The notes beneath the pieces are model-generated. The model was not told the origin of the DNA. It was given only the letters and a program-made list of their open reading frames with translations, and ran no database searches. From Ruegeria sp. A3M17 (lineage in GTDB: Bacteria > Pseudomonadota > Alphaproteobacteria > Rhodobacterales > Rhodobacteraceae), in the NCBI RefSeq assembly GCF_003318255.1, contig NZ_QOCF01000028.1, positions 372,001-436,000 of the forward strand: a DNA stretch of 64,000 nucleotides, given 5' to 3'. The position numbers and the translations under genes are program-made. Positions 1 to 64,000 of the stretch are shown here, in pieces. Each line of letters begins with the position of its first letter. Position 1 is the stretch's first letter.

Positions 1-341
1 CAGACGGCACCTGCATCCGCGACTATGTACATGTTTGCGATCTGGTCGATGCACACGTATTGGGATTGAACTGGTTGGAACAAGGCAAAGACAGCCGCGT
101 CTTCAACCTGGGCACCGGATCGGGGTTTTCGGTGATGGAGGTGATCAGCCACTCCAACGCCGTCACCAACCGCGACGTGCCCTATTCGATTGGACCGCGC
201 CGGGCTGGGGATTGCACAAAGTTGGTCTCTGGTTCTGTGCGCGCTGGTGAAGAACTTGGCTGGTCCCCCAAAAGGTCCACGTTAGAGACAATGATTGCCG
301 ATGCGTGGCGCTGGCATCAGAACGGCCATTACGAAAAATGA
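1..341 (+). CDS. galE: UDP-glucose 4-epimerase, C-terminal part (5' end outside window)
   Basis: Only the last 112 codons are present; the reading frame is open from base 3 and the start lies off the left edge. The visible part carries the GalE-type run RDYVHVCDLVDAH, the FNLGTGSGFSVMEVI segment and the late RAGD motif, all typical of the C-terminal substrate-binding half of UDP-galactose 4-epimerases (extended SDR family). The enzyme interconverts UDP-glucose and UDP-galactose (or the N-acetyl forms) to supply surface polysaccharide synthesis. The glycosyltransferases that follow fit that role. Whether it prefers UDP-Glc or UDP-GlcNAc cannot be told from this fragment. Confidence 0.9.
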   Translation, partial: DGTCIRDYVHVCDLVDAHVLGLNWLEQGKDSRVFNLGTGSGFSVMEVISHSNAVTNRDVPYSIGPRRAGDCTKLVSGSVRAGEELGWSPKRSTLETMIADAWRWHQNGHYEK

Positions 342-396
342 GCTTATTGTGACTGGTACAGGGGAAGATACGCTTCCGCCCATCTCATGGGTGCAA

Positions 397-1407
397 ATGT
401 ACAAGTTGCGGCTAAAACGACAGCGGTTGTTGTGGCGGTCCTTTCGCAGCCGCCATCAATTGTCTTGCCTGAACGACCGCACGGCGAACATCAAATCCGG
501 CGACATTCTGGCCTTCACCACGCTGCGCAATGAAATCACCCGCCTGCCCTGGTTCCTGCGCCATTATCGTGCATTGGGGGTTGATCACTTTCTGATCGTC
601 GACAACGACAGCGATGATGGCTCAGCGCCCTTTCTCAGGGAACAACCGGACGTGTCAATGTGGCAGACCCGGGACAGCTACCGCGCGTCGCGCTATGGGC
701 TGGATTGGCTGACCTGGCTGCAAATACGCTATGGGCACAACCACTGGACCCTGATGGTCGATGCGGATGAGTTGCTGATCTACCCCGATCATGACACCCG
801 GCCTCTGCGCGATCTGACTGACTGGCTGGATGATGAGGGACGGGTGGCGTTCGGCGCGCTGATGCTGGATCTTTATCCCAAAGGCCCGCTGGGAGAGCAA
901 CGCTACGACCCCAAGACCAACCCGACCGAGGTGGTGAGTTGGTTTGATGCCGCCCCCTACCGGTCACAACGGCAAAGCCCGCTGGGCAACCTTTGGGTGC
1001 AGGGCGGCGCGCGCGAGCGCATGTTTTTTGCCGACACCCCGCGTCGGTCTCCGACACTGAACAAAATCCCGTTGGTCCGGTGGTCGCGGCGCTACGCCTA
1101 TGTGAATTCGTGCCATTCCGCATTGCCACGCCATCTGAACGCCAGTTACGGAGGGCCCGGCGACACAGCGCCTTCCGGTGTATTGTTGCACACCAAATTC
1201 CTGCCCGAAGTTGTGGAAAAATCAAAGATCGAGAAAGAGCGCCGGCAACACTTTCACGATACCGAACAGTTTGCAGATTACTATGACGGCGTAGTGGATC
1301 GTCCGGTCATGTGGACGCCAGAGTCCAAGCCATACGACGGTTGGGAATCTTTGCAGCAACTGGGTCTGATGGGAACAATCGACTGGGAAAGCCACAACTC
1401 AAACTAA
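397..1407 (+). CDS. Glycosyltransferase, GT2-like (Glyco_tranf_2_4 type), copy 1
   Basis: This 336-residue protein resembles short cytoplasmic GT-A glycosyltransferases: an N-terminal strand followed by RNE, then VDNDSDDGS (nucleotide-sugar binding) and DADE (the DxD metal site). It has no membrane segment or signal peptide. The frame is open from ATG 295, inside galE, and GTG 349 and GTG 391 are also possible. ATG 397 is chosen because it makes the N-terminus (basic, YKLRLKRQR) align with the downstream paralog and gives the same length. None of the candidate starts has a clear ribosome binding site. It is roughly half identical by eye to the next gene, so the two are a tandem duplication. 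Donor and acceptor are unknown. Confidence 0.8.
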   Translation: MYKLRLKRQRLLWRSFRSRHQLSCLNDRTANIKSGDILAFTTLRNEITRLPWFLRHYRALGVDHFLIVDNDSDDGSAPFLREQPDVSMWQTRDSYRASRYGLDWLTWLQIRYGHNHWTLMVDADELLIYPDHDTRPLRDLTDWLDDEGRVAFGALMLDLYPKGPLGEQRYDPKTNPTEVVSWFDAAPYRSQRQSPLGNLWVQGGARERMFFADTPRRSPTLNKIPLVRWSRRYAYVNSCHSALPRHLNASYGGPGDTAPSGVLLHTKFLPEVVEKSKIEKERRQHFHDTEQFADYYDGVVDRPVMWTPESKPYDGWESLQQLGLMGTIDWESHNSN

Positions 1408-1530
1408 CGGTTTTTAAAGTCGTTGCTTCGAAAGATGGAAAAATGGCATAAAACGGCAATTGTCCGGCACCACTCTGGCTTGTACAGCCTCCGGGCACGC
1501 TCGCGTAAATAACAAAGGTTGGGCAGTCGC

Positions 1531-2541
1531 GTGGGCCTATTGGATTCATACCGAATGAGATTGCGGCGCAAGCGCCGTATATTGCGTTGCCTTCGAAAGC
1601 GGCGCGACCTTGTTCCCGTTTCCATAAATACAAATTTGATAACACGGAAAGACGTCCTGCTGGTCAGCGTCATACGGAATGAGAAAATTCGCCTGCCGTA
1701 TTTTCTGGCCTACTACCGGCAGCTGGGCATCAACCATTTTCTGTTCGTAGACAACGCCAGCAATGACGGGTCACTTGAATATCTGGCGGGTCAACCCGAC
1801 GTCTCGGTCTGGCGCGCCGATGCAAGCTATAAGCGTGCGTCGTTTGGAGTGGACTGGACAAACTATCTGTTGCGCAAATATGCACATGGCCACTGGGTTC
1901 TGACCGTCGATCCGGACGAATTCTTTATCTACCCGTTCTGCGATACACGGCCGATCCGCGCCCTGACCGACTGGCTGGACGGCTGCGCCGTGCGCAGCTT
2001 CAGTGCAATGCTGATCGACATGTATCCCGAAGGGCCGGTCGAAGACGCCATATATTCCGAGGGGCAAAACCCGTTCGAAATCGCCAAATGGTTTGATGCG
2101 GGCAATTATTCGATCACAAAAAACCCGACCTACGGAAATCTCTGGATTCAAGGCGGACCCCGCGCGCGGGTATTCTTTAAGGACACGCCGAAAAAAGCGC
2201 CTGCGCTAAACAAGATTCCTTTGGTGAAATGGGACAAGCGCTATGTCTATGTCAGCTCGACCCATGCGTTGTTGCCACGCGGATTGAATCAGGTGTTTGA
2301 TGAATGGGGTGGTGAAAAAACAAGCGGTGCGTTGTTGCACGCCAAACTCATCAGCACATTGGGCGAGAAGGCCCAGGAAGAGATGGAGCGCGGCCAGCAT
2401 TACCGCAGCTCTGACGAATATCGCGCCTATGCCGAACATCTGGCGGACATGCCCGAGTTCTGGTGCGACAAATCCGAAGCCTACATCAACTGGCGACAGC
2501 TTGAGATTCTGGGCCTCATGTCGAAAGGAAACTGGGCATGA
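1531..2541 (+). CDS. Glycosyltransferase, GT2-like (Glyco_tranf_2_4 type), copy 2
   Basis: This 336-residue tandem paralog of the preceding gene has RNE near the N-terminus, VDNASNDGS and DPDE in the places of the nucleotide-sugar and DxD motifs. Shared blocks such as GNLWIQGG and LNKIPLV run through the second half. GTG 1531 is preferred because AAAGG lies 12 bases upstream and the length then equals copy 1; TTG 1519 and ATG 1555 are in frame. The stop overlaps the start of the GT14-type gene by 4 bases (ATGA), so the two are probably translationally coupled. Likely a soluble transferase acting on a lipid- or protein-linked glycan; specificity is unknown. Confidence 0.8.
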   Translation: MGLLDSYRMRLRRKRRILRCLRKRRDLVPVSINTNLITRKDVLLVSVIRNEKIRLPYFLAYYRQLGINHFLFVDNASNDGSLEYLAGQPDVSVWRADASYKRASFGVDWTNYLLRKYAHGHWVLTVDPDEFFIYPFCDTRPIRALTDWLDGCAVRSFSAMLIDMYPEGPVEDAIYSEGQNPFEIAKWFDAGNYSITKNPTYGNLWIQGGPRARVFFKDTPKKAPALNKIPLVKWDKRYVYVSSTHALLPRGLNQVFDEWGGEKTSGALLHAKLISTLGEKAQEEMERGQHYRSSDEYRAYAEHLADMPEFWCDKSEAYINWRQLEILGLMSKGNWA

Positions 2542-4238
2542 GCAACCTGGGCATTGTCATGCTGGTTCACACTGCCCTAAACCGGGCCGGGCAAGTGGCT
2601 CGACACTGGACCTCTTCGGGGTGCCCGGTGGTGATCCATGTGGATCGCAAGGTGCCAAACAAGATCTATGCGGAATTCGTTGCCGCCTGCGCGAATGACC
2701 CGCTGATCCGGTTTTCTGACCGTCATGTCTGCAACTGGGGTGGGTGGGGAATCGTTGCCGCCTCGCAATCTGCCGCCGCACTGATGCTTGAGACGTTTCC
2801 CGATGTCCGCCATGTTTTCCTTACTTCGGGGTCCTGTCTTCCGTTGCGGCCAGTGGATGAACTGGTCAATTACCTCTCTGACCGGCCGCGCGTGGATTTC
2901 ATCGAAAGCGCCACAACCTCTGATGTGAGCTGGACTATGGGGGGCTTGGATCAAGAACGCTTTACCCTGAGATTTCCGTTCTCGTGGCGCAAGAACCGCA
3001 AACTGTTTGACGCCTATGTGAAACTGCAACGCGCATTGCGCATTCGGCGCTACATACCCGAAGGGCTGGTGCCACATATGGGAAGCCAGTGGTGGTGCCT
3101 GACCCGCCAAACCCTGTCGGCCATATTGCAGGATCCAAAGCGCGAGACCTATGACCGGTATTTCCGGCGCGTCTGGATCCCCGACGAAAGCTATTTCCAG
3201 ACGCTGGCGCGCCTGTATTCCACCCATATCGAAAGCCGGTCTCTGACCCTGTCCAAGTTCGACTATCAGGGTCGTCCGCATATTTTCTATGACGATCACC
3301 TGCAACTACTGCGCAGATCCGACTGTTTTGTTGCCCGCAAAGCCTGGCCCAACGCGGATCGACTGTATCAGGCCTTTCTGACCGATCAGGCCGGCGCCAT
3401 GAAACCCACTGAGCCCAACCCAAGCAAAATTGACCGGGTGTTTTCCAAGGCGGTCGAACGGCGCACACGCGGGCGTGACGGGTTGTACATGCAAAGCCGG
3501 TTTCCACGGCACGGCAACGAAAACGGGCTGACGGCCTCTCCGTATTCGGTTTTTCAGGGTTTTGCCGAGGTGTTCGAAGATTTTGAGCCTTGGTTGACCA
3601 ACATCACCGGCGCGCGTGTCCACGGGCATCTTTTTGACCCGAAGCGCGCTGAATTCGCCGGCGGAGAAACCATCGTCAACGGCGGCCTCAGCGATTGCGC
3701 AAAGCTGCGGGACTACAATCCAACAGCTTTCCTTTCGAACCTGATCTGGAACACGCGCGGCGAAAAACAGTGTTTTCAGTTCGGCCCCGCTGACACGCAA
3801 GAAATCAACTGGCTTTTGGCCCGGGACAAGAATGCGCTGATTTCAGTTATAACCGGGGCCTGGGCGATCCCGCTGTTTCGATCAAACCTGAACTTTGCCG
3901 ATATCCGGACCGAGGCCGCGCGGCTGCAGCAGATCGAAACCAAGCAACTGGAAATCTTGTCTTCTGTCTGGACCAAGGCGCGCGTGCGCAGGTGGACGTT
4001 GGCAGAATTCGTTGAATCTCCGGTCGAGCCTTTGCAAACCGCGGTCGAGGATACCGGAACCACCCAAACCAGCCACCTGACCGAAGCGCCGAAAATGGTG
4101 GATCTGTCCGGGTTCGGCCAGTTCCTGCAAAACCTGAAGAACCAGGGCATGCACCCTTATCTCATGGGCGATTTCCCACCGGACGACAGTTTTGCCGACC
4201 GGGTCCGGCCATATCGAAAACCCTATCTGGTGCAGTAA
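2538..4238 (+). CDS. Core-2/I-branching-type glycosyltransferase (GT14-like) with long C-terminal domain
   Basis: This 566-residue protein has an N-terminal third that matches the core-2/I-branching beta-1,6-N-acetylglucosaminyltransferase family. The signs are MLVHTALNRA at the start, IHVDRK (about 33-38), NWGGWG (67-72), LTSGSCLPL (95-103), GSQWWCLTR (182-190) and PDES (215-218). Residues from about 270 to 566 form a second region that I recall from Rhodobacterales homologs as an uncharacterised DUF592x-type domain; that name is from memory and is not certain. In bacteria such enzymes add branching or terminal sugars to surface polysaccharide. It overlaps the gene before it by 4 bases and is 6 bases from the sulfotransferase, so glycosylation and sulfation may act on the same polymer. 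Confidence 0.82.
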   Translation: MSNLGIVMLVHTALNRAGQVARHWTSSGCPVVIHVDRKVPNKIYAEFVAACANDPLIRFSDRHVCNWGGWGIVAASQSAAALMLETFPDVRHVFLTSGSCLPLRPVDELVNYLSDRPRVDFIESATTSDVSWTMGGLDQERFTLRFPFSWRKNRKLFDAYVKLQRALRIRRYIPEGLVPHMGSQWWCLTRQTLSAILQDPKRETYDRYFRRVWIPDESYFQTLARLYSTHIESRSLTLSKFDYQGRPHIFYDDHLQLLRRSDCFVARKAWPNADRLYQAFLTDQAGAMKPTEPNPSKIDRVFSKAVERRTRGRDGLYMQSRFPRHGNENGLTASPYSVFQGFAEVFEDFEPWLTNITGARVHGHLFDPKRAEFAGGETIVNGGLSDCAKLRDYNPTAFLSNLIWNTRGEKQCFQFGPADTQEINWLLARDKNALISVITGAWAIPLFRSNLNFADIRTEAARLQQIETKQLEILSSVWTKARVRRWTLAEFVESPVEPLQTAVEDTGTTQTSHLTEAPKMVDLSGFGQFLQNLKNQGMHPYLMGDFPPDDSFADRVRPYRKPYLVQ

Positions 4239-4244
4239 AGATAA

Positions 4245-5690
4245 ATGACCCCCCAATTTGACTATTTTATCATTCTTGCAGCCATGCGGACCGGTTCCAA
4301 CCTGCTAGAGGCGAACCTGAACGCCATCGAAGGGGTCACCAGCTATGGCGAGGCGTTCAATCCCCATTTCATCGGGCGCCTGAAATCCGACACTCTGCTG
4401 GGCATCTCGGTAGAAGAGCGGGATCGTGACCCTTCTACATTGCTTGAGGCAATCCGGCAGGCACCAGGAGAACTGAACGGGTTTCGCCTTTTTCAGGGAC
4501 ATGATCCACGTGTATTAGAGTCTGCTTTGGGCGATCCGCGTTGCGCCAAGATCATTCTGACCCGAAACCCTCTGGACAGTTTCATCTCGTTGAAGATTGC
4601 GCGCGAAACCAAGCAGTGGCAGCTGAAAAACATCAAGCGTCGTCGCGAAGCACAGGTTGAGTTCGATGCCGAAGCGTTCATGAAATACCTGAACCGGCAG
4701 CATGAATATCACCTGATGCTGTCGCAGCGTTTGCAGCAAAGCGGCCAGGCCCCATTTTACATTGCTTATGAAGACCTGAATCAGGTGCACCTGCTGAATG
4801 GTCTTGCCGCCTGGCTGGGTGTGTCCGGCAGGCTGTCGACGATCGACGAAACACTCAAACCGCAAAACCCCGAGCCGGCGCTGGCAAAGGTGACAAACCC
4901 CGACGAAATGGAGCAGGCGTTGTCACAAATCGACAGCTTCAACCTGCACAGCACTCCGAATTTTGAACCACGCCGACGTCCATTGGTGGCGAATTACGTT
5001 GCCGCACCAAAGACGCCACTGATGTACATGCCCATCCGCGGGGGAATGGAAAGCCCGGTAACAAGGTGGATGGCCGCGCTGGACCATGTTGATGTCGAAC
5101 AATTGCTGACCAATCAGAACAGAAAGCAGACGCGTCAGTGGTTTTTATCCAATCCCGGGCATCGAAAGGTCACCGTGCTGCAACACCCATTGGCGCGCGC
5201 GCACCGGGCCTTTTGCAGACATATCCTCAACACAGGTTCCGGCGCCTATCCGAAAATCCGACACGTCCTGCGCAACCGGCTAAAGATTCCGATCCCCGGA
5301 CAATTGCGCGATGGCAATTACCCGGTTGAGCAGCATTACGAGGCGTTTTCCGCGTTCCTGACATTCCTGCGTCAGAACCTTGCCCAACAGACCGCCATAC
5401 GCGTGGACGCGGCATGGTGCAGTCAGTCGCAGGCCCTTGAGGGGATGGCGTCCTTCGCATTGCCCGACCTGATCCTGAGGGAGGACGAAGTCGCAACCGC
5501 CCTGCCCGATCTGGCGCGCCGGATGGGGCATAGCACACCGCCTTTACCCGACCTAAGCGAACCGGATACTCCGTTTACCTTGGCTGATATTTATGACGAC
5601 AAACTGGAAACGCTGGCCGCCCAGGCATACCAGCGTGACTATATGCAGTTCGGATTTGGGCCCTGGAAACCGATTAGGGGCGCAGAGTAA
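4245..5690 (+). CDS. PAPS-dependent sulfotransferase, two-domain
   Basis: This 481-residue protein has the P-loop-like 5'-phosphosulfate motif AAMRTGSNLL (12-21) and the 3'-phosphate motif TRNPLDSFISLK (106-117). It therefore probably transfers sulfate from PAPS to a carbohydrate, as LpsS/NodH-type enzymes do. Residues about 258-460 look like a second, degenerate sulfotransferase fold: YMPIRGGMES in the place of the P-loop, LQHPLARAHRAF in the place of the 3'-phosphate motif, and a late RVDAAWC...LPDLILREDE block. The start ATG 4245 lies 6 bases after the GT14 gene. The 3' end overlaps the convergent L,D-transpeptidase gene by 17 bases. The second-domain reading is inference. Confidence 0.82.
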   Translation: MTPQFDYFIILAAMRTGSNLLEANLNAIEGVTSYGEAFNPHFIGRLKSDTLLGISVEERDRDPSTLLEAIRQAPGELNGFRLFQGHDPRVLESALGDPRCAKIILTRNPLDSFISLKIARETKQWQLKNIKRRREAQVEFDAEAFMKYLNRQHEYHLMLSQRLQQSGQAPFYIAYEDLNQVHLLNGLAAWLGVSGRLSTIDETLKPQNPEPALAKVTNPDEMEQALSQIDSFNLHSTPNFEPRRRPLVANYVAAPKTPLMYMPIRGGMESPVTRWMAALDHVDVEQLLTNQNRKQTRQWFLSNPGHRKVTVLQHPLARAHRAFCRHILNTGSGAYPKIRHVLRNRLKIPIPGQLRDGNYPVEQHYEAFSAFLTFLRQNLAQQTAIRVDAAWCSQSQALEGMASFALPDLILREDEVATALPDLARRMGHSTPPLPDLSEPDTPFTLADIYDDKLETLAAQAYQRDYMQFGFGPWKPIRGAE

Positions 5691-6192
5691 TCAGCGTTCC
5701 CCGGCTTACCATTGAATAGATCTCTTCGATCTCGTCATTCTTGACGGCGATGCAGCCCGCGGTCCAATCCGACGTCTTTTTAGCGCGCTTACGCTCTTTG
5801 CGACGGTTCGGTTGTCCGTGGATAAAGATATCGCCGCCGGGATCGACACCCATGGCCTTCGCTTTCGCGACATCTTCAGAGTTCGGGTACGAGATCCCCA
5901 GCGACAGATGATAGCGGCTATTGGGATTGCGCCGATCGATCAGGTAGCTGCCTTCCGGCGTGCGCCCATCGCCTCGCTTGGCTTTGGTTCCGCCGGGTGT
6001 GAATCCAAGATCAACCTCGTATTCTTTCAAGATCTTATCATTGTGCAAAAGATATAGCTTTCGCGCGCCCTTGTTGATGACCAGAGAGGTCACTTCGGGC
6101 CCGTTGTAAGTCAGAATTCTGGGGCTGGCCGAGGCACAAGCTGAGAGACTCAGCGTTGCCATCGCACCCAATCCAAATGCTCGACGATCCAT
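5674..6192 (-). CDS. L,D-transpeptidase (YkuD family) lipoprotein
   Basis: This 172-residue protein starts with a twin-arginine-like signal (DRRAFG) followed by a hydrophobic stretch and a lipobox ending LSAC, so Cys19 is probably lipidated and the enzyme anchored in the periplasm. The YkuD catalytic signature is present as FIHGQP (His125) and TAGCIAV (Cys147). Such enzymes make 3-3 crosslinks in peptidoglycan or attach proteins to it; some homologs cleave instead. ATG 6192 is chosen over GTG 6198 because an AGG motif is well spaced upstream. It is the last gene of a minus-strand run and lies 57 bases after the sodium channel gene. Confidence 0.87.
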   Translation of the reverse strand: MDRRAFGLGAMATLSLSACASASPRILTYNGPEVTSLVINKGARKLYLLHNDKILKEYEVDLGFTPGGTKAKRGDGRTPEGSYLIDRRNPNSRYHLSLGISYPNSEDVAKAKAMGVDPGGDIFIHGQPNRRKERKRAKKTSDWTAGCIAVKNDEIEEIYSMVSRGTLITLRP

Positions 6193-6249
6193 GTTCACTG
6201 CCTACTGCTCTTTTTCTCTGTATTATGCCAGAAAATGTGAAAACTGAAA

Positions 6250-7035
6250 TCACTTTTTGATGTTTTGCTGCTCTGTCAGGCGACGTTCGATGCTTTCAAG
6301 CCGCTCCAGCACTTCGTCACGATAGGCATCGGTTTTGACTTCGTCCTCGGCATGATGCGCATCCTGCATCGAATTCACGATCAAACCGACCAGCAGGTTT
6401 ACCACCGCAAAAGTGGTCACCATGATGAACGGCACAAAGAACAGCCAGGCGTAAGGATAGATCTCCATTACCGGGCGCACGATCCCCATGGACCAGCTTT
6501 CCAGCGTCATGATCTGGAACAGCGTATAGGCCGACAGGCCTAGATCGCCGAACCAGTCCGGGAAGGTCTGCGAGAACAGTTTGGTTGAAATCACCGCACC
6601 GATGTAAAACAGGATCGCCATAAGAAGGAACACGCTGGCCATGCCAGGCAAAGCCGAAATAAAACCTTCAACCACGCGGCGCAGGCGTGGCGCGACTGAG
6701 ATGACACGCAGAACCCGCAAAATCCGCAAAGCCCGCAGCACCGACAGACCGGACCCGCCCGGTACAAGAGCGATGCCGACAATCACGAAATCAAAGACGT
6801 TCCAGCCGTTGGTGAAAAACCTGCGCCCTGTGGCCAGCAGTTTAATCGCAATTTCAACAACGAAAATGGTCAGGCAAAGGCTATCCAGTGTCACGATCAA
6901 TGGACCCGCAGCTTCCATTAGGGTCGGTGATGTCTCCATCCCCAGCAGTACCGCGTTGAAGATGATGACACCGGTAATGAACTTCCCGAAAGCTGGTGCT
7001 TCGATAAAGGTCAGCAGGCGTTGGGTGGTCCCCAT
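6250..7035 (-). CDS. Bacterial voltage-gated sodium channel (NaChBac/NavSp family)
   Basis: This 261-residue single-repeat channel subunit is the usual size for BacNav. Segments S1 (about 17-35), S2 (48-67), S3 (78-92), S4 (98-114), S5 (128-150), pore and S6 (195-223) can be placed. S4 has arginines every third residue (101, 104, 107, 110). The selectivity filter reads TLESWSM (177-183), the sodium-selective BacNav form with Glu179. The C-terminal 25 residues are charged and look like the tetramerising coiled coil. Four subunits would form a pore in the inner membrane. A good AGGAG site precedes ATG 7035. It lies 21 bases downstream of the RNA methyltransferase gene. The physiological role is not shown; a link to flagellar sodium use or pH response is only a guess. 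Confidence 0.93.
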   Translation of the reverse strand: MGTTQRLLTFIEAPAFGKFITGVIIFNAVLLGMETSPTLMEAAGPLIVTLDSLCLTIFVVEIAIKLLATGRRFFTNGWNVFDFVIVGIALVPGGSGLSVLRALRILRVLRVISVAPRLRRVVEGFISALPGMASVFLLMAILFYIGAVISTKLFSQTFPDWFGDLGLSAYTLFQIMTLESWSMGIVRPVMEIYPYAWLFFVPFIMVTTFAVVNLLVGLIVNSMQDAHHAEDEVKTDAYRDEVLERLESIERRLTEQQNIKK

Positions 7036-7056
7036 TCGGGTGGTCTCCTGTAAGTC

Positions 7057-8280
7057 TTAAGAGTTCAGGGTGAACCTTGCGGCAAGTTCGGTGTGTGACG
7101 ACCATCGAAATTGGTCAACGACCTGTACCCATTCAAGGGTGTAGCCCGCATTAACAAGAATTTTCGCATCGCGGGCGAAGGTCACCGGGTTGCAGGACAC
7201 ATAAGCAATCACCGGGCGCAGGGCTTGCGCCAGTTCGGCCACTTGCGCCTCGGCCCCGGCGCGTGGCGGGTCGATCACCGCTGCATCAAAGAATTTCAGC
7301 TCATCGGGCATCAGTGGCCGCCGAAACAGGTCTCGCGCCTCGGTCGTTATTCGCTTGAGGCCCTGCGCCCTGCGCCACCCCTGATCCAGCGCTTGCGTCA
7401 TCGCAGGCTCGCCTTCGACGGCGTGAACCTCAGCCCCTTCTGCCAGAGGCAAAGAGAATGTGCCGCTGCCAGCAAACAGATCGACAATGCGCTTGGATCC
7501 ACCGACAGCTTCGGAAACAGCCTTTAACAGAGCCTGTTCTCCGTCTTTTGTCGCCTGCAAAAACGCACCGGGCGGAGGTATGACATCTGCCTGACCAAAG
7601 TGCTGGACCGGAGGCTGGCGCATGGCAATCACTTCACCATCCCAGCTGAGCCGGGCAAGACCGTGTTTCTCGGTCGCTTGTGCCAAAGCCAGCTCTAGCG
7701 GGCCGTCCAGCGGTTTGCCGCCTTTGACCGCCACATCAAGCCCGGCTTCGGACAAAGTTAGCGTCACCGCCAACACGCCTTTGCGGCTGCCACCCAAAAC
7801 GGCCAGCGCTTCGGCAACCGGAATGGCCGCGATCAGGACCGGGTCGAGCAAATGGCAATCCGGGATCTCGGTGATCGCGTCAGACGCGCGACCATGAAAC
7901 CCGGCCAGAGTGCCCTTTTTCGTCCGTCGAACCGCGATCGTCGCGCGACGGCGGGACCGCTCTGGTGACGTATGGATCGGGCGCATCGACGCCTCCAACC
8001 CCTGCGCGGCCAGCGCGTTGCGCACCACTTCGACCTTCCAATCCGCGACGAATCCATCTGCAGCGTGCTGCAACTGGCATCCACCACAGGACTTGTAGTG
8101 ACGACACGGTGCCTTGACCCGCTGATCCGAGGGCGTATCGACACGGATATCTGTCAGGAATTGATCCAGCAGCGTGCCGCTGACGACCTCACCCGGCAAG
8201 GTGCGCGGAGCGTAAACGGGGCCATCAGCGATGCCATCGCCTTGATGACCAAGGCGGGTAATGGTGTAGGTTTGGGTCAT
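7057..8280 (-). CDS. 23S rRNA/tRNA (uracil-C5)-methyltransferase, RlmD/TrmA family
   Basis: This 407-residue, SAM-dependent uracil-5 methyltransferase has a short TRAM-like N-terminus and Fe-S cluster cysteines in CRHYKSCGGC with a fourth in PDCHLL. The SAM site is VDLFAGSGTFSLPL, followed by IDPPRAG and the catalytic loop SCNPVTF, whose cysteine attacks uracil C6. The family methylates 23S rRNA U747 or U1939, or tRNA U54; the target cannot be fixed from sequence alone, so no symbol is given. It sits 39 bases after the ABC gene and 21 bases before the sodium channel gene, in one minus-strand run. Confidence 0.88.
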   Translation of the reverse strand: MTQTYTITRLGHQGDGIADGPVYAPRTLPGEVVSGTLLDQFLTDIRVDTPSDQRVKAPCRHYKSCGGCQLQHAADGFVADWKVEVVRNALAAQGLEASMRPIHTSPERSRRRATIAVRRTKKGTLAGFHGRASDAITEIPDCHLLDPVLIAAIPVAEALAVLGGSRKGVLAVTLTLSEAGLDVAVKGGKPLDGPLELALAQATEKHGLARLSWDGEVIAMRQPPVQHFGQADVIPPPGAFLQATKDGEQALLKAVSEAVGGSKRIVDLFAGSGTFSLPLAEGAEVHAVEGEPAMTQALDQGWRRAQGLKRITTEARDLFRRPLMPDELKFFDAAVIDPPRAGAEAQVAELAQALRPVIAYVSCNPVTFARDAKILVNAGYTLEWVQVVDQFRWSSHTELAARFTLNS

Positions 8281-8319
8281 GGGACGCCTGATACCGGGGC
8301 TTGGCCCGCAACAAAACCC

Positions 8320-10152
8320 TTATTCCGCAGCTTCGGCCTGAATGAACCCGCCCGACTGGCGGTGCCAGAACCGCGCATATAGCCCACCCAGATCCAACAA
8401 CGCGTCATGGGTGCCGGTTTCCACGATACGCCCTTGGTCCAGGACAATAATCCGGTCCATCTCGCTGAGTGTGGACAACCGATGCGCGATAGCCAGCACC
8501 GTCTTGCCTTGCATCACCCGATGCAAAGCCGTCTGGATCGAGGCCTCAACCTCGGAATCCAGTGCCGAGGTTGCCTCATCCAGCACCAAAATAGGCGCAT
8601 CCTTCAATATGGCCCGCGCCAGCGCAATCCGCTGTCGTTGCCCACCGCTAAGCTTCACTCCGCGCTCGCCCAGATGTGCGTCATAGCCGGTGCGACCGTG
8701 GGCATCCTGAAGGCTGAGGATGAATTCATGCGCCTCGGCCTTTTTGGCCGCCTCGATCATTTCCTCTTCCGAGGCGTCAGGGCGGCCGTAAAGAATATTC
8801 TCCCGCGCCGACCGATTGAACATCGCGGTTTCCTGCGTGACCATGCCGATCTGACGGCGCAAGCTGTCCTGCGTTACTCCGGATACGTCCTGACCATCTA
8901 TCAAGATCGCGCCCTTTTCGCCGTCATAAAGGCGCAACAGCAACGAAACCAAGGTTGATTTCCCCGCCCCCGAAGCGCCGACAATGCCCAGTTTCTCGCC
9001 GGGGTGCACGGTCATGTTCAAGCCCGATACACCGCCAACATCCCGACCGTAGGCAAAACTGACATGATCAAAGGTGATCTGGCCTTCGGGCACAGACAAC
9101 TCCGCCGCGCCCGTTTGATCCTCAACCCGTTCGCGCTTGGCCAGCGTATTCATGCCGTTCTCGATCTCGCCAACATTGGCGTAAAGACCCATGAGGGTGA
9201 AGCTGACCCAGCCGGTCATCTGGGCAATACGAATGGAAATGGCACCCGCGGCCACAATGTCACCGGCTGTCGCGGACCCCGCTTGCCACAGCCACAGCGT
9301 TGCACCTATCAGCAAAACCGGCAGAACCCCGGCCAACAGCATCAAGATAAAGCGGAAACTGGCCGACAGGCTTCCGAACGCCAACATCTTTTCACGCAAA
9401 TCAACCATGGAATTCCGCGCGGCATGATCTTCGAATTCCGAATGAGCGAACAGCTTAACGGTCTTGATATTGGTGATCGTGTCGACAACTTGTCCGGACA
9501 CCATCGCGCGAGCGCCTGCCCGCGCCGCCGACCGTTTACGGATGCGCGGCAGATACCAACGGACAAGCAGGAAATACACGACCAGCCAAACCGCAAATGG
9601 CAGCATAACCAGTGGATGAATAGACCCTAACAAAAGCAATGATCCCGCCAGCGAGGCCAAGGCAAACACGATCGCACTGATCGTCTCGGACACGACCGAC
9701 GCCATCGCGTTGGATGTTTGCATCTGCTTCTGCGCGATCCGGCCCGCAAAATCGTCGTCAAAATATGTGACGGATTGGCCCAGCGTCCACCGGTTCAGCT
9801 TGGCCAGAACCAAAGGCGTGATGTTGGGCATGACGATGTAATTGTTGGTCAACGACGAAAGCCCGAACAGGGCCGGACGCAGTAGCATGAAAAACGCAAC
9901 GACCCCAAGGATCATCCAGACGTTGTTGGCGGTCAGAAAGTTCCCGGGCCCGCTTGTGGTTGCTGCGTCAATGACCAGACCCAGCATCCACGCAGTTCCC
10001 GCCTCCATCGCACCCGCGGTGGCCGAGAAAAACGCCGCGACAAAGATCATTGGCCATGCGCCAGACAAGCACCAGCGAATGAACGCCCCCAGCGTTTGCG
10101 GCGGGGGCGTTTCGATGTTCTTGAACGGGTTTATGAGGTCGGCAATCCTCAT
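8320..10152 (-). CDS. ABC exporter half-transporter, second of a pair
   Basis: This 610-residue type IV (MsbA-like) exporter has an N-terminal six-helix membrane domain (about 30-330) and a C-terminal ATPase. The Walker A is GASGAGKST, the signature LSGGQRQR, and the Walker B LVLDEATSALD with the catalytic glutamate. It overlaps the preceding paralog by 4 bases and both are almost the same length, so the two subunits probably form a heterodimer. Both ATP sites look intact, unlike many heterodimeric exporters where one is degenerate. The substrate is unknown; lipid or drug export is the usual range for the family. Confidence 0.88.
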   Translation of the reverse strand: MRIADLINPFKNIETPPPQTLGAFIRWCLSGAWPMIFVAAFFSATAGAMEAGTAWMLGLVIDAATTSGPGNFLTANNVWMILGVVAFFMLLRPALFGLSSLTNNYIVMPNITPLVLAKLNRWTLGQSVTYFDDDFAGRIAQKQMQTSNAMASVVSETISAIVFALASLAGSLLLLGSIHPLVMLPFAVWLVVYFLLVRWYLPRIRKRSAARAGARAMVSGQVVDTITNIKTVKLFAHSEFEDHAARNSMVDLREKMLAFGSLSASFRFILMLLAGVLPVLLIGATLWLWQAGSATAGDIVAAGAISIRIAQMTGWVSFTLMGLYANVGEIENGMNTLAKRERVEDQTGAAELSVPEGQITFDHVSFAYGRDVGGVSGLNMTVHPGEKLGIVGASGAGKSTLVSLLLRLYDGEKGAILIDGQDVSGVTQDSLRRQIGMVTQETAMFNRSARENILYGRPDASEEEMIEAAKKAEAHEFILSLQDAHGRTGYDAHLGERGVKLSGGQRQRIALARAILKDAPILVLDEATSALDSEVEASIQTALHRVMQGKTVLAIAHRLSTLSEMDRIIVLDQGRIVETGTHDALLDLGGLYARFWHRQSGGFIQAEAAE

Positions 10153-11987
10153 TCAGCGGCCTCCGGGTTCAGGAAGCCCCCAGATTGCCGTGCCCAGAAC
10201 TGGGCGTAAAGCCCACCTTGCGCCAGCAATTCGGAATGCCCGCCCTGTTCAACGATCCGACCACCATCCATGACCAGAATACGATCCATCTGCGCGATAG
10301 TACTTAGCCGGTGGGCAATGGCGATCACGGTTTTTCCTTGCATCATACCGTAGAGAGTTTCCTGAATTGACGCTTCGACCTCGGAATCTAGGGCAGATGT
10401 CGCCTCGTCCAACAGCAAAATTGGTGCGTCCTTCAGGATCACCCGCGCCAGCGTCACGCGCTGCCGCTGACCGCCCGAAAGTTTCACACCCCGCTCGCCC
10501 ACGTGCGCATCATACCCCGTGCGCCCTTCTGGGTCTTGCAGATCAGGGATGAATTCATGAGCCTCAGCCTGTTTGGCGGCGGCGATCATCTGTTCTTCGG
10601 TGGCATCGGGGCGACCATAGAGGATGTTGTCACGCACCGACCGATGCAACAGGGCGCTGTCCTGCTGAACCATACCGATATGGCTGCGCAAGCTGTTCTG
10701 CGTAACCTTGGCGATATCTTGATCGTCAATCAGGATCGCGCCCTGTTCAACATCGTAAAACCGCAATAGCAGCTTAACCAGGGTCGATTTCCCCGCACCA
10801 GACCGCCCGATCAGGCCGATCTTTTCGCCCGGATGGAGGGTCAGGTTGATGTGATCCAGCCCGCCGGTCTTGCGACCGTAATGGTGTGACAGATGACGGA
10901 TGTCGATCTGGCCCTTGCTCAGCTGCAATGGCTTGGCATCCGGCACATCCAACAGGTCAACGGGCTGGGCAATGGTCTGCATGCCTTCGGCCACGACACC
11001 AAGCTGGCGGAAGAAGCTGGTCAGCGCCCACATGATCCATCCAGTCATCGCGTTCAGTCGCAGGGTCAAAGCAGTCGCCGCCGCAACGACACCCACAGAT
11101 GCGCTCCCTTGCATCCACAGGGAAATGGCCCAACCAACCACGCCGACGATCAGCAAACCGTTAAGCGCGACCAGAACCGCATCCATAATGGTGAAAATCC
11201 GCATTTCGACCTGAAACGTGCGGCGGGTTTCCTCGATGGCTTCGCGGGCATAGTCCAATTCTTGTTCGTTATGGGCGAACATCTTAACCGAGTGGATGTT
11301 GGTATAACTGTCGACCACCCGACCCGTTACAGCCGAGCGTGCATCAGATGCCGCCTGCGATGCCGGACCAACCCTTTTCACCGTCCAGCGCACCAGAATG
11401 GCGTAAAGCGCAAACCAGATCAGCAGCGGCAGCAATAACCGCGGATCAGCTGCCACCAACAGGATCGCAGCGCCAATCAGATAGGCTATCGAAAATGAGA
11501 TGGCGTCAAACACCTGAAACACGGCCTCGCCTGCAGCAGGCGGTGTTTGCATGATCCGATTAGCAATGCGACCGGCAAAATCATTCTCGAACCAACCGAC
11601 GGATTGGCGCAGAACGTGTTTGTGGGCACGCCAGCGGATCAGGGTGCCAAAATTCGGCAGGATCGTGTTGTTTAACAACAGCACATCCACGACATGCAGC
11701 ATCGGGCGCAGCAGCAGCACAAACGCCGCGACCAGGATAAATTCGGTGCCGTGGTTCTGCCAGACCTCGGCCGGAGGGCCCGACAGCAGGTCAACCACAC
11801 GGCCCATGTAGTAAATCAGGCCAACTTCAACTGCAGCAACAACGACAGAGATCAAACCAGCCCAGAAGAACACCCGCATGAACGGTTGCGAGTAGTCCAG
11901 CATGAATGGCCACAACCGCGTCGGCGGCGTGTCAGTTTCCTTGTAGGCAACAAAAGGGTCAACGAGGTTTTCGAAATAGCGAAACAT
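10149..11987 (-). CDS. ABC exporter half-transporter, first of a pair
   Basis: This 612-residue exporter has an N-terminal transmembrane domain and a C-terminal nucleotide-binding domain with Walker A GRSGAGKST, LSGGQRQR and LLLDEATSALD. It is a clear paralog of the gene that follows, with the same layout and an EAAE-like C-terminal end in both. It is the first gene of a minus-strand series that continues with the second half-transporter, an RNA methyltransferase, a sodium channel and an L,D-transpeptidase. The 190-base gap upstream (11988-12177), shared with the end of cca, would hold its promoter; no convincing -35/-10 pair was recognised there. Confidence 0.88.
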   Translation of the reverse strand: MFRYFENLVDPFVAYKETDTPPTRLWPFMLDYSQPFMRVFFWAGLISVVVAAVEVGLIYYMGRVVDLLSGPPAEVWQNHGTEFILVAAFVLLLRPMLHVVDVLLLNNTILPNFGTLIRWRAHKHVLRQSVGWFENDFAGRIANRIMQTPPAAGEAVFQVFDAISFSIAYLIGAAILLVAADPRLLLPLLIWFALYAILVRWTVKRVGPASQAASDARSAVTGRVVDSYTNIHSVKMFAHNEQELDYAREAIEETRRTFQVEMRIFTIMDAVLVALNGLLIVGVVGWAISLWMQGSASVGVVAAATALTLRLNAMTGWIMWALTSFFRQLGVVAEGMQTIAQPVDLLDVPDAKPLQLSKGQIDIRHLSHHYGRKTGGLDHINLTLHPGEKIGLIGRSGAGKSTLVKLLLRFYDVEQGAILIDDQDIAKVTQNSLRSHIGMVQQDSALLHRSVRDNILYGRPDATEEQMIAAAKQAEAHEFIPDLQDPEGRTGYDAHVGERGVKLSGGQRQRVTLARVILKDAPILLLDEATSALDSEVEASIQETLYGMMQGKTVIAIAHRLSTIAQMDRILVMDGGRIVEQGGHSELLAQGGLYAQFWARQSGGFLNPEAAE

Positions 11988-12177
11988 GGAGAGTGCTCCG
12001 GTTGAGCAAAAAGTAAGTCATGCGAAGAAAGATGGCGTCAGAACACCACCCTTACGGGTCAAAGTGTTCCAGCCTTAGCTGTCCCAGATCCCGTAATACA
12101 TTCGCATCCCTCCATTCATGTGACAGGGGCAAATAATCATAAACTCTTTTACTTGTCATCCCCTTTTGAGACTTCCT

Positions 12178-13332
12178 TTATCCACCCAGCAATTCTTCGC
12201 GGCCCAGTGTGAACCCCGAGGCGATCCACTTCACCTCAAGCTCGGCCAGTTTCTGGCCCAGCGCAGGGCCGGTGAACTCGGGGATCAGATCGGTTGCCCT
12301 GATCGGGAAGGTCGCGCCCGCACCAATGTGAAGATCATGCTTTATTGAGTCTAACCAAGGCAATTCCAAAAAGGCACATCGCAACAGCGCTTCGTGCAGC
12401 CCGTCTGTTTCACCGTACCGAAATCCCAGTTCAGCAAAGCTGGCCGGGCTGGACGCCTCATCCCGCATTCGGGTCAGGCGCTGCAATTGCGCGCGGCTCA
12501 GGCGCAGGGTTTGCGCGATCTCGGGCGGCGCAATCGCCGCCAGTCGCCGCACCGGTTCCGGATCAGCGCCTGCCTGTTGCTCCAATGCAATCAACGGGGC
12601 CAATGCACGATCATCAGCACCCGGCAATAGTTGCACCAGTACCCCGGCGCTGCGCATCGCAGCAACGGACGGCGCAGGGTCAGGTGCGCCCAGCAGTTTC
12701 AAAAGCTCTGCCCCCACGCGTTCACGGGACAAGCCAGCCAGACCATCCAGGTTAGACGCAATGGCGGCCAAAGCGTCGGGATCGAACCCTGCCTCGGCAT
12801 CGCCATACCATGCGTGAAACCGGAAATAGCGCAGCGAACGCAGGTAATCCTCGCGAATGCGGTTCGCGGCAGTTCCGATAAACCGGACGCGGCGCGCTTG
12901 CAGGTCTGGCAAACCGTTCAGAGGGTCCAAAATTGTCCCATCGGGCCGTGCATATATCGCGTTCATCGTGAAATCGCGACGCGCGGCATCCTCTTCGACC
13001 TTATCGGAAAAGGCGACGACGGCGCGGCGACCATCGGTCTCCACATCACGGCGAAAGGTGGTGATCTCATGCGGGATGCCTTGGCTAACCACAGTGATTG
13101 TGCCGTGATCAATCCCGGTGGGTATGGCCTTGAGCCCAGCTTGCTGCGCCAGCTCGACCACTTTGTCGGGCCGCGCATCTGTGGCGATGTCGATATCCGA
13201 TACCGGAGCGCCCAACAGCGCGTTGCGCACACACCCACCCACAAACAAGGCTTGGTACCCGGCATCGGTCAGGGCAGCGCAGACCTGTTGCGTTGCCGAT
13301 TCCGACACCCAGTCTTCTTTTATTTGCGTCAT
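12178..13332 (-). CDS. cca: CCA tRNA nucleotidyltransferase / poly(A) polymerase family
   Basis: This 384-residue class II nucleotidyltransferase has the head motif FVGGCVRNALLG followed by DIDIAT, whose two aspartates bind the catalytic metals. The RRDFTMNAIY motif and the RFIGTAANRIREDYLR block follow and bind the tRNA acceptor end and nucleotide. It adds or repairs the 3'-CCA end of tRNAs in the cytoplasm. The start ATG overlaps the stop of the NUDIX gene by 4 bases, so hslO, the NUDIX gene and cca form one tight minus-strand unit. The length is normal for alphaproteobacterial enzymes that lack an HD domain. Confidence 0.92.
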   Translation of the reverse strand: MTQIKEDWVSESATQQVCAALTDAGYQALFVGGCVRNALLGAPVSDIDIATDARPDKVVELAQQAGLKAIPTGIDHGTITVVSQGIPHEITTFRRDVETDGRRAVVAFSDKVEEDAARRDFTMNAIYARPDGTILDPLNGLPDLQARRVRFIGTAANRIREDYLRSLRYFRFHAWYGDAEAGFDPDALAAIASNLDGLAGLSRERVGAELLKLLGAPDPAPSVAAMRSAGVLVQLLPGADDRALAPLIALEQQAGADPEPVRRLAAIAPPEIAQTLRLSRAQLQRLTRMRDEASSPASFAELGFRYGETDGLHEALLRCAFLELPWLDSIKHDLHIGAGATFPIRATDLIPEFTGPALGQKLAELEVKWIASGFTLGREELLGG

Positions 13333-13934
13333 TCGTTGATCCGTGCTGCCAATCCCCGCAGAATTCGGGCTGTTGCGCCCCAGATGTAATAAGGGCCGAA
13401 AGGTACCGTGAAGTAATACCGCCTTTGTCCCCGCCAGCGGCGCGATTCAACGATATAATTCGCGGGGTTGAGCACATGTGCAAGCGGAACAGAAAACACC
13501 TCGGCCACTTCGCCCGGTTCCGGTACCGGTTGGAAGGGTTCCCGCAGGATCGCCACCACAGGTGTGACCGTGAAGGAGGTCACTGTTTCATGCGTTGGCA
13601 AGTGGCCAAGAATTTCCGGCATTTCCTGCGGCAGGCCGATCTCTTCGCGCGCCTCACGCAGTGCGGTGGCGGTTACGTCCGCATCGCCGTTATCCTGCTT
13701 ACCACCTGGAAACGCTATCTGCCCCGGGTGATGCTTAAGCGCCGAGGATCGCTTGGTCAAAATCAAGCGCGGGGCGCCATCGGCTACTGAAATCGGAACC
13801 AAAACGCCGGCGGGGCGCAGTTTGCGCCCCTCAGGCAGAACAAAATCGGGATTCAGGTCGAAATCACTGGACCCGTTGCCGGGGCGGCGCAAGGCCGCCC
13901 GCAGCTGATCTGTTGGATCAGGCGTTGTCAGCAT
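13329..13934 (-). CDS. NUDIX hydrolase, CoA pyrophosphatase type (NudL-like)
   Basis: This 201-residue protein has the NudL-type NUDIX box FPGGKQDNGDAD...ATALREAREEIGL; as in that subfamily, an aspartate stands where most NUDIX proteins have the first glutamate. An upstream LTKRSSALKHHPGQIAFPGG block also matches the CoA-pyrophosphatase subfamily. It probably hydrolyses CoA or related pyrophosphates to phosphopantetheine and 3',5'-ADP. ATG 13934 (MLTTPDPTDQ) is preferred; the frame is open upstream to 13973, but that part lies inside hslO. The gene overlaps hslO by 17 bases and cca by 4 bases. Confidence 0.85.
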   Translation of the reverse strand: MLTTPDPTDQLRAALRRPGNGSSDFDLNPDFVLPEGRKLRPAGVLVPISVADGAPRLILTKRSSALKHHPGQIAFPGGKQDNGDADVTATALREAREEIGLPQEMPEILGHLPTHETVTSFTVTPVVAILREPFQPVPEPGEVAEVFSVPLAHVLNPANYIVESRRWRGQRRYYFTVPFGPYYIWGATARILRGLAARINE

Positions 13935-14895
13935 CAAATCCGACCGTAGCAGGATCCAGCACGTAATGTGCACCGCAGAACTGACAATCAGCCGTCACGT
14001 CGCCTTCGGGCGTGGTCATCTTTTCGATGTCCTTGGCCGAATAGATCGACAGGCTCTGTCGAACACGGTCTTCTGAACAGGTACAGCCGAATTGGACTGA
14101 CTGCGCATCGTATACCCGCGGCTGTTCCTCGTGAAACAGCCGGACCAACAGATCCGTAGGTGCAATCGACGGACCGATCAGTTCCAAATCGTCGACCGTA
14201 TCCAGCAGGATGTTGACGCGGCCCCAGTTTTCACCTTCCTCACCATCGACAAGGTCACCCGCTGTCAGGATGTTCCCGTCGCCTTCGCTGGATGCGACGA
14301 AAGGCGAAGCCTTGGGCATGTGCTGCAGCATGACACCACCGGCGCGCCAATGTTCGCCAACACCCGGCTCTGTTGATTTGCCAAAGCTCAGCGAAAACCG
14401 GGTCGGCAACTGTTCTGATTGGGCAAAATACGCCTCGGCACAGGCACTCAGCGACCCACCGGCCAAAGGGGTGATCCCCTGATACGGTTGGGTCCCTTCA
14501 CCCTGGTCGATCATGATGGCAAAATACCCCTCGCCCACCTGGTCGAACGGCACGCCATCTGTCAGGCGATCGCGGTCAAAGCTGGCATAGGCGCGAATGC
14601 GAGCTGATTCACCCTCTTGCTGAGGCGCATAATAGTCGGTCGCAATCATGCGCACCGGACCTTTGGACTGAACCTGCAGGGACAGCTTCCAGCGCAGCGC
14701 AACAGTCTGGCCGATCAATGCGGTCAGCAGGGCCATCTCGGCCACCAGTGCCTCGACCTTTTCGGGATAGTCGTGCTGGCTCAGGATGCCATCAAGCACA
14801 CCATCCAGACGGGCCACGCGGCCGCGCATATCCGATACATCAAGTTGAAAGGGCAGGACGGTGTCGTCCCACGCGATTTTTGTTCCAAGAGACAT
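13918..14895 (-). CDS. hslO: Hsp33 redox-regulated chaperone
   Basis: This 325-residue Hsp33 holdase has the C-terminal redox zinc switch, seen as CTC (the CxC pair) about 34 residues before CQFC (the CxxC pair), close to residues 270-305. On oxidation these cysteines form disulfides, zinc leaves and the protein dimerises to hold unfolded proteins in the cytoplasm. The N-terminal domain carries the usual MALLTALIGQTV and RMIATDYY blocks. It is the first gene of the unit hslO-NUDIX-cca and is divergent from the NUDIX gene at 14972, with 76 bases between the starts. Confidence 0.93.
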   Translation of the reverse strand: MSLGTKIAWDDTVLPFQLDVSDMRGRVARLDGVLDGILSQHDYPEKVEALVAEMALLTALIGQTVALRWKLSLQVQSKGPVRMIATDYYAPQQEGESARIRAYASFDRDRLTDGVPFDQVGEGYFAIMIDQGEGTQPYQGITPLAGGSLSACAEAYFAQSEQLPTRFSLSFGKSTEPGVGEHWRAGGVMLQHMPKASPFVASSEGDGNILTAGDLVDGEEGENWGRVNILLDTVDDLELIGPSIAPTDLLVRLFHEEQPRVYDAQSVQFGCTCSEDRVRQSLSIYSAKDIEKMTTPEGDVTADCQFCGAHYVLDPATVGFDADNA

Positions 14896-14971
14896 GGGGT
14901 TTCCTTACACGCCACAGGTTGGCATACCGCCAGCATATAGGTCGAACTATTCGGGTTTTAAGGGGCCATAC

Positions 14972-15415
14972 ATGATCAGACGGTTTGGTGAAACCCCTCA
15001 GGCCGGGCGAATATATATACGCCGGGTGGGCGTTTATGCGTTGTTGCCCCGTGGCCGAAGCCTTTTGCTGACCTGTCAGACAGAACCCGGGCCCGATCTG
15101 CAATTGCCCGGCGGCGGAATTGATCCAGGCGAATCACCCATCACTGCCCTGCACCGAGAAGTCTTCGAGGAAACCGGCTGGTTGATCGCGTCGCCCCGCC
15201 GCGTTGGCGCATTTCGCCGGTTCACCTATATGCCCGAATACGATTTGTGGGCCGAAAAGTTGTGCCATATCTATCGCGCGCGCCCGATCCGGCGCATGGG
15301 TCCGCCGTCTGAGCCGTTCCATGAAGCCATATGGATGGACACCGCCGATGCGGTCCAATTGCTGGGCAATGACGGAGATCGCCACTTTGCAACGCTGCAT
15401 GAACAGCGGCTTTAG
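14972..15415 (+). CDS. NUDIX hydrolase
   Basis: This 147-residue NUDIX protein has the complete box LPGGGIDPGE...HREVFEETGW, with the metal-binding REVFEE glutamates. ATG 14972 is chosen because AAGGGGCC sits just upstream; the in-frame extension to 14861 runs back into hslO and is not supported. The substrate, a nucleoside diphosphate linked to another moiety, cannot be predicted. The stop overlaps the convergent response-regulator gene by 4 bases. Confidence 0.82.
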   Translation: MIRRFGETPQAGRIYIRRVGVYALLPRGRSLLLTCQTEPGPDLQLPGGGIDPGESPITALHREVFEETGWLIASPRRVGAFRRFTYMPEYDLWAEKLCHIYRARPIRRMGPPSEPFHEAIWMDTADAVQLLGNDGDRHFATLHEQRL

Positions 15416-16683
15416 TGACCGTTGTATTCAAAGAAAACAGCCGAAACATCATCATCCATACCTCGGCCAGGTGCCATCGCCTGTGTCAGCCGCCAGAACA
15501 TATCGTCGAGGAACTCCGTTCCGTTCCGATCCGGCCCGCAATCCAGCGCCATCTGTCGCAAGCCATCCTCGTCCAGCAAGCCACCGTCGGCGAGACTGCA
15601 TTCTGTGAACCCATCGGAATACAGCAGTAGCCGGTCGCCGGGTTGCATGTAGAACTCGGTCCGCTGAAACGTGACGTCCGGTAGCAATCCGATAGGTAAT
15701 CCGCCCTCGCCCAGAAATTCTGTTCTGCCGTCCTGACATAACAACAGCGGATGCGGATGCCCGGCCTGCACCATTTTCACATGCCCGTTGCGCAGGTCTA
15801 CAATAGCATAGACCATCGTGAAATACTCCTCGATCCCCGCGTCCGCCATCAGCCGCGAGTTCAGGGTTTCGGCAACTTCTTCCGGCGGCAGCAGGGCATA
15901 AAACTTGTCGAAACGCCGCGCCATCGCCACGTTCTGATCAAAATGATTGCTGGACAGATAGCCCCCCAAACGCGCCGTCATCATCGCAGACGTAATGCCA
16001 TGCCCGGACACATCAATACTGTAAAACCCCAGCCTGTTCACACCCGGAGAGAACATCCCCACCAGATCGCCCCCAATATGACCACATGGCTTCAGCAGCA
16101 TGCTGACCCGGGACTTACCGAAATTGCGCGTCAGCTCGGGTACCAGAGATTCCTGTATCTTGCGTGCCTGGATCAGGTCCTTGTCGATCGCGTCATGGGC
16201 GACGCGCAGCTCCTCAAGCGCGGTTTCGATCATCAGATTTTTCTTGGACAATTCGCGTTGCATATCCAGAATACGCGCTCCGGCTGATATACGCGCCCGC
16301 AGTTCATCCGCCTCAAGCGGTTTGATCAGAAAATCGTCCGCACCGGCATCCAGACCGCGCGCCACTTCTTGCTTTTCGCTTTTGGAGGTCAGCAGGATGA
16401 AATAGCTGTATTGCTTGTTGTCCAAGGCGCGGAACGCCTTGCAGAAATCCAGCCCGCTCATCCCCGGCATCACCCAATCGCTGAGGACAAGATCCGGCGG
16501 GTCCGCCGCGCACATTTCAATCGCAACATCACCGCTATCGGCCTCAAGCACGTCAAAGCCCCATTTCTTAAGCGAGGCGACCAGAATACGGCGCTGCAGG
16601 CGGCTGTCATCGACGACCAGCGCCTTTTGGATCACACCAAAATCCAGATCTGATCCACTGTCTGCCTGACTGACCTTTGTCAC
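15412..16683 (-). CDS. Response regulator fused to PP2C-type (RsbU/SpoIIE) phosphatase
   Basis: This 423-residue protein has three parts. A receiver domain (about 20-135) has the acidic pair Asp25-Asp26, phospho-acceptor Asp69 in LSDWVMPGM, Thr99 and Lys121. A coiled linker (about 140-180) follows. A SpoIIE/RsbU-type serine phosphatase domain (about 195-420) carries IDVSGHGITSAMM and YSDGFTE, whose aspartates bind metal. Phosphorylation of the receiver probably switches on the phosphatase, which in known systems dephosphorylates an anti-sigma-factor antagonist. No such antagonist or anti-sigma factor is visible nearby. It is divergent from an HPt gene, the likely phosphodonor partner. Confidence 0.9.
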   Translation of the reverse strand: MTKVSQADSGSDLDFGVIQKALVVDDSRLQRRILVASLKKWGFDVLEADSGDVAIEMCAADPPDLVLSDWVMPGMSGLDFCKAFRALDNKQYSYFILLTSKSEKQEVARGLDAGADDFLIKPLEADELRARISAGARILDMQRELSKKNLMIETALEELRVAHDAIDKDLIQARKIQESLVPELTRNFGKSRVSMLLKPCGHIGGDLVGMFSPGVNRLGFYSIDVSGHGITSAMMTARLGGYLSSNHFDQNVAMARRFDKFYALLPPEEVAETLNSRLMADAGIEEYFTMVYAIVDLRNGHVKMVQAGHPHPLLLCQDGRTEFLGEGGLPIGLLPDVTFQRTEFYMQPGDRLLLYSDGFTECSLADGGLLDEDGLRQMALDCGPDRNGTEFLDDMFWRLTQAMAPGRGMDDDVSAVFFEYNGH

Positions 16684-16835
16684 CTTAACCCTCTGCCCAG
16701 CGGCGCTTATCGGAATGGGAAGACCCTATCGCGCCGCAGTTTAACAATGGATGAAAGCCGAAATTCATTCCGCTTAACCTGCTCTTTACCGGTTCCGCGG
16801 TACCAAATCCCCGGGGCAGATAAAGCGAGGATGGC

Positions 16836-17159
16836 ATGATCAACTGGTCCAGGGTCCGGCAACTAAGGGACGAGGTTGGCGCCAGCGAGTTTGATGAGGT
16901 GGTGCACATCTTTCTTGATGAGGTGAACGAGGCACTAACCCGGCTGCGGAACGACGCCGCCCGCACAGAGTTCGAACAAAACCTGCATTTTGTGAAAGGC
17001 AGCGCCCTGAGCCTTGGGTTCGAGGCTTTGGCCAAACTATGTCAGGACGGGGAACGACAATCGGCACAGGGGGACAGCCAGGCAGTCGATTTTGCCAATA
17101 TCCTCAATGTATTCGAGGGCTCTGCCATCGAATTTAAGGCAGGACTGGGCAGTCTTTAG
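16836..17159 (+). CDS. HPt (histidine phosphotransfer) domain protein
   Basis: This 107-residue single-domain protein has the HPt signature NLHFVKGSAL, with His51 the predicted phospho-acceptor and the HxxKG spacing intact. It is all-helical in appearance and has no kinase domain, so it would relay phosphate from an unlinked hybrid kinase to a receiver. The divergent gene at 15412-16683 is a receiver-phosphatase fusion, so the two may form one relay; this is inferred from position only. The 152-base space between them would hold both promoters. Confidence 0.85.
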   Translation: MINWSRVRQLRDEVGASEFDEVVHIFLDEVNEALTRLRNDAARTEFEQNLHFVKGSALSLGFEALAKLCQDGERQSAQGDSQAVDFANILNVFEGSAIEFKAGLGSL

Positions 17160-17190
17160 AGGCCAGAGCCATTTTCGGGACCTTCGGACG

Positions 17191-18072
17191 CTAAATTTTC
17201 ACGGCAAACCCGTCGGGAAAGCGGAATTTCTTTAGGTCGAACTCCATTCCTCTGTCCTGCGTGAAATACCCGTCGCCCATCTTTTTCAGCGTCTGCGACG
17301 CCTCTTGCCGACAAAGCTCCACACAGTCCTGCATCGACAATTCTGGTATGTTGGACATCTCTCGACTCATGCGTTTGAAGCGGCGCGAACGCCTGCGCCA
17401 GCCGACGATGCCGACAGATTGACCGGGGGACTTTCTGATCTTTACACCATCCGCCATAGTTTCATCGACCAGCGGAGATCTTTCCTGTTCCCGACGCTGC
17501 ATTTCTCGCCAGTTCGCAAAATGGAAATGAAGATTAAATAGGCCGGGCAGCAACTCAAAATTGTCATGCATAATCCCGTGCCCTCCGGTCCCAAAAGAAA
17601 CCTTGCGCTGCACCAGACAAGGTTTGGAGTGGGGAATTTCAAACACGCAATACTTGCTGTCTGAAATCAGCGCACCCTGATCTTCATCATCCCAGGTCGC
17701 GACCAGGTTGAACCCCACGGCACCAGCGGCATTTTCCTGAAATTCAAATGGGTATTCTACCAAGGGGCTGCCATCAACGGTCATCAGCAACTCGTCACAA
17801 TCCGAGACAATGACCCGGTCATAGAATTGGGTCAGCATAGCGGAAAAGTCCGACAGCATCCGCCAACGGGCATAGTCAAACGACTGATGCAGGCCATCCC
17901 GAAGAATGGCAACAACATTGCAACCTTGGCCAATTCGGTCGATCTCAGGATCGGCGCCATGCGACAGGATGTAAACATTTTCCCGGCCAAGCTGGGACGC
18001 ATAGTACCCGACCCATTTCTCAAAGTACCAGTAGTCGCGCCAAACCATAGTTACTGCAGCAAGCGGCTTCAT
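17191..18072 (-). CDS. Glycosyltransferase, GT2-like (Glyco_tranf_2_4 type), copy 3
   Basis: This 293-residue soluble protein starts with AAVTMVWRDYWYFEKWVGYY and has IVSDCDELL, a DxD-like metal site typical of GT-A enzymes of this small family. It is related in fold to the two glycosyltransferases near the left edge but is much more divergent and has no adjacent polysaccharide gene. The C-terminal third is basic (WRRRSRRFKRMSR) and then helical. The 31-base gap to the HPt stop and the 115-base gap after ilvA suggest it is transcribed alone. Donor and acceptor are unknown. Confidence 0.72.
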   Translation of the reverse strand: MKPLAAVTMVWRDYWYFEKWVGYYASQLGRENVYILSHGADPEIDRIGQGCNVVAILRDGLHQSFDYARWRMLSDFSAMLTQFYDRVIVSDCDELLMTVDGSPLVEYPFEFQENAAGAVGFNLVATWDDEDQGALISDSKYCVFEIPHSKPCLVQRKVSFGTGGHGIMHDNFELLPGLFNLHFHFANWREMQRREQERSPLVDETMADGVKIRKSPGQSVGIVGWRRRSRRFKRMSREMSNIPELSMQDCVELCRQEASQTLKKMGDGYFTQDRGMEFDLKKFRFPDGFAVKI

Positions 18073-18187
18073 TTTTGCTTCCCGGTCTCAAAAGTCTAGA
18101 ACTGGGTAAGTCAATTCCGACCGACCGACAAGATCGCCAAAATCCGCGCAATCACTTCTGTGGCCTTGAGGCCGTGAAACCCCGCGT

Positions 18188-19414
18188 TCAAATCACAAAC
18201 TGTGCCAGCGTTTCGTCTTCGGTAATGTCGGTATAGGTAAAGCCCGCATCATCAAGATGCGCGAACAGGCGCACAAAATTCTCAGGCTTTCGCGTTTCGA
18301 TACCGATCAAGACAGATCCGAAATTGCGGGCCGATTTTTTCATGTACTCAAAGCGGGCAATATCGTCCTCAGGACCTAGAATGCCCAGAAATTCCTTCAA
18401 CGCGCCTGGACGTTGTGGCAGGCGGAGGATGAAGTATTTTTTGACGCCCGAATACCGCTGCGCCCGCTCCTTAACCTCAGGCAAGCGTTCGAAATCGAAA
18501 TTGCCGCCCGAGGTGACGCACACCACTGTCTTACCGCGAATGAAGCTTTGCACGTCGCCCACGGCCTCAACCGCCAGGGCCCCCGCTGGTTCCAGAACGA
18601 TGCCCTCGACGTTCAGCATTTCGATCATGGTAGTACAGATGCGATCTTCGGACAGAACCAAAACGTCGGACAAATGGCGGGATTTCAACAGCTCAAATGG
18701 CTTTTCACCGATCCGACCCACGGCCGCACCGTCGACAAATGTATCCACGTGATCCAGAGCCACTGGATGGCCCGCCGCCAATGCAGCACGCAGACAGGCA
18801 CCACCCGCCGGTTCCACGAACAGACAATGCGTCCGATCCCCGAACCATGTGGCTACGCCAGACGACATGCCGCCGCCACCCACTGGCAAGATGACATGAT
18901 CGGGAACCTGTCCAAGCTGTTCCTCAATCTCAACCGCTAAGGAAGCCTGACCTTCGATCACATCCTCATCATCAAAGGGCGACAGAAAGTACCCACCTTG
19001 CTGGGCGCACCAGTCTTGCGCGGCGGCCAGCGTGTCGTCGAAATAGTCTCCGGTCAGGTGGATCTCGATATTGTCGCCGCCGAAAATTCGGGTCTTCTGG
19101 ATTTTCTGCTGCGGCGTGGTCACAGGCATGAAAATGACACCGCGTACGTTCAGATGTTTGCACATATAGGCAACACCCTGCGCATGATTGCCCGCACTGG
19201 CGCAGACGAACAGATCCTGCCCTTGCTGCTTGCGCATGGCATTGAACGCGCCGCGGATCTTGTAAGACCGAACCGGGCTTAGGTCTTCGCGCTTAAGCCA
19301 GATATCGGCGCCATAGCGGTCGGACAGATGAGCATTCCGTTGCAACGGCGTTGTCGGAAAAACAGAACGCATCACCTGTTCGGCGGCGCGAGCGCGGGTC
19401 ATGAAATCGGTCAT
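18188..19414 (-). CDS. ilvA: Threonine ammonia-lyase (threonine deaminase)
   Basis: This 408-residue enzyme of the PLP fold-type II family has the lysine motif SYKIRGAFNAM, whose Lys forms the Schiff base, the SAGNHAQG loop and the glycine-rich PVGGGGMSSG phosphate-binding loop. The C-terminal about 80 residues (FILRLPQRPGAL and onward) form a single ACT-like regulatory domain, the shorter arrangement compared with the two ACT-like units of the 514-residue E. coli enzyme. It converts threonine to 2-oxobutanoate, the first step of isoleucine synthesis, and is probably feedback-regulated by isoleucine. It lies 58 bases downstream of the membrane-protein gene on the same strand. Confidence 0.92.
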   Translation of the reverse strand: MTDFMTRARAAEQVMRSVFPTTPLQRNAHLSDRYGADIWLKREDLSPVRSYKIRGAFNAMRKQQGQDLFVCASAGNHAQGVAYMCKHLNVRGVIFMPVTTPQQKIQKTRIFGGDNIEIHLTGDYFDDTLAAAQDWCAQQGGYFLSPFDDEDVIEGQASLAVEIEEQLGQVPDHVILPVGGGGMSSGVATWFGDRTHCLFVEPAGGACLRAALAAGHPVALDHVDTFVDGAAVGRIGEKPFELLKSRHLSDVLVLSEDRICTTMIEMLNVEGIVLEPAGALAVEAVGDVQSFIRGKTVVCVTSGGNFDFERLPEVKERAQRYSGVKKYFILRLPQRPGALKEFLGILGPEDDIARFEYMKKSARNFGSVLIGIETRKPENFVRLFAHLDDAGFTYTDITEDETLAQFVI

Positions 19415-19472
19415 GACCGTTTCAGTGCCGCATCACTGCGACAAGGGCAAGGAATACATATGTGTACGCGAG

Positions 19473-20213
19473 TCAGGCGAGTTCGCGCTTTTCGACACAA
19501 ACACCGTACATGGTTGTCAGAACGCTCAGGCTTACCATTGCGATCATCCAATTTACGATGGCCTGAAGCGCATACCCCAATAGTGCCGAGAAGAACCCTA
19601 AGAATCCTGCAACAAGACCAATAGCAAAACCAAACGCGCCCAAAAACAGGAAAACGATAAGAATTGCTGTCGCAATAGGCCGCGTAGCACGCCACGAGTC
19701 ATCAAATCTGATCGGCTTTCCCACAGCGCTGGCGGGAAGAACCAGGCTCAGACGCTGAGTGACCCAAATCATAAAAATCAGCCCGACAACCAATAGAGCG
19801 CCGCCAAACAATGAAAGCGATCCTCCCGTAAAACCACCGGCGGCATAAACAACGCCGAACAATAGGGCTACCATACCTAAGAGGATCAACCCTAACGAAA
19901 GACCCCACCCGAAATACCCTAAAATGCGTGACACATTAAAATCCGGGATTGTCTTTTCTGGATACTCTTCCAGCAGGCAGTAGCGATGCCAAGAAACAGC
20001 AACCCATAAGGTGGCAATGTAACTCAGAAGCCCAAGCAGCAAGACACCCCTGAACTGACCCTGTCCTCCGATGACGTATTCCGGCCCTTTTACAATGAAA
20101 AGCACAACCCCGAACAGAGAAACCGCTATTATCGGGGACGACACTCGCAGCGCTGTACCAAAATCATTAAAAATCATGTTAAGCGCGTGCTTAAAAATTC
20201 TCCAACCCAACAT
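19473..20213 (-). CDS. Hypothetical multi-pass membrane protein
   Basis: I do not recognise a named family in this 246-residue protein. It is very hydrophobic, with about six membrane spans: near 25-42, 53-72, 95-118, 125-150, 175-205 and 210-235. A cytoplasmic-looking loop contains HRYCLLEEYPEK between spans two and three. The DNA is more AT-rich than its neighbours. It lies upstream of ilvA on the same strand and is divergent from argG with 141 bases between. A distant relation to small uncharacterised permease-like proteins is possible, but no substrate can be suggested. Confidence 0.7.
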   Translation of the reverse strand: MLGWRIFKHALNMIFNDFGTALRVSSPIIAVSLFGVVLFIVKGPEYVIGGQGQFRGVLLLGLLSYIATLWVAVSWHRYCLLEEYPEKTIPDFNVSRILGYFGWGLSLGLILLGMVALLFGVVYAAGGFTGGSLSLFGGALLVVGLIFMIWVTQRLSLVLPASAVGKPIRFDDSWRATRPIATAILIVFLFLGAFGFAIGLVAGFLGFFSALLGYALQAIVNWMIAMVSLSVLTTMYGVCVEKRELA

Positions 20214-20354
20214 CCGAAAACTGCCCTCTCAACCAATCCTTGTTTTATAAACGGATGTTTCACCTCAATTCCGGCGCCGGGTCAACGCTCATAACTTGCC
20301 CCCGCTCACAAAACCCGTTAGGGGCCAATCGTCTTACGAATAAGGGGAAGTCAG

Positions 20355-21581
20355 ATGTCCGCGCCCAAGAAAGTTGTTCTGGCCTATTCCGGTGGCCTTG
20401 ATACCTCGATCATCCTGAAATGGCTGCAGACCGAGTATGGCTGTGAGGTCGTAACCTTCACCGCCGATCTGGGTCAGGGTGAGGAACTTGAGCCAGCGCG
20501 CCAAAAGGCCGAGCTGCTGGGGATCAAGCCCGAGAATATCTTTATTGAGGATGTCCGCGAGGAATTCGTTCGCGATTTTGTCTTCCCCATGTTCCGCGCC
20601 AATGCGCAGTATGAGGGTCTGTATCTGCTGGGCACCTCGATCGCGCGGCCACTGATTTCGAAACGTCTGGTTGAGATTGCCGAAGCAACTGGTGCCGACG
20701 CGGTTGCCCACGGCGCAACCGGCAAGGGCAACGATCAGGTGCGGTTCGAACTGGCTGCCTATGCGCTGAACCCAGACATCAAGGTAATCGCGCCCTGGCG
20801 TGAATGGGACCTGACCAGCCGCACCAAGCTGCTGGAATTTGCCGAGGCGAACCAGATCCCGATCGCCAAGGACAAGCGTGGCGAGGCACCCTTTTCGGTC
20901 GATGCCAACCTGCTGCACACCTCGTCCGAGGGCAAGGTTCTGGAAGACCCCGCCGATATGGCGCCCGACTATGTCTATCAGCGCACGGTTCACCCCGAGG
21001 ATGCGCCGAATGAGCCTGAATTCATCGAGATCGGCTTTGAAAAAGGCGACGCGGTCAGCATCAATGGCGAGGCGATGAGCCCCGCGACCATCCTGACCAA
21101 GCTGAACGAATATGGCGGCAAACACGGTATTGGCCGTCTGGATCTGGTCGAGGGTCGCTTTGTGGGAATGAAATCGCGCGGCATCTATGAAACGCCGGGC
21201 GGCACCGTCCTGCTGGAAGCGCACCGTGGTATCGAGTCGATCACCATGGACCGTGGCGCGATGCACCTGAAAGACCAGTTGATGCCGCAATATGCGGAAG
21301 CAATCTATAACGGTTTTTGGTACTCACCCGAACGCGAAATGCTGCAAGCCGCGATCGACAAGTCGCAGGAACACGTCACCGGTACCGTCCGCGTCAAACT
21401 GTACAAAGGTCTGGCCTCGACCGTTGGCCGCTGGTCGGATCACTCGCTGTATTCAGAAGAGCACGTGACTTTCGAAGACGATGCAGGGGCGTACGATCAA
21501 AAAGACGCAGCTGGATTTATCCAGTTGAACGCCCTGCGCCTGAAATTGCTGGCCGCGCGCGAAAAGCGTCTGTCCAAGTAA
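20355..21581 (+). CDS. argG: Argininosuccinate synthase
   Basis: This 408-residue enzyme has the N-type ATP pyrophosphatase loop [16 protein letters not shown] at its N-terminus, plus the [14 protein letters not shown] and [11 protein letters not shown] blocks of the family. It joins citrulline and aspartate at the cost of ATP to make argininosuccinate, the next-to-last step of arginine synthesis. A strong AAGGGGA ribosome binding site precedes ATG 20355. The gene stands alone, divergent from the membrane-protein gene and followed by a clear intrinsic terminator. Confidence 0.96.
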
Positions 21582-21603
21582 TTCACGCCATCGCTGGAAC
21601 GAC

Positions 21604-21635
21604 AAACCCGGTGCCCGAAAGGATGCCGGGTTTTT
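21604..21635 (+). terminator. Intrinsic terminator after argG
   Basis: AAACCCGG (21604-21611) pairs with CCGGGTTT (21626-21633) around a 14-base loop that can extend the stem with weaker pairs, and the T-run continues to 21635. It lies 22 bases after the argG stop. Confidence 0.85.
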
Positions 21636-21730
21636 CTTTGTCTTCGCCGACCAGTCAGTTCCAGCAGCGTCACCCTTGCCTGTTTTGCCCGTTTTTCTTT
21701 ACGCAATGGTCAACTGGGAAAGGACATACC

Positions 21731-22012
21731 ATGCTTCAGGACATCGCCGACGGGATTCAGAAAGGTCTGAACGGCAAGACATTTGATGGCTCTCTCAAGT
21801 TCGATTGCGGTGATGACGGGGTGATCGTGCTGATCGACAATCAGGCGACGACGCAAGATCAGGATGCAGACTGCACGATCCGAATTTCGCAGGAAAACCT
21901 GACCAAGCTGCTGACCGGCAAGCTGAACCCGATGACCGGTGTGGCATTGGGCAAACTCAAGATCTCAGGCAATATGGGTGTGGCGATGAAGCTGGGGCAA
22001 TTGTTGGGCTAA
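21731..22012 (+). CDS. SCP2 sterol-binding-domain protein
   Basis: This 93-residue protein consists of one SCP2-like domain. The pattern [19 protein letters not shown], then [18 protein letters not shown] and a late [11 protein letters not shown] is the usual shape of bacterial sterol-carrier-like proteins, which bind hydrophobic ligands in a tunnel. ATG 21731 is chosen after GGAAAGGAC; the open frame upstream runs back through argG and is not coding. It lies 96 bases after the argG terminator, and the role in the cell is unknown. Confidence 0.83.
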
Positions 22013-22110
22013 GCGCCGATAAACTCGTCTCACCAGCGCGTGACAAACCATGTCAGCGGATTGCAACGGCAGAAAAGTCGGGGCAGCCTGATCTCAGAAG
22101 GAGATCTGCC

Positions 22111-22782
22111 ATGACCCGGACCGCGTACCTCTGTTTCGTTAAACCGTCGCTTCTGTTTGTCCTGATCACACTGGCCGCGATGCTGCGTGCCCTGCCCGCA
22201 CCAGCTGCCGGCACCGAAACCCTGACCGTCGCCGGAGGGTGTTTCTGGTGCGTTGAATCCGATTTTGAATCGGTTCCCGGCGTGATTGGCGCCGTATCGG
22301 GCTTTACCGGCGGCAAGACAGCCAATCCGACTTATGATCAAGTGACGAAAGGTGGTACCGGCCATTACGAGGCTGTTCAGATCACCTTCGACTCTGCGCG
22401 GGTTTCCCGTGAAACGCTGCTGAGCATGTTCTTCCGTTCCGTTGATCCAACCGATGCAGGCGGCCAGTTCTGTGATCGCGGCAACAGTTATCGCACTGCT
22501 GTATTTGTCTCTAACACAGGCGAAAAGTCGTTGGCGCAGAAAGCCAAAGCCAATGCGCAGCAAGCGCTGGGTCAAACCGTAGTCACGCCCATCTTGAACG
22601 CGGGAACCTTTTACCCGGCCGAAGCTTACCATCAGGATTATTACAAGGGCGACAAGCTGGTGTTCACCCGCTTTGGTCCGAAACGCCAGAAAAACGCATA
22701 CAAAGCCTACCGCAAAGCCTGCGGTCGGGATGCGCGCGTCAAACAACTCTGGGGTAGCAACGCACCATTCGCCGGGTCCTAA
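22111..22782 (+). CDS. msrA: Peptide-methionine (S)-S-oxide reductase, exported form
   Basis: This 223-residue MsrA has the catalytic motif AGGCFWCVE near residues 41-49 and the [12 protein letters not shown] block. The first about 33 residues form a Sec-type signal peptide ending ALPAPAAG, so the enzyme would act in the periplasm rather than the cytoplasm. It reduces methionine-S-sulfoxide in oxidised proteins. A GAAGGAG ribosome binding site precedes ATG 22111. The stop overlaps the convergent rbsK gene by 4 bases. Confidence 0.9.
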
Positions 22783-23651
22783 CCGAACCGGGCCTCCAGC
22801 ACCTCTTTGAGGTCGGGAATAACATCCGCCGTACCGTGCCGCGTGACCATCAGGGCCGCGGCACGATTTGCTTGTGCAATCGCCTGCGGCATCGGCAACC
22901 CGCGGTCCATTCCGGCCAGAACGTAACCGGTGAAGGTATCGCCTGCGCCGGTCGTGTCCACGGCTTTCACCTTGTGTGCCGAAATCTCAAGCACTTCGCC
23001 ATCTTTGGGTAGGTAGCGCGCACCCTTGGATCCCAACGTGACCAGTACATGCTTAACGGGCACTTCAGCGACGGATTGACCTGTACTTTCGCGCAGCTGT
23101 TCTGCTTCGACCTCATTCAGGATCAGGAAGTCCAGATAAGGCAGCACCGCCTGCACGGCATTAGCCTGAAACGGCGCGGCGGCATAGCAGACGGTCAGTC
23201 CCAGGTCACGGCCCATGCGGGCGGCCTCGACCTGTGCGTTGGTCTCGTTCTGCATAACCAGTAGATCACCGGGAACAGCCTGCGATAAGGCCTGTCCCAG
23301 CTGATCCTGCTCGATGGCGTGGTTCGCGCCGGGATACAGAATGATCTGGTTTTCACCCTGCTCGTCCACCGCAATGATCGCGTGACCTGTGGGCACGTCG
23401 ACCTCGGCAATGAACTGGGTGTCGACGCCATATTCGGTCATGCGATCCAGGGCCCAGCGCCCGCCTGGTCCAATGCCACCGATATGCGCCACACGCGATC
23501 CGGCACGCGCCGCTGCAACGGACATGTTGGCCCCTTTGCCACCCAGAAACCGCTCCAAGTTCGAAGCAGCCAGGGTTTCACCGGCAGTGGGCAGATGCGG
23601 CAGGGCATAGACCATGTCCGCATTGATCGAGCCTAGGTTCCAGATCGTCAC
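22779..23651 (-). CDS. rbsK: Ribokinase (PfkB family)
   Basis: This 290-residue PfkB-family sugar kinase has the N-terminal [15 protein letters not shown] motif and the C-terminal [16 protein letters not shown] motif with the catalytic aspartate. [14 protein letters not shown] near the N-terminus is ribokinase-like. It would phosphorylate ribose at O5 using ATP, although related enzymes act on other pentoses or nucleosides. It starts 3 bases after the maeB stop and has no ribose transport genes beside it, so the sugar assignment is the less certain part. Confidence 0.82.
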
Positions 23652-23654
23652 GGC

Positions 23655-25910
23655 TTATCCAATATCGCAAGAGGCCAGAATGGCCATGTTCAGAATGTCA
23701 TTTGCTGTCGAGCCAGTCGAACAGATCTGAATCGGCTTATCGACACCGGTCAGGATCGGGCCAATGACGGTCGCGCCACCCATCTCTTGCATCAGCTTGG
23801 TCGAGATTGAGGCCGAATGCCGTGCGGGTACAATCAAGATATTGGCCGGGCCCGTCAGACGCGAGAATGGATAAGCCTCTTGCTGTTCCACGTTCAGCGC
23901 CACATCCACGGTCATCTCGCCATCATACTCGAAATCGACGCCGCGCTGATCCAGAATCTCGGGCGCTACGTGCATTTTCTCGGCCCGTTCAGATACCGGA
24001 TAACCGAAGGTGGAAAAGCTGACAAAGGCAACGCGTGGGTCCAGCCCCAAATGCCGCGCGACCGAGGCCGAGCGTTCGGCGATATTGGCCAGGTCATGCT
24101 CATTCGGCCATTCATGAACCAGCGTGTCACCAATCAGAACGATCTTACCCTTGTGCAACAGCGTCGTCACACCAACGGCCCCATGTTCGGCATCAGCGTC
24201 AAACACATGATTGATGCGTTCCAGTACATGTGCCGATTTCCGCGTTGCACCGGTGACCATGCCATCGGCGTGACCATGAGCCAACATCAGGCAAGAGAAC
24301 ACATGGCGGTCTCGCGCGGCCAGACGATGGATATCCTTGCGATCAAAGCCACTGCGCTGCAGCCGTTTGTACAGGAAATCCTTATAGGCTTCGAGATGCG
24401 TGGTGGTGGAGGCGTTAACCACCTCCAGCTCGCGCACTGCGTCCTCCAGACCGGCGGCTTCCAGCTTTTCCTTCACGTCGTCTGGACGACCAACAACGAG
24501 CGCCTTGCCAAAGCCCGATCGCTGATACATCACCGCCGCGCGCAAGACGCGTGGATCGTCGCCTTCGGCAAAGATCATCCGGCTTTGCGCCTGACGTGCA
24601 CGGGCGTTCAGGCCGCGCAGGATGCTGGCGGTCGGGTCCATGCGGGATTTCAGACTCAGCTCATACGCGTCCATGTCGATGATCGGGCGGCGGGCTGCCC
24701 CAGTGTCCATCCCGGCCCTTGCCACGGCAGGTGGGATACGGTGGATCAGGCGCGGGTCAAACGGCGTCGGAATAATGTAATCCCGGCCAAAGGTCAGCGA
24801 CTTGCCGTAGGCCAATGCAACCTCATCCGGCACATCCTCGCGCGCCAGATTGGCTAGTGCATGGGCACAAGCGATCTTCATCTCGTCATTGATAGCGCGG
24901 GCGTGAATGTCCAGCGCGCCGCGGAATAGGTAAGGAAAACCCAGAACGTTGTTCACCTGGTTCGGGTAATCGCTGCGCCCGGTCGCGACGATGGCATCAA
25001 CACGAACCTCATGCGCCTCTTCCGGCGTAATCTCCGGGTCCGGGTTCGCCATGGCGAAAATCACCGGATTGTCCGCCATGCTGGCGACCATATCCTGTGT
25101 CACCGCGCCTTTGACCGACACGCCAAGGAACACATCCGCGCCTTTCATGGCTTCTTCCAATGTGCGCAGCTCGGTGGTGATCGCGTGGGCCGACTTCCAC
25201 TGGTTCATGCCCTCGGTCCGGCCTTGGTAGATCACGCCCTTGGTGTCGCAGACGATGCAATTCTCGTGTTTTGCGCCCATCGACTTGAGCAGTTCGATAC
25301 AGGCGATACCCGCCGCACCCGCGCCGTTCAGGACGATTTTCACGTCTTCGATCTTTTTGCCCGAGATACGCAGCGCGTTCAGCAAACCCGCCGCACAGAT
25401 CACCGCCGTGCCGTGCTGGTCGTCGTGGAAGACGGGGATGTCCATCTCTTCCTTCAGGCGCTGTTCAATGATGAAACACTCGGGTGCCTTGATGTCCTCA
25501 AGGTTGATACCGCCAAAGGTCGGTCCCATCAGGCGCACTGCACGGCAGAACTCGTCAGGATCTTCGGTATCCAGTTCGATGTCGATCGAATTCACATCGG
25601 CGAACCGCTTGAACAGGACTGATTTCCCCTCCATCACTGGTTTCGAGCCCAGCGCACCGAGATTTCCAAGGCCCAGCACGGCCGTACCGTTTGAGATCAC
25701 CGCAACCAGATTGCCCTTGTTGGTATAATCATAGGCGGTTTCCGGATTTTCCGCGATAGCTTCACATGGAACCGCCACACCGGGGCTGTAGGCCAGCGAC
25801 AAGTCGCGCTGTGTGGTCATGGGAACAGTGGCCTGAACCTCCCACTTGCCGGGGGTCGGGTCGAGGTGAAAGGCCAGCGCCTCTTCTTTGGTGATCTTCG
25901 CTTTGGGCAT
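23655..25910 (-). CDS. maeB: NADP-dependent malic enzyme with phosphotransacetylase-like domain
   Basis: This 751-residue fusion has an N-terminal malic enzyme (about 1-430), with the SLAYSPGVAVPC, FHDDQHGTAVI and LNGAGAAGIA (NAD(P)-binding) motifs. A C-terminal phosphate-acetyltransferase-like domain (about 440-751) ends with VIGPILTGVDKPIQI; in the family this domain is regulatory. It oxidatively decarboxylates malate to pyruvate, supplying NADPH and linking the TCA cycle to gluconeogenesis. The start is placed at ATG 25910 (MPKAKIT), typical for homologs, not at the in-frame ATG 25976. It is divergent from mutS, with 143 bases between. Confidence 0.92.
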   Translation of the reverse strand: MPKAKITKEEALAFHLDPTPGKWEVQATVPMTTQRDLSLAYSPGVAVPCEAIAENPETAYDYTNKGNLVAVISNGTAVLGLGNLGALGSKPVMEGKSVLFKRFADVNSIDIELDTEDPDEFCRAVRLMGPTFGGINLEDIKAPECFIIEQRLKEEMDIPVFHDDQHGTAVICAAGLLNALRISGKKIEDVKIVLNGAGAAGIACIELLKSMGAKHENCIVCDTKGVIYQGRTEGMNQWKSAHAITTELRTLEEAMKGADVFLGVSVKGAVTQDMVASMADNPVIFAMANPDPEITPEEAHEVRVDAIVATGRSDYPNQVNNVLGFPYLFRGALDIHARAINDEMKIACAHALANLAREDVPDEVALAYGKSLTFGRDYIIPTPFDPRLIHRIPPAVARAGMDTGAARRPIIDMDAYELSLKSRMDPTASILRGLNARARQAQSRMIFAEGDDPRVLRAAVMYQRSGFGKALVVGRPDDVKEKLEAAGLEDAVRELEVVNASTTTHLEAYKDFLYKRLQRSGFDRKDIHRLAARDRHVFSCLMLAHGHADGMVTGATRKSAHVLERINHVFDADAEHGAVGVTTLLHKGKIVLIGDTLVHEWPNEHDLANIAERSASVARHLGLDPRVAFVSFSTFGYPVSERAEKMHVAPEILDQRGVDFEYDGEMTVDVALNVEQQEAYPFSRLTGPANILIVPARHSASISTKLMQEMGGATVIGPILTGVDKPIQICSTGSTANDILNMAILASCDIG

Positions 25911-26053
25911 GTGATGGGCCGTTTCTTTACATCTGCGGGACTTTTGCCTCATAGCGCAGGCGGGCGCGCGCCTCAACGAGAATACTTTTCACCTTTCGTC
26001 GAGGTGGGTGGATTTGTAAGGTCGCGACCGGAATACGCCAAAAGGGGTCAGCC

Positions 26054-28687
26054 TTGTCCACAGTCACGCCGATGATGGCGCAATATCTCGAAATCAAAGA
26101 GGCTCATGCCGATGCCTTGCTGTTTTACCGCATGGGCGACTTTTACGAGATGTTCTTTCAGGATGCCGTCAACGCCGCCGAAGCGCTGGACATCGCCTTA
26201 ACCAAGCGCGGAAAGCATAACGACACCGACATTCCGATGTGCGGCGTACCGGTCCATGCGGCCGAGGGGTATCTGCTGACGCTGATCCGAAAAGGATTTC
26301 GCGTGGCCGTCTGCGAACAGATGGAAAGTCCGGCTGAAGCCAAGAAAAGAGGCTCTAAATCGGTCGTAAAGCGCGATGTTGTGCGTCTGGTGACGCCTGG
26401 CACATTGACCGAAGATGCCCTGCTTGAGGCTCGCCGTCACAACTTCCTGGCCGCCTATGCCGAGGTTCGTGATGAGGCCGCGCTGGCCTGGGCCGATATC
26501 TCGACCGGGGCGTTTCACGTGATGCCTTTGACCTCAGTGCGCCTCAGTCCCGAACTGGCCCGGCTGGCACCATCCGAGTTGATCGTGGCAGATGGCGTGC
26601 AGGACAAACTGAACGAACCCGTAATGGATCTGGGTATCTCGCTGACCCCGATCGGGCGGGCCAGCTTCGACAGCACTGCGGCGGAAAAGCGCATCTGTGG
26701 ACTGTTTCACGTGGGCGCACTGGACGCGTTCGGCAGTTTTGGTCGGGCTGAGGTTTCGGCCATGGGTGCACTGATCGACTATCTGGAAATCACGCAAAAA
26801 GGCAAACTGCCGCTTCTGCAAACCCCATTGAAAGAATCCGAGGACCGAGTCGTTCAGATCGACGCCGCCACACGGCGCAATCTGGAACTGACCCGATCCC
26901 TGTCCGGTGGCCGCGCTGGTTCGCTGCTATCTGTGATGGATCGCACCGTCACACCGGGGGGTGCACGACTGTTGGATCAACGGCTTTCCAGCCCATCCCG
27001 CAATCTGGACGTCATCCATGGGCGGCTGGATGCTGTAACTTTTGCGGCCGAAGACAGCTTGATCACATCAGACCTGCGCGAGGCTTTGCGCAAAACCCCG
27101 GATCTGGACCGGGCGCTGTCCCGACTGTCACTGGATCGAGGTGGCCCGCGGGATCTGACCGCCATTCGCAACGGCCTGACACAGGCCGCCGCAATCGCCG
27201 AACTCTGCGCGGGTCAAGACCTGCCGGTTCTTTTGGCCGCTGCCCTGCAAAATCTGGTCGGATTTGACGACCTGCTGAATCTGCTTGACGAAGCGCTTGT
27301 GGCCGAACCCCCATTGCTGGCCAGGGATGGCGGGTTCATCGCCCCGGGTTATGATGCCGAATTGGACGAAGCTCGCACCCTACGCGACGAAGGTCGTTCC
27401 GTCATTGCCGGGTTTCAGCAGAAATATGCAGAACATACCGGTATCACGTCGCTTAAGATCAAGCATAACAATGTGCTGGGCTATTTCATCGAAACCACGT
27501 CCACCCATGCCGAGAAAATGCTGAATCCGCCCCTCAGTGAAACCTATATCCACCGTCAAACAACCGCCAACCAGGTCCGGTTCACCACCGTGGAACTGTC
27601 CGAGATCGAAACCCGCATTCTGAACGCCGGAAACTTGGCGCTTGAGATCGAAAAGCGGCTCTATGCAACACTTTCTGGCGAAATTCTAGATAGAGCCGCA
27701 CGGCTCAACCAAGCGGCACGCGGTTTGGCTGAACTGGATCTGACCACTGCTCTGGCTGATCTGGCGCGTGGTGAGAACTGGTGTCGCCCGCAGGTTGATA
27801 CCTCCCGCGCGTTCGACGTTCAGGGCGGCAGGCATCCGGTCGTCGAACAGGCATTGCGCCAACAAAACGGTGATGCCTTCATCGCCAATGACTGCGATCT
27901 CAGTGCTGACAAAGGCGCGGCGATCTGGCTGCTGACCGGTCCCAACATGGCCGGTAAGTCGACCTTCTTACGCCAAAATGCTCTCATTGCCCTACTGGCC
28001 CAAATGGGCAGCTACGTGCCTGCGGAACAGGCGCATATCGGGCTTGTCAGCCAACTGTTCAGCCGCGTTGGCGCCTCTGACGATCTGGCCCGCGGACGCT
28101 CGACCTTTATGGTCGAAATGGTCGAAACCGCCGCCATCCTCAATCAAGCCGATGACCGCGCTCTTGTCATTCTTGATGAAATCGGTCGCGGCACGGCCAC
28201 CTATGATGGCCTGTCCATCGCTTGGGCCACGCTGGAACATCTGCACGCCTCCAACAAATGCCGCGCCCTGTTCGCAACCCATTACCATGAACTCACCGCA
28301 CTTGCCGGCAAACTGGAAGGCGTGGAAAACGCCACCGTTGCTGTCAAGGAATGGGAAGGCGAGGTGATTTTCCTGCACGAAGTCCACAAAGGCGCGGCTG
28401 ACAGGTCCTATGGTGTTCAGGTCGCCCAATTGGCAGGACTGCCCGCCTCGGTCGTTGAACGTGCTCGTATCGTGCTGGACCAACTTGAAAAAACCGAACG
28501 TGAGGGGGGAAAGCAAAAGACCCTGATCGACGATCTGCCTTTGTTTTCAGCCGCCCCACCACCGCCGCTACCAGCGCCCAAAGTTTCTCCGGTAACCGGC
28601 ATGCTGGACGATATTCTGCCAGATGAGCTTACCCCGCGAGAAGCACTCGACCTGATCTACAAACTGAAAGAGGCGGCCAAAACCTGA
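26054..28687 (+). CDS. mutS: DNA mismatch repair protein MutS
   Basis: This 877-residue protein has the mismatch-binding N-terminus with FYRMGDFYEMF (the Phe-x-Glu wedge), connector and lever domains, and the C-terminal ATPase with GPNMAGKST, DEIGRGTATYDG and THYHELT. MutS dimers recognise mispairs and recruit MutL. The start is a TTG at 26054 preceded by AAAGGGG; homologs begin with the same TPMMxQYL block a few residues in, so the TTG is preferred over ATG 26072. mutL is not in the window. It converges on grpE. Confidence 0.95.
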   Translation: MSTVTPMMAQYLEIKEAHADALLFYRMGDFYEMFFQDAVNAAEALDIALTKRGKHNDTDIPMCGVPVHAAEGYLLTLIRKGFRVAVCEQMESPAEAKKRGSKSVVKRDVVRLVTPGTLTEDALLEARRHNFLAAYAEVRDEAALAWADISTGAFHVMPLTSVRLSPELARLAPSELIVADGVQDKLNEPVMDLGISLTPIGRASFDSTAAEKRICGLFHVGALDAFGSFGRAEVSAMGALIDYLEITQKGKLPLLQTPLKESEDRVVQIDAATRRNLELTRSLSGGRAGSLLSVMDRTVTPGGARLLDQRLSSPSRNLDVIHGRLDAVTFAAEDSLITSDLREALRKTPDLDRALSRLSLDRGGPRDLTAIRNGLTQAAAIAELCAGQDLPVLLAAALQNLVGFDDLLNLLDEALVAEPPLLARDGGFIAPGYDAELDEARTLRDEGRSVIAGFQQKYAEHTGITSLKIKHNNVLGYFIETTSTHAEKMLNPPLSETYIHRQTTANQVRFTTVELSEIETRILNAGNLALEIEKRLYATLSGEILDRAARLNQAARGLAELDLTTALADLARGENWCRPQVDTSRAFDVQGGRHPVVEQALRQQNGDAFIANDCDLSADKGAAIWLLTGPNMAGKSTFLRQNALIALLAQMGSYVPAEQAHIGLVSQLFSRVGASDDLARGRSTFMVEMVETAAILNQADDRALVILDEIGRGTATYDGLSIAWATLEHLHASNKCRALFATHYHELTALAGKLEGVENATVAVKEWEGEVIFLHEVHKGAADRSYGVQVAQLAGLPASVVERARIVLDQLEKTEREGGKQKTLIDDLPLFSAAPPPPLPAPKVSPVTGMLDDILPDELTPREALDLIYKLKEAAKT

Positions 28688-28693
28688 CCGCCC

Positions 28694-28726
28694 CTTCATC
28701 TTTTCAAAAATACTCTCGCCGAAGGC
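28694..28726. repeat. Possible dispersed intergenic repeat of Rhodobacteraceae
   Basis: The 33-base stretch beginning CTTCATCTTTTCAAAAATAC and continuing CTCTCGCCGAAGG lies between mutS and grpE. I recall very similar strings, typically ending in TATTTTTGRAAAGATGAAG on the other strand, in many intergenic gaps of Rhodobacteraceae. Only one copy was noticed in this window, so the repeat call depends on that memory. It abuts the hairpin at 28727. Confidence 0.35.
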
Positions 28727-28745
28727 TTGGCTTCAACGAAGCCAA
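28727..28745. terminator. Hairpin between convergent mutS and grpE
   Basis: TTGGCTTC and GAAGCCAA form a perfect 8-bp stem around a 3-base loop (AAC). There is no strong T-run directly after it on either strand, so it may act as a weak bidirectional terminator or an mRNA 3'-end stabiliser. Confidence 0.5.
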
Positions 28746-29309
28746 TTAACTCGCCGGAGTCGACGACACCCCAACCTGCGCCGGCCGCAGCAGGCGATCA
28801 TGCAACATGAAGCCTTCTGCGGACACCTGTATAATGTCACCTGCACGGGTACCCGGCACCGGGGCCTCGAACATCGCTTCATGCACGTTGGGATCAAACC
28901 GGTCACCAACTTCGGGCGTGATCACTTCCATTCCATGCTTTTGGAACACGTCCTTCAGCGCACGCATGGTCAGTTCCACGCCTTCCAGAAGGGGTCCTGC
29001 CACTTCCTTCTGCTCATCAGTCGCGGCCTCAAGCGCACGTTTCATGTTGTCGTAAACCGGCAGCATGTCGCGGGCCAGTTTCGATCCGCCATATTGTTCC
29101 GCATCGCGGCGCGCTCTGTCACCGCGCTTGCGCGCGTTTTCCGCATCCGCAAGCGCGCGCATGAACCTGTCTTTGAAATCGTCCCGCTCAGCACGCAGCG
29201 CATCAATTTCCAGCGCTTCTTCACTGATCTCAGCAAATTCCTCGGCCAGCTCTTCCGCCTCGGCGGCTGCAATATCGTCCAGAAATTCTTCGTTCTTGGG
29301 CTCTGCCAT
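28746..29309 (-). CDS. grpE: GrpE, nucleotide exchange factor for DnaK
   Basis: This 187-residue protein has an acidic, coiled N-terminus (EEFLDDIAAAEAEELAEEF), the long helix DRFMRALADAENARKR and the C-terminal MFEAPVPGTRAGDI beta-domain, the GrpE layout. It exchanges ADP for ATP on DnaK during folding. It starts 10 bases after hrcA on the same strand; the hrcA-grpE pair is common in Alphaproteobacteria. dnaK and dnaJ are not in the window. Confidence 0.93.
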   Translation of the reverse strand: MAEPKNEEFLDDIAAAEAEELAEEFAEISEEALEIDALRAERDDFKDRFMRALADAENARKRGDRARRDAEQYGGSKLARDMLPVYDNMKRALEAATDEQKEVAGPLLEGVELTMRALKDVFQKHGMEVITPEVGDRFDPNVHEAMFEAPVPGTRAGDIIQVSAEGFMLHDRLLRPAQVGVSSTPAS

Positions 29310-29319
29310 CTCTTACCCT

Positions 29320-30390
29320 CTAGCTCCGGTCGGAAATCAGTTTCCCGACCAGTTGCGCCGTATAATCCACGATCGGCACGATCCGCCCATAATTCAGACG
29401 AGTGGGTCCGATGACCCCAACCGCACCAATTATCTTTCGATCAGCGTTCATATATGGAGACACCACCAAAGAGGAACCCGAAAGTGAGAAAAGTTTGTTC
29501 TCAGAGCCGATAAAAATGCGCACACCCTCGCCTTCTTCGGTCAATTCGAGGAATTCAGCAATGTCTTGCTTACGCTCCAGGTCGTCAAACAACGTTCGGA
29601 TTCGGTCCAATTCCTCGGCTTCACCGGGATCCCCCAGCAGATTCGCCCGCCCGCGCACGATCAAACGTGCCGAGTCGGCTCCATCCCCATCCCAGGCCGC
29701 CATACCGCTTTCGACCATCTCGCGCGCCAAAACATCAATTTCCTGCCTGCGCGCGGTAATCTGGGTCTGCATCTGACGCAGTACTTCGCTGAGCGTTCTT
29801 CCTTCGATCAGGGAGTTCAGAAAGTTTGCGGCTTCTCGCATCGAACTGGGTGTTTGGCCCGGCGGAGGCGTAAACAGACGGTTTTCCACGTGCCCGTCCG
29901 CAAAGACCAGAACCACCAAAGCGCGGTCATGGGCCAGCGAGACGAACTCAATATGCTTGATCTCGGACTCTTGCTTGGGGGTCAGAACCAGCGATGCGCC
30001 ATGTGTCACGTGTGACAAGGCCGAACCAACTCGGTCCAGCATTCCGCCCACATCACCCGCGTTAGAGCCTAGTGTTTCATCCAGTTTCTGCCGATCGTCT
30101 ACACCAAGATCACCCACTTCCAGCAGCCCATCGACAAACATCCGCAGACCCATCTGCGTGGGCACCCGACCTGCACTGACATGCGGGCTGTCGAGCAGAC
30201 CTAAAAATTCGAGATCCTGCATCACATTACGGACAGTGGCGGCGCTGACCTTTTCCGACAATGTGCGGGTCAGCGAGCGACTTCCGACCGGTTCACCACT
30301 GTCCAGATAGCTCTCGACGATCAACCGGAACACTTCGCGTGACCGGTCATTCATTTCGTCCAGAACTCTACTTGCTTTGCTCATCGGCAA
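29320..30390 (-). CDS. hrcA: HrcA heat-inducible transcription repressor
   Basis: This 356-residue protein has an N-terminal winged helix with EPVGSRSLTR and SAATVRNVMQDLE, followed by GAF-like and dimerisation regions ending IGVIGPTRLNYGRIVP. HrcA represses groESL-type operons by binding CIRCE elements. No CIRCE copy (TTAGCACTC-N9-GAGTGCTAA) was seen upstream of hrcA or grpE, so the pair here is probably not self-regulated through that element. A sigma70-like promoter is proposed just upstream. Confidence 0.93.
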   Translation of the reverse strand: MPMSKASRVLDEMNDRSREVFRLIVESYLDSGEPVGSRSLTRTLSEKVSAATVRNVMQDLEFLGLLDSPHVSAGRVPTQMGLRMFVDGLLEVGDLGVDDRQKLDETLGSNAGDVGGMLDRVGSALSHVTHGASLVLTPKQESEIKHIEFVSLAHDRALVVLVFADGHVENRLFTPPPGQTPSSMREAANFLNSLIEGRTLSEVLRQMQTQITARRQEIDVLAREMVESGMAAWDGDGADSARLIVRGRANLLGDPGEAEELDRIRTLFDDLERKQDIAEFLELTEEGEGVRIFIGSENKLFSLSGSSLVVSPYMNADRKIIGAVGVIGPTRLNYGRIVPIVDYTAQLVGKLISDRS

Positions 30391-30407
30391 TCCTCTGCTG
30401 GATTGGC

Positions 30408-30435
30408 ATTAAATCGCAGACATCTGAAAGGTCAA
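30408..30435 (-). promoter_or_regulatory. Possible sigma70-type promoter of hrcA-grpE
   Basis: On the minus strand TTGACC (30435-30430) and TTTAAT (30413-30408) stand 16 bases apart, about 18 bases upstream of the hrcA ATG at 30390. The match to TTGACA/TATAAT is good but the spacing is one base short. This is prediction by eye only. Confidence 0.4.
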
Positions 30436-30496
30436 TCGGGGTTGCATCCTAAGGCACGGGGACGTTATCCCCAACCCAGCAAACAAAGGATTTTCC

Positions 30497-31210
30497 ATGC
30501 GACCCTCAGGACGAGATTTAAGCGAAATGCGCGCCGTTTCAATCGAAACGGGGTTTACCAAACATGCCGAAGGTTCCTGCCTGATCAAAATAGGCGATAC
30601 CCATGTCCTGTGCACCGCCACGATTGAGGATCGCGTGCCACCGTTCATCAAGGGCTCGGGTCTGGGTTGGGTTACTGCCGAATACGGTATGTTGCCCCGC
30701 GCAACAAACACCCGCATGCGGCGCGAGGCGGCCAGTGGCAAGCAAGGCGGCCGCACCGTAGAAATTCAACGCCTGATCGGTCGCTCGCTGCGCGCAGGCG
30801 TGGATCGGGTTGCATTAGGTGAGCGTCAGATCACCGTGGACTGCGATGTTATCCAGGCTGATGGCGGCACCCGCTGCGCCTCGATCACCGGTGGCTGGGT
30901 CGCGCTGCGTCTGGCCGTGAACAAGCTGATGAAAACCGGGGACGTCATTTCCGACCCGCTGGTCGATCCCGTCGCGGCCGTATCCTGCGGCATCTACGCG
31001 GGCCAGCCGGTTCTGGATCTGGACTATCCTGAAGACAGCGAGGCCGGTGTGGATGGCAACTTCATCATGACCGGATCAGGCAAACTGATCGAAGTGCAGA
31101 TGAGCGCCGAAGGCTCTGTTTTCAGCCGTGATCAAATGAACCAGCTGATGGATCTGGCAGAAAAAGGCGTGGGTGAGCTGGTTGCGGCCCAAAAGGCAGC
31201 CACCGCATGA
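30497..31210 (+). CDS. rph: Ribonuclease PH
   Basis: This 237-residue phosphorolytic exoribonuclease has [11 protein letters not shown] at the start, then [25 protein letters not shown] and the [12 protein letters not shown] active-site block. It trims tRNA 3' ends by phosphorolysis. It overlaps rdgB by 4 bases (ATGA), which in turn overlaps hemW, so rph-rdgB-hemW and the YbaN-like gene look like one operon divergent from hrcA. Confidence 0.95.
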
Positions 31211-31821
31211 CCCGCAAGTTCGACGGCGACAGGCTACTGGTGGCCACGCATAACAAAGGCAAACTTGAGGAGATGACCCATCTCCTTGAGGCCTTCGGCG
31301 TGACGGTTGTTGGCGCGGCAGAGATGAACCTGCCGGAACCGGAAGAAACCGAAGATACATTCGTCGGTAACGCCCAGATCAAGGCCCATGCGGCGGCACA
31401 AGCCACCGGCCTGCCTGCCCTGTCGGACGATTCCGGGATCACCATCGATGCTCTGGACGGCGCGCCCGGCGTCTATACCGCCGATTGGGCAGAAACCGGC
31501 AATGGTCGCGACTTTCTGATGGCGATGACCCGCGCACATGATGAGCTCGAGGCCGCGCAGGCGCCTTATCCCCGCACTGCACAATTTCGCTGCACGCTGG
31601 TTCTGGCCTGGCCCGATGGTCATGACGAAGTGTTTGAGGGCGCCATGCCCGGTCAGCTTGTCTGGCCCATCCGTGGGGAAAACGGCTTCGGTTATGACCC
31701 GATGTTCCAGCCGGACGGGCACGATGTGACCTGTGCGGAAATGATTCCGGCGGAAAAGCACAAAATCAGCCATCGCGGACGCGCCGTAAACGCCTTCGTT
31801 CAAGGCTGTTTCGGTGGATGA
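31207..31821 (+). CDS. rdgB: dITP/XTP pyrophosphatase (RdgB/HAM1 family)
   Basis: This 204-residue house-cleaning enzyme has [12 protein letters not shown] at the N-terminus, LSDDSGI with its catalytic aspartates, and [11 protein letters not shown] and SHRGRA near the end, the classic HAM1 pattern. It hydrolyses non-canonical purine triphosphates such as dITP and XTP to monophosphates and so prevents their incorporation into DNA. It overlaps rph and hemW by 4 and 8 bases. Confidence 0.95.
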
Positions 31822-32965
31822 TTGGCGGCATGGAGGCTTCGGCCTCTATGTGCACTGGCCTTTTTGCGAAGCTAAGTGCCCCTATTGCGATTTCAACAGC
31901 CATGTTTCAAAAAATATTGATCAAAAACAATGGCTTAAATCGTATCTGGCTGAACTGCGCCGCTCGGCGTCTGAAACCCCTGACCGGGTTTTGAACACAA
32001 TCTTCTTTGGTGGCGGCACGCCGTCCCTTATGGCACCAGAAACGGTGGCCGCCATTATCGACGAGGCGCGCAAGCTTTGGCGCCCTGCAAATGACATGGA
32101 AGTCACGCTTGAGGCCAACCCCGGATCGGTCGAGGCAGGCCGGTTTGCCGCCTATCGCGATGCGGGCGTGAACCGTGTTTCCATGGGCGTTCAAGCCCTG
32201 AATGACGAAGACCTGCGCCGGTTGGGTCGTAACCACACGGTCTCCGAGGCCCGCGCCGCATTTAATGTCGCCCGCAACTGCTTTGACCGCGTCAGCTTTG
32301 ACATGATTTACGCGCGCCAGCATCAAACCCCGGAGGCTTGGAAAGCGGAACTGACTGAGGCGCTGTCGATGGCCATCGATCACCTCTCGCTCTATCAGCT
32401 GACGATCGAGGAAGGCACCGCCTTTGGGGACCGATATGCCGTCGGCAAGCTGCGTGGACTGCCCGAGGATGACCACGCCGCCGACATGTATCTGGCCACA
32501 CAAGAGATCTGCGAAGCCCACGGCCTGCCCGCCTATGAGATTTCCAACCATGCCCGTCCAGGGGCAGAATCCCGGCACAATCTGATCTATTGGCGTTACG
32601 GAGACTACGTCGGTATCGGCCCCGGCGCGCACGGGCGTATTACGCTGGACGGCCAGAAGATAGCGATAGAAACCTATCTGTCGCCTAACGCCTGGCTCAG
32701 TGCTGTTGAAAAAGGAATTGGCGAAAAAGAAAGATCATTGCTATCTACGCAAGATCAGGCAAGTGAATACCTTATGATGGGTATGAGAGTTGCTGAAGGG
32801 CTAGATGTTGATCGTTTCAATGCGCTTTCCGATCTCACGCTGCCAGAAAACAAACTAAGAGACCTGGAAGAACTGGGTATGATACACCGGTCAAACGGCC
32901 GATTGATCGCCACCAAGGATGGCCGCGCAGTCCTAAATGCGGTCATTCGAGAGCTATTGGGATAA
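31814..32965 (+). CDS. hemW: HemW-like radical SAM protein (heme chaperone)
   Basis: This 383-residue protein uses a GTG start at 31814 inside the rdgB end. The radical-SAM cluster motif is WPFCEAKCPYCDFNSH (CxxxCxxC), followed by FFGGGTPSLM and the HemW-type C-terminus. Proteins of this type were long named oxygen-independent coproporphyrinogen III oxidase but lack that activity and bind heme. A stretch near 32700-32860 is noticeably more AT-rich than the rest of the gene. It lies 3 bases before the YbaN-like gene. Confidence 0.9.
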   Translation: MDDWRHGGFGLYVHWPFCEAKCPYCDFNSHVSKNIDQKQWLKSYLAELRRSASETPDRVLNTIFFGGGTPSLMAPETVAAIIDEARKLWRPANDMEVTLEANPGSVEAGRFAAYRDAGVNRVSMGVQALNDEDLRRLGRNHTVSEARAAFNVARNCFDRVSFDMIYARQHQTPEAWKAELTEALSMAIDHLSLYQLTIEEGTAFGDRYAVGKLRGLPEDDHAADMYLATQEICEAHGLPAYEISNHARPGAESRHNLIYWRYGDYVGIGPGAHGRITLDGQKIAIETYLSPNAWLSAVEKGIGEKERSLLSTQDQASEYLMMGMRVAEGLDVDRFNALSDLTLPENKLRDLEELGMIHRSNGRLIATKDGRAVLNAVIRELLG

Positions 32966-32968
32966 ACG

Positions 32969-33322
32969 ATGCAGTACCTCTGGGCCGCAATGGGATTGAT
33001 CTGCGTCGGGTTGGCTGTTGTCGGCATTGTGTTGCCGCTTCTGCCAACGGTCCCGTTTCTATTGCTGGCCGCATTCTTTTTTGCCCGATCTTCTTCCCGA
33101 CTTCACACTTGGCTGGTCAGTCATGGAACCTTCGGGCCGATGATCTTGGATTGGCAACGCTCGGGCGCCATTCGCCCGGCCGCAAAAAAGGCGGCCACCA
33201 TATCGGTTGCCGCCGTTTTTGGATTGTCTGTCATTCTTGCGCTTCCAAGCCACGTCCTGATCATTCAGGCAGTTGTCCTCAGCTGCGTGATGATTTTTAT
33301 CTGGACCCGCCCTAACGGCTGA
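32969..33322 (+). CDS. YbaN-like inner-membrane protein (DUF454)
   Basis: This 117-residue protein has the DUF454 pattern: a first hydrophobic segment (about 3-24) running into LPLLPTVPFLLLAAFFFARSS, a WLVSHGTFGPMILDW loop, and two closing membrane segments (about 70-112). No biochemical function is known for the family. It is the last gene after hemW and its end overlaps the convergent parB by 11 bases. Confidence 0.82.
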   Translation: MQYLWAAMGLICVGLAVVGIVLPLLPTVPFLLLAAFFFARSSSRLHTWLVSHGTFGPMILDWQRSGAIRPAAKKAATISVAAVFGLSVILALPSHVLIIQAVVLSCVMIFIWTRPNG

Positions 33323-34208
33323 GCTTGGCGCACAGATCGTCCAATTGATCGAGGTTTTCATAGGTCAGCACGACCTGCCCCGTTTCTGATTCCGCTTTGT
33401 GGTTGATGGCCACTTTCATCGCCAGAATGGCCGAAAGATCCTTCTCCAGCGCGCGCGTATCCGCATCCTTGCCAGCATTCAGGTTTCTGGAGCGCGGCAC
33501 AGCCTGAGGAGCATCCCCTTGCTGTTGTTTTTTCACCAGCGCTTCGGTCGCACGCACGCTCAGCCCGTCCTTGACGACGATCTTCGCCAGCTCAGAAGGG
33601 TCTTCAGCTGTAATCAGAGCACGGGCATGACCGGCAGACAGTTTTCCTTCAACAACAAGTTTCTGAACGTCCATCGGCAACGACAGCAAACGCAAAAGGT
33701 TCGCAATATGGCTGCGGCTTTTGCCCAAAGCTTCGGCCAGTTTTTCCTGTGTATGGCCAAAACGGTCCATCAACTGCTTGTAACCCGCGGCCTCTTCGAC
33801 AGCATTCAGGTCTGCGCGTTGAATATTCTCGATAATGGCGACTTCCAGAACTTCGGTGTCGTCAAAATCCCGCACGATAACCGGGATATCATGCAGCTGC
33901 GCCATCTGAGCCGCACGCCAGCGGCGTTCGCCTGCCACGATTTCATAGTCGCCGCCGCGAACCTCACGCACGATCAGCGGTTGAATGATGCCCTTTTCCT
34001 TGACCGAGGCCGCAAGTTCATCCAACCGCTCTGGCTGAAAGGTTCTGCGTGGCTGGTTCGGGTTTGCGCGCAGCTTTTCAATCGGAACTTTCATATCCGG
34101 ACGGCGCGGGTCCGAGGAAATAAGCCCTTCGGTATCCTGCGTCACATCCGCCATCAAAGCGGAAAGTCCCCGGCCCAAACCTCTGGGTTTTGTTTTCTTG
34201 GCGGCCAC
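33312..34208 (-). CDS. parB: Chromosome-partitioning protein ParB
   Basis: This 298-residue ParB has the early GLGRGLSALM motif, PNQPRRTFQPERL, the CTP-binding GERRWRAAQM box and the helix-turn-helix region EKLAEALGKSRSHIANLLRLL. ParB loads at parS, binds CTP, slides as a clamp and spreads to form the partition complex. It follows parA with a 20-base gap. Two perfect parS sites lie close by in rsmG and at the mnmG start. Confidence 0.96.
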   Translation of the reverse strand: MAAKKTKPRGLGRGLSALMADVTQDTEGLISSDPRRPDMKVPIEKLRANPNQPRRTFQPERLDELAASVKEKGIIQPLIVREVRGGDYEIVAGERRWRAAQMAQLHDIPVIVRDFDDTEVLEVAIIENIQRADLNAVEEAAGYKQLMDRFGHTQEKLAEALGKSRSHIANLLRLLSLPMDVQKLVVEGKLSAGHARALITAEDPSELAKIVVKDGLSVRATEALVKKQQQGDAPQAVPRSRNLNAGKDADTRALEKDLSAILAMKVAINHKAESETGQVVLTYENLDQLDDLCAKLSR

Positions 34209-34228
34209 GGTGCCCTCCTCACTGTCGC

Positions 34229-35032
34229 TTAGGCGGCGACTTTCTTGTTCTTGTGCATGACTTCCCGGGCCAGATGCCGGTAAGCCATCGCTCCCAGTGA
34301 TCCCGAGTCGTATTGCAATACGGGCAGCGCGTAAGACGGAGCCTCGCTGACCCGCACATTTCTGGGTATCTTGGTTTTAAATACCATCTCACCCAGATTG
34401 TCACGCGCGTCTTTTTCGACCTGGCGGGACAAGTTGTTGCGGTTGTCATACATGGTCAACACAACACCTTCGATTCTGAGGTCCGGATTCGCGGTTTGGC
34501 GCACCTCTCGGATGGTCAGCATCAGTTGCGACAATCCTTCCAACGCAAAGAACTCACTCTGCAACGGCACCAGGACAGAATGTGCAGCGACCATAGCGTT
34601 GACGGTCAGAAGGTTTAGCGAAGGCGGACAGTCAATCAGCACGAAATCCAGGTCAAACTTGTCGATTGCAGTTTGACGCAGCGCGTCGTGCAGCAGATAG
34701 CTGCGTTTTTCATTGGATATCAGCTCAATATCCGCCGAGCTTAGATCAACCGTCGCCGGGACGACAAACAAACCCTCGATTTCGGTTTCCTGAACAACCG
34801 CCTCCAAAGGGGCATCATCCAATATCAGGTCATACGTCGTCCAATCCCGATCTTCGACCCCCAATCCGGTGGACGCGTTCCCCTGCGGATCAAGATCGAC
34901 AACCAGCACTTTACATCCAGCCTCGACCAGACCGGCCGCAAGGTTGATCGCCGTTGTGGTTTTCCCGACCCCGCCCTTCTGATTGGCTACCGCAATAATC
35001 CGGGGCCCTGAGGGACGAGACAAATCAACCAC
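34229..35032 (-). CDS. parA: Chromosome-partitioning ATPase ParA
   Basis: This 267-residue ParA/Soj ATPase has the deviant Walker A motif NQKGGVGKTT near residues 18-27, DLDPQGNAS, and FVLIDCPPSLNLLT. It binds DNA as an ATP dimer and moves the ParB-parS complex toward the cell pole. Its start overlaps the end of rsmG by 8 bases, which ties it to the gidAB-type cluster. Confidence 0.96.
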   Translation of the reverse strand: MVDLSRPSGPRIIAVANQKGGVGKTTTAINLAAGLVEAGCKVLVVDLDPQGNASTGLGVEDRDWTTYDLILDDAPLEAVVQETEIEGLFVVPATVDLSSADIELISNEKRSYLLHDALRQTAIDKFDLDFVLIDCPPSLNLLTVNAMVAAHSVLVPLQSEFFALEGLSQLMLTIREVRQTANPDLRIEGVVLTMYDNRNNLSRQVEKDARDNLGEMVFKTKIPRNVRVSEAPSYALPVLQYDSGSLGAMAYRHLAREVMHKNKKVAA

Positions 35033-35639
35033 GTGATACTCCTTTGATTTTGAGGATAACGGCCTGAGGCTCAGTTAAACTTGTAATCGGGTCAACGTCG
35101 AAATTCCATTCTTCCTGCGCCTCTTCCAGCTCTTTTTTCCACCTTTCGCCTTTCGGCAACAGCGCCAGCCCCTTTTTGCTCAAATGTCTGTCGCAAAAGG
35201 ACAATAGCCTAGGAAGATCAGCAAGAGCCCGCGCAGAAAGGATATCTGCGTTCAATGGTTCAACCACTTCGATTCGCTTGGAAATAACCGTGCATTTTGC
35301 GCCGCACTCACGTGCAACGTTGCGCAGAAAGGCGGACTTTCGTTGGTCACTTTCAATAAAGGTGAACTGGGCATCTGGTGTGTCTTCAATGGCCATTAAG
35401 GCACAAACCATCCCGGGGAATCCGCCTCCGCTACCTAAATCTACCCAGTTTTCAAATGGGCCTGCGCATCTATAAACTTGTACGGAATCTTTTATGTGTC
35501 GAATCCAGATGTCATCCAAGCTTTTCCGTGAAACAAGATTGATTTTTGGGTTCCACCGCTTCACAAGCTCCACATACGTTGTGAGGCGCTCGAATGTTTC
35601 ACGTGAAACATCCAATTCATCAATAATGGCCCCATTCAT
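35025..35639 (-). CDS. rsmG: 16S rRNA (guanine527-N7)-methyltransferase
   Basis: This 204-residue GidB/RsmG has the SAM motif [17 protein letters not shown] and the [10 protein letters not shown] block. It methylates G527 of 16S rRNA; loss gives low-level streptomycin resistance in other bacteria. The N-terminal codons of DVSRETFE contain a perfect parS palindrome (35595-35610). It overlaps mnmG by 4 bases and parA by 8. Confidence 0.95.
35595..35610. other. parS site inside rsmG
   Basis: The 16 bases TGTTTCACGTGAAACA are identical to the canonical parS consensus and perfectly palindromic. In the rsmG frame they encode VSRET (with flanking bases). ParB would load here, about 5.2 kb left of the putative oriC. 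Confidence 0.92.
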
Positions 35640-37513
35640 ACCCTACGGACCTTCTGATCGCGACGAAGCTTAGCCAACAACAGCGTAAGCGCCGCGGGAG
35701 TAACCCCTTCAACGCGTCCCGCCTGTGCAATGTTCTCCGGCTTTGCATTTGAAAGCTTCTGCTTCATCTCGGAAGACAGCCCTTCCATCGCAAGATAATC
35801 GAAACCCCGTGGAATCTCATAAGATTCATCGCGCTTCATCGCCTCAACATCTTTTTGTTGCCGGGCAATGTAGTTTGCGTACAAAGCGTCCCGCTCTACT
35901 TGCAGACGGATCTCCTCCTCAACACTCTCAATCTCGGGCATCAGGGGAATAAGATCACCAAAGTGAACATCCGGGAACGCCAGAATGGCCATCCCGTCCC
36001 TGCGGTTTCCATCTTGATTGACGTTGATACCGGCTGCCCGAACCTCTTTTGGAGTAAAGGTTTTTTCTGTAAGCTGGGACTTTGCGGCGGACAGCTTCTC
36101 CATCTTACTGGTAAACACGCCGCTCCGCCCACTGCCAACACAGCCGATACCCAACCCAATTGGCGTAAGGCGCTGATCTGCGTTGTCCGCACGTAGTGAC
36201 AAACGGAATTCTGCGCGTGACGTGAACATGCGATAAGGTTCCACAACACCGCGTGTTGTCAGGTCGTCGATCATCACTCCGATATAGCTGTCAGCACGTG
36301 TAAAATGCAGCGGATCCCGGCCAAGCACCTTCAACGCCGCATTCAACCCCGCGACCAAACCTTGCGCAGCTGCTTCCTCATATCCTGTGGTTCCGTTTAT
36401 TTGCCCCGCTAGATATAGTCCTTCGACATCTGGTAGCGAGAGAGTCGATGTCAAAACACGCGGATCCACATAGTCATACTCAATCGCATAACCAGGTTGC
36501 AGGATCTCTGCCGCCTCAAGGCCTTTGATTGACCGCACATACTCAAGCTGTACGTCCTGAGGCAAAGAGGTCGAAATTCCATTCGGATAGATTGTGTGAT
36601 CATCGACGCCTTCCGGTTCCAGGAAAATCTGATGTGATTCCTTATCGGCAAAACGTACGATCTTATCCTCGATGGATGGGCAATACCTTGGGCCCACCCC
36701 ATCAATATGTCCGCCATACATCGCCGATCGTGACAAGTTTTTTTCAATGATTTCGTGCGTCCGCGCGTTTGTATGCGTGATTCCGCAGGAAATCTGTGGG
36801 GCAATCACCTTTGTTGACAGGAATGAAAACAAGGTCGGGTCATCATCCCCGTCTTGCTGTTCCAGATCACTCCAATCAATCGTCCGGCCATCCAGCCTTG
36901 GCGGTGTTCCTGTTTTCAAACGCCCCAGGGGTAGCTCGAAACTGTCGAGCCGTTCTGCCAATTTGACTGACGGGCGATCACCCATACGGCCGCCGGGCCG
37001 AGATACATCCCCAATATGAATGACACCGCGCAAGAAGGTTCCGGACGTCAAGATAACGGTTTTAGCCTTGATTTCTGAACCGTCGGCCAGTTTTACGCCG
37101 TTAACCTGATTCTCAGTCATCAGAAAATCGACAACTTCCCCGGTAACGACGAACAGATTTGGCTGTTTTTCCGTCTCTTTCTGCATGGCCGCTCGGTACA
37201 GCGCACGATCTGCTTGCGTTCTGGGGCCTTGAACAGCTGGTCCTTTACGTCGATTAAGCAAGCGGAATTGAATGCCGGCCTGATCGGCAACACGCCCCAT
37301 GACCCCGTCCAGGGCATCAATTTCACGGACCAAATGGCCTTTACCCAGCCCACCAATTGCCGGGTTACAGGACATGACGCCTATATCTGATGCGGATAAT
37401 GTGACCAGTGCCGTCTTGACGCCCATGCGCGCTGCCGCATGAGCTGCTTCTGTACCCGCATGGCCTGCGCCAATTACAATCACGTCGAAATCTGAATGTT
37501 TCACGTGAAACAC
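35636..37513 (-). CDS. mnmG: tRNA uridine-5-carboxymethylaminomethyl modification enzyme MnmG (GidA)
   Basis: This 625-residue FAD protein has the dinucleotide-binding [19 protein letters not shown], the [23 protein letters not shown] block and [16 protein letters not shown]. With MnmE it installs the 5-carboxymethylaminomethyl group on wobble U34 of several tRNAs. The start codon is GTG at 37513 and its first codons, encoding MFHVKH, are a parS site. It lies 3 bases after mnmE. Confidence 0.95.
37497..37512. other. parS site across the start of mnmG
   Basis: Perfect canonical parS, TGTTTCACGTGAAACA, covering all of the GTG start codon except its first base plus the next codons, which read MFHVKH. 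It lies about 3.2 kb left of the putative oriC and 1.9 kb from the second copy. Confidence 0.92.
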
Positions 37514-37516
37514 TCC

Positions 37517-38803
37517 TTACTTACCCAGACAAAAACTCGAGAAGATCTCATCCAAAAGGTCTTCAACACCGATTCTGCCAACCAAGGTTTCTAGGGCACG
37601 GATTGCCGTGCGTAATTCTTCTGCTGCGATATCATACAGGTCTGGACCCGATTCCAGAACCGCCATCGCAGAACTCAGGGATTCCCGCGATTTGATCAAA
37701 GCAACCCGGTGCCTTTCCCGCGTCGCAATACCACTGCTTGTAGTTCGGGTACTAAGTACATCCGAAATCTGGGTAATGAGTTGATCTATACCCTGCCCGG
37801 TTTTTCCGGATATTCCACCTTCGGATTGATCTCGAAGATCAGATTTCGGCAAAACCTGTATATCGCCATTCATCATCTGAACACCCAGGTCCTTCGGGTC
37901 ATCTGTCAGGAACACACGCAGATCAGCTGAATCCGCCCGCTTTCTTGCCAGTTCAATTCCCAAGCTTTCTACGTGATCCTCGGTTTCCCGCAATCCTGCG
38001 GTGTCCAGCAGCGTGACCGGAAGTCCTGCAAGGTCCATTCGAACCTCGATCACATCGCGAGTAGTTCCAGCATATTCCGAAGTAATCGCCGCCTCTCGCC
38101 CTGCCAGAGCATTTAGCAAGGTTGATTTTCCGGCATTCGGAAGACCAACAATCGCAACTTCAAACCCTGTTCGAATGCGCTCTGCTATCTTTACGCCATC
38201 TGCTTCACGTTGCAGATCAGCCATTACGCCCGTCACAAGGGATTTAACCTCGGGTGTAACGTCTGTTGGGACGTCCTCATCCGCGAAATCAATGACAGCT
38301 TCCAGCAAGGATGCAGCGCGGATCAGATCGCGTCGCCACCGTTCCGCCAAAACACCCAAATCACCAGCCAGAATAGTCTGTGCTTGTTTGCGCTGCGCCT
38401 CAGTTTCCGCATCAATCAGATCAGCAAGACCTTCGACCTGTGTCAGGTCCATCTTACCGTTTTCCAGCGCCCTGCGTGTGAACTCTCCGGGTTCGGCCAG
38501 TCGTAGCCCGTCCATATCGGACAGACACCGCATCACTGCGTTCACCGAAGCGGTGCTGCCATGAATCTGCAGTTCAGCCACGTCTTCGCCGGTAAAACTG
38601 GCCGGGGCTTGAAAGGTCAGAATCAGCCCGTCATCTAACCGTGCGCCATCGGCGGCGTACAGCGACTGGACCCGCATGCCACGAGGCGGCAGCGGGCTTC
38701 CGGTTAAGCTGGCAGCTGCGGAATGCGAGTGCGGTCCCGAGAGGCGGATGACCGCCACCCCGGCTTTGCCCTGCGCGCTGGCCAAGGCGAATATCGTATC
38801 CAT
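37517..38803 (-). CDS. mnmE: tRNA modification GTPase MnmE (TrmE)
   Basis: This 428-residue GTPase has an N-terminal tetrahydrofolate-binding domain (about 1-115), a helical domain and an inserted G domain with [22 protein letters not shown] and DTAGLRE. It ends in FCLGK, the C-terminal CxGK motif needed for the modification reaction. It works with MnmG on tRNA wobble uridines. It starts 30 bases after rho on the same strand. Confidence 0.95.
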
Positions 38804-38833
38804 TCGAAGGCCTCGCGTCGCTTAAGACCGGTG

Positions 38834-40105
38834 TCAGGTGTTCATCGAATCGAAGAACTCACCGTTCGTCTTGGTCTGTTTCAACTTGGACAACAGGAAC
38901 TCGACCGCGTCGGTCGTGCCCATCGGGTTGAGGATACGACGCAAGACGAATGTCTTAGCCAGATCTCCCTTATCGACCAAAAGTTCCTCTTTCCGGGTGC
39001 CGGACTTGAGGATGTCGATGGCCGGGAACACGCGCTTATCTGCGATCTTGCGATCCAAAACGATTTCCGAGTTACCGGTTCCTTTGAATTCTTCGAAGAT
39101 AACTTCGTCCATCCGACTGCCGGTGTCGATCAGCGCGGTGGCAATGATGGTCAGCGACCCGCCTTCTTCGATATTCCGCGCGGCACCAAAGAACCGCTTG
39201 GGACGCTGCAGAGCATTTGCGTCCACACCACCGGTCAGAACTTTACCGGACGATGGCACCACAGTGTTGAAGGCCCTACCAAGTCTTGTGATCGAATCGA
39301 GAAGAATAACAACATCTCGTTTATGCTCGACCAAACGCTTGGCTTTTTCGATCACCATCTCAGACACGGCCACGTGGCGCGTTGCGGGTTCGTCGAAGGT
39401 TGAAGACACAACTTCACCCTTCACCGAACGCTGCATATCGGTCACCTCTTCGGGGCGTTCGTCGATCAGCAGGACGATCAGATAGCACTCTGGGTGGTTC
39501 TGTTCGATCGAATGCGCGATGTTCTGCAGGATCACCGTTTTGCCGGTCCGCGGCGGCGCCACAATCAGCGATCGCTGGCCTTTACCGATGGGGGCCACCA
39601 GATCGATCACACGGGCCGACTTGTCCTTGATGGTGGGATCCTCGATCTCCATCTTCAGGCGTTCATCGGGATAGAGCGGCGTCAGGTTGTCAAACGCGAT
39701 CTTGTGTCTGGCTTTTTCCGGTTCTTCAAAGTTGATCTTGGTGACCTTGATCAGCGCAAAGTAACGCTCATTGTCATCAGGCGCTTTGATATCCCCTTCG
39801 ACCGTATCGCCGGTGCGCAAGGAATGCTGTCGGATCATGTCGGGTGAGACATAGATATCATCCGGACCTGGTAAATAGTTCGCCTCGGGCGAGCGCAGAA
39901 AGCCGAAGCCGTCTTGCAGCACTTCCAGCACGCCGTCGCCGCCAACGGTCCAGCCTTCATCCGCGCGTTCGCGCAGAATCTGGAACATCATCTCGCCTTT
40001 TCGCATGGTCGAGGCGTTTTCGATCTCCAACTCTTCGGCCATCGCCAGAAGGTCTTTGGGGCTTTTGGCCTTCAGGTCGGCCAGATTCAGGGATTCAGTG
40101 GACAT
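38834..40105 (-). CDS. rho: Transcription termination factor Rho
   Basis: This 423-residue Rho has the N-terminal helical module ([19 protein letters not shown]), the RNA-binding cold-shock-like domain with [15 protein letters not shown], and the ATPase core with Walker [13 protein letters not shown] and [11 protein letters not shown]. The hexamer unwinds RNA-DNA to end transcription. ATG 40105 ([11 protein letters not shown]) is the natural start; the in-frame ATG at 40129 would add 8 residues. The 122-base gap upstream separates it from hemJ. Confidence 0.96.
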
Positions 40106-40227
40106 GATATATACCTTCGCCGCTGACATTGCGGCACGAAGTGGAATTTCAGTACGGAAGATACGCCGCCCGGACGGGCGTGTTAATCCCTACATAAGCG
40201 CGCGGATCGTCGGAGTCAAACAGGCCC

Positions 40228-40677
40228 TCAGAACTTCACAACGACCGCCAGGACGATGACAACCATCAGAACGGTCGGAACCTCGTTCATCATGCGAAAC
40301 TGCCGCCCAGTGAGCTTATTTCGGCCTTCCAGGAAATCCTTGCGCCGAGCCATCAGCCAATGATGGAACCAGGTCATACCAATCACGGCAGCACCCTTGA
40401 TCCAGGGCCAGGACCAATCCCACCCGACAATGCCGGGCGTGAACACCATGATCAGCCCGCAGAGCCACGCCACATACATCGCAGGGCGCATGATCACACG
40501 CAGCAGCTTCTCTTCCATCTCAAAGAAGATGGTTTCTGCGCCTTCGACCTTTTGGGCTTTCTCGACGTGATAGACGTACAGTCTGGGCAAATAGAACAAA
40601 CCTGCCATCCATGAGATCACAGCCATGATGTGCAATGACTTCACCCACGGGTAAATCGTGAAAAGAAGATCGGTCAT
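40228..40677 (-). CDS. hemJ: Protoporphyrinogen IX oxidase HemJ
   Basis: This 149-residue integral membrane protein has about four membrane helices and the conserved start WVKSLHIMAVISWMAGLFYLPRLYVYH, with histidines proposed to bind heme. HemJ oxidises protoporphyrinogen IX in bacteria that lack HemY and HemG. It is the last leftward gene before the putative origin, with its start at 40677. Confidence 0.88.
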   Translation of the reverse strand: MTDLLFTIYPWVKSLHIMAVISWMAGLFYLPRLYVYHVEKAQKVEGAETIFFEMEEKLLRVIMRPAMYVAWLCGLIMVFTPGIVGWDWSWPWIKGAAVIGMTWFHHWLMARRKDFLEGRNKLTGRQFRMMNEVPTVLMVVIVLAVVVKF

Positions 40678-41080
40678 TCTGGCTCCGGACGTTGGTTGGA
40701 ACCCTCCCTAATAAAAAAATAGGAAAAGAAAAAGGATGATGGTTTTGTAGGGTGAGCAAATTCCGTGGATTACTTTTTTACGCAAGTGTTTTCCCCAGGT
40801 GGATAGAATTGCGCCGTGATTGGGTGATTCTGTTGATTTCAGTTTTTATGTTTTAATTTCAATATATTAGTTCGACTTCATTCAAGCTTGGCTGGGGAAA
40901 ACTCGTTGAGTAAGACCGGAAATCCCAGTTTTCCCGCGCAGTAAAGTTATCCTTGTCCCAAAAGGACGGTCTTCGAACGACTCATGGAAGTTTCAGGCGA
41001 AATTCCCGGGGTTGCGTGTCAACCGGAAAACCATACAAACCATCCTAGAACGCTCAACGATTTGCTCAGGGGTTTTCCAC
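40678..41080. other. Putative chromosomal origin of replication (oriC)
   Basis: This 403-base gene-free gap lies between divergent hemJ and maf and is clearly richer in A and T than its surroundings, above all at 40709-40735 and 40838-40880. DnaA-box-like sequences: 41073-41081 TTTTCCACA (fits TTWTNCACA), 40789-40797 TTTTCCCCA and its inverted copy 40893-40901 (one mismatch each), plus weaker ones at 40764-40772 and 40798-40806. GTTTTCCCCAG (40788-40798) and its exact inverse (40892-40902) form an 11-base inverted pair. All flanking genes point away from the gap, and parAB with parS lie nearby. The call is inference from context; no skew was computed. Confidence 0.55.
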
Positions 41081-41081
41081 A
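41073..41081 (+). other. DnaA-box-like 9-mer at the maf start
   Basis: TTTTCCACA fits the relaxed DnaA consensus TTWTNCACA exactly. Its last base is the A of the maf ATG at 41081. It is the best single match in the putative origin. Confidence 0.5.
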
Positions 41082-41680
41082 TGTCTGTCCCCATCATCCT
41101 TGCCTCGGGGTCATCTATCCGCGCGCAGCTTTTGCGCAATGCGGGCGTGCCGTTCACGGTGGAAACCGCGCGCGTGGACGAGGATACTGCCAAACGCGCC
41201 TTGTTGGCCGAAGATGCCCCCCCTCGGGATATCGCAGGCACTTTGGCCGAAATGAAGGCCCGCAAGGTTAGCGACAAGAACCCAGGCGCGATGGTTCTGG
41301 GCTGTGATCAGGTGCTGGACTTCGATGACCAGCTTTTGTCGAAACCAGAAACGCCCCAAGACGCGCTGGCGCAGTTGAAGGCAATGCGGGGCAAGCGACA
41401 TATGCTGTTGTCTGCGGCCGTGATCTATCAGAATGGAGAGCCGATCTGGCGCCATGTTGGTCAAGTGCGTCTGCGCATGCGGATGAGTTCGGATGCCTAT
41501 CTACGCGACTACATAGACCGCAACTGGGACAGTATTCGCCATGCGGTTGGGGCCTATAAGCTTGAGGAAGAAGGTGTGCGCCTTTTTGCGACCATTGACG
41601 GCGACTATTTTAATGTTTTGGGTATGCCCCTGTTGGAGTTGCTGAATTTTCTGGCTGTGAAAGGGATGATTGATCAATGA
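41081..41680 (+). CDS. maf: Maf-family nucleoside triphosphate pyrophosphatase
   Basis: This 199-residue protein starts IILASGSSIRAQLLRNAGVPF, the Maf signature, and continues with the MVLGCDQVL block, the family's catalytic aspartate region. Maf enzymes hydrolyse dTTP/UTP or modified nucleotides to monophosphates and have been linked to septum control. ATG 41081 is chosen; the in-frame ATG 41012 lies in the putative origin. It overlaps aroE by 4 bases. Confidence 0.9.
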   Translation: MSVPIILASGSSIRAQLLRNAGVPFTVETARVDEDTAKRALLAEDAPPRDIAGTLAEMKARKVSDKNPGAMVLGCDQVLDFDDQLLSKPETPQDALAQLKAMRGKRHMLLSAAVIYQNGEPIWRHVGQVRLRMRMSSDAYLRDYIDRNWDSIRHAVGAYKLEEEGVRLFATIDGDYFNVLGMPLLELLNFLAVKGMIDQ

Positions 41681-42510
41681 CGGATAACCAAATTCCTTTG
41701 GCCGGTGTAATTGGGCATCCGATTGGACATTCAAAATCCCCTAAACTGCATGGATATTGGCTAAAGACCTATGGGCTGGCCGGGCACTATATCCCTATGG
41801 ACGTCGCACCCGAGGATTTGGAAAGTGTTCTGCGGACCCTGCCCAAAGCCGGGTATGTCGGCGCAAATGTAACCGTCCCCCATAAAGAAGCCGCCTTGCA
41901 GATTGCGGATCACGTGTCAGATCGGGCGGCAAAGATTGGTGCGGCGAATACACTTGTCTTCCAGCCTGATGGCTCGATCCACGCAGATAATACCGACGGC
42001 TATGGGTTTATGGAAAACCTGCTTACAGGGGCGCCCGACTGGAACCCACAGGACGGGCCAGCCGTGGTTTTCGGCGCGGGCGGTGCTGCGCGCGCCGTTT
42101 TGCAGGCCCTGTTAGATGCCGGAGTGCCCGAGATTATGCTGACCAACCGCACGCGTGCCCGGGCCGACCAATTGAAAGAGGAATTTGGGCCGCGCATAAC
42201 CGTGGTCGATTGGGTCAAGGCCGGCAATGTGATCGAGAATGCGGAACTGGTGGTGAACACCACATCGCTGGGTATGCAGGGACAGCCCGAATTGCGGGTG
42301 CCGTTGGATGGGTTGCAGCCGGGCGCTGTGGTTACCGACCTTGTCTACGCCCCCCTGAAAACCAAGCTTCTGCAAGCGGCCGAAGAGGCTGGATGCACAA
42401 CAGTCGATGGTCTGGGCATGTTGCTGCATCAGGCGGTTCCGGGCTTTGAACGTTGGTTTGGCAAACGGCCCGAGGTAACGGATGAGTTGCGCGCTACGGT
42501 GCTGGGATGA
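41677..42510 (+). CDS. aroE: Shikimate dehydrogenase
   Basis: This 277-residue NADPH-dependent dehydrogenase has VIGHPIGHSKSPKLH at the N-terminus (substrate loop), NVTVPHKEAAL with the catalytic lysine, ADNTDGYGFM, and the nucleotide fold with FGAGGAARAVL and NRTRARA. It reduces 3-dehydroshikimate to shikimate in aromatic amino-acid synthesis. It overlaps maf and coaE by 4 bases each, so the four genes maf-aroE-coaE-dnaQ form one operon. Confidence 0.95.
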   Translation: MTDNQIPLAGVIGHPIGHSKSPKLHGYWLKTYGLAGHYIPMDVAPEDLESVLRTLPKAGYVGANVTVPHKEAALQIADHVSDRAAKIGAANTLVFQPDGSIHADNTDGYGFMENLLTGAPDWNPQDGPAVVFGAGGAARAVLQALLDAGVPEIMLTNRTRARADQLKEEFGPRITVVDWVKAGNVIENAELVVNTTSLGMQGQPELRVPLDGLQPGAVVTDLVYAPLKTKLLQAAEEAGCTTVDGLGMLLHQAVPGFERWFGKRPEVTDELRATVLG

Positions 42511-43100
42511 GCTTTGCTCTTGGCCTGACTGGCTCGATCGGAATGGGCAAAAGCACTACGGCGCAGATGTTCGTGGATGAAGGCTGTGCGCTGTGGGATG
42601 CGGATGCGGCTGTGCATCGGCTGTATTCAGCGGGCGGCGCTGCGGTAGAACCGATGCGTGCTGTGTTTCCTGAGGCAATTGTTGATGGCGCGGTCAGTCG
42701 GGATGCCTTGAAACAAGCCATATCCTTGGATCCGGCGGCATTGAAAGTGATCGAAAGCATCGTGCACCCATTGGTGGCCGCCGACCGGGACGATTTTCGA
42801 GAGAGCGCCACGGCGGACATTCTGGTTTTCGACATCCCTTTGTTGTTTGAAACAGGCGGCAATGCTGCGATGGATGCGGTTGCTTGTGTTCAGGTCCCGG
42901 CGGACGCGCAAAAGCGACGTGTGATGGAGCGCGGAACGATGACTGAGGCGCAGTTCGAACAAATACGCGCCAAGCAGATGCCCAATGACGAAAAATGCGC
43001 GCGGTCGGACTTTGTGATCGTGACGGACACACTGGACCACGCCCGCGCACAGGTGCAGGATGTGGTCAGACAGATACGGGCGGGGATGGCTAATGCGTGA
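42507..43100 (+). CDS. coaE: Dephospho-CoA kinase
   Basis: This 197-residue P-loop kinase has LTGSIGMGKSTTAQMF at the start, then DADAAVHRLY, VFDIPLLFETG and the C-terminal LID residues. It phosphorylates dephospho-CoA in the last step of CoA synthesis. It overlaps aroE by 4 bases and dnaQ by 8. Confidence 0.95.
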   Translation: MSFALGLTGSIGMGKSTTAQMFVDEGCALWDADAAVHRLYSAGGAAVEPMRAVFPEAIVDGAVSRDALKQAISLDPAALKVIESIVHPLVAADRDDFRESATADILVFDIPLLFETGGNAAMDAVACVQVPADAQKRRVMERGTMTEAQFEQIRAKQMPNDEKCARSDFVIVTDTLDHARAQVQDVVRQIRAGMANA

Positions 43101-43815
43101 GATTGTACTCGATACGGAAACCACGGGGTTTGATCCTGAAAGCGGCGACCGGATCGTGGAAATCGGTGCGGTCGAACTGTGGAACCATATGGCCACGGGT
43201 GAGACGTATCACGTTTACATCAACCCCGAGCGTTCGATGCCCGAAGAGGCATTTGGCGTGCACGGTATCGGTCCCGACCTGCTGGACACTCCGCGCCCCC
43301 CGGAAAAGGGCGAGGTCACGCTGAAAGACAAGCCGGTTTTTGCCAAGGTTGGTCAGGGCTTCCTTGATTTCATTCGGGATTCCAAACTGGTAATCCACAA
43401 CGCATCATTTGATATGAAGTTCCTGAATGCGGAACTCAGATGGATGGGGTTGCCGCAGCTGCCGATGGATCAGGCGCTGGACACATTGGCGATTGCGCGC
43501 AAACGGTTTCCGGGCTCGCCCGCGTCATTGGATGCGTTGTGTCGACGTTTCAACATCGACAATACGAACCGCGTGTTGCACGGGGCGCTGCTCGACTCGG
43601 AAATTCTGGCCGAGGTTTATCTGGAACTGATTGGCGGGCGACAGCCGGACTTTGGCCTGTCTACCAGCGCGGCATCTGCCGGTGGCGGAGGGGACGATTG
43701 GCGGCCAACAGCGCGCCCGACGCCGCTGGCGTCGAAAATCACCGCGGAAGAACGCGCGGCACATGAGACATTTGTTGAGAAGCTGGGCGAAAACGCCCTG
43801 TGGACCCGCGCCTGA
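43093..43815 (+). CDS. dnaQ: DNA polymerase III epsilon subunit (3'-5' exonuclease)
   Basis: This 240-residue proofreading exonuclease of the DEDDh family has LDTETTGFDPESGDRIVEIGA (Exo I), VIHNASFDMKFLN (Exo II) and RVLHGALLDSEILAEVY (Exo III with the catalytic His and Asp). ATG 43093 lies inside the coaE end. The C-terminal about 50 residues are the segment that contacts the alpha subunit. It ends 27 bases before the convergent secB stop. Confidence 0.94.
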   Translation: MREIVLDTETTGFDPESGDRIVEIGAVELWNHMATGETYHVYINPERSMPEEAFGVHGIGPDLLDTPRPPEKGEVTLKDKPVFAKVGQGFLDFIRDSKLVIHNASFDMKFLNAELRWMGLPQLPMDQALDTLAIARKRFPGSPASLDALCRRFNIDNTNRVLHGALLDSEILAEVYLELIGGRQPDFGLSTSAASAGGGGDDWRPTARPTPLASKITAEERAAHETFVEKLGENALWTRA

Positions 43816-43842
43816 GCCCCTGCCCGGCGCGGGCCGTACCGA

Positions 43843-44340
43843 TTAGGCTTCGGTTTTTTCGGTTTCGGCCTGACGGCGCATCAGCTCGTTGCGGTACAGC
43901 GCAACAAAGTCGATATTGTCCAGGTTGACCGGTGGGAAACCACCGTCACGGGTGATGTCGCTGACAATGCGGCGCAGGAACGGGAACAGCATGCGCGGGC
44001 ATTCGATCATCAGGAACGGGTGCAACTGGTCTTCTGCCACGCCTTCGATGTGGAACAGACCGCAATAATCCAGCTCGCACAGAAACAGAACGTCTTCCAT
44101 GCCTTTGGCTTTGGAAGTCAGGTTCAGTTTGACGGCAACTTCGTACTGATGCTCGGTCGGGCGCTTTTTGGCGTCCAGGTTCACCTGAACGGCAATCTCG
44201 GGCTGAACGTCGCCAGACACGCCTTTTTGCGCCATCACGTTTTCAAAAGACATATCGCGAATGAATTGACCCAGAACGCGCATCTGGATCTGAGGGGCGG
44301 TCTGTGCCGCGGTGTTTTCTGCAGGGCTTTCGTCAGCCAT
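43843..44340 (-). CDS. secB: SecB protein-export chaperone
   Basis: This 165-residue SecB has the MRVLGQFIRDMSFENV start of the core, CELDYCGLFHIEGV and the CPRMLFPFLRRIVSDITRDGGFPP block. Tetramers keep preproteins unfolded and deliver them to SecA. The start is ATG 44340 (MADESPAE); the frame is open to 44379 but ends in non-family sequence. It is followed upstream on the same strand by fxsA, 54 bases away. Confidence 0.94.
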   Translation of the reverse strand: MADESPAENTAAQTAPQIQMRVLGQFIRDMSFENVMAQKGVSGDVQPEIAVQVNLDAKKRPTEHQYEVAVKLNLTSKAKGMEDVLFLCELDYCGLFHIEGVAEDQLHPFLMIECPRMLFPFLRRIVSDITRDGGFPPVNLDNIDFVALYRNELMRRQAETEKTEA

Positions 44341-44394
44341 GGATCTACTCCGAAAATGAAATTTGCCACTGCTTAGCAAGTTGGGCGCGGCACC

Positions 44395-44895
44395 TCAATG
44401 CTGGGGTGGACCTTCGACCCATTTGGATGGCTTTGAGGGGTTCTGACGCGAGCGAACTTCGGTAAAATCTCCGTCGATCACGTCATCCTGATCAGACGGG
44501 GTGGGACCAGTGCGGAACTGCGCGCCGGTGCCCATCTGGAAATGCGTGATGGTCGCCTTGGATTTCAGGTATTTGAATACGGCCACCCGAATACCCGGAA
44601 CAAGCAGTGCAAAGCCAACGGCATCGGTAAAAAACCCCGGCGTCAGCAGCAAAACACCAGACAGCAGGATCATGGCACCATGGGCCAATGGCTCCGTCGG
44701 ATCATCAAGTTCAGAAAAGGATCGCTGCAAATTGACCAGTGCCATGCGACCTTGTGTCCTGACCATGATGGTGCCGATTACGGCTGTCAGGACTACAATC
44801 GCCAGCGTCGGCCACAGTCCGATCAGGCCGCCGACCTGTATGAACAGGGCGATCTCGATGATGGGCACCAACAAAAATGCCAAGAACAAGTACAT
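44395..44895 (-). CDS. fxsA: FxsA-family membrane protein
   Basis: This 166-residue protein begins MYLFLAFLLVPIIEIALFI and has the later LLLTPGFFTDAVGFALLVPG signature of FxsA. It has four membrane segments (about 3-20, 26-46, 73-92 and 95-115) and a hydrophilic tail. FxsA of E. coli relieves phage T7 exclusion by F plasmids when overproduced; its normal role is unclear. The gene is divergent from the Tim44-like gene. Confidence 0.85.
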   Translation of the reverse strand: MYLFLAFLLVPIIEIALFIQVGGLIGLWPTLAIVVLTAVIGTIMVRTQGRMALVNLQRSFSELDDPTEPLAHGAMILLSGVLLLTPGFFTDAVGFALLVPGIRVAVFKYLKSKATITHFQMGTGAQFRTGPTPSDQDDVIDGDFTEVRSRQNPSKPSKWVEGPPQH

Positions 44896-45002
44896 CTGCG
44901 TTATCCTTTCCCTTAGGCCGGGCTGTGGACTTGCCACGATCTGTCACCTACATAGTGGCATGAGGCCGCGTATACAAAGTCGCGGTCTGAAAAGAGGATG
45001 AA

Positions 45003-45662
45003 ATGAACGAACCGATGATCCAGTTGCTGGTCCTGGCCGGAATTGCCGTTTTCCTGATCCTGCGCCTGAAAAATGTGCTGGGTACGCGTGAGGGTTTTGA
45101 GAAACCCCCTGTTCAGCAACAACCCGACACGAACAAGTCGCGTCGCGAGTTTGAGGTGATCGAAGGCGGCCCGGATCATGACATTACAGACCATGTCGCC
45201 GAAGACAGCGAACAGGCACAAACGCTGGCCGCGATGAAGCGGGTAGAACCTGAATTTTCCGTCGGCGAGTTTGTGCATGGCGCGCGCGGTGCCTATGAGA
45301 TGATCGTCATGGGGTTCGAAAAGGGCAATCTGGACGAAATCCAGCCCTTCCTGTCCGAAGAAGTGTTTGACACATTCGTTTCAGTCGTGGCGGCCCGTGA
45401 AGATCAGGGTCTGACCATCGAGGCCGAGTTTGTCGGCGTGCGTGAAACCGCGCTGGCGGATACGACGTTCGACAAAGACACAAACCAAGCGGAAATCACC
45501 ATGCGGTTTGTGGGTGAGCTGACCTCGGTCGTGCGCGATCGTGGTGGTGATATCATCGAAGGCAACCCAAACACCATAAAACGTCAAAAGGACAGCTGGA
45601 CCTTTGCCCGAGTCATGGGCGCTGATGATCCAAACTGGCTGCTTGTTGCCACGGACGCATGA
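45003..45662 (+). CDS. Tim44/TimA-like domain protein
   Basis: This 219-residue protein has an N-terminal membrane helix (about 5-22) and a C-terminal Tim44-like fold with FVHGARGAYEMIVMGFEKG near its start and the block NPNTIKRQKDSWTFARVMGADDPNW. Alphaproteobacterial members sit on the cytoplasmic side of the inner membrane and are related to the mitochondrial import adaptor Tim44; the partner here is unknown. A good AAGAGGATG site precedes ATG 45003. It overlaps mltA by 4 bases. Confidence 0.85.
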   Translation: MNEPMIQLLVLAGIAVFLILRLKNVLGTREGFEKPPVQQQPDTNKSRREFEVIEGGPDHDITDHVAEDSEQAQTLAAMKRVEPEFSVGEFVHGARGAYEMIVMGFEKGNLDEIQPFLSEEVFDTFVSVVAAREDQGLTIEAEFVGVRETALADTTFDKDTNQAEITMRFVGELTSVVRDRGGDIIEGNPNTIKRQKDSWTFARVMGADDPNWLLVATDA

Positions 45663-46693
45663 TTGGCGCGCTCCGGTCGCTATTTCTGGTGGCAGTTTTG
45701 ACCACTGCTGCCAGCGCTGAACCGACGCGATCAATTCTTTCTTTCGACGATCTGGATGGATGGGCTGCCGACGATCACGGGGCGGCCCTTTCGGTATTTC
45801 TGAACACTTGCGGTGATTTGAACGATCCGGATTGGCAGGCGCTGTGCAGCGTCGCCCGAACATACGACGCAGACGCGGCGCGGTCGTTTTTTGAGCTGTT
45901 CTTTCGTCCGGTTCTGGTCGAGGACGGAGAAGAGGCCCTGTTCACCGGCTATTTCGAACCTGAACTGGACGGGTCCAAAACCCGGACCGACCGGTTTAAA
46001 TACCCGATTTACAAATTGCCGCCGGAGGCGCGGGCGGAAGGACTTTGGCTCAGCCGCCGTGAAATCCTGACGGGCGACGCGATGCAGGGCCGCGGCCTTG
46101 AGATCGCCTGGGTGGATGACCCGGTTGAGCTGTTTTTTCTGCAAATCCAGGGCTCGGGGCGTGTGCGCCTTCCAGACGGCAGTGGCTTGCGCGTCGGCTA
46201 TGGCGGTGCAAACGGTCACCCTTATCGTTCCATCGGGACTGAGCTGATTCGTCAGGGGGCGCTGGGTGCGCATGAGGTTAGTGCCCAGATGATCCGCGCA
46301 TGGGTGCGCAAAAACCCCGAAGCTGGGGCCGAGCTGCTGTTTCACAACCCCTCTTACGTGTTCTTCCGTGAAGTTTCGCGCGTTGCACCCGAGCTTGGGC
46401 CGTTGGGTGCCATGAACCGCTCGGTCACCACGATGCGCAGTATTGCGGCTGATCCGGCTCATACGCCGCTGGGTGCCCCTGTTTGGGTGGAAAAGGACGG
46501 CAAGACCCCGTTGCGAAGGTTGATGATTGCGCAGGACACTGGAGCCGCCATCAAAGGCGCGCAGCGCGCGGATATCTTCTTTGGCACGGGGGACGAGGCG
46601 GGAAAGGCGGCCGGCCGCCTCAGGGATCCGGGGCGGATGGTGTTGCTGCTGCCGATCCAGCGGGCCTATGCCTTACTACCGGATGAATTTTGA
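45659..46693 (+). CDS. mltA: Membrane-bound lytic murein transglycosylase A
   Basis: This 344-residue protein has a signal sequence at the N-terminus (RSLFLVAVLTTAASAEP). The MltA core contains FTGYFEPELDGS and LFFLQIQGSGRVRLPDG, and the 3D domain near the C-terminus has AQDTGAAIKGAQRADIFFGTG with catalytic aspartates. It cleaves peptidoglycan between MurNAc and GlcNAc to leave 1,6-anhydro-MurNAc, a substrate of the recycling genes near the right edge. No lipobox was seen, unlike E. coli MltA. Confidence 0.92.
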   Translation: MIGALRSLFLVAVLTTAASAEPTRSILSFDDLDGWAADDHGAALSVFLNTCGDLNDPDWQALCSVARTYDADAARSFFELFFRPVLVEDGEEALFTGYFEPELDGSKTRTDRFKYPIYKLPPEARAEGLWLSRREILTGDAMQGRGLEIAWVDDPVELFFLQIQGSGRVRLPDGSGLRVGYGGANGHPYRSIGTELIRQGALGAHEVSAQMIRAWVRKNPEAGAELLFHNPSYVFFREVSRVAPELGPLGAMNRSVTTMRSIAADPAHTPLGAPVWVEKDGKTPLRRLMIAQDTGAAIKGAQRADIFFGTGDEAGKAAGRLRDPGRMVLLLPIQRAYALLPDEF

Positions 46694-47280
46694 TGTCCCG
46701 ACGCAAATTGACGGCAGACGAGGTTGAGCTGTGGCGCAAGGTCGCCAAACAGGCTGAGCGTCTGCATCCCGAAATCCCACAATCAGTTCACCCGGTCACG
46801 CTACCCAAACCCAAACCGACCAAAACCCCAAAACCCCGGTTTGAGGCATTCGAGGTCGGACAAAACACGCCCGGTAAACCCGCGCGAAATGCACTGAAAC
46901 CCTCGATCAGTGAAAATTTGCGGACCAGCCCGGTGCAAATGGACACAAAGGCGTTTGGCCGTATGAAACGCGGCAAGATCAAACCTGAAGGGAAACTGGA
47001 CTTGCATGGCTTGCGCGTGGACACCGCTTATCCGGCGCTGACCCGGTTTATTCTGACCGCCCAGGCGTCAGGTAAGCGCCTTGTTCTGGTTGTCACCGGA
47101 AAGGGCAAGGACAGGGATGAACCCGGCCCAATCCCAACCCCACGCGGCGTATTGCGCAACCAGGTGCCGCAGTGGTTGGCGTTGCCGCCGCTTGCACAGG
47201 CCGTTTTGCAAGTGACTCCCGCCCACATCAGCCACGGGGGCGAAGGGGCTTATTACGTATATCTGCGGCGGACGCGTTAA
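46693..47280 (+). CDS. Smr-domain protein
   Basis: This 195-residue protein has a basic, proline-rich N-terminus (about 1-95) and a C-terminal Smr domain with LDLHGLRVDTAYPAL and VTGKG, the motifs of MutS2-type Smr endonucleases or RNA-binding units. ATG 46693 shares one base with the mltA stop (TGATG). In the family the DLHGLR and TGKG motifs are the active centre. It overlaps the convergent MFS gene by 4 bases. Confidence 0.87.
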   Translation: MSRRKLTADEVELWRKVAKQAERLHPEIPQSVHPVTLPKPKPTKTPKPRFEAFEVGQNTPGKPARNALKPSISENLRTSPVQMDTKAFGRMKRGKIKPEGKLDLHGLRVDTAYPALTRFILTAQASGKRLVLVVTGKGKDRDEPGPIPTPRGVLRNQVPQWLALPPLAQAVLQVTPAHISHGGEGAYYVYLRRTR

Positions 47281-48497
47281 AGTAGGCGCACAGCGCGCGT
47301 AATTCCGATTTTAGCCGACAGGCATACAAGAATGAAAACACCGCCGATCCACAGGAACTGCGTGCTCAGCGGTATACCGGCGTCAATCAATACCCCGGTC
47401 AGGCCGGGGCCGATCGCTGATCCTAAAACCATAACTGCTGTGGCCATCGCCTTGATCGCCCCAATGTGCCTGGTGCCGTAGAATTCAGCCCAAAAGGCGC
47501 TTGGTAGCGTGTTGTTTGCTCCGACCGTCAGGCCCAGAAAGATCATTGCGATCAGGGCCCCGCCGATTGAGCTTGTCATACCTGCGATCACAAAACCAAT
47601 CGCGATCGGGATTTGGTAAAAAGGCATCAGCCTCGCGGTGCCCCATTTGTCCAGCGCCCAGCCGGCCGCAAACATCCCAATCAAGGATACGCCGGTGAAA
47701 ACCGGAAACAGGGCGACCAGTTCGATATGTTCCCAGCCCTTGACTTGGGCAAGATGCACCTGATGGAAGAAAAACGCGGTGATAAAGGCCGATGGGGCCA
47801 GTATTGCTGGGGCCATGAACCAAAACAGCGGATGAAAAAGAGCGTCTTTCCGGGTCCAATGACGGCCCTGCATCCCTGTCGCTGAATACGCATCCGCCAA
47901 ACTTTGCGGCGTGCGCTCCTGACGCAAAAGTCGCGTCAGAACGGGTATCCCCATCAGGACGACCACTGCGGACAACACCCACAGCCACCGCCAGTCCAGA
48001 AACGCCATCGCGGCCACAAATGCCAGCGGCAGCAGTGCCTCACCAATCGCGTAGCCGACTGATGCAATCGACAGGGCTTTGCCACGTGTAACAATGAACC
48101 ATCGCGCCATGGCGACCTGTGCCAGATGGACACTCATCCCCTGTCCGAACAGGCGCAATAAAAAAACCACCAGCGGCAACAGGACAAGCCAGCTGTTCAC
48201 AGCCATTGCGACCGTTGCTACGGCCAGACCGACCAATACCGCCGGCCCCAGAACTCGGACACGGAAGATATCCGTCAATCCACCGGCCCAGATCATAACG
48301 ATGGCCGAAACGGTGGTGCCCAGAGAGTAAAGTCCACCCCACGCGCCGTGCCCAAGACCAAATTCCGCGCGAATGTTTCCAGCGAAGATCGAGATGAAGA
48401 AGGTCTGCCCAAAGCTGGACAGAAAGGTCAACAAAACCCCCGCGCCCAGCCAGGTCGCGTTGTCCCGAAAATATTGACGCAAGCTAAACTGCGTCAC
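47277..48497 (-). CDS. Major facilitator superfamily transporter
   Basis: This 406-residue protein has about twelve membrane segments and the MFS-type loop between helices two and three (AGGLTDIFRVR). The late GLTVGANNTLPSAFWAE stretch is typical of permeases from the monocarboxylate/anion or sugar-phosphate branches. No substrate can be read from the sequence. It follows the hydrolase lipoprotein gene with a 4-base overlap (ATGA), so the two may be co-transcribed. Confidence 0.8.
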   Translation of the reverse strand: MTQFSLRQYFRDNATWLGAGVLLTFLSSFGQTFFISIFAGNIRAEFGLGHGAWGGLYSLGTTVSAIVMIWAGGLTDIFRVRVLGPAVLVGLAVATVAMAVNSWLVLLPLVVFLLRLFGQGMSVHLAQVAMARWFIVTRGKALSIASVGYAIGEALLPLAFVAAMAFLDWRWLWVLSAVVVLMGIPVLTRLLRQERTPQSLADAYSATGMQGRHWTRKDALFHPLFWFMAPAILAPSAFITAFFFHQVHLAQVKGWEHIELVALFPVFTGVSLIGMFAAGWALDKWGTARLMPFYQIPIAIGFVIAGMTSSIGGALIAMIFLGLTVGANNTLPSAFWAEFYGTRHIGAIKAMATAVMVLGSAIGPGLTGVLIDAGIPLSTQFLWIGGVFILVCLSAKIGITRAVRLL

Positions 48498-49594
48498 GGG
48501 GTAGTGACCTGAGCCTGCCCTGTTTCTGTCAGAACGATTTCCGTGGCACCGTCTGGATTACGCTCGCTGGGCGGCACCAGTATATCGATGCCAGGCCTGT
48601 CTTCGCGTCCGAACGTGTTATTGACGCGTCGCAACGAACTAAGGATCGACAACAGAGCCGGAGAAGTCGCCGCCACAAAATGCGAGGATTCGGCATCGCT
48701 GCTGAACGCAGTTGTGTCGATCACGTTGATCGGGAATTCCTCGAGCGACTCGAGTGAGGTGATGTTTCCCAGCCGCACACCCTCATTCGTGCCGCGCAGG
48801 CGAGCGGAAATGTTCAGGATTTTGTCCTTTTGCGAGACCATCACGATAAATGGGTCGGGCGGATTGTCGATCCGCCTCATCTGCGAGCGAAACAGATCCA
48901 GATCCAGATCGGGCGAGATCAGCACAACCCCTTCGAGGTTCCTTTTCGCCCAACCCGGTTCCTGCAGTTCCGTTTGGCGCATCATCTCCATCGTCAAAGC
49001 GCCACCCATGGAATGCGCTACCAGAATGACGCGTTTGACTCCCATGGATTTCAGTTCGCGGATTGTCTGCTCCAACCCGTCGCGGGCAAACAACATGCTG
49101 TCTAGATCATAGGCATATCCATACCCGGTCGCGCGGCTGGGCCAGGAGTAAACCAGCGTGGAGCCCGGAAGACCAATGTCATGGGTCAGCTGAGCCGCGC
49201 GGAAAATCGTTTCTGTCTGGGTCGAGTTGTAGCCATGCACGAAGATTGTAACGTCATCCTGACCGCGCAAATGATCGCGTAGCCCCTGCGGCCCATTCAG
49301 CTCGGTCAAATTTGCCAGAACGAATTCTTTCTGTGGATTTGGATTTGCATATGAGAACTTGAGCGTTCCCGGAGTGTGCGTTGGCGGGATCGATACCGTG
49401 GTGTCCAGGAATTTGAGCGACTCGCCGCGCCGAAAACCGTAGTATCCGTTCGCTTCACGCGCCCGGGTGGTGCTTACGAAGATGGTTTCGGGCGTACCGA
49501 CATTCACGGCCGTAGGAACCACTTCAGTTACGGTCCGGTCGGCGCAGGCGCTTAGCGAAAAGGATAGGAACAGAATGATCAAATAGCGCAGCAC
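48494..49594 (-). CDS. Alpha/beta-hydrolase lipoprotein (DUF900 family)
   Basis: This 366-residue protein has a lipoprotein signal (hydrophobic start ending LSAC) and an alpha/beta-hydrolase core with DDVTIFVHGYNST, which supplies the oxyanion hole. The nucleophile elbow LVAHSMGGALTMEMM carries the catalytic Ser. This pattern is the DUF900 group of uncharacterised lipase/esterase-like proteins. It lies at the periplasmic face by prediction, and precedes the MFS transporter in one unit. Confidence 0.83.
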   Translation of the reverse strand: MLRYLIILFLSFSLSACADRTVTEVVPTAVNVGTPETIFVSTTRAREANGYYGFRRGESLKFLDTTVSIPPTHTPGTLKFSYANPNPQKEFVLANLTELNGPQGLRDHLRGQDDVTIFVHGYNSTQTETIFRAAQLTHDIGLPGSTLVYSWPSRATGYGYAYDLDSMLFARDGLEQTIRELKSMGVKRVILVAHSMGGALTMEMMRQTELQEPGWAKRNLEGVVLISPDLDLDLFRSQMRRIDNPPDPFIVMVSQKDKILNISARLRGTNEGVRLGNITSLESLEEFPINVIDTTAFSSDAESSHFVAATSPALLSILSSLRRVNNTFGREDRPGIDILVPPSERNPDGATEIVLTETGQAQVTTP

Positions 49595-49693
49595 AATAAT
49601 ACCTTCAGGGATGAATCGTGCTTACGCTATCTCATTTTGGCCCGGGGTCCAGCGGCACAACGCTGCCAAAGCGGCAAAAACCGGCTGGCGATG

Positions 49694-51001
49694 TTACAAA
49701 ACGTAACGGCTGAGGTCGGTGGATTTGGTCAATTCGCCCAGATTGTCGTCCACGAATTGCGCATCAACCGTGATCGAAATTCCGGCCTGATCGGGCGCGG
49801 TAAAGGACAGCTCTTCGAACACGCGCTCCATCACGGTGTACAAACGACGCGCACCGATGTTTTCGACGCTTTGGTTTACGTCTGCAGCGATTCGGGCCAG
49901 TGCCGCGATTCCGTCATCGGTAAAGCTGACCGTGACCTCTTCGGTGCCCATCAAAGCGGTGTATTGACGGGTCAGCGCGTTGTCGGTCTCGGTCAGGATG
50001 CGCACGAAATCTTCTTCGGTCAGTGCGCGCAATTCCACGCGAATCGGCAGGCGGCCTTGCAGTTCCGGCAACAGGTCCGACGGTTTGGCGATATGGAACG
50101 CACCCGACGCGATGAACAGGATATGGTCGGTTTTGACCGGGCCGTGCTTGGTGGATACCGTCGTGCCTTCGATCAAAGGCAGCAGGTCGCGCTGTACCCC
50201 TTCGCGGCTGACATCGCCGCCCCGCGCGTCTGTACGGGCGCAAACCTTGTCGATCTCATCCAGGAACACGATGCCGTTCTGTTCAACGGATTCCAACGCG
50301 ATGCGGTTAACGATCTCATCATCCAGCAGCTTGTCAGCCTCTTCCCCGATCAGTGCTTCATAGCTTTCCGAGACGGTCATTTTGCGTTTCACGGTACGCC
50401 CGCCAAAGGCCTTGCCGAAGATATCGCCCAGATTCATCATCCCCATCTGGCTACCGGGCTGGCCGGGAATATCGAACATTGGCATCGGGTTCGACGAGTC
50501 GGACAGCTCCAGCTCGATCTCTGTATCATCCAGCTCGCCCGCTTTCAGCTTTTTGCGGAACATCTCGCGCGTGCCTTCGCGGGCATCGGTGCCTGCGATG
50601 GCTTCGATCACGCGCTCTTCGGCGGCCTGATGGGCTTTGGCTTTGACATCCTCGCGCATGAATTCGCGCGTCTGCAGGATGGCGGCATCTGCCAGATCGC
50701 GCACGATCTGTTCCACATCACGACCGACATAGCCCACTTCGGTAAACTTGGTCGCCTCGACCTTAATGAAGGGCGCGCGGGCCAGTTTGGCCAGACGGCG
50801 GCTGATCTCGGTTTTGCCGACACCGGTGGGGCCGATCATCAGGATGTTCTTCGGATAGACCTCGTCCCGGATGTCGTCGGCCAACTGCTTGCGCCGCCAG
50901 CGGTTGCGCAGCGCAACGGCCACTGCGCGTTTGGCATCCTTCTGCCCGATGATGAAACGGTCCAGTTCCGAGACGATCTCGCGCGGGGTCAGGTCGGTCA
51001 T
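49694..51001 (-). CDS. hslU: HslU, ATPase subunit of the HslUV protease
   Basis: This 435-residue AAA+ unfoldase has Walker [17 protein letters not shown], the pore motif VGYVGRDV, an I-domain (about 130-220), Walker [10 protein letters not shown] and sensor [12 protein letters not shown]. Together with HslV it unfolds and degrades misfolded proteins. ATG 51001 is the natural start. hslV lies about 2 kb further upstream on the same strand, separated by two plus-strand genes; normally the two are adjacent. Confidence 0.96.
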
Positions 51002-51198
51002 GTGAGTTCTATCCAATTGTTTCGCACCGGAACCTAATCATAAGCCACAAAAACACAAGCTGATCACGAAAAACTCACGCCAACACACGGTCTGCACACG
51101 GAAAATCGTGGTGTTGTGAATCGCCAGACAGAAAATTGCTGCGCATAGTCTGCGGCGACGGGCAAGTTCGCCTGCACTTTGAAATGGAGACCCAAATC

Positions 51199-51600
51199 AT
51201 GATGACTCGTCGTTCGCTCTTTTTGAATGCCGCTGCAACGGGCGCCGCCCTGACTCTGGCCAGTGCCAATGTCGCCGCCGCCGGCGGTGCCAAGAAAAAG
51301 GGCACATTCGAGGGCCGCTCGAAACACATCACCACCGGTTCGGTCAAAGTGGTCAAGGATGGCGAGCGTTATGTCGTTGAGCTGGGCGATGATTTTTCGC
51401 TAGATGGTGGCCCCGACCCGCGCGTGGCCTTCGGCAAGGATGGCACCTATGATCCGAACTCGAAGCTGGGCGCGCTGCTGAACCTGAAGGGCAAGCAGTC
51501 TTACGCCGTACCGCCGACCATGGATATCTCGGGCTATAACGAAGTTTACATCTGGTGTGACGTTGCCGGCGTTCCGCTGGGCGTTGCAGCGCTTTCGTAA
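51199..51600 (+). CDS. DM13-domain protein with twin-arginine signal
   Basis: This 133-residue protein begins MMTRRSLFLNAAATGAALTL, a twin-arginine-like signal ending at an Ala-rich cleavage site near residue 28. Behind it is a DM13 domain, seen in KKGTFEGRSKHITTG, then DGGPDPRVAFG, GKQSYAVPPTMDISGYNEVYIWCDV and the final GVAAL. DM13 domains are predicted redox or heme-type binding units; their role in bacteria is unclear. GGAGA lies 8 bases before ATG 51199. It sits between hslU and an MFS gene on the opposite strand to both hsl genes. Confidence 0.82.
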   Translation: MMTRRSLFLNAAATGAALTLASANVAAAGGAKKKGTFEGRSKHITTGSVKVVKDGERYVVELGDDFSLDGGPDPRVAFGKDGTYDPNSKLGALLNLKGKQSYAVPPTMDISGYNEVYIWCDVAGVPLGVAALS

Positions 51601-51621
51601 CCCAACGACGAATTGCGCCCG

Positions 51622-51643
51622 GAGGCCGGTAATTACCGGCCTC
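51622..51643. terminator. Perfect hairpin after the DM13 gene
   Basis: GAGGCCGGTAA and TTACCGGCCTC are an 11-base perfect inverted repeat with no spacer, so a stem of about 9 bp with a 4-base loop forms. No T-run follows (TGACAAGG), so it is either a Rho-independent terminator of poor form or an mRNA 3'-end protector, 22 bases after the stop. Confidence 0.55.
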
Positions 51644-51715
51644 TGACAAGGCGTTAGGTGCCATAGCGCCTGTCTGCTACACTCACTTCAAGGGACCAGT
51701 TCCGAGGTGTGTATC

Positions 51716-52957
51716 ATGACGAAGATTGCCAAGATTACGTTATTGTTCGTGGTATTTGTGGATCTGATCGGACAAGGGCTGGTCTTTCCCATCATCAACT
51801 CTTTGATCATGGAAACAAAATCCGGGTTCCTGCCGGAAAGCACATCTATGGGTCAGCGCCATTTCTACTATGGGCTGGTGATCGGGTGTTTCTTTCTGTC
51901 CTGGTTTTTGGGTGTGGTCTATGTCTCGAAAGTGTCGGACTCCATCGGGCGCAAGAATGCCTTGTTGGTGTGTTTAGGTGGGGCGCTGGCCGGTTATGCC
52001 ATCACCATCACGGCACTCTATCTCAACAGTTTGCTTCTGCTGATCGTTGGTCGGTCGATCACAGGCTTTACGGCGGGCAATCAGCCCATTGCGCAAGCGG
52101 CGATGATCGACGGCAGTACCGATGCCACCGACCGCGACCGCAACATGGGGTACATCATCACCGGCGTCAGCTTTGGCCTGGTCGGCGGCCCGATTATCGG
52201 AGCTGTTCTGTCCGACGCGGCGATACTGGGCAGCTATGCCACGCTCAAGATGCCGTTCTACGGCGCATTTGTTCTGGTGATGATCGCCATCTTCCTGGTG
52301 AGTTTTTTCTTCAAGGACACCCGAACCGAACGCGCGGCATTCGTTTTTCGCCCGCGCGATATCACCGATTGCCTGGTCGCAGTGCGCGAGCATCCGTTGG
52401 TTCTGAAAATCCTGCCCGTCTATGCGCTGTTCATGATTGCCAATGTCACGTTCTACGTATTCGTCGATAATTTCCTGACCAGTGCATGGGGCTACGGCGT
52501 GATCGGTGGCAGCATGGCAATGGTGGTCATCGGCTTTGCTTTGGCGTTTTCCAGCACATTCCTTGTGAAACCAGCGCAAGAGAGGTTCAGCAAGCATTCC
52601 ATCATCCATACCTCATTGGTGGTGATGGTGATCTGCGGCTTTGGCTTCGCCTTCAGCCCCAGCGGCGTATTGAGCTATGTGCCTGTCTTCTTCTTCTACT
52701 TCTTCTTCGGCGTCGCTTACCCGACCCTGCTGGGCCTGTTTTCATCCAGCGTCGGAGAGGCGGATCAGGGCTGGGTCATGGGGGTCACAACGGCGGTCTT
52801 CTGCCTTGCCGGTGGTGTCATGTCTCTGGTCGGCGGCGGATTGATGAGTATCGATATCCGCCTGCCCTATTACATCGTTATCGCAACCGCCCTGCTTGGG
52901 CTGGTCGGCATGTACCGGCGCTGGAAAGGCAAAGAGATCTCGGCGCTGTTGGCCTAG
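51716..52957 (+). CDS. MFS transporter, TetA-like drug/H+ antiporter type
   Basis: This 413-residue protein has twelve likely membrane segments and the DHA1-type loop between helices two and three ([16 protein letters not shown]), plus [20 protein letters not shown] in helix five, the antiporter motif C region. The N-terminal pattern is close to TetA/multidrug families, but the substrate is not predictable. GAGG lies upstream of ATG 51716. It overlaps hslV by 4 bases, convergently. Confidence 0.83.
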
Positions 52958-53505
52958 ATCGTCTCAACCGTTAGCTTGCCGTTTGTATAAACGCAAATGT
53001 CTGCGGCAATCGCCATGGCTTCGCGCGCGACCTCTTCGGCCGTTTTGTCGCTTTCCATCAGCGCCCGCGCTGCAGCCAGGGCAAAGTTTCCGCCCGATCC
53101 GATGGCGGCCACGTTGTGTTCGGGTTCCAGCACATCCCCTGCGCCGGTGATGACCAACAAATCATTGCCATCGGTGACGATCAGCATCGCCTCAAGCTTT
53201 TGCAGGTATTTGTCGGTGCGCCAGTCCTTGGCCAATTCAACGGATGCCCGGGCCAGTTGGCCGGGTGTCGCTTCCAGTTTTGCCTCTAGCCGTTCAAGCA
53301 GCGTAAAAGCATCAGCGGTCGATCCGGCAAACCCGGCGACAACTTCGAACCCACCCGGCGACAAGCGACGCACTTTGCGCGCGGTGCCTTTGATCACGGT
53401 CTGGCCCAGGCTGACCTGTCCGTCCCCGGCAATAACGACTTGCCCGTCTTTTTTGACACCAATGATCGTGGTCCCGTGCCATCCGGGAAAATCGCTGTCC
53501 GCCAT
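52954..53505 (-). CDS. hslV: HslV, protease subunit of HslUV
   Basis: This 183-residue N-terminal-threonine peptidase has the propeptide [11 protein letters not shown] followed by [23 protein letters not shown], so Thr12 would become the catalytic residue after cleavage. RKVRRL and [17 protein letters not shown] also match the family. Twelve HslV subunits form the core capped by HslU. ATG 53505 is chosen; the open frame upstream is not family sequence. A possible heat-shock promoter lies just upstream. Confidence 0.95.
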
Positions 53506-53530
53506 GAAAGCCTCCGTGTTCTCAGTCGCT

Positions 53531-53561
53531 ATATATGGGCCGGGCGCGGGATCGGCGCAAC
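53531..53561 (-). promoter_or_regulatory. Possible sigma32 (RpoH) promoter of hslV
   Basis: On the minus strand GTTGCG (53561-53556) and CCATATAT (53538-53531) stand 17 bases apart, 25 bases upstream of the hslV ATG. The CCATAT-type -10 with a TTG-bearing -35 fits what I recall of alphaproteobacterial RpoH promoters. Prediction by eye; no scoring was done. Confidence 0.4.
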
Positions 53562-53702
53562 CCGTTGCACAACTGCCCAAAAGATATGCACAAAACGCAA
53601 ACCGGGGTTACCAGACCAGCAATTGTGAGTCCCCGCGCTTGGGACTACATGAGGCTCACAACCGACAACGGGTCGGCTGTTTCAGATATTAGGACTGGGA
53701 AC

Positions 53703-53897
53703 ATGGCAACAACTGCAAACATCCATGCCCCACTCGGAGCAGCTACCATCCTGCACGTAGTGGATGCATTCATCAATGTCTTCGAATCCGCTGTTGAGTG
53801 GAACGAAAGCCGCAAGACACGCAAGATCCTGTCGGGTCTGACCAACGCACAGCTGGAAGACATCGGTCTGGTGCGCGCAGACATCGCAAAAATCTGA
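53703..53897 (+). CDS. DUF1127-family small protein
   Basis: This 64-residue protein ends with RKILSGLTNAQLEDIGLVRADI, the DUF1127 (YjiS-like) signature of short arginine-rich proteins. In Rhizobiales and Rhodobacterales such proteins have been tied to RNA turnover, phosphate and carbon metabolism; no function is certain here. GGACTGGGAAC precedes ATG 53703. A strong terminator follows. Confidence 0.82.
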   Translation: MATTANIHAPLGAATILHVVDAFINVFESAVEWNESRKTRKILSGLTNAQLEDIGLVRADIAKI

Positions 53898-53925
53898 TCC
53901 CGCTATCAGAACCAGAATTTGAAGC

Positions 53926-53953
53926 AGCCGCCCGGGTATCCGAGCGGCTTTTT
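53926..53953 (+). terminator. Intrinsic terminator after the DUF1127 gene
   Basis: AGCCGC (53926-53931) pairs with GCGGCT (53944-53949) across a 12-base loop and runs directly into TTTTT (to 53953). It ends 29 bases after the stop codon, just before the convergent Lin0512 stop. Confidence 0.8.
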
Positions 53954-53958
53954 CATTG

Positions 53959-54309
53959 TCAGCTTTGCACGTATTTACCAGCCTGATCCGGCAAAAACGC
54001 CTCGATCGCGGCTGAGGCGATGACATGGCGCGTGCCAGCGGCGTCATCCACAACATCCAACCCACCCTTGACGGCCCGCACTTCGGCGCGGCCCCTTGGC
54101 AGATCGGCGGCGACCTTGTCACAGTCAACCTCATCGGGTTGTTGAACGGCGATGGTCACCTGAACCCGCATCTCCGTGTGATCGATTCCAAGCTTGGAAA
54201 ACAGCGTGATCGACGAATGATGCAGAGCGTCCTGCACGGCACGACACGCCGCCTTGGTGTACAGATCGTTGCCGGTGCCCATTTCCAGAATAATACGCTT
54301 CTCGGTCAT
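53959..54309 (-). CDS. Lin0512-family protein, downstream copy
   Basis: This 116-residue protein has the pattern of the Lin0512 family: a short start RIILEMGTGNDLY, AACRAVQDALHHSSIT and VTIAVQQPDEVDCDKV, and a late GGLDVVDD block. It shares this layout with the next gene upstream, also 116 residues, and overlaps it by 4 bases. No function is established for the family. The small size and twin arrangement suggest that the two subunits form a complex, which is inference. Confidence 0.72.
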   Translation of the reverse strand: MTEKRIILEMGTGNDLYTKAACRAVQDALHHSSITLFSKLGIDHTEMRVQVTIAVQQPDEVDCDKVAADLPRGRAEVRAVKGGLDVVDDAAGTRHVIASAAIEAFLPDQAGKYVQS

Positions 54310-54656
54310 TGGGCGGGCTCCATGTCGAATGAGACGATGACCGCCGCATTGGCGATCACAGTGCGGCCATCGGTATGGGGTTTGTCGATATCCAGACCAC
54401 CCTGCGTTACCGTGATGTTGGGCTGGCCGTACGGAAAGATCGCCTTCAGCGTATCGGTATTGACCTTGTCGGGTTGTTGCACGCCCACCTCGGCGTCAAT
54501 GATCATCGCCTCTTTCGGAAACCCGAACAGCTCGGCCATGTTCACCGAGTTATGCCACAGCGCGTCTTTGATCGCCCGCAGCGCGGCTTCGGTATAATCC
54601 TCGCGCCGCAGGGACGTGCCCATCCCGAATTCCGCCAGAACCCGTGTTTTTGCCAT
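54306..54656 (-). CDS. Lin0512-family protein, upstream copy
   Basis: This 116-residue protein has RVLAEFGMGTSLRREDYTEAALRAIKDALWHNSVNMAEL and IDAEVGVQQPDKVNTDTL, followed by VTQGGLDIDKP. It is a paralog of the downstream gene, with matching EFGMGT/EMGTGN, ALRAIKDALWHNS/ACRAVQDALHHSS and VQQPD blocks. ATG 54656 (MAKTRVL) is chosen. It lies downstream of the trxA terminator on the same strand. Function unknown. Confidence 0.72.
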   Translation of the reverse strand: MAKTRVLAEFGMGTSLRREDYTEAALRAIKDALWHNSVNMAELFGFPKEAMIIDAEVGVQQPDKVNTDTLKAIFPYGQPNITVTQGGLDIDKPHTDGRTVIANAAVIVSFDMEPAQ

Positions 54657-54696
54657 TTGCGTCGCCTTCATTTGGTGGCCCGGTTGGGCCGTTCAC

Positions 54697-54726
54697 AAAA
54701 AAAGGGCGCCCAAATTCGGACGCCCC
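54697..54726 (-). terminator. Intrinsic terminator of trxA
   Basis: On the minus strand an 8-bp stem (GGGCGTCC with GGGCGCCC, one G-U pair) and a 6-base loop lead into a run of seven T. It lies 24 bases after the trxA stop and should end the tsaE-addAB-trxA transcription unit. Confidence 0.85.
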
Positions 54727-54749
54727 TGATCAATTCTGATCACACCGGA

Positions 54750-55070
54750 TCAGATGGATTCGTCGATCCAGCTTTGCAGTGCGGCTTTGGGGGCCGCACC
54801 TGCGCGGTTCGACACAACCTGACCGTCCTTGAAGATGAACAGCGCCGGAATGCCGCGCACACCCATGGCGGCAGCGGCGTTCGGGTTGCTGTCCACGTCT
54901 ACCTTGGCAATTTTAATCTTGCCGCCGTATTCGTTGGCCAGCTCTTCCAGAGCGGGGCCGATCTGTTTACAGGGGCCGCACCATTCGGCCCAGAAATCCA
55001 CCACAACGGGGACATCAGAGTTTTTGACTTCGGCGTCAAAGGTATCGTCGGTAACGGCAACGGTCGACAT
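54750..55070 (-). CDS. trxA: Thioredoxin
   Basis: This 106-residue thioredoxin has the redox motif [13 protein letters not shown] (Cys31, Cys34), then VDVDSNP and the cis-proline loop GIPALFIF. It reduces disulfides in cytoplasmic enzymes such as ribonucleotide reductase. ATG 55070 is chosen; the frame is open for a further 76 codons but they have no family match. It lies 59 bases after addA and ends in a strong terminator. Confidence 0.95.
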
Positions 55071-55129
55071 ATTCTGTCTCCTGAATGGGGTATCTCGGGA
55101 ACAGAACGTAGGGGCCGGGCAATCCAAGG

Positions 55130-58100
55130 TCAAGATATCTGGGTGCGCGACAGGGCGTGCGTCACAAGATCGTGTGGCAGCCACATCAGATCTGCCGTTC
55201 TGGTCCACAGGATCGCAGTGCGGATTTCGTGGTTCGGATAGACCTGCGACAAGGCGTTGGCATACGCTCCCATCTGCCGCAAAAGCCCCTCGGGGCATGC
55301 CTCAGCACTGTCGGGAACCGTTGCATTTGTTTTGAAATCAATGACCTGAACCTCGGTATCGGTGACGATCAACCGGTCGATCACCCCGTGCATGCGGCGT
55401 CCGTTCAGGTTGGCTGTCACGGGCACCTCAGCCAAGGCGTCGGCGGCAAAGACAGGCCGAAGAAGCGCCGCAGTCAAAACGTCGCATGCCTCGTCCAGCA
55501 GCTCTTGCCGTTCCGCACCCTGCATATCGGGCAGAACCCGCGCGCAAAGCTGCGGCCAGTCTTCCCGCGCGACCGAAGGCAAGTGTTCCAGCAGTAGGTG
55601 CAATCGTGTGCCGCGCAACTTTGCCGCCTCTTCGTCCTGACCTGCATCGCCGGGCAAAGCCTTGGCGCCCCCCAGATCGGAAGGGCTGAGCGTCTCCGCT
55701 TCAGGCTCCGGTGGTGTGGCGGGCGACAGGAACGGGGCTGGCAGGTCCGTCACCGCCACAGCGGTCCCTGTGGCTTCGACAATCGGCGATGCACCCCAAT
55801 CCCCGTGCGACAATCGCAGAGATTCTGAGCCGGGCAGTGCCACCGCCCCTGCCCGTTCCATCGCGGCCTGAACCATCTGATACCAGCTGGTCCCATCCTT
55901 ACCGACATCGCCGGCAGCCGCCACGATTAACCACTTTTCAGCTCGAGTTAGAGCCACGTAGAGCAAGCGAAGCCGCTCATTTTCTTCTCGCGTTCGGGCT
56001 TCGTCGCGCGCACGCGCAATCAACGCCGGGGACGCGTCAGCCGGAACTTTCCAAAGCGGCGCTCCATCCGCCACCATGATCGCCGCATCGCGGGGTGCTT
56101 GCCGTTTGCCCGTATCCGGCAGGATCACAATCGGCGCCTCCAACCCCTTGGAGCCATGCACGGTCATCACCCGGATCATGTTGCCCACACCGCTCATCTG
56201 CCGTTTGATTTCCAGATCGTCGGTCTGCATCCACACCAGAAATCCAGTCAGGCTGGGGATATCCGTGCGCTCATAGGCCAGCGCCTGCGACAGCAACGCG
56301 TTGATCCCGTCTTCAGCCTCGGCCCCCAACCTGCCCAGCAATTTGCGCCGCCCGTCGTGGCGGGTCAGGATACGTTCAATCAGATCGTAGGGGCGCAGAA
56401 AGTCGATCTGCCCGCGCAGGTCGTTCAGAACGGCCAATGTTTCAGGGTACTCTTCGGCGCGTTGACGCAGAGCCGCCCAAAGGAACTGTTCTTTGCGCCG
56501 ATGTGCCAAGTCGAATAATTGTTGTTCGCCCCACCCGAACAGCGGCGATTTCAGAACTGTGGCAAGCGACAGGCTATCCTCGGGCGTGGCCAGAAAGTTT
56601 AGCAGCGCGGCCAGATCTTTGACCGCCAATTCCGCACCGACTTTCAACCGGTCCGCCCCGGCGATCGGCAGATCAGCGGCTTTGCAGGCCCGAATGATTT
56701 CGGCAAACAGGTCCGAACGGCGCTGAACAAGGATCAGAAAATCGCCCGGCTGAACCTTCCGCCGTACAAATGTGCCGGGCGTTTCGCCATCCTCAGGGAT
56801 CGTTTCACCCTGTTCGATCATTGCCTTGATCGACTGCGCCACCTTCTCGGCCAGAATGACAGTGTGATGCCGCGCGCCGGGCCGATCTACCGGATCGGTC
56901 CAGTTAGTATCGTCATCGTCTTCGACCTTTTCGACCACGGGCCACAGATCTACCCGGCCCGGCAGATCCGCCTTGAACGCGCGGTGTTGGCTTTCCTTAT
57001 GAAACCCGGCCTCAGCGCGGTTTTCAAACAGGATGTCGACCAAGGACAAGATCGCACTGGAGGATCGGAATGAATATTCCAGCGTGGAATCCCACAATTT
57101 AGAGTCTGATTCAGAGAGCTTCCGCCCAAACTCTTGCTGCATCAGATCGAATGCCTGCGGATCGGCGCCTTGGAAGGAGTAGATCGACTGCTTTTTGTCA
57201 CCGACCACGAAAATCGTGCGTTCAACTCCGGATCGGGCCCCTTCCCCGCTGGTAAATTCCTGCGCCAGTTTTTCGACCACATCCCACTGATCGGGGCTGG
57301 TATCCTGCGCCTCGTCCACCAGTATGTGGTCAATACCGCCATCCAGTCGGTACAACACCCATTCGGCAACCGCCGGATCATTCAGCACCTGCCGCGCACG
57401 TAAGATCAGATCGTCAAAATCTAACCATCCGCGCAGTTGCTTGCGCCGCTCATATTCCGGCAAAAACGCCGTCGCGAAGCGATGCAGCACCATTGTCTTG
57501 CGCGCGGCCACCAGTGCCAGCCGATGTTCGCGCGCGGCCTCCACCCGCAACATCAACGCTTCGAGCTGGGGCATCTGACCCACCAGCGCCCCTTCGCGCA
57601 GGGCTTTGGTCGGGAAACTGTTGATTTTGGCTGCAAAGGGTTCTTTGGCGGATTTTCCGGTCAGAAGCACGCTTTCCAAAATAGGTAAGCTGCTAACCCG
57701 AGCCTCGGTAAATGCTGCCAGCTTATCGGCCGCCTTGGCGTTATTGCCGCCGCTTTCGGAAAGCACCGGCAGAATCGACCGGATCAATTCTACTTCGCCG
57801 CCCAGAAACACACGTCCTATTAAAGCGTCTTCATCGAACCCGTCGGCCAGTTCAAACCGTTGCAGCACATCGGCCCATTCCAGCGGCTGTGCAAACAGGT
57901 TGCGTTTTTGGGTGATGGCTGTGGTAAGCTTGTCGAACCCGGTATCCGTGACAAACCGGGCGACATCTTCGATCAGATTCGCCTGCGGACCTGCGGCAAA
58001 ATCCTCGACAATCTCTTCGCGCAATAGGGCTGCTGCGCGATCTTCCATCTCTGAGAATTGCGGGCTGACACCGGCCTCAAGAGGGAAACGTCGCAGCAGT

Positions 58101-58489
58101 GAGGCGCAGAACGAGTGGATTGTCTGGATCTTCAGGCCACCAGGTGTTTCGATGGCGCGCGCAAATAGGGTTCTGGCCTGCGCGAGCCTGTCTGAGTCGA
58201 TCTCGCCAGGTACGCCCAGATCGGTCAGTTGGGACATCAGACCGGCATCATCCTTCATTGCCCATTGTCCGAGGCGATCAAACAACCGGTTCTGCATCTC
58301 GCTGGCGGCGGCCTTGGTGTATGTCAGACAAAGGATATGCTGTGGCTGCACACCGCCCAACAACAAACGCGCCACCCGATCAGTCAGAACCCGCGTTTTC
58401 CCCGACCCCGCGTTGGCCGCCAACCAGGTTGAGGCATCCGGCCGCGCGGCCTGTACCTGCCGTTCGGTTGCGTCGTTGCGGGCGCTCAT
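55130..58489 (-). CDS. addA: Double-strand break repair helicase-nuclease AddA
   Basis: This 1119-residue protein is a UvrD-type superfamily 1 helicase with Walker [12 protein letters not shown] and [10 protein letters not shown], and a C-terminal PD-(D/E)xK nuclease carrying HGVIDRLIV and QVIDFKTN (about 1030-1060). With AddB it resects broken DNA ends until a chi-like site and loads RecA, doing the work of RecBCD. It overlaps addB by 4 bases. The length is normal for alphaproteobacterial AddA. Confidence 0.95.
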
Positions 58490-61419
58490 GTCAGGTCCTC
58501 AGGTATTGTTTCATCCGTGCGGTCCCATTCACCGAACCGAGCTAGTTGGTCGTAGTCACCCACATCCGAATCCTTGTGCAACATTCGACGGGATGAAAAC
58601 CCCTGATCAGGCTCTAAATAGGCAGAGACCAGCTCTTTGAGCTCGGCCAGAACTTTGTCTGGAGGCTCATTCGCCAGCGGTGCGGGTACTTCTTTGTAAG
58701 TGCCGCCCATGCCAATGAAAATCGCCTCGGCCACGGGTGAAGGGTCGAAACCGTCGATACCGCCCTCTTCGGCCATCGCGGCTTCGATCAGCAACTGTTT
58801 GTCGAACTTGGATTGCTGGCTTTCCGTTGGGGGCGTCCCTGTCTTGTAGTCAACTATCCGTAATGCACCGCGCTTGTTGCGATCTATCCTGTCGGCGCGC
58901 CCCACGATGGTGAAATCCAGGGGCGACAGCACAAGTTTCACCGCCGCCTCGAAGGCGACTGGCCCCCCGTCCCCTCGTCGCGCGATTTCCGCGGCCAGAA
59001 AATCATCTGCGATGCGTTCCAACCGCGCAAGCCACAGCTTACGCGCTGTGGGCCACGCAACATGTTGATCCAACAAGGTTTCCGCACGTTTCAAAAAGTT
59101 TTCGCGGGTCAACAAGGCGGTGTCCAGAACACTGTCTTTGACGAAATGTTCCAGAATTTCGTGGATCACGATCCCGCGCAACAAGGCATCCGGCGCTTGC
59201 ACCAAACGGTCCAGCGGTTTCAGGCGCAGCACATGTTTGGCGTAAATCGTATAAGGATCGCGGATCAGCCGTTTGATTTCCGTCACGCTCAACCGGTTCG
59301 GGCGCGATGCCACTGGCGGCCGCGGAGATGGGCGCGTTGCCGGTTCGATATGCGGCGCGACTTCAAGCTGTTCCGCCCATTGCAGCCATTGCCGGCCTTT
59401 GTTCCGCATTTCTGACAGTGCCTCAGGCCCGCCCTGCCCCGGCAAGCCGTGCAGCAGGTTCGTAAGGCGGTTCAGCCAGCGTGATGGAACGGTTTCTGCG
59501 TCGTCGGACCGCTTGGCGCGGGTCAGCCAGACCTCGGGCGCGCCGATGGCTTGCTGAAAGTCATGTGCCGACAGCCCGATCCGCCGTTCGGGCAGCAAAA
59601 GCCCGGCCTTGTCGCGCATCTGGCGGTTCAGCCAAGGGTCTGGCGCGGCAGCCTCGGGCCAGCTGCCTTCGTTTAGGCCGCCTAAGATAAGCAGGTCTGC
59701 CCCTTGCACGCGCGCCTCGAGCGTACCCCAGATCATGATGTGCGGATGCGGGGCGTCGCGATCCCGGACCTCTTCGCCCGCGAGCAAAGCACCCAACAGG
59801 TCGGCAAAGTCATGGGCGGTCATCGTGCCGCCGTGCCGCGCTTCATCTTCAAGAGCGCTCAGGACCCCCTGTGCCTTTTGGCCTGCGTTCTTGTCCCAGA
59901 GTGTGCCTGCTTCCCCAGACGCGCCGGCCGAAATCGCTTCGGCCAAGACGCGCAGCCTGGCAACCCAATCCGTCAATGGAAGTTGGCCTGCCATCTGTTG
60001 ATCGCAGAAATGGGAGTTTAGCCAACGTACCCAGTCCTCGGGCACCTCTTTGCGTATGGCGAAGGTAGTCAGGCTGACGCTGTCCGGGAAAGGTGGACCG
60101 TGCCGACGCAAATCCAGTTCAAGGTCCCGCGTGTGCAGCAAATGCGCGCCGCGCTCGCCACCATCATGACACAGTGGGTGTTTCAGAAGGGTCAGCAATG
60201 CCTCGCCATCCAGACGCCGTGCGAAAAGCCCCGCCACGTGACGCAGAAACCGGCCGGGCGGCGATAGTTGCAGCGGCAGACCAGCGCTGTCATCGGGAAG
60301 GATGTTCCAGCGATCCAAAGCAGCGCTGACTTGGCGGGTCAGCATCCGGTCAGGTGTGATCAGCGCGGCGGTTTGGCCGGTTTCGGCTGCCTGGCGCAGG
60401 CGCAGCGCGATGGCCAGCGCCTCGGACCGGGGCGATTGCGCCTCGACCAGTGTCAGGTCCTTTGTGGCTCCATCCAGATCGGTCAGTTGCGGGCCTTCGG
60501 ACATCCAGGCATCCGTGATCGGCGCTGGGCGTAAAGCCAGCGAAACCAAACGGTTGCGAGCAGGCGAGGGTGGTTGATCACCCGTCCAAGGCATGATCTG
60601 GTCGGGCTCCAAGCCAAGCTGTGACATCAGCTTGCGGAACCGGTACTGCGGGTGATCTTCCGATGTCAGCGCATCGTCCAGCCCGCGCCAAACGCGGTCG
60701 GGCTGATCGAAATCATACCCTGGCAGGATCAATGCGCCTTGCGGCAGGCGCGCGACCGCCTCCATCAGCATCAACGTGGTTCCGCGTGACCCGGTTGACC
60801 CGGCAAGGATAACCGGATGCTGCGGCGGAGCAATTTGCCAGCGTTTGATCAGGTTTTCCACCACAAGCCGTTGTCGGGCCTGAACATCCAGCGCGTCATG
60901 GCCCGAATTGATGAAGTGATCGGCAATCCCGATGAACGCCTGCGCACGGGCCCAATGCCCAGACATGTCGCTGACGTCCAATTGCCGGATCGCGTCGGGC
61001 GAAACGCCTTCGCCCTGCATCTCGTCAATCAGTGCGACCAGACTGTCGGAAAGGTCAAAAAGTGAGGATCGTGCAGCAAGATCTGGCTGTTGTTCCAACA
61101 GTTTGGATATCAATTGCGTCAACTCCAACCTGCGCCGCAGAGGTGGAATCGCCGGAGGTATTTGCGCAAGATCGACGCTTTCCCCCAGATCGGTAACCAG
61201 TGACAGGCGCGGCAACAGGCAAGCCGGGCCAAGGTCAAACAGGTCGCGGACTCGCCGGGCCATACGCCTTGTGTTGACAACCAGCTGATTCTTAGCCAGC
61301 GCTTCGGGAGGATGGCCAGCGGAGCGCTCGTGCAGCCCCTGAACCAGCATTTTCGGGAAGTCCGAACCGGGCGGAACGGCAAAAACGCGCGGAGCTGGGC
61401 TGGGTTCAAACATCGGCAA
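58486..61419 (-). CDS. addB: Double-strand break repair protein AddB
   Basis: This 977-residue partner of AddA lacks a clear Walker A, which fits the alphaproteobacterial AddB type, where helicase activity lies with AddA. Blocks such as LAGSTGSRGTTLMLMEAV and LLILGGLNEGSWPE support the family call. A C-terminal PD-(D/E)xK nuclease has RADRIDRNKRGALRIVDYKTG. It overlaps murU by 14 bases and addA by 4, so it is co-translated with both. Confidence 0.94.
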   Translation of the reverse strand: MPMFEPSPAPRVFAVPPGSDFPKMLVQGLHERSAGHPPEALAKNQLVVNTRRMARRVRDLFDLGPACLLPRLSLVTDLGESVDLAQIPPAIPPLRRRLELTQLISKLLEQQPDLAARSSLFDLSDSLVALIDEMQGEGVSPDAIRQLDVSDMSGHWARAQAFIGIADHFINSGHDALDVQARQRLVVENLIKRWQIAPPQHPVILAGSTGSRGTTLMLMEAVARLPQGALILPGYDFDQPDRVWRGLDDALTSEDHPQYRFRKLMSQLGLEPDQIMPWTGDQPPSPARNRLVSLALRPAPITDAWMSEGPQLTDLDGATKDLTLVEAQSPRSEALAIALRLRQAAETGQTAALITPDRMLTRQVSAALDRWNILPDDSAGLPLQLSPPGRFLRHVAGLFARRLDGEALLTLLKHPLCHDGGERGAHLLHTRDLELDLRRHGPPFPDSVSLTTFAIRKEVPEDWVRWLNSHFCDQQMAGQLPLTDWVARLRVLAEAISAGASGEAGTLWDKNAGQKAQGVLSALEDEARHGGTMTAHDFADLLGALLAGEEVRDRDAPHPHIMIWGTLEARVQGADLLILGGLNEGSWPEAAAPDPWLNRQMRDKAGLLLPERRIGLSAHDFQQAIGAPEVWLTRAKRSDDAETVPSRWLNRLTNLLHGLPGQGGPEALSEMRNKGRQWLQWAEQLEVAPHIEPATRPSPRPPVASRPNRLSVTEIKRLIRDPYTIYAKHVLRLKPLDRLVQAPDALLRGIVIHEILEHFVKDSVLDTALLTRENFLKRAETLLDQHVAWPTARKLWLARLERIADDFLAAEIARRGDGGPVAFEAAVKLVLSPLDFTIVGRADRIDRNKRGALRIVDYKTGTPPTESQQSKFDKQLLIEAAMAEEGGIDGFDPSPVAEAIFIGMGGTYKEVPAPLANEPPDKVLAELKELVSAYLEPDQGFSSRRMLHKDSDVGDYDQLARFGEWDRTDETIPEDLT

Positions 61420-62092
61420 TCAGCCCCTCGGCGAGAGTAATCCCTTCGGGGTGGCCGACATCGCACCAGCGACCGGGATAGGTGAGAGCAAACAGACGAT
61501 CCTGCCGCTGCAACCGGTCCCATAGCACGTTAAGTGAGAACGCTTTCTCAGGGATATCCATCAACCCTTCGGGTTTCATGATCTGCGCACCGCCATAGAT
61601 TAAACTACCGCCGCGCACGATCCGTCCGTTTTCATCTGCTGTGAAATCGCCTTTGCCCGTGTGCCCGACAGTCTGATCCACCGGTACACACATCAACAGC
61701 GCGTCCATGTGATCGGGATTCCACGCCTCGCGGAGCATCGTCAATGGGTTCGGTCCTGACCAGATCGCGTCTGGGTTCAGGGTGTAAACCGGCTGCGATC
61801 CAAGCAGGGGCAAAGCGGCGCGTATGCCGCCGCCAGTCTCAAGAATCTCCGGCGTTTCATGGGAAAGCAGAACACCTTTTGGGGCTAGATGAGCTTCAAG
61901 CTGATCTGGCAGATAGTGCAGGTTGGCCACGATACGCTTGGGTTGCAGGTCATTCACCAGATCCAACGCGTGGTCTATCAATGGTCGACCGGCGACCTCG
62001 ATCAGCGGTTTGGGTCGATTTTGGGTCAACGCGCCCATACGGGTGCCAAACCCGGCTGCAAACAGCATGACGGCTTCGGGGTCTTGGGTCAT
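61406..62092 (-). CDS. murU: N-acetylmuramate-1-phosphate uridylyltransferase-like (MurU)
   Basis: This 228-residue nucleotidyltransferase starts with AVMLFAAGFGTRMGAL and has the KPLIEVAGRPLIDHALDLV block, the sugar-1-phosphate nucleotidyltransferase signature. Next to an AmgK-like kinase it is best read as MurU, which makes UDP-MurNAc from MurNAc-1-phosphate in the bypass of the fosfomycin-sensitive MurA step. Without the neighbour a GDP-mannose type enzyme would also be possible. It overlaps amgK by 4 bases. Confidence 0.8.
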   Translation of the reverse strand: MTQDPEAVMLFAAGFGTRMGALTQNRPKPLIEVAGRPLIDHALDLVNDLQPKRIVANLHYLPDQLEAHLAPKGVLLSHETPEILETGGGIRAALPLLGSQPVYTLNPDAIWSGPNPLTMLREAWNPDHMDALLMCVPVDQTVGHTGKGDFTADENGRIVRGGSLIYGGAQIMKPEGLMDIPEKAFSLNVLWDRLQRQDRLFALTYPGRWCDVGHPEGITLAEGLIADV

Positions 62093-63093
62093 TTCTGTCG
62101 GAGCCTGTCCAGATTTTCAGGGGTGGGTGCAGGCAGGGAGTCGCGCAGCAGGTCTGCGACAGCAACCAGTGCGGGATGTTCCAGATCCCGCATCACATGC
62201 GCCCAGGTTGGCGGGATCAGATCGACATAGCTGGGCTTGCCGTATTCGGTTGCCAGCCGGGCAAAGACGCCCAAAATGCGCAGGTTTCGCTGTGCACCCA
62301 GAACAGCGTAGGCAGTGCGAAAGTCATGATCATTCACCCCGGTCGCGGCGATATAGCGGTTCACCATTTGCATCTCAGTTCCAAGTGACACATCACGACG
62401 CACGTCCTGCAACAACGATACCAGATCATAGGCCGGATGGCCCAGCATAGCGGTTTGAAAGTCCAACAGACCGGCGCGCTGAACCCCGTCGCGATCCGGC
62501 AACCAGATCAGGTTTTCGGCGTGGTAATCGCGCAGCACGACAACTTTGGACCCCGAAGTTTCCCTGTGCAGAATGTCCGAGAACCGGTTTTCGAAACGGT
62601 TACGCGCATCGGCGTCGTGCGTGCCCTGCACGGCTTGCGCGTATTTGGTAAAGGACAACGCGGCCAGCTCGGTCATCAAACTCGGATCATAGGATGGCAA
62701 AGACAGGCTTGGCGCGTTGTGCAGGTCAATCAGAACATCCGTTGCGACCTCATAAAGCTCGCGCTCCATGCCGGGAGTCTGCGCAAGCACGCGCGCGAAG
62801 AGGTCGTCGCCAAGGTCTTCGAGCAGCAGGAAGCCGTAATGCGTGTCCTCGGCATAAATCTCGGGCGCGCTCAGACCAAGGGACCGCAGGTAATCGGCCA
62901 TGTGGGCAAAATTTTCGACATTTTCCGCCTTGCCCGGAGGTGAATCCATCAACACCGCAGTCTTTCCAGTTTCCGGATCGGTCAGCCGCTCGTACCGGCG
63001 GTTCGAGGCATCCCCGGCCAGCGGCGCGTGCTTTGCATTTGACCATTTGGTCTGCGCAATCAACGCTTCGGCCAATACAGCGCGATTAGTCAT
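62089..63093 (-). CDS. amgK: AmgK-like cell-wall sugar kinase (APH fold)
   Basis: This 334-residue aminoglycoside-phosphotransferase-fold protein has LAGDASNRRYERLT, LLLEDLGDDLFARVL, LRDYHAENLIWLP (catalytic Asp) and LLDFQTAMLGHPAYDLVSLLQD. It is the usual partner of MurU, phosphorylating MurNAc or GlcNAc at the anomeric position in peptidoglycan recycling. ATG 63093 overlaps the tsaE stop (ATGA). Confidence 0.82.
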   Translation of the reverse strand: MTNRAVLAEALIAQTKWSNAKHAPLAGDASNRRYERLTDPETGKTAVLMDSPPGKAENVENFAHMADYLRSLGLSAPEIYAEDTHYGFLLLEDLGDDLFARVLAQTPGMERELYEVATDVLIDLHNAPSLSLPSYDPSLMTELAALSFTKYAQAVQGTHDADARNRFENRFSDILHRETSGSKVVVLRDYHAENLIWLPDRDGVQRAGLLDFQTAMLGHPAYDLVSLLQDVRRDVSLGTEMQMVNRYIAATGVNDHDFRTAYAVLGAQRNLRILGVFARLATEYGKPSYVDLIPPTWAHVMRDLEHPALVAVADLLRDSLPAPTPENLDRLRQK

Positions 63094-63563
63094 GCCGGAA
63101 TCCTTAGCTTCACGGGCCATTTTGGGTCTGACCACGAAACGGTCAAATGGCGAATATCTGTCATGCTTGGGTCTGTTTCAAAAGACAGCTTTGCTGCGGA
63201 GTCTGGCATCAGCGGGCCCAATTTATCCGGCCATTCAATCAGACAGATTGCTGCTTCGAAAGCCTCGGTCAGGCCCAGTTCTTCGACCTCCTCAACCGCG
63301 CTTAGGCGATACAGATCGCAGTGCCAGATTTCCCCGGCTGGCGTGTCATAAGCCTGAACCAACGTGAAAGTCGGTGAAGGTACATCTTCGGGCTCAATCA
63401 TCAGCGATTGGATCAGGCTGCGGGCAAAATGGGTCTTTCCGCTGCCGATCTCGCCCTCAAGCAACAAGATGTCTCCAGATCTCAAGTCTGCACCGAGGCG
63501 GGCAGCGAATTCTGCTGTTTCCTCGGGCGAATTCAAAGTGATCGTGCAGGGCGAATTGGTCAT
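63090..63563 (-). CDS. tsaE: tRNA t6A synthesis ATPase TsaE
   Basis: This 157-residue P-loop ATPase has LEGEIGSGKTHFARSLIQ, SPTFTLVQAY and WHCDLYRL, the TsaE signature. It works with TsaB, TsaD and TsaC to make N6-threonylcarbamoyladenosine at tRNA position 37. ATG 63563 is the natural start. It overlaps amgK by 4 bases; tsaE-amgK-murU is a conserved order in Alphaproteobacteria. Confidence 0.94.
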   Translation of the reverse strand: MTNSPCTITLNSPEETAEFAARLGADLRSGDILLLEGEIGSGKTHFARSLIQSLMIEPEDVPSPTFTLVQAYDTPAGEIWHCDLYRLSAVEEVEELGLTEAFEAAICLIEWPDKLGPLMPDSAAKLSFETDPSMTDIRHLTVSWSDPKWPVKLRIPA

Positions 63564-63604
63564 GGCGCCACAATGGCCTTGCGCCCGGTTGGCTGCAACC
63601 CGGT

Positions 63605-64000
63605 TCAGGCGCTGATTTGCTGGGCCTCTTGCCGCATCAGCGCATCCCGATCCACCGAGAAACGAATAATGGTGGCCCCGTTCTGCATCGGACTGACAGT
63701 GCACAACACCTGGATACCGTTTCGCAGATAGATCACGCCCGACCATTCCGCTCGATTTTCCCGCGCCTCTACAAAATCGCGAATTTCGCCAAGGATCGGC
63801 GTCGCGGTGCAATGTTCCTGCCAGCTTTTGGTCACCTCACGAACGGAGTCCGCATCAAAGCCTGCGTCGCCCGTATCACCCCAAAGCTGTTGGTAGGCGA
63901 AATTGGTAAAAGCCAGTGTACCATCGTCGCTGAAGACGGCGATGGCGTCGGCCAGTTTGTCCAGAATGGATTGCATCAGATCCATTTCTGACCGGAACCG
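63605..64000 (-). CDS. PAS-domain protein, C-terminal end (5' part outside window)
   Basis: The reading frame is open to the right edge, so only the last about 131 residues are seen. They hold one PAS-like domain: ILDKLADAIAVFSDDGTLAFTNFAYQQLWG is its first half, and GVIYLRNGIQVLCTVSPMQNGATIIRF its second half. No kinase domain follows within the window; the protein ends after the PAS, so any kinase or other output would lie upstream of it. It lies 41 bases before tsaE on the same strand. Confidence 0.72.
   Translation of the reverse strand, partial: RFRSEMDLMQSILDKLADAIAVFSDDGTLAFTNFAYQQLWGDTGDAGFDADSVREVTKSWQEHCTATPILGEIRDFVEARENRAEWSGVIYLRNGIQVLCTVSPMQNGATIIRFSVDRDALMRQEAQQISA

Follow-up and report, generated by a model that had tools for sequence, protein, structure and literature searches.

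An overlapping pair of diverged Lin0512-family genes that is kept as a unit and may encode the subunits of one complex

The gene pair at the locus and its family

The window, by which we mean the whole stretch of 64,000 nucleotides analysed here, carries on its minus strand two genes of 116 codons each that belong to the Lin0512 family, and that we term copy B (upstream) and copy A (downstream). The original prediction had placed two 116-residue Lin0512-family genes here that share four bases, and both statements were confirmed: both open reading frames exist, both pass the PF09585 model, and the start codon of A shares the ATGA with the stop codon of B. The features of the locus are the following:

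54306 to 54656, minus strand: Lin0512 copy B, the upstream gene (open reading frame; PF09585, 111.8 bits; B clade; AlphaFold pLDDT 84.8)
53959 to 54309, minus strand: Lin0512 copy A, the downstream gene (open reading frame; PF09585, 100.9 bits; A group; AlphaFold pLDDT 83.6)
54306 to 54309, minus strand: ATGA, start of A and stop of B, an overlap of 4 nt (from the sequence)
54318 to 54321, minus strand: GGAG, candidate ribosome-binding site for A within the 3′ end of B, 8 nt 5′ of the ATG (from reading the sequence)
54603 to 54617, minus strand: loop residues 14 to 18 of B, TSLRR, where single-copy members have x-D-x-H-G (from the alignment)
54253 to 54270, minus strand: loop of A, NDLYTK, without the YGQD of its relatives (an in-frame difference of 12 bp to the sister genome)
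54702 to 54727, minus strand: terminator-like hairpin in the interval between trxA and B (pattern match only)
53893 to 53916, minus strand: terminator-like hairpin 3′ of A (pattern match only)

For B, an alternative in-frame ATG at 54671 would give a protein of 121 amino acids, and the start giving 116 is preferred because it agrees with the relatives. Upstream of the pair, a domain search found a gene for thioredoxin and genes for two large UvrD/PD-(D/E)XK-domain proteins, putatively addA and addB. Downstream lie a DUF1127 gene on the other strand and then putative hslV and hslU genes, recognised by their domains; the DUF1127 gene (window 53535 to 53897, plus strand) sits between A and hslV and faces the pair. 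As terminator-like hairpins flank B and A, the pair may be a transcription unit of its own; three such sites were found by pattern matching, compared to 1.1 expected in shuffles.

The scores of B and A against PF09585 lie above its gathering cut-off of 23.4 bits. Against the NCBIfam model TIGR02058, B reaches 53.7 and A 47.3 bits, which is below the curated cut-off of 56.85, and the pair is a diverged branch that falls outside this narrower model. In a Pfam search at E up to 1, PF09585 was the sole match in the two 116-residue proteins, with no FtsZ GTPase domain, and the IspF family model PF02542 gave no match in either at the same limit. A literature search found no publication that mentions the Lin0512 family, its model accessions or the solved structure 3c8l. 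The family signature, which we take to be GxGxDxHG close to the N-terminus, has its G, G, D, H and G each present in 19 of 19 single-copy members found with the HMM. Single-copy members have one gene with this motif, while the window has two diverged genes, neither with the full motif (GTGNDLYT in A, GMGTSLRR in B).

A and B share 37% identity over 106 residues (E 1e-24, in a single comparison), a resemblance beyond chance, and we agree with the prediction that they are paralogs; the duplication is old. Their equal length, which had also been pointed out, is correct and yet partly accidental, since window A is without the YGQD of the loop that is present in the sister genome G038, where the A homologue has 120 amino acids, and in five other near relatives. 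This deletion may be recent. The comparison between window and sister genome (pN/pS of 0.097/0.738 for A and 0.070/0.674 for B, with synonymous sites near saturation) indicates that both window genes are under purifying selection, and such strongly conservative change in both genes argues that the pair is not like decaying genes.

Distribution, gene order and descent of the pair

We searched genomes at least 90% complete with the Pfam model and removed repeats by handle. The family was found in 32 of 120 genomes of the same family as the window, with two copies each, in 34 of 387 of the same class, in 26 of 348 of the same phylum and in 55 of 56 genomes of the order of G174, giving 131 distinct positive Pseudomonadota genomes (32 + 31 + 18 + 50 new). 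One B and one A are present in 116 of these, a single-copy-type gene in 14, and a single B/A chimera in the remaining genome, G1169. In none of the 131 did we find a lone intact A or B of the pair type, or the pair together with a single copy. We read the sequences for 97 of the 116 pairs (66 + 31; G1134, among the 31, has its A cut by a contig end), and the other 19 are counted as two family matches only. In G281, the two genes are located on different contigs (C123 and C92); both are retained, although each contig has room for the absent partner.

Elsewhere, it is normal for Lin0512 to be single-copy. In the phylum of a Paenibacillus centre, the family was found in 19 of 299 genomes with one copy each, and 20 named genomes picked from the pattern-based search comprise 16 with one copy and 4 with two. 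Tandem copies in Halobacillus and Aquibacillus (L086, L120, L129, L140) are likewise the product of tandem duplication, but an independent one: unlike A and B, they are 94 to 122 nt apart without overlap, and DxHG is kept in 8 of 8. G648 (L171, 6671 to 7321, plus strand), one of the 14 Pseudomonadota genomes with a single-copy-type gene, carries in addition a 45-residue Lin0512 fragment, probably a broken duplicate, near the intact copy; this fragment (below 95 residues) and the G791 pair, whose sequence was not retrieved, were left out of the rows used for sequence counts. Among the neighbours of singles at 80 loci, none recurs widely enough to name a function. By names given from sequence reading, the pair of the f55 group (L155, L182, L220) repeatedly has a DoxX-like gene nearby, and another DoxX-like gene is found near singles in seven Bacillota loci.

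The arrangement of the pair is constant. B is upstream of A in all 65 linked pairs that were read; a start codon giving a 4-nt overlap exists in 44 of them and one giving only a 1-nt overlap in 7 more, so that 51 of 65 could overlap by 4 or 1 nt (these are possible starts, and the starts used may differ). According to PMC10666635, genes encoding the subunits of heteromeric complexes show an enrichment of such short overlaps, which are also the commonest gene distances generally. For the latter reason the 4-nt overlap is by itself weak evidence; the original prediction had taken the duplicated, translationally coupled pair as a strong hint of an obligate hetero-oligomer.

We examined the descent of the pair in a large tree of 66 A, 66 B and 73 single rows. 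Here B forms one side of a branch (SH-aLRT 100); in a separate analysis the B branch was long (0.55). A needs three changes on the best large tree, the supported branches being compatible with one origin. In a smaller and more careful tree, A, with the G1169 gene inside, joins 11 Bradyrhizobium-like singles, which may once have had a B (support 99/95 for the grouping). This tree does not recover B as one clade, but it holds only 8 B rows, and the long row of G092 is drawn to the outgroup. With Bradyrhizobium-like singles adjoining A, an A-like gene can work without B. The distances among A and among B copies are correlated (r = 0.80 over 65 genomes, a value that 0 of 1000 permutations reached), as is expected anyway for linked, co-inherited genes. 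Collectively, the distribution and descent make it well supported that A and B are a unit kept whole. A survey for single or paired copies, as had been suggested, has two sides: an intact A or B of the pair type is never found by itself in the 131 genomes, but singles are normal elsewhere and some of them group next to A.

The single Lin0512 gene of G1169 (contig C36, locus L337, 5554 to 5871, minus strand) lies in the interior of a 21.6-kb contig. Its residues 1 to 13 are B-like (summed log2 odds -20.4; at best 85% identical to a B and 69% to an A), and the later blocks are A-like (+4.2, +24.5, +37.9, +11.4, +6.2). Outside the family of the window, 0 of 26 A copies have such a B-like start. 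The loop of this gene, GMGSDVHG, is the single-copy motif. The simplest reading of the sequence is that the gene would have arisen by recombination within the tandem pair, with the proviso that it is one genome and possibly an assembly artefact.

Predicted fold and diverging residues

We built single-chain AlphaFold models of B and A, using the two window proteins together with 60 relatives as input. The closest match of both window models is 3c8l (Z 15.1 for B; Foldseek E 4.1e-10 for A), a PDB entry from Nostoc punctiforme described as an "FtsZ-like protein of unknown function", which shares the PF09585 family with A and B. Both are predicted to fold like the C-terminal domain of FtsZ, the next-best fold (Z up to 7.8), a likeness that may mean only a common arrangement; FtsZ has a GTPase domain in addition, and the 116-residue A and B do not. 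A similar fold is also seen in IspF (2-C-methyl-D-erythritol 2,4-cyclodiphosphate synthase; Z about 6.6), and the same caution holds.

IspF binds metal via the Asp and His of GxGxDxH. This motif is at the same end of the domain in IspF and in Lin0512 singles, and a profile alignment of the singles pairs the two motifs. Using hhalign with 20 targets that included two reversed controls (28 of 30 IspF and 23 of 30 FtsZ loci were usable), the singles profile ranked IspF first of 20 (P 0.013, probability 3.4%) and FtsZ second, the latter with an end-to-end alignment that is not significant (P 0.083). With the profile of all members, IspF drops to third of 20, behind the unrelated hslV and hslU. The profiles do not show homology to IspF or FtsZ, and we treat the likeness of Lin0512 to IspF as a lead only.

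Next we examined the residues that distinguish A, B and singles, numbering positions as in window B. Asp15, His17 and Gly18 are each present in 73 of 73 singles and Asn14 in none. Because 60 of these 73 rows come from search patterns containing parts of the signature loop, the conservation in those 60 is partly by construction; the same result in the HMM-found singles (19 of 19 for each of the three residues, 0 of 19 for Asn14) indicates that it is real. The 66 A copies largely keep this loop, with Asp15 and Gly18 in 63 each and His (36) or Tyr (29) at position 17, where window A alone has a gap; unlike the singles, 59 of them have Asn14. In the 66 B copies the conserved His is always absent, position 17 being Arg (64) or Gln (2), and position 15 is Ser (43) or Asp (23). 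B also has a Trp34 of its own in 63 of 66, and Gly11, Gly13, Asp20, Thr22, Pro75, Gly77, Gly86 and Gly87 in 66 of 66.

Position 76 shows a different pattern: Tyr (67), Phe (5) or Asp (1) in the 73 single rows, Tyr (48) or His (18) in B, and Arg (41), His (8), Tyr (6), Val (6), Phe (3), Ala (1) or Gly (1) in A, the only group in which Arg is seen. In the HMM-found singles (n = 19) it is Phe (13), Ile (3), Val (2) or Tyr (1), and with 18 of 19 being Phe, Ile or Val, Tyr76 is no universal site residue. One of the L129 tandem copies has Asp at this position. As aligned, A and B have changed in different places.

Arg76 in A and Ser15 in B occur together in 40 of 65 pairs and are both absent in 21, with 4 pairs discordant. 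On the tree, Ser15 in B changed once and Arg76 in A four times. We therefore rejected covariation, as the single change in B makes this agreement close to one event instead of many independent ones.

Possible roles of the pair

We propose that an ancestral Lin0512 homomer became an A:B heteromer in the Alphaproteobacteria after one gene duplication, and that A and B would be made together from their overlapping reading frames. Each subunit would be a small single-domain protein with the predicted FtsZ C-terminal-like fold. In single-copy members, presumably homomers, the loop after strand 1 (GxGxDxHG) would most likely be a ligand or metal site at the subunit contact. The alignment shows that the two copies have specialised: A keeps Asp-x-(His/Tyr)-Gly, and often has Arg at 76 where B keeps Tyr or His, while in B the His of the loop has become Arg and the Asp often Ser. 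We consider it somewhat more probable than its opposite that A and B are the subunits of an obligate heteromer. With 116 pairs and no intact pair-type half alone in 131 genomes, the survey suggested by the original prediction favours a unit that stays whole, and the hetero-oligomer that it proposed is our inference.

One alternative to a heteromer is that A and B could be co-translated and still assemble only with themselves, as two homomers that do related jobs in the same pathway. In the models the full fold is kept by each copy, both genes are under purifying selection, and according to PMC7480870 the homomeric interaction appears to be retained in about half of the paralogue pairs found in E. 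coli complexes. Independent enzymes should however sometimes part, and no positive genome has one intact copy alone; furthermore, the sole single A-like gene, in G1169, is a chimera with a single-type loop. We consider separate homomers unlikely. To a similar extent we doubt that the role of B is to tune A, as a regulatory or inactive subunit, without a shared catalytic site. The missing His in 66 of 66 B copies, the missing Asp in 43 of 66 and the long B branch are what such a subunit might show, but the eight residues that B keeps throughout, together with its own Trp34, suggest that it is more than a scaffold.

The third alternative, which stems from gene context, assigns the pair to cobalamin biosynthesis as one of its components. 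We inspected 40 Rhodobacteraceae loci with about 7 kb on each side where the contig allows, and found the pair among cobalamin genes in 16 or 17 of them, L201 (cobP only) being doubtful. The neighbours include cobO, cobN, cobW, cobQ and bluB besides further cob genes, and at least two arrangements occur: cobO-B-A-cobQ with divergent cobW and cobN, where cobQ is downstream in 9 loci, and cobN-cobO-B-A-bluB (L185, L187, L214). One representative of each cob cluster was checked with NCBIfam, with CobG slightly below the cut-off. Loci in which the pair is placed between cobO on one side and cobQ or bluB on the other are L181, L185, L187, L196, L198, L202, L204, L208, L209, L213, L214 and others. 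In the family of the window, 29 of 32 pair genomes have CobH, compared to 60 of 88 others (Fisher p 0.017, a value that ignores kinship). A literature search for Rhodobacter cob genes together with bluB found no paper. Among 9 loci searched with Rfam, a single cobalamin riboswitch was found (in L181), and riboswitch control of the pair was rejected, as its strand and place fit the divergent cobW-cobN rather than the pair.

Against a cobalamin component, the window pair itself is located between trxA and hslV, one of seven Rhodobacteraceae loci with the addA-trxA context, and no member of the cob clusters was found at the 27 pair loci from other families (distant cob genes could escape the clustering). 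CobH is absent in 15 of 66 pair genomes, 12 of which are also without CobO above the cut-off (some of these are drafts). The cobalamin pathway is consequently not required for the pair, and we rejected it as the general function. The linkage to cob genes takes ten changes on the pair tree (16 loci used), which implies either repeated gains or losses of the linkage or poor resolution of the tree. We regard a cobalamin component as improbable; in some Rhodobacteraceae, not across the whole group, the work of the pair may be tied to the making of cobalamin.

Returning to the obligate heteromer, its two kinds of contact could differ. One tentative possibility, which we consider less likely than not, is that one A/B contact type keeps a working composite site and the other is degenerate. 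The partial loop loss in window A is awkward for that loop as a catalytic site. An equally speculative extension is that the site was split by reciprocal loss, A retaining the Asp-His/Tyr loop and B the Tyr/His before Gly77, which would lock the pair together; G1169 would then have escaped by placing the first strand of B on A, giving a single-gene homomer with a single-type loop. If true, this would be a natural case in which a homomer turned into a heteromer and later reverted.

Taken together, the pair probably represents two halves of one complex that elsewhere is seemingly built from a single protein. It offers handles on the Lin0512 family in the form of two subunits with different loop states, a natural chimera and cobalamin-linked genomes, and provides a compact case for studying the possible passage from homomer to obligate heteromer, and whether this is reversible.
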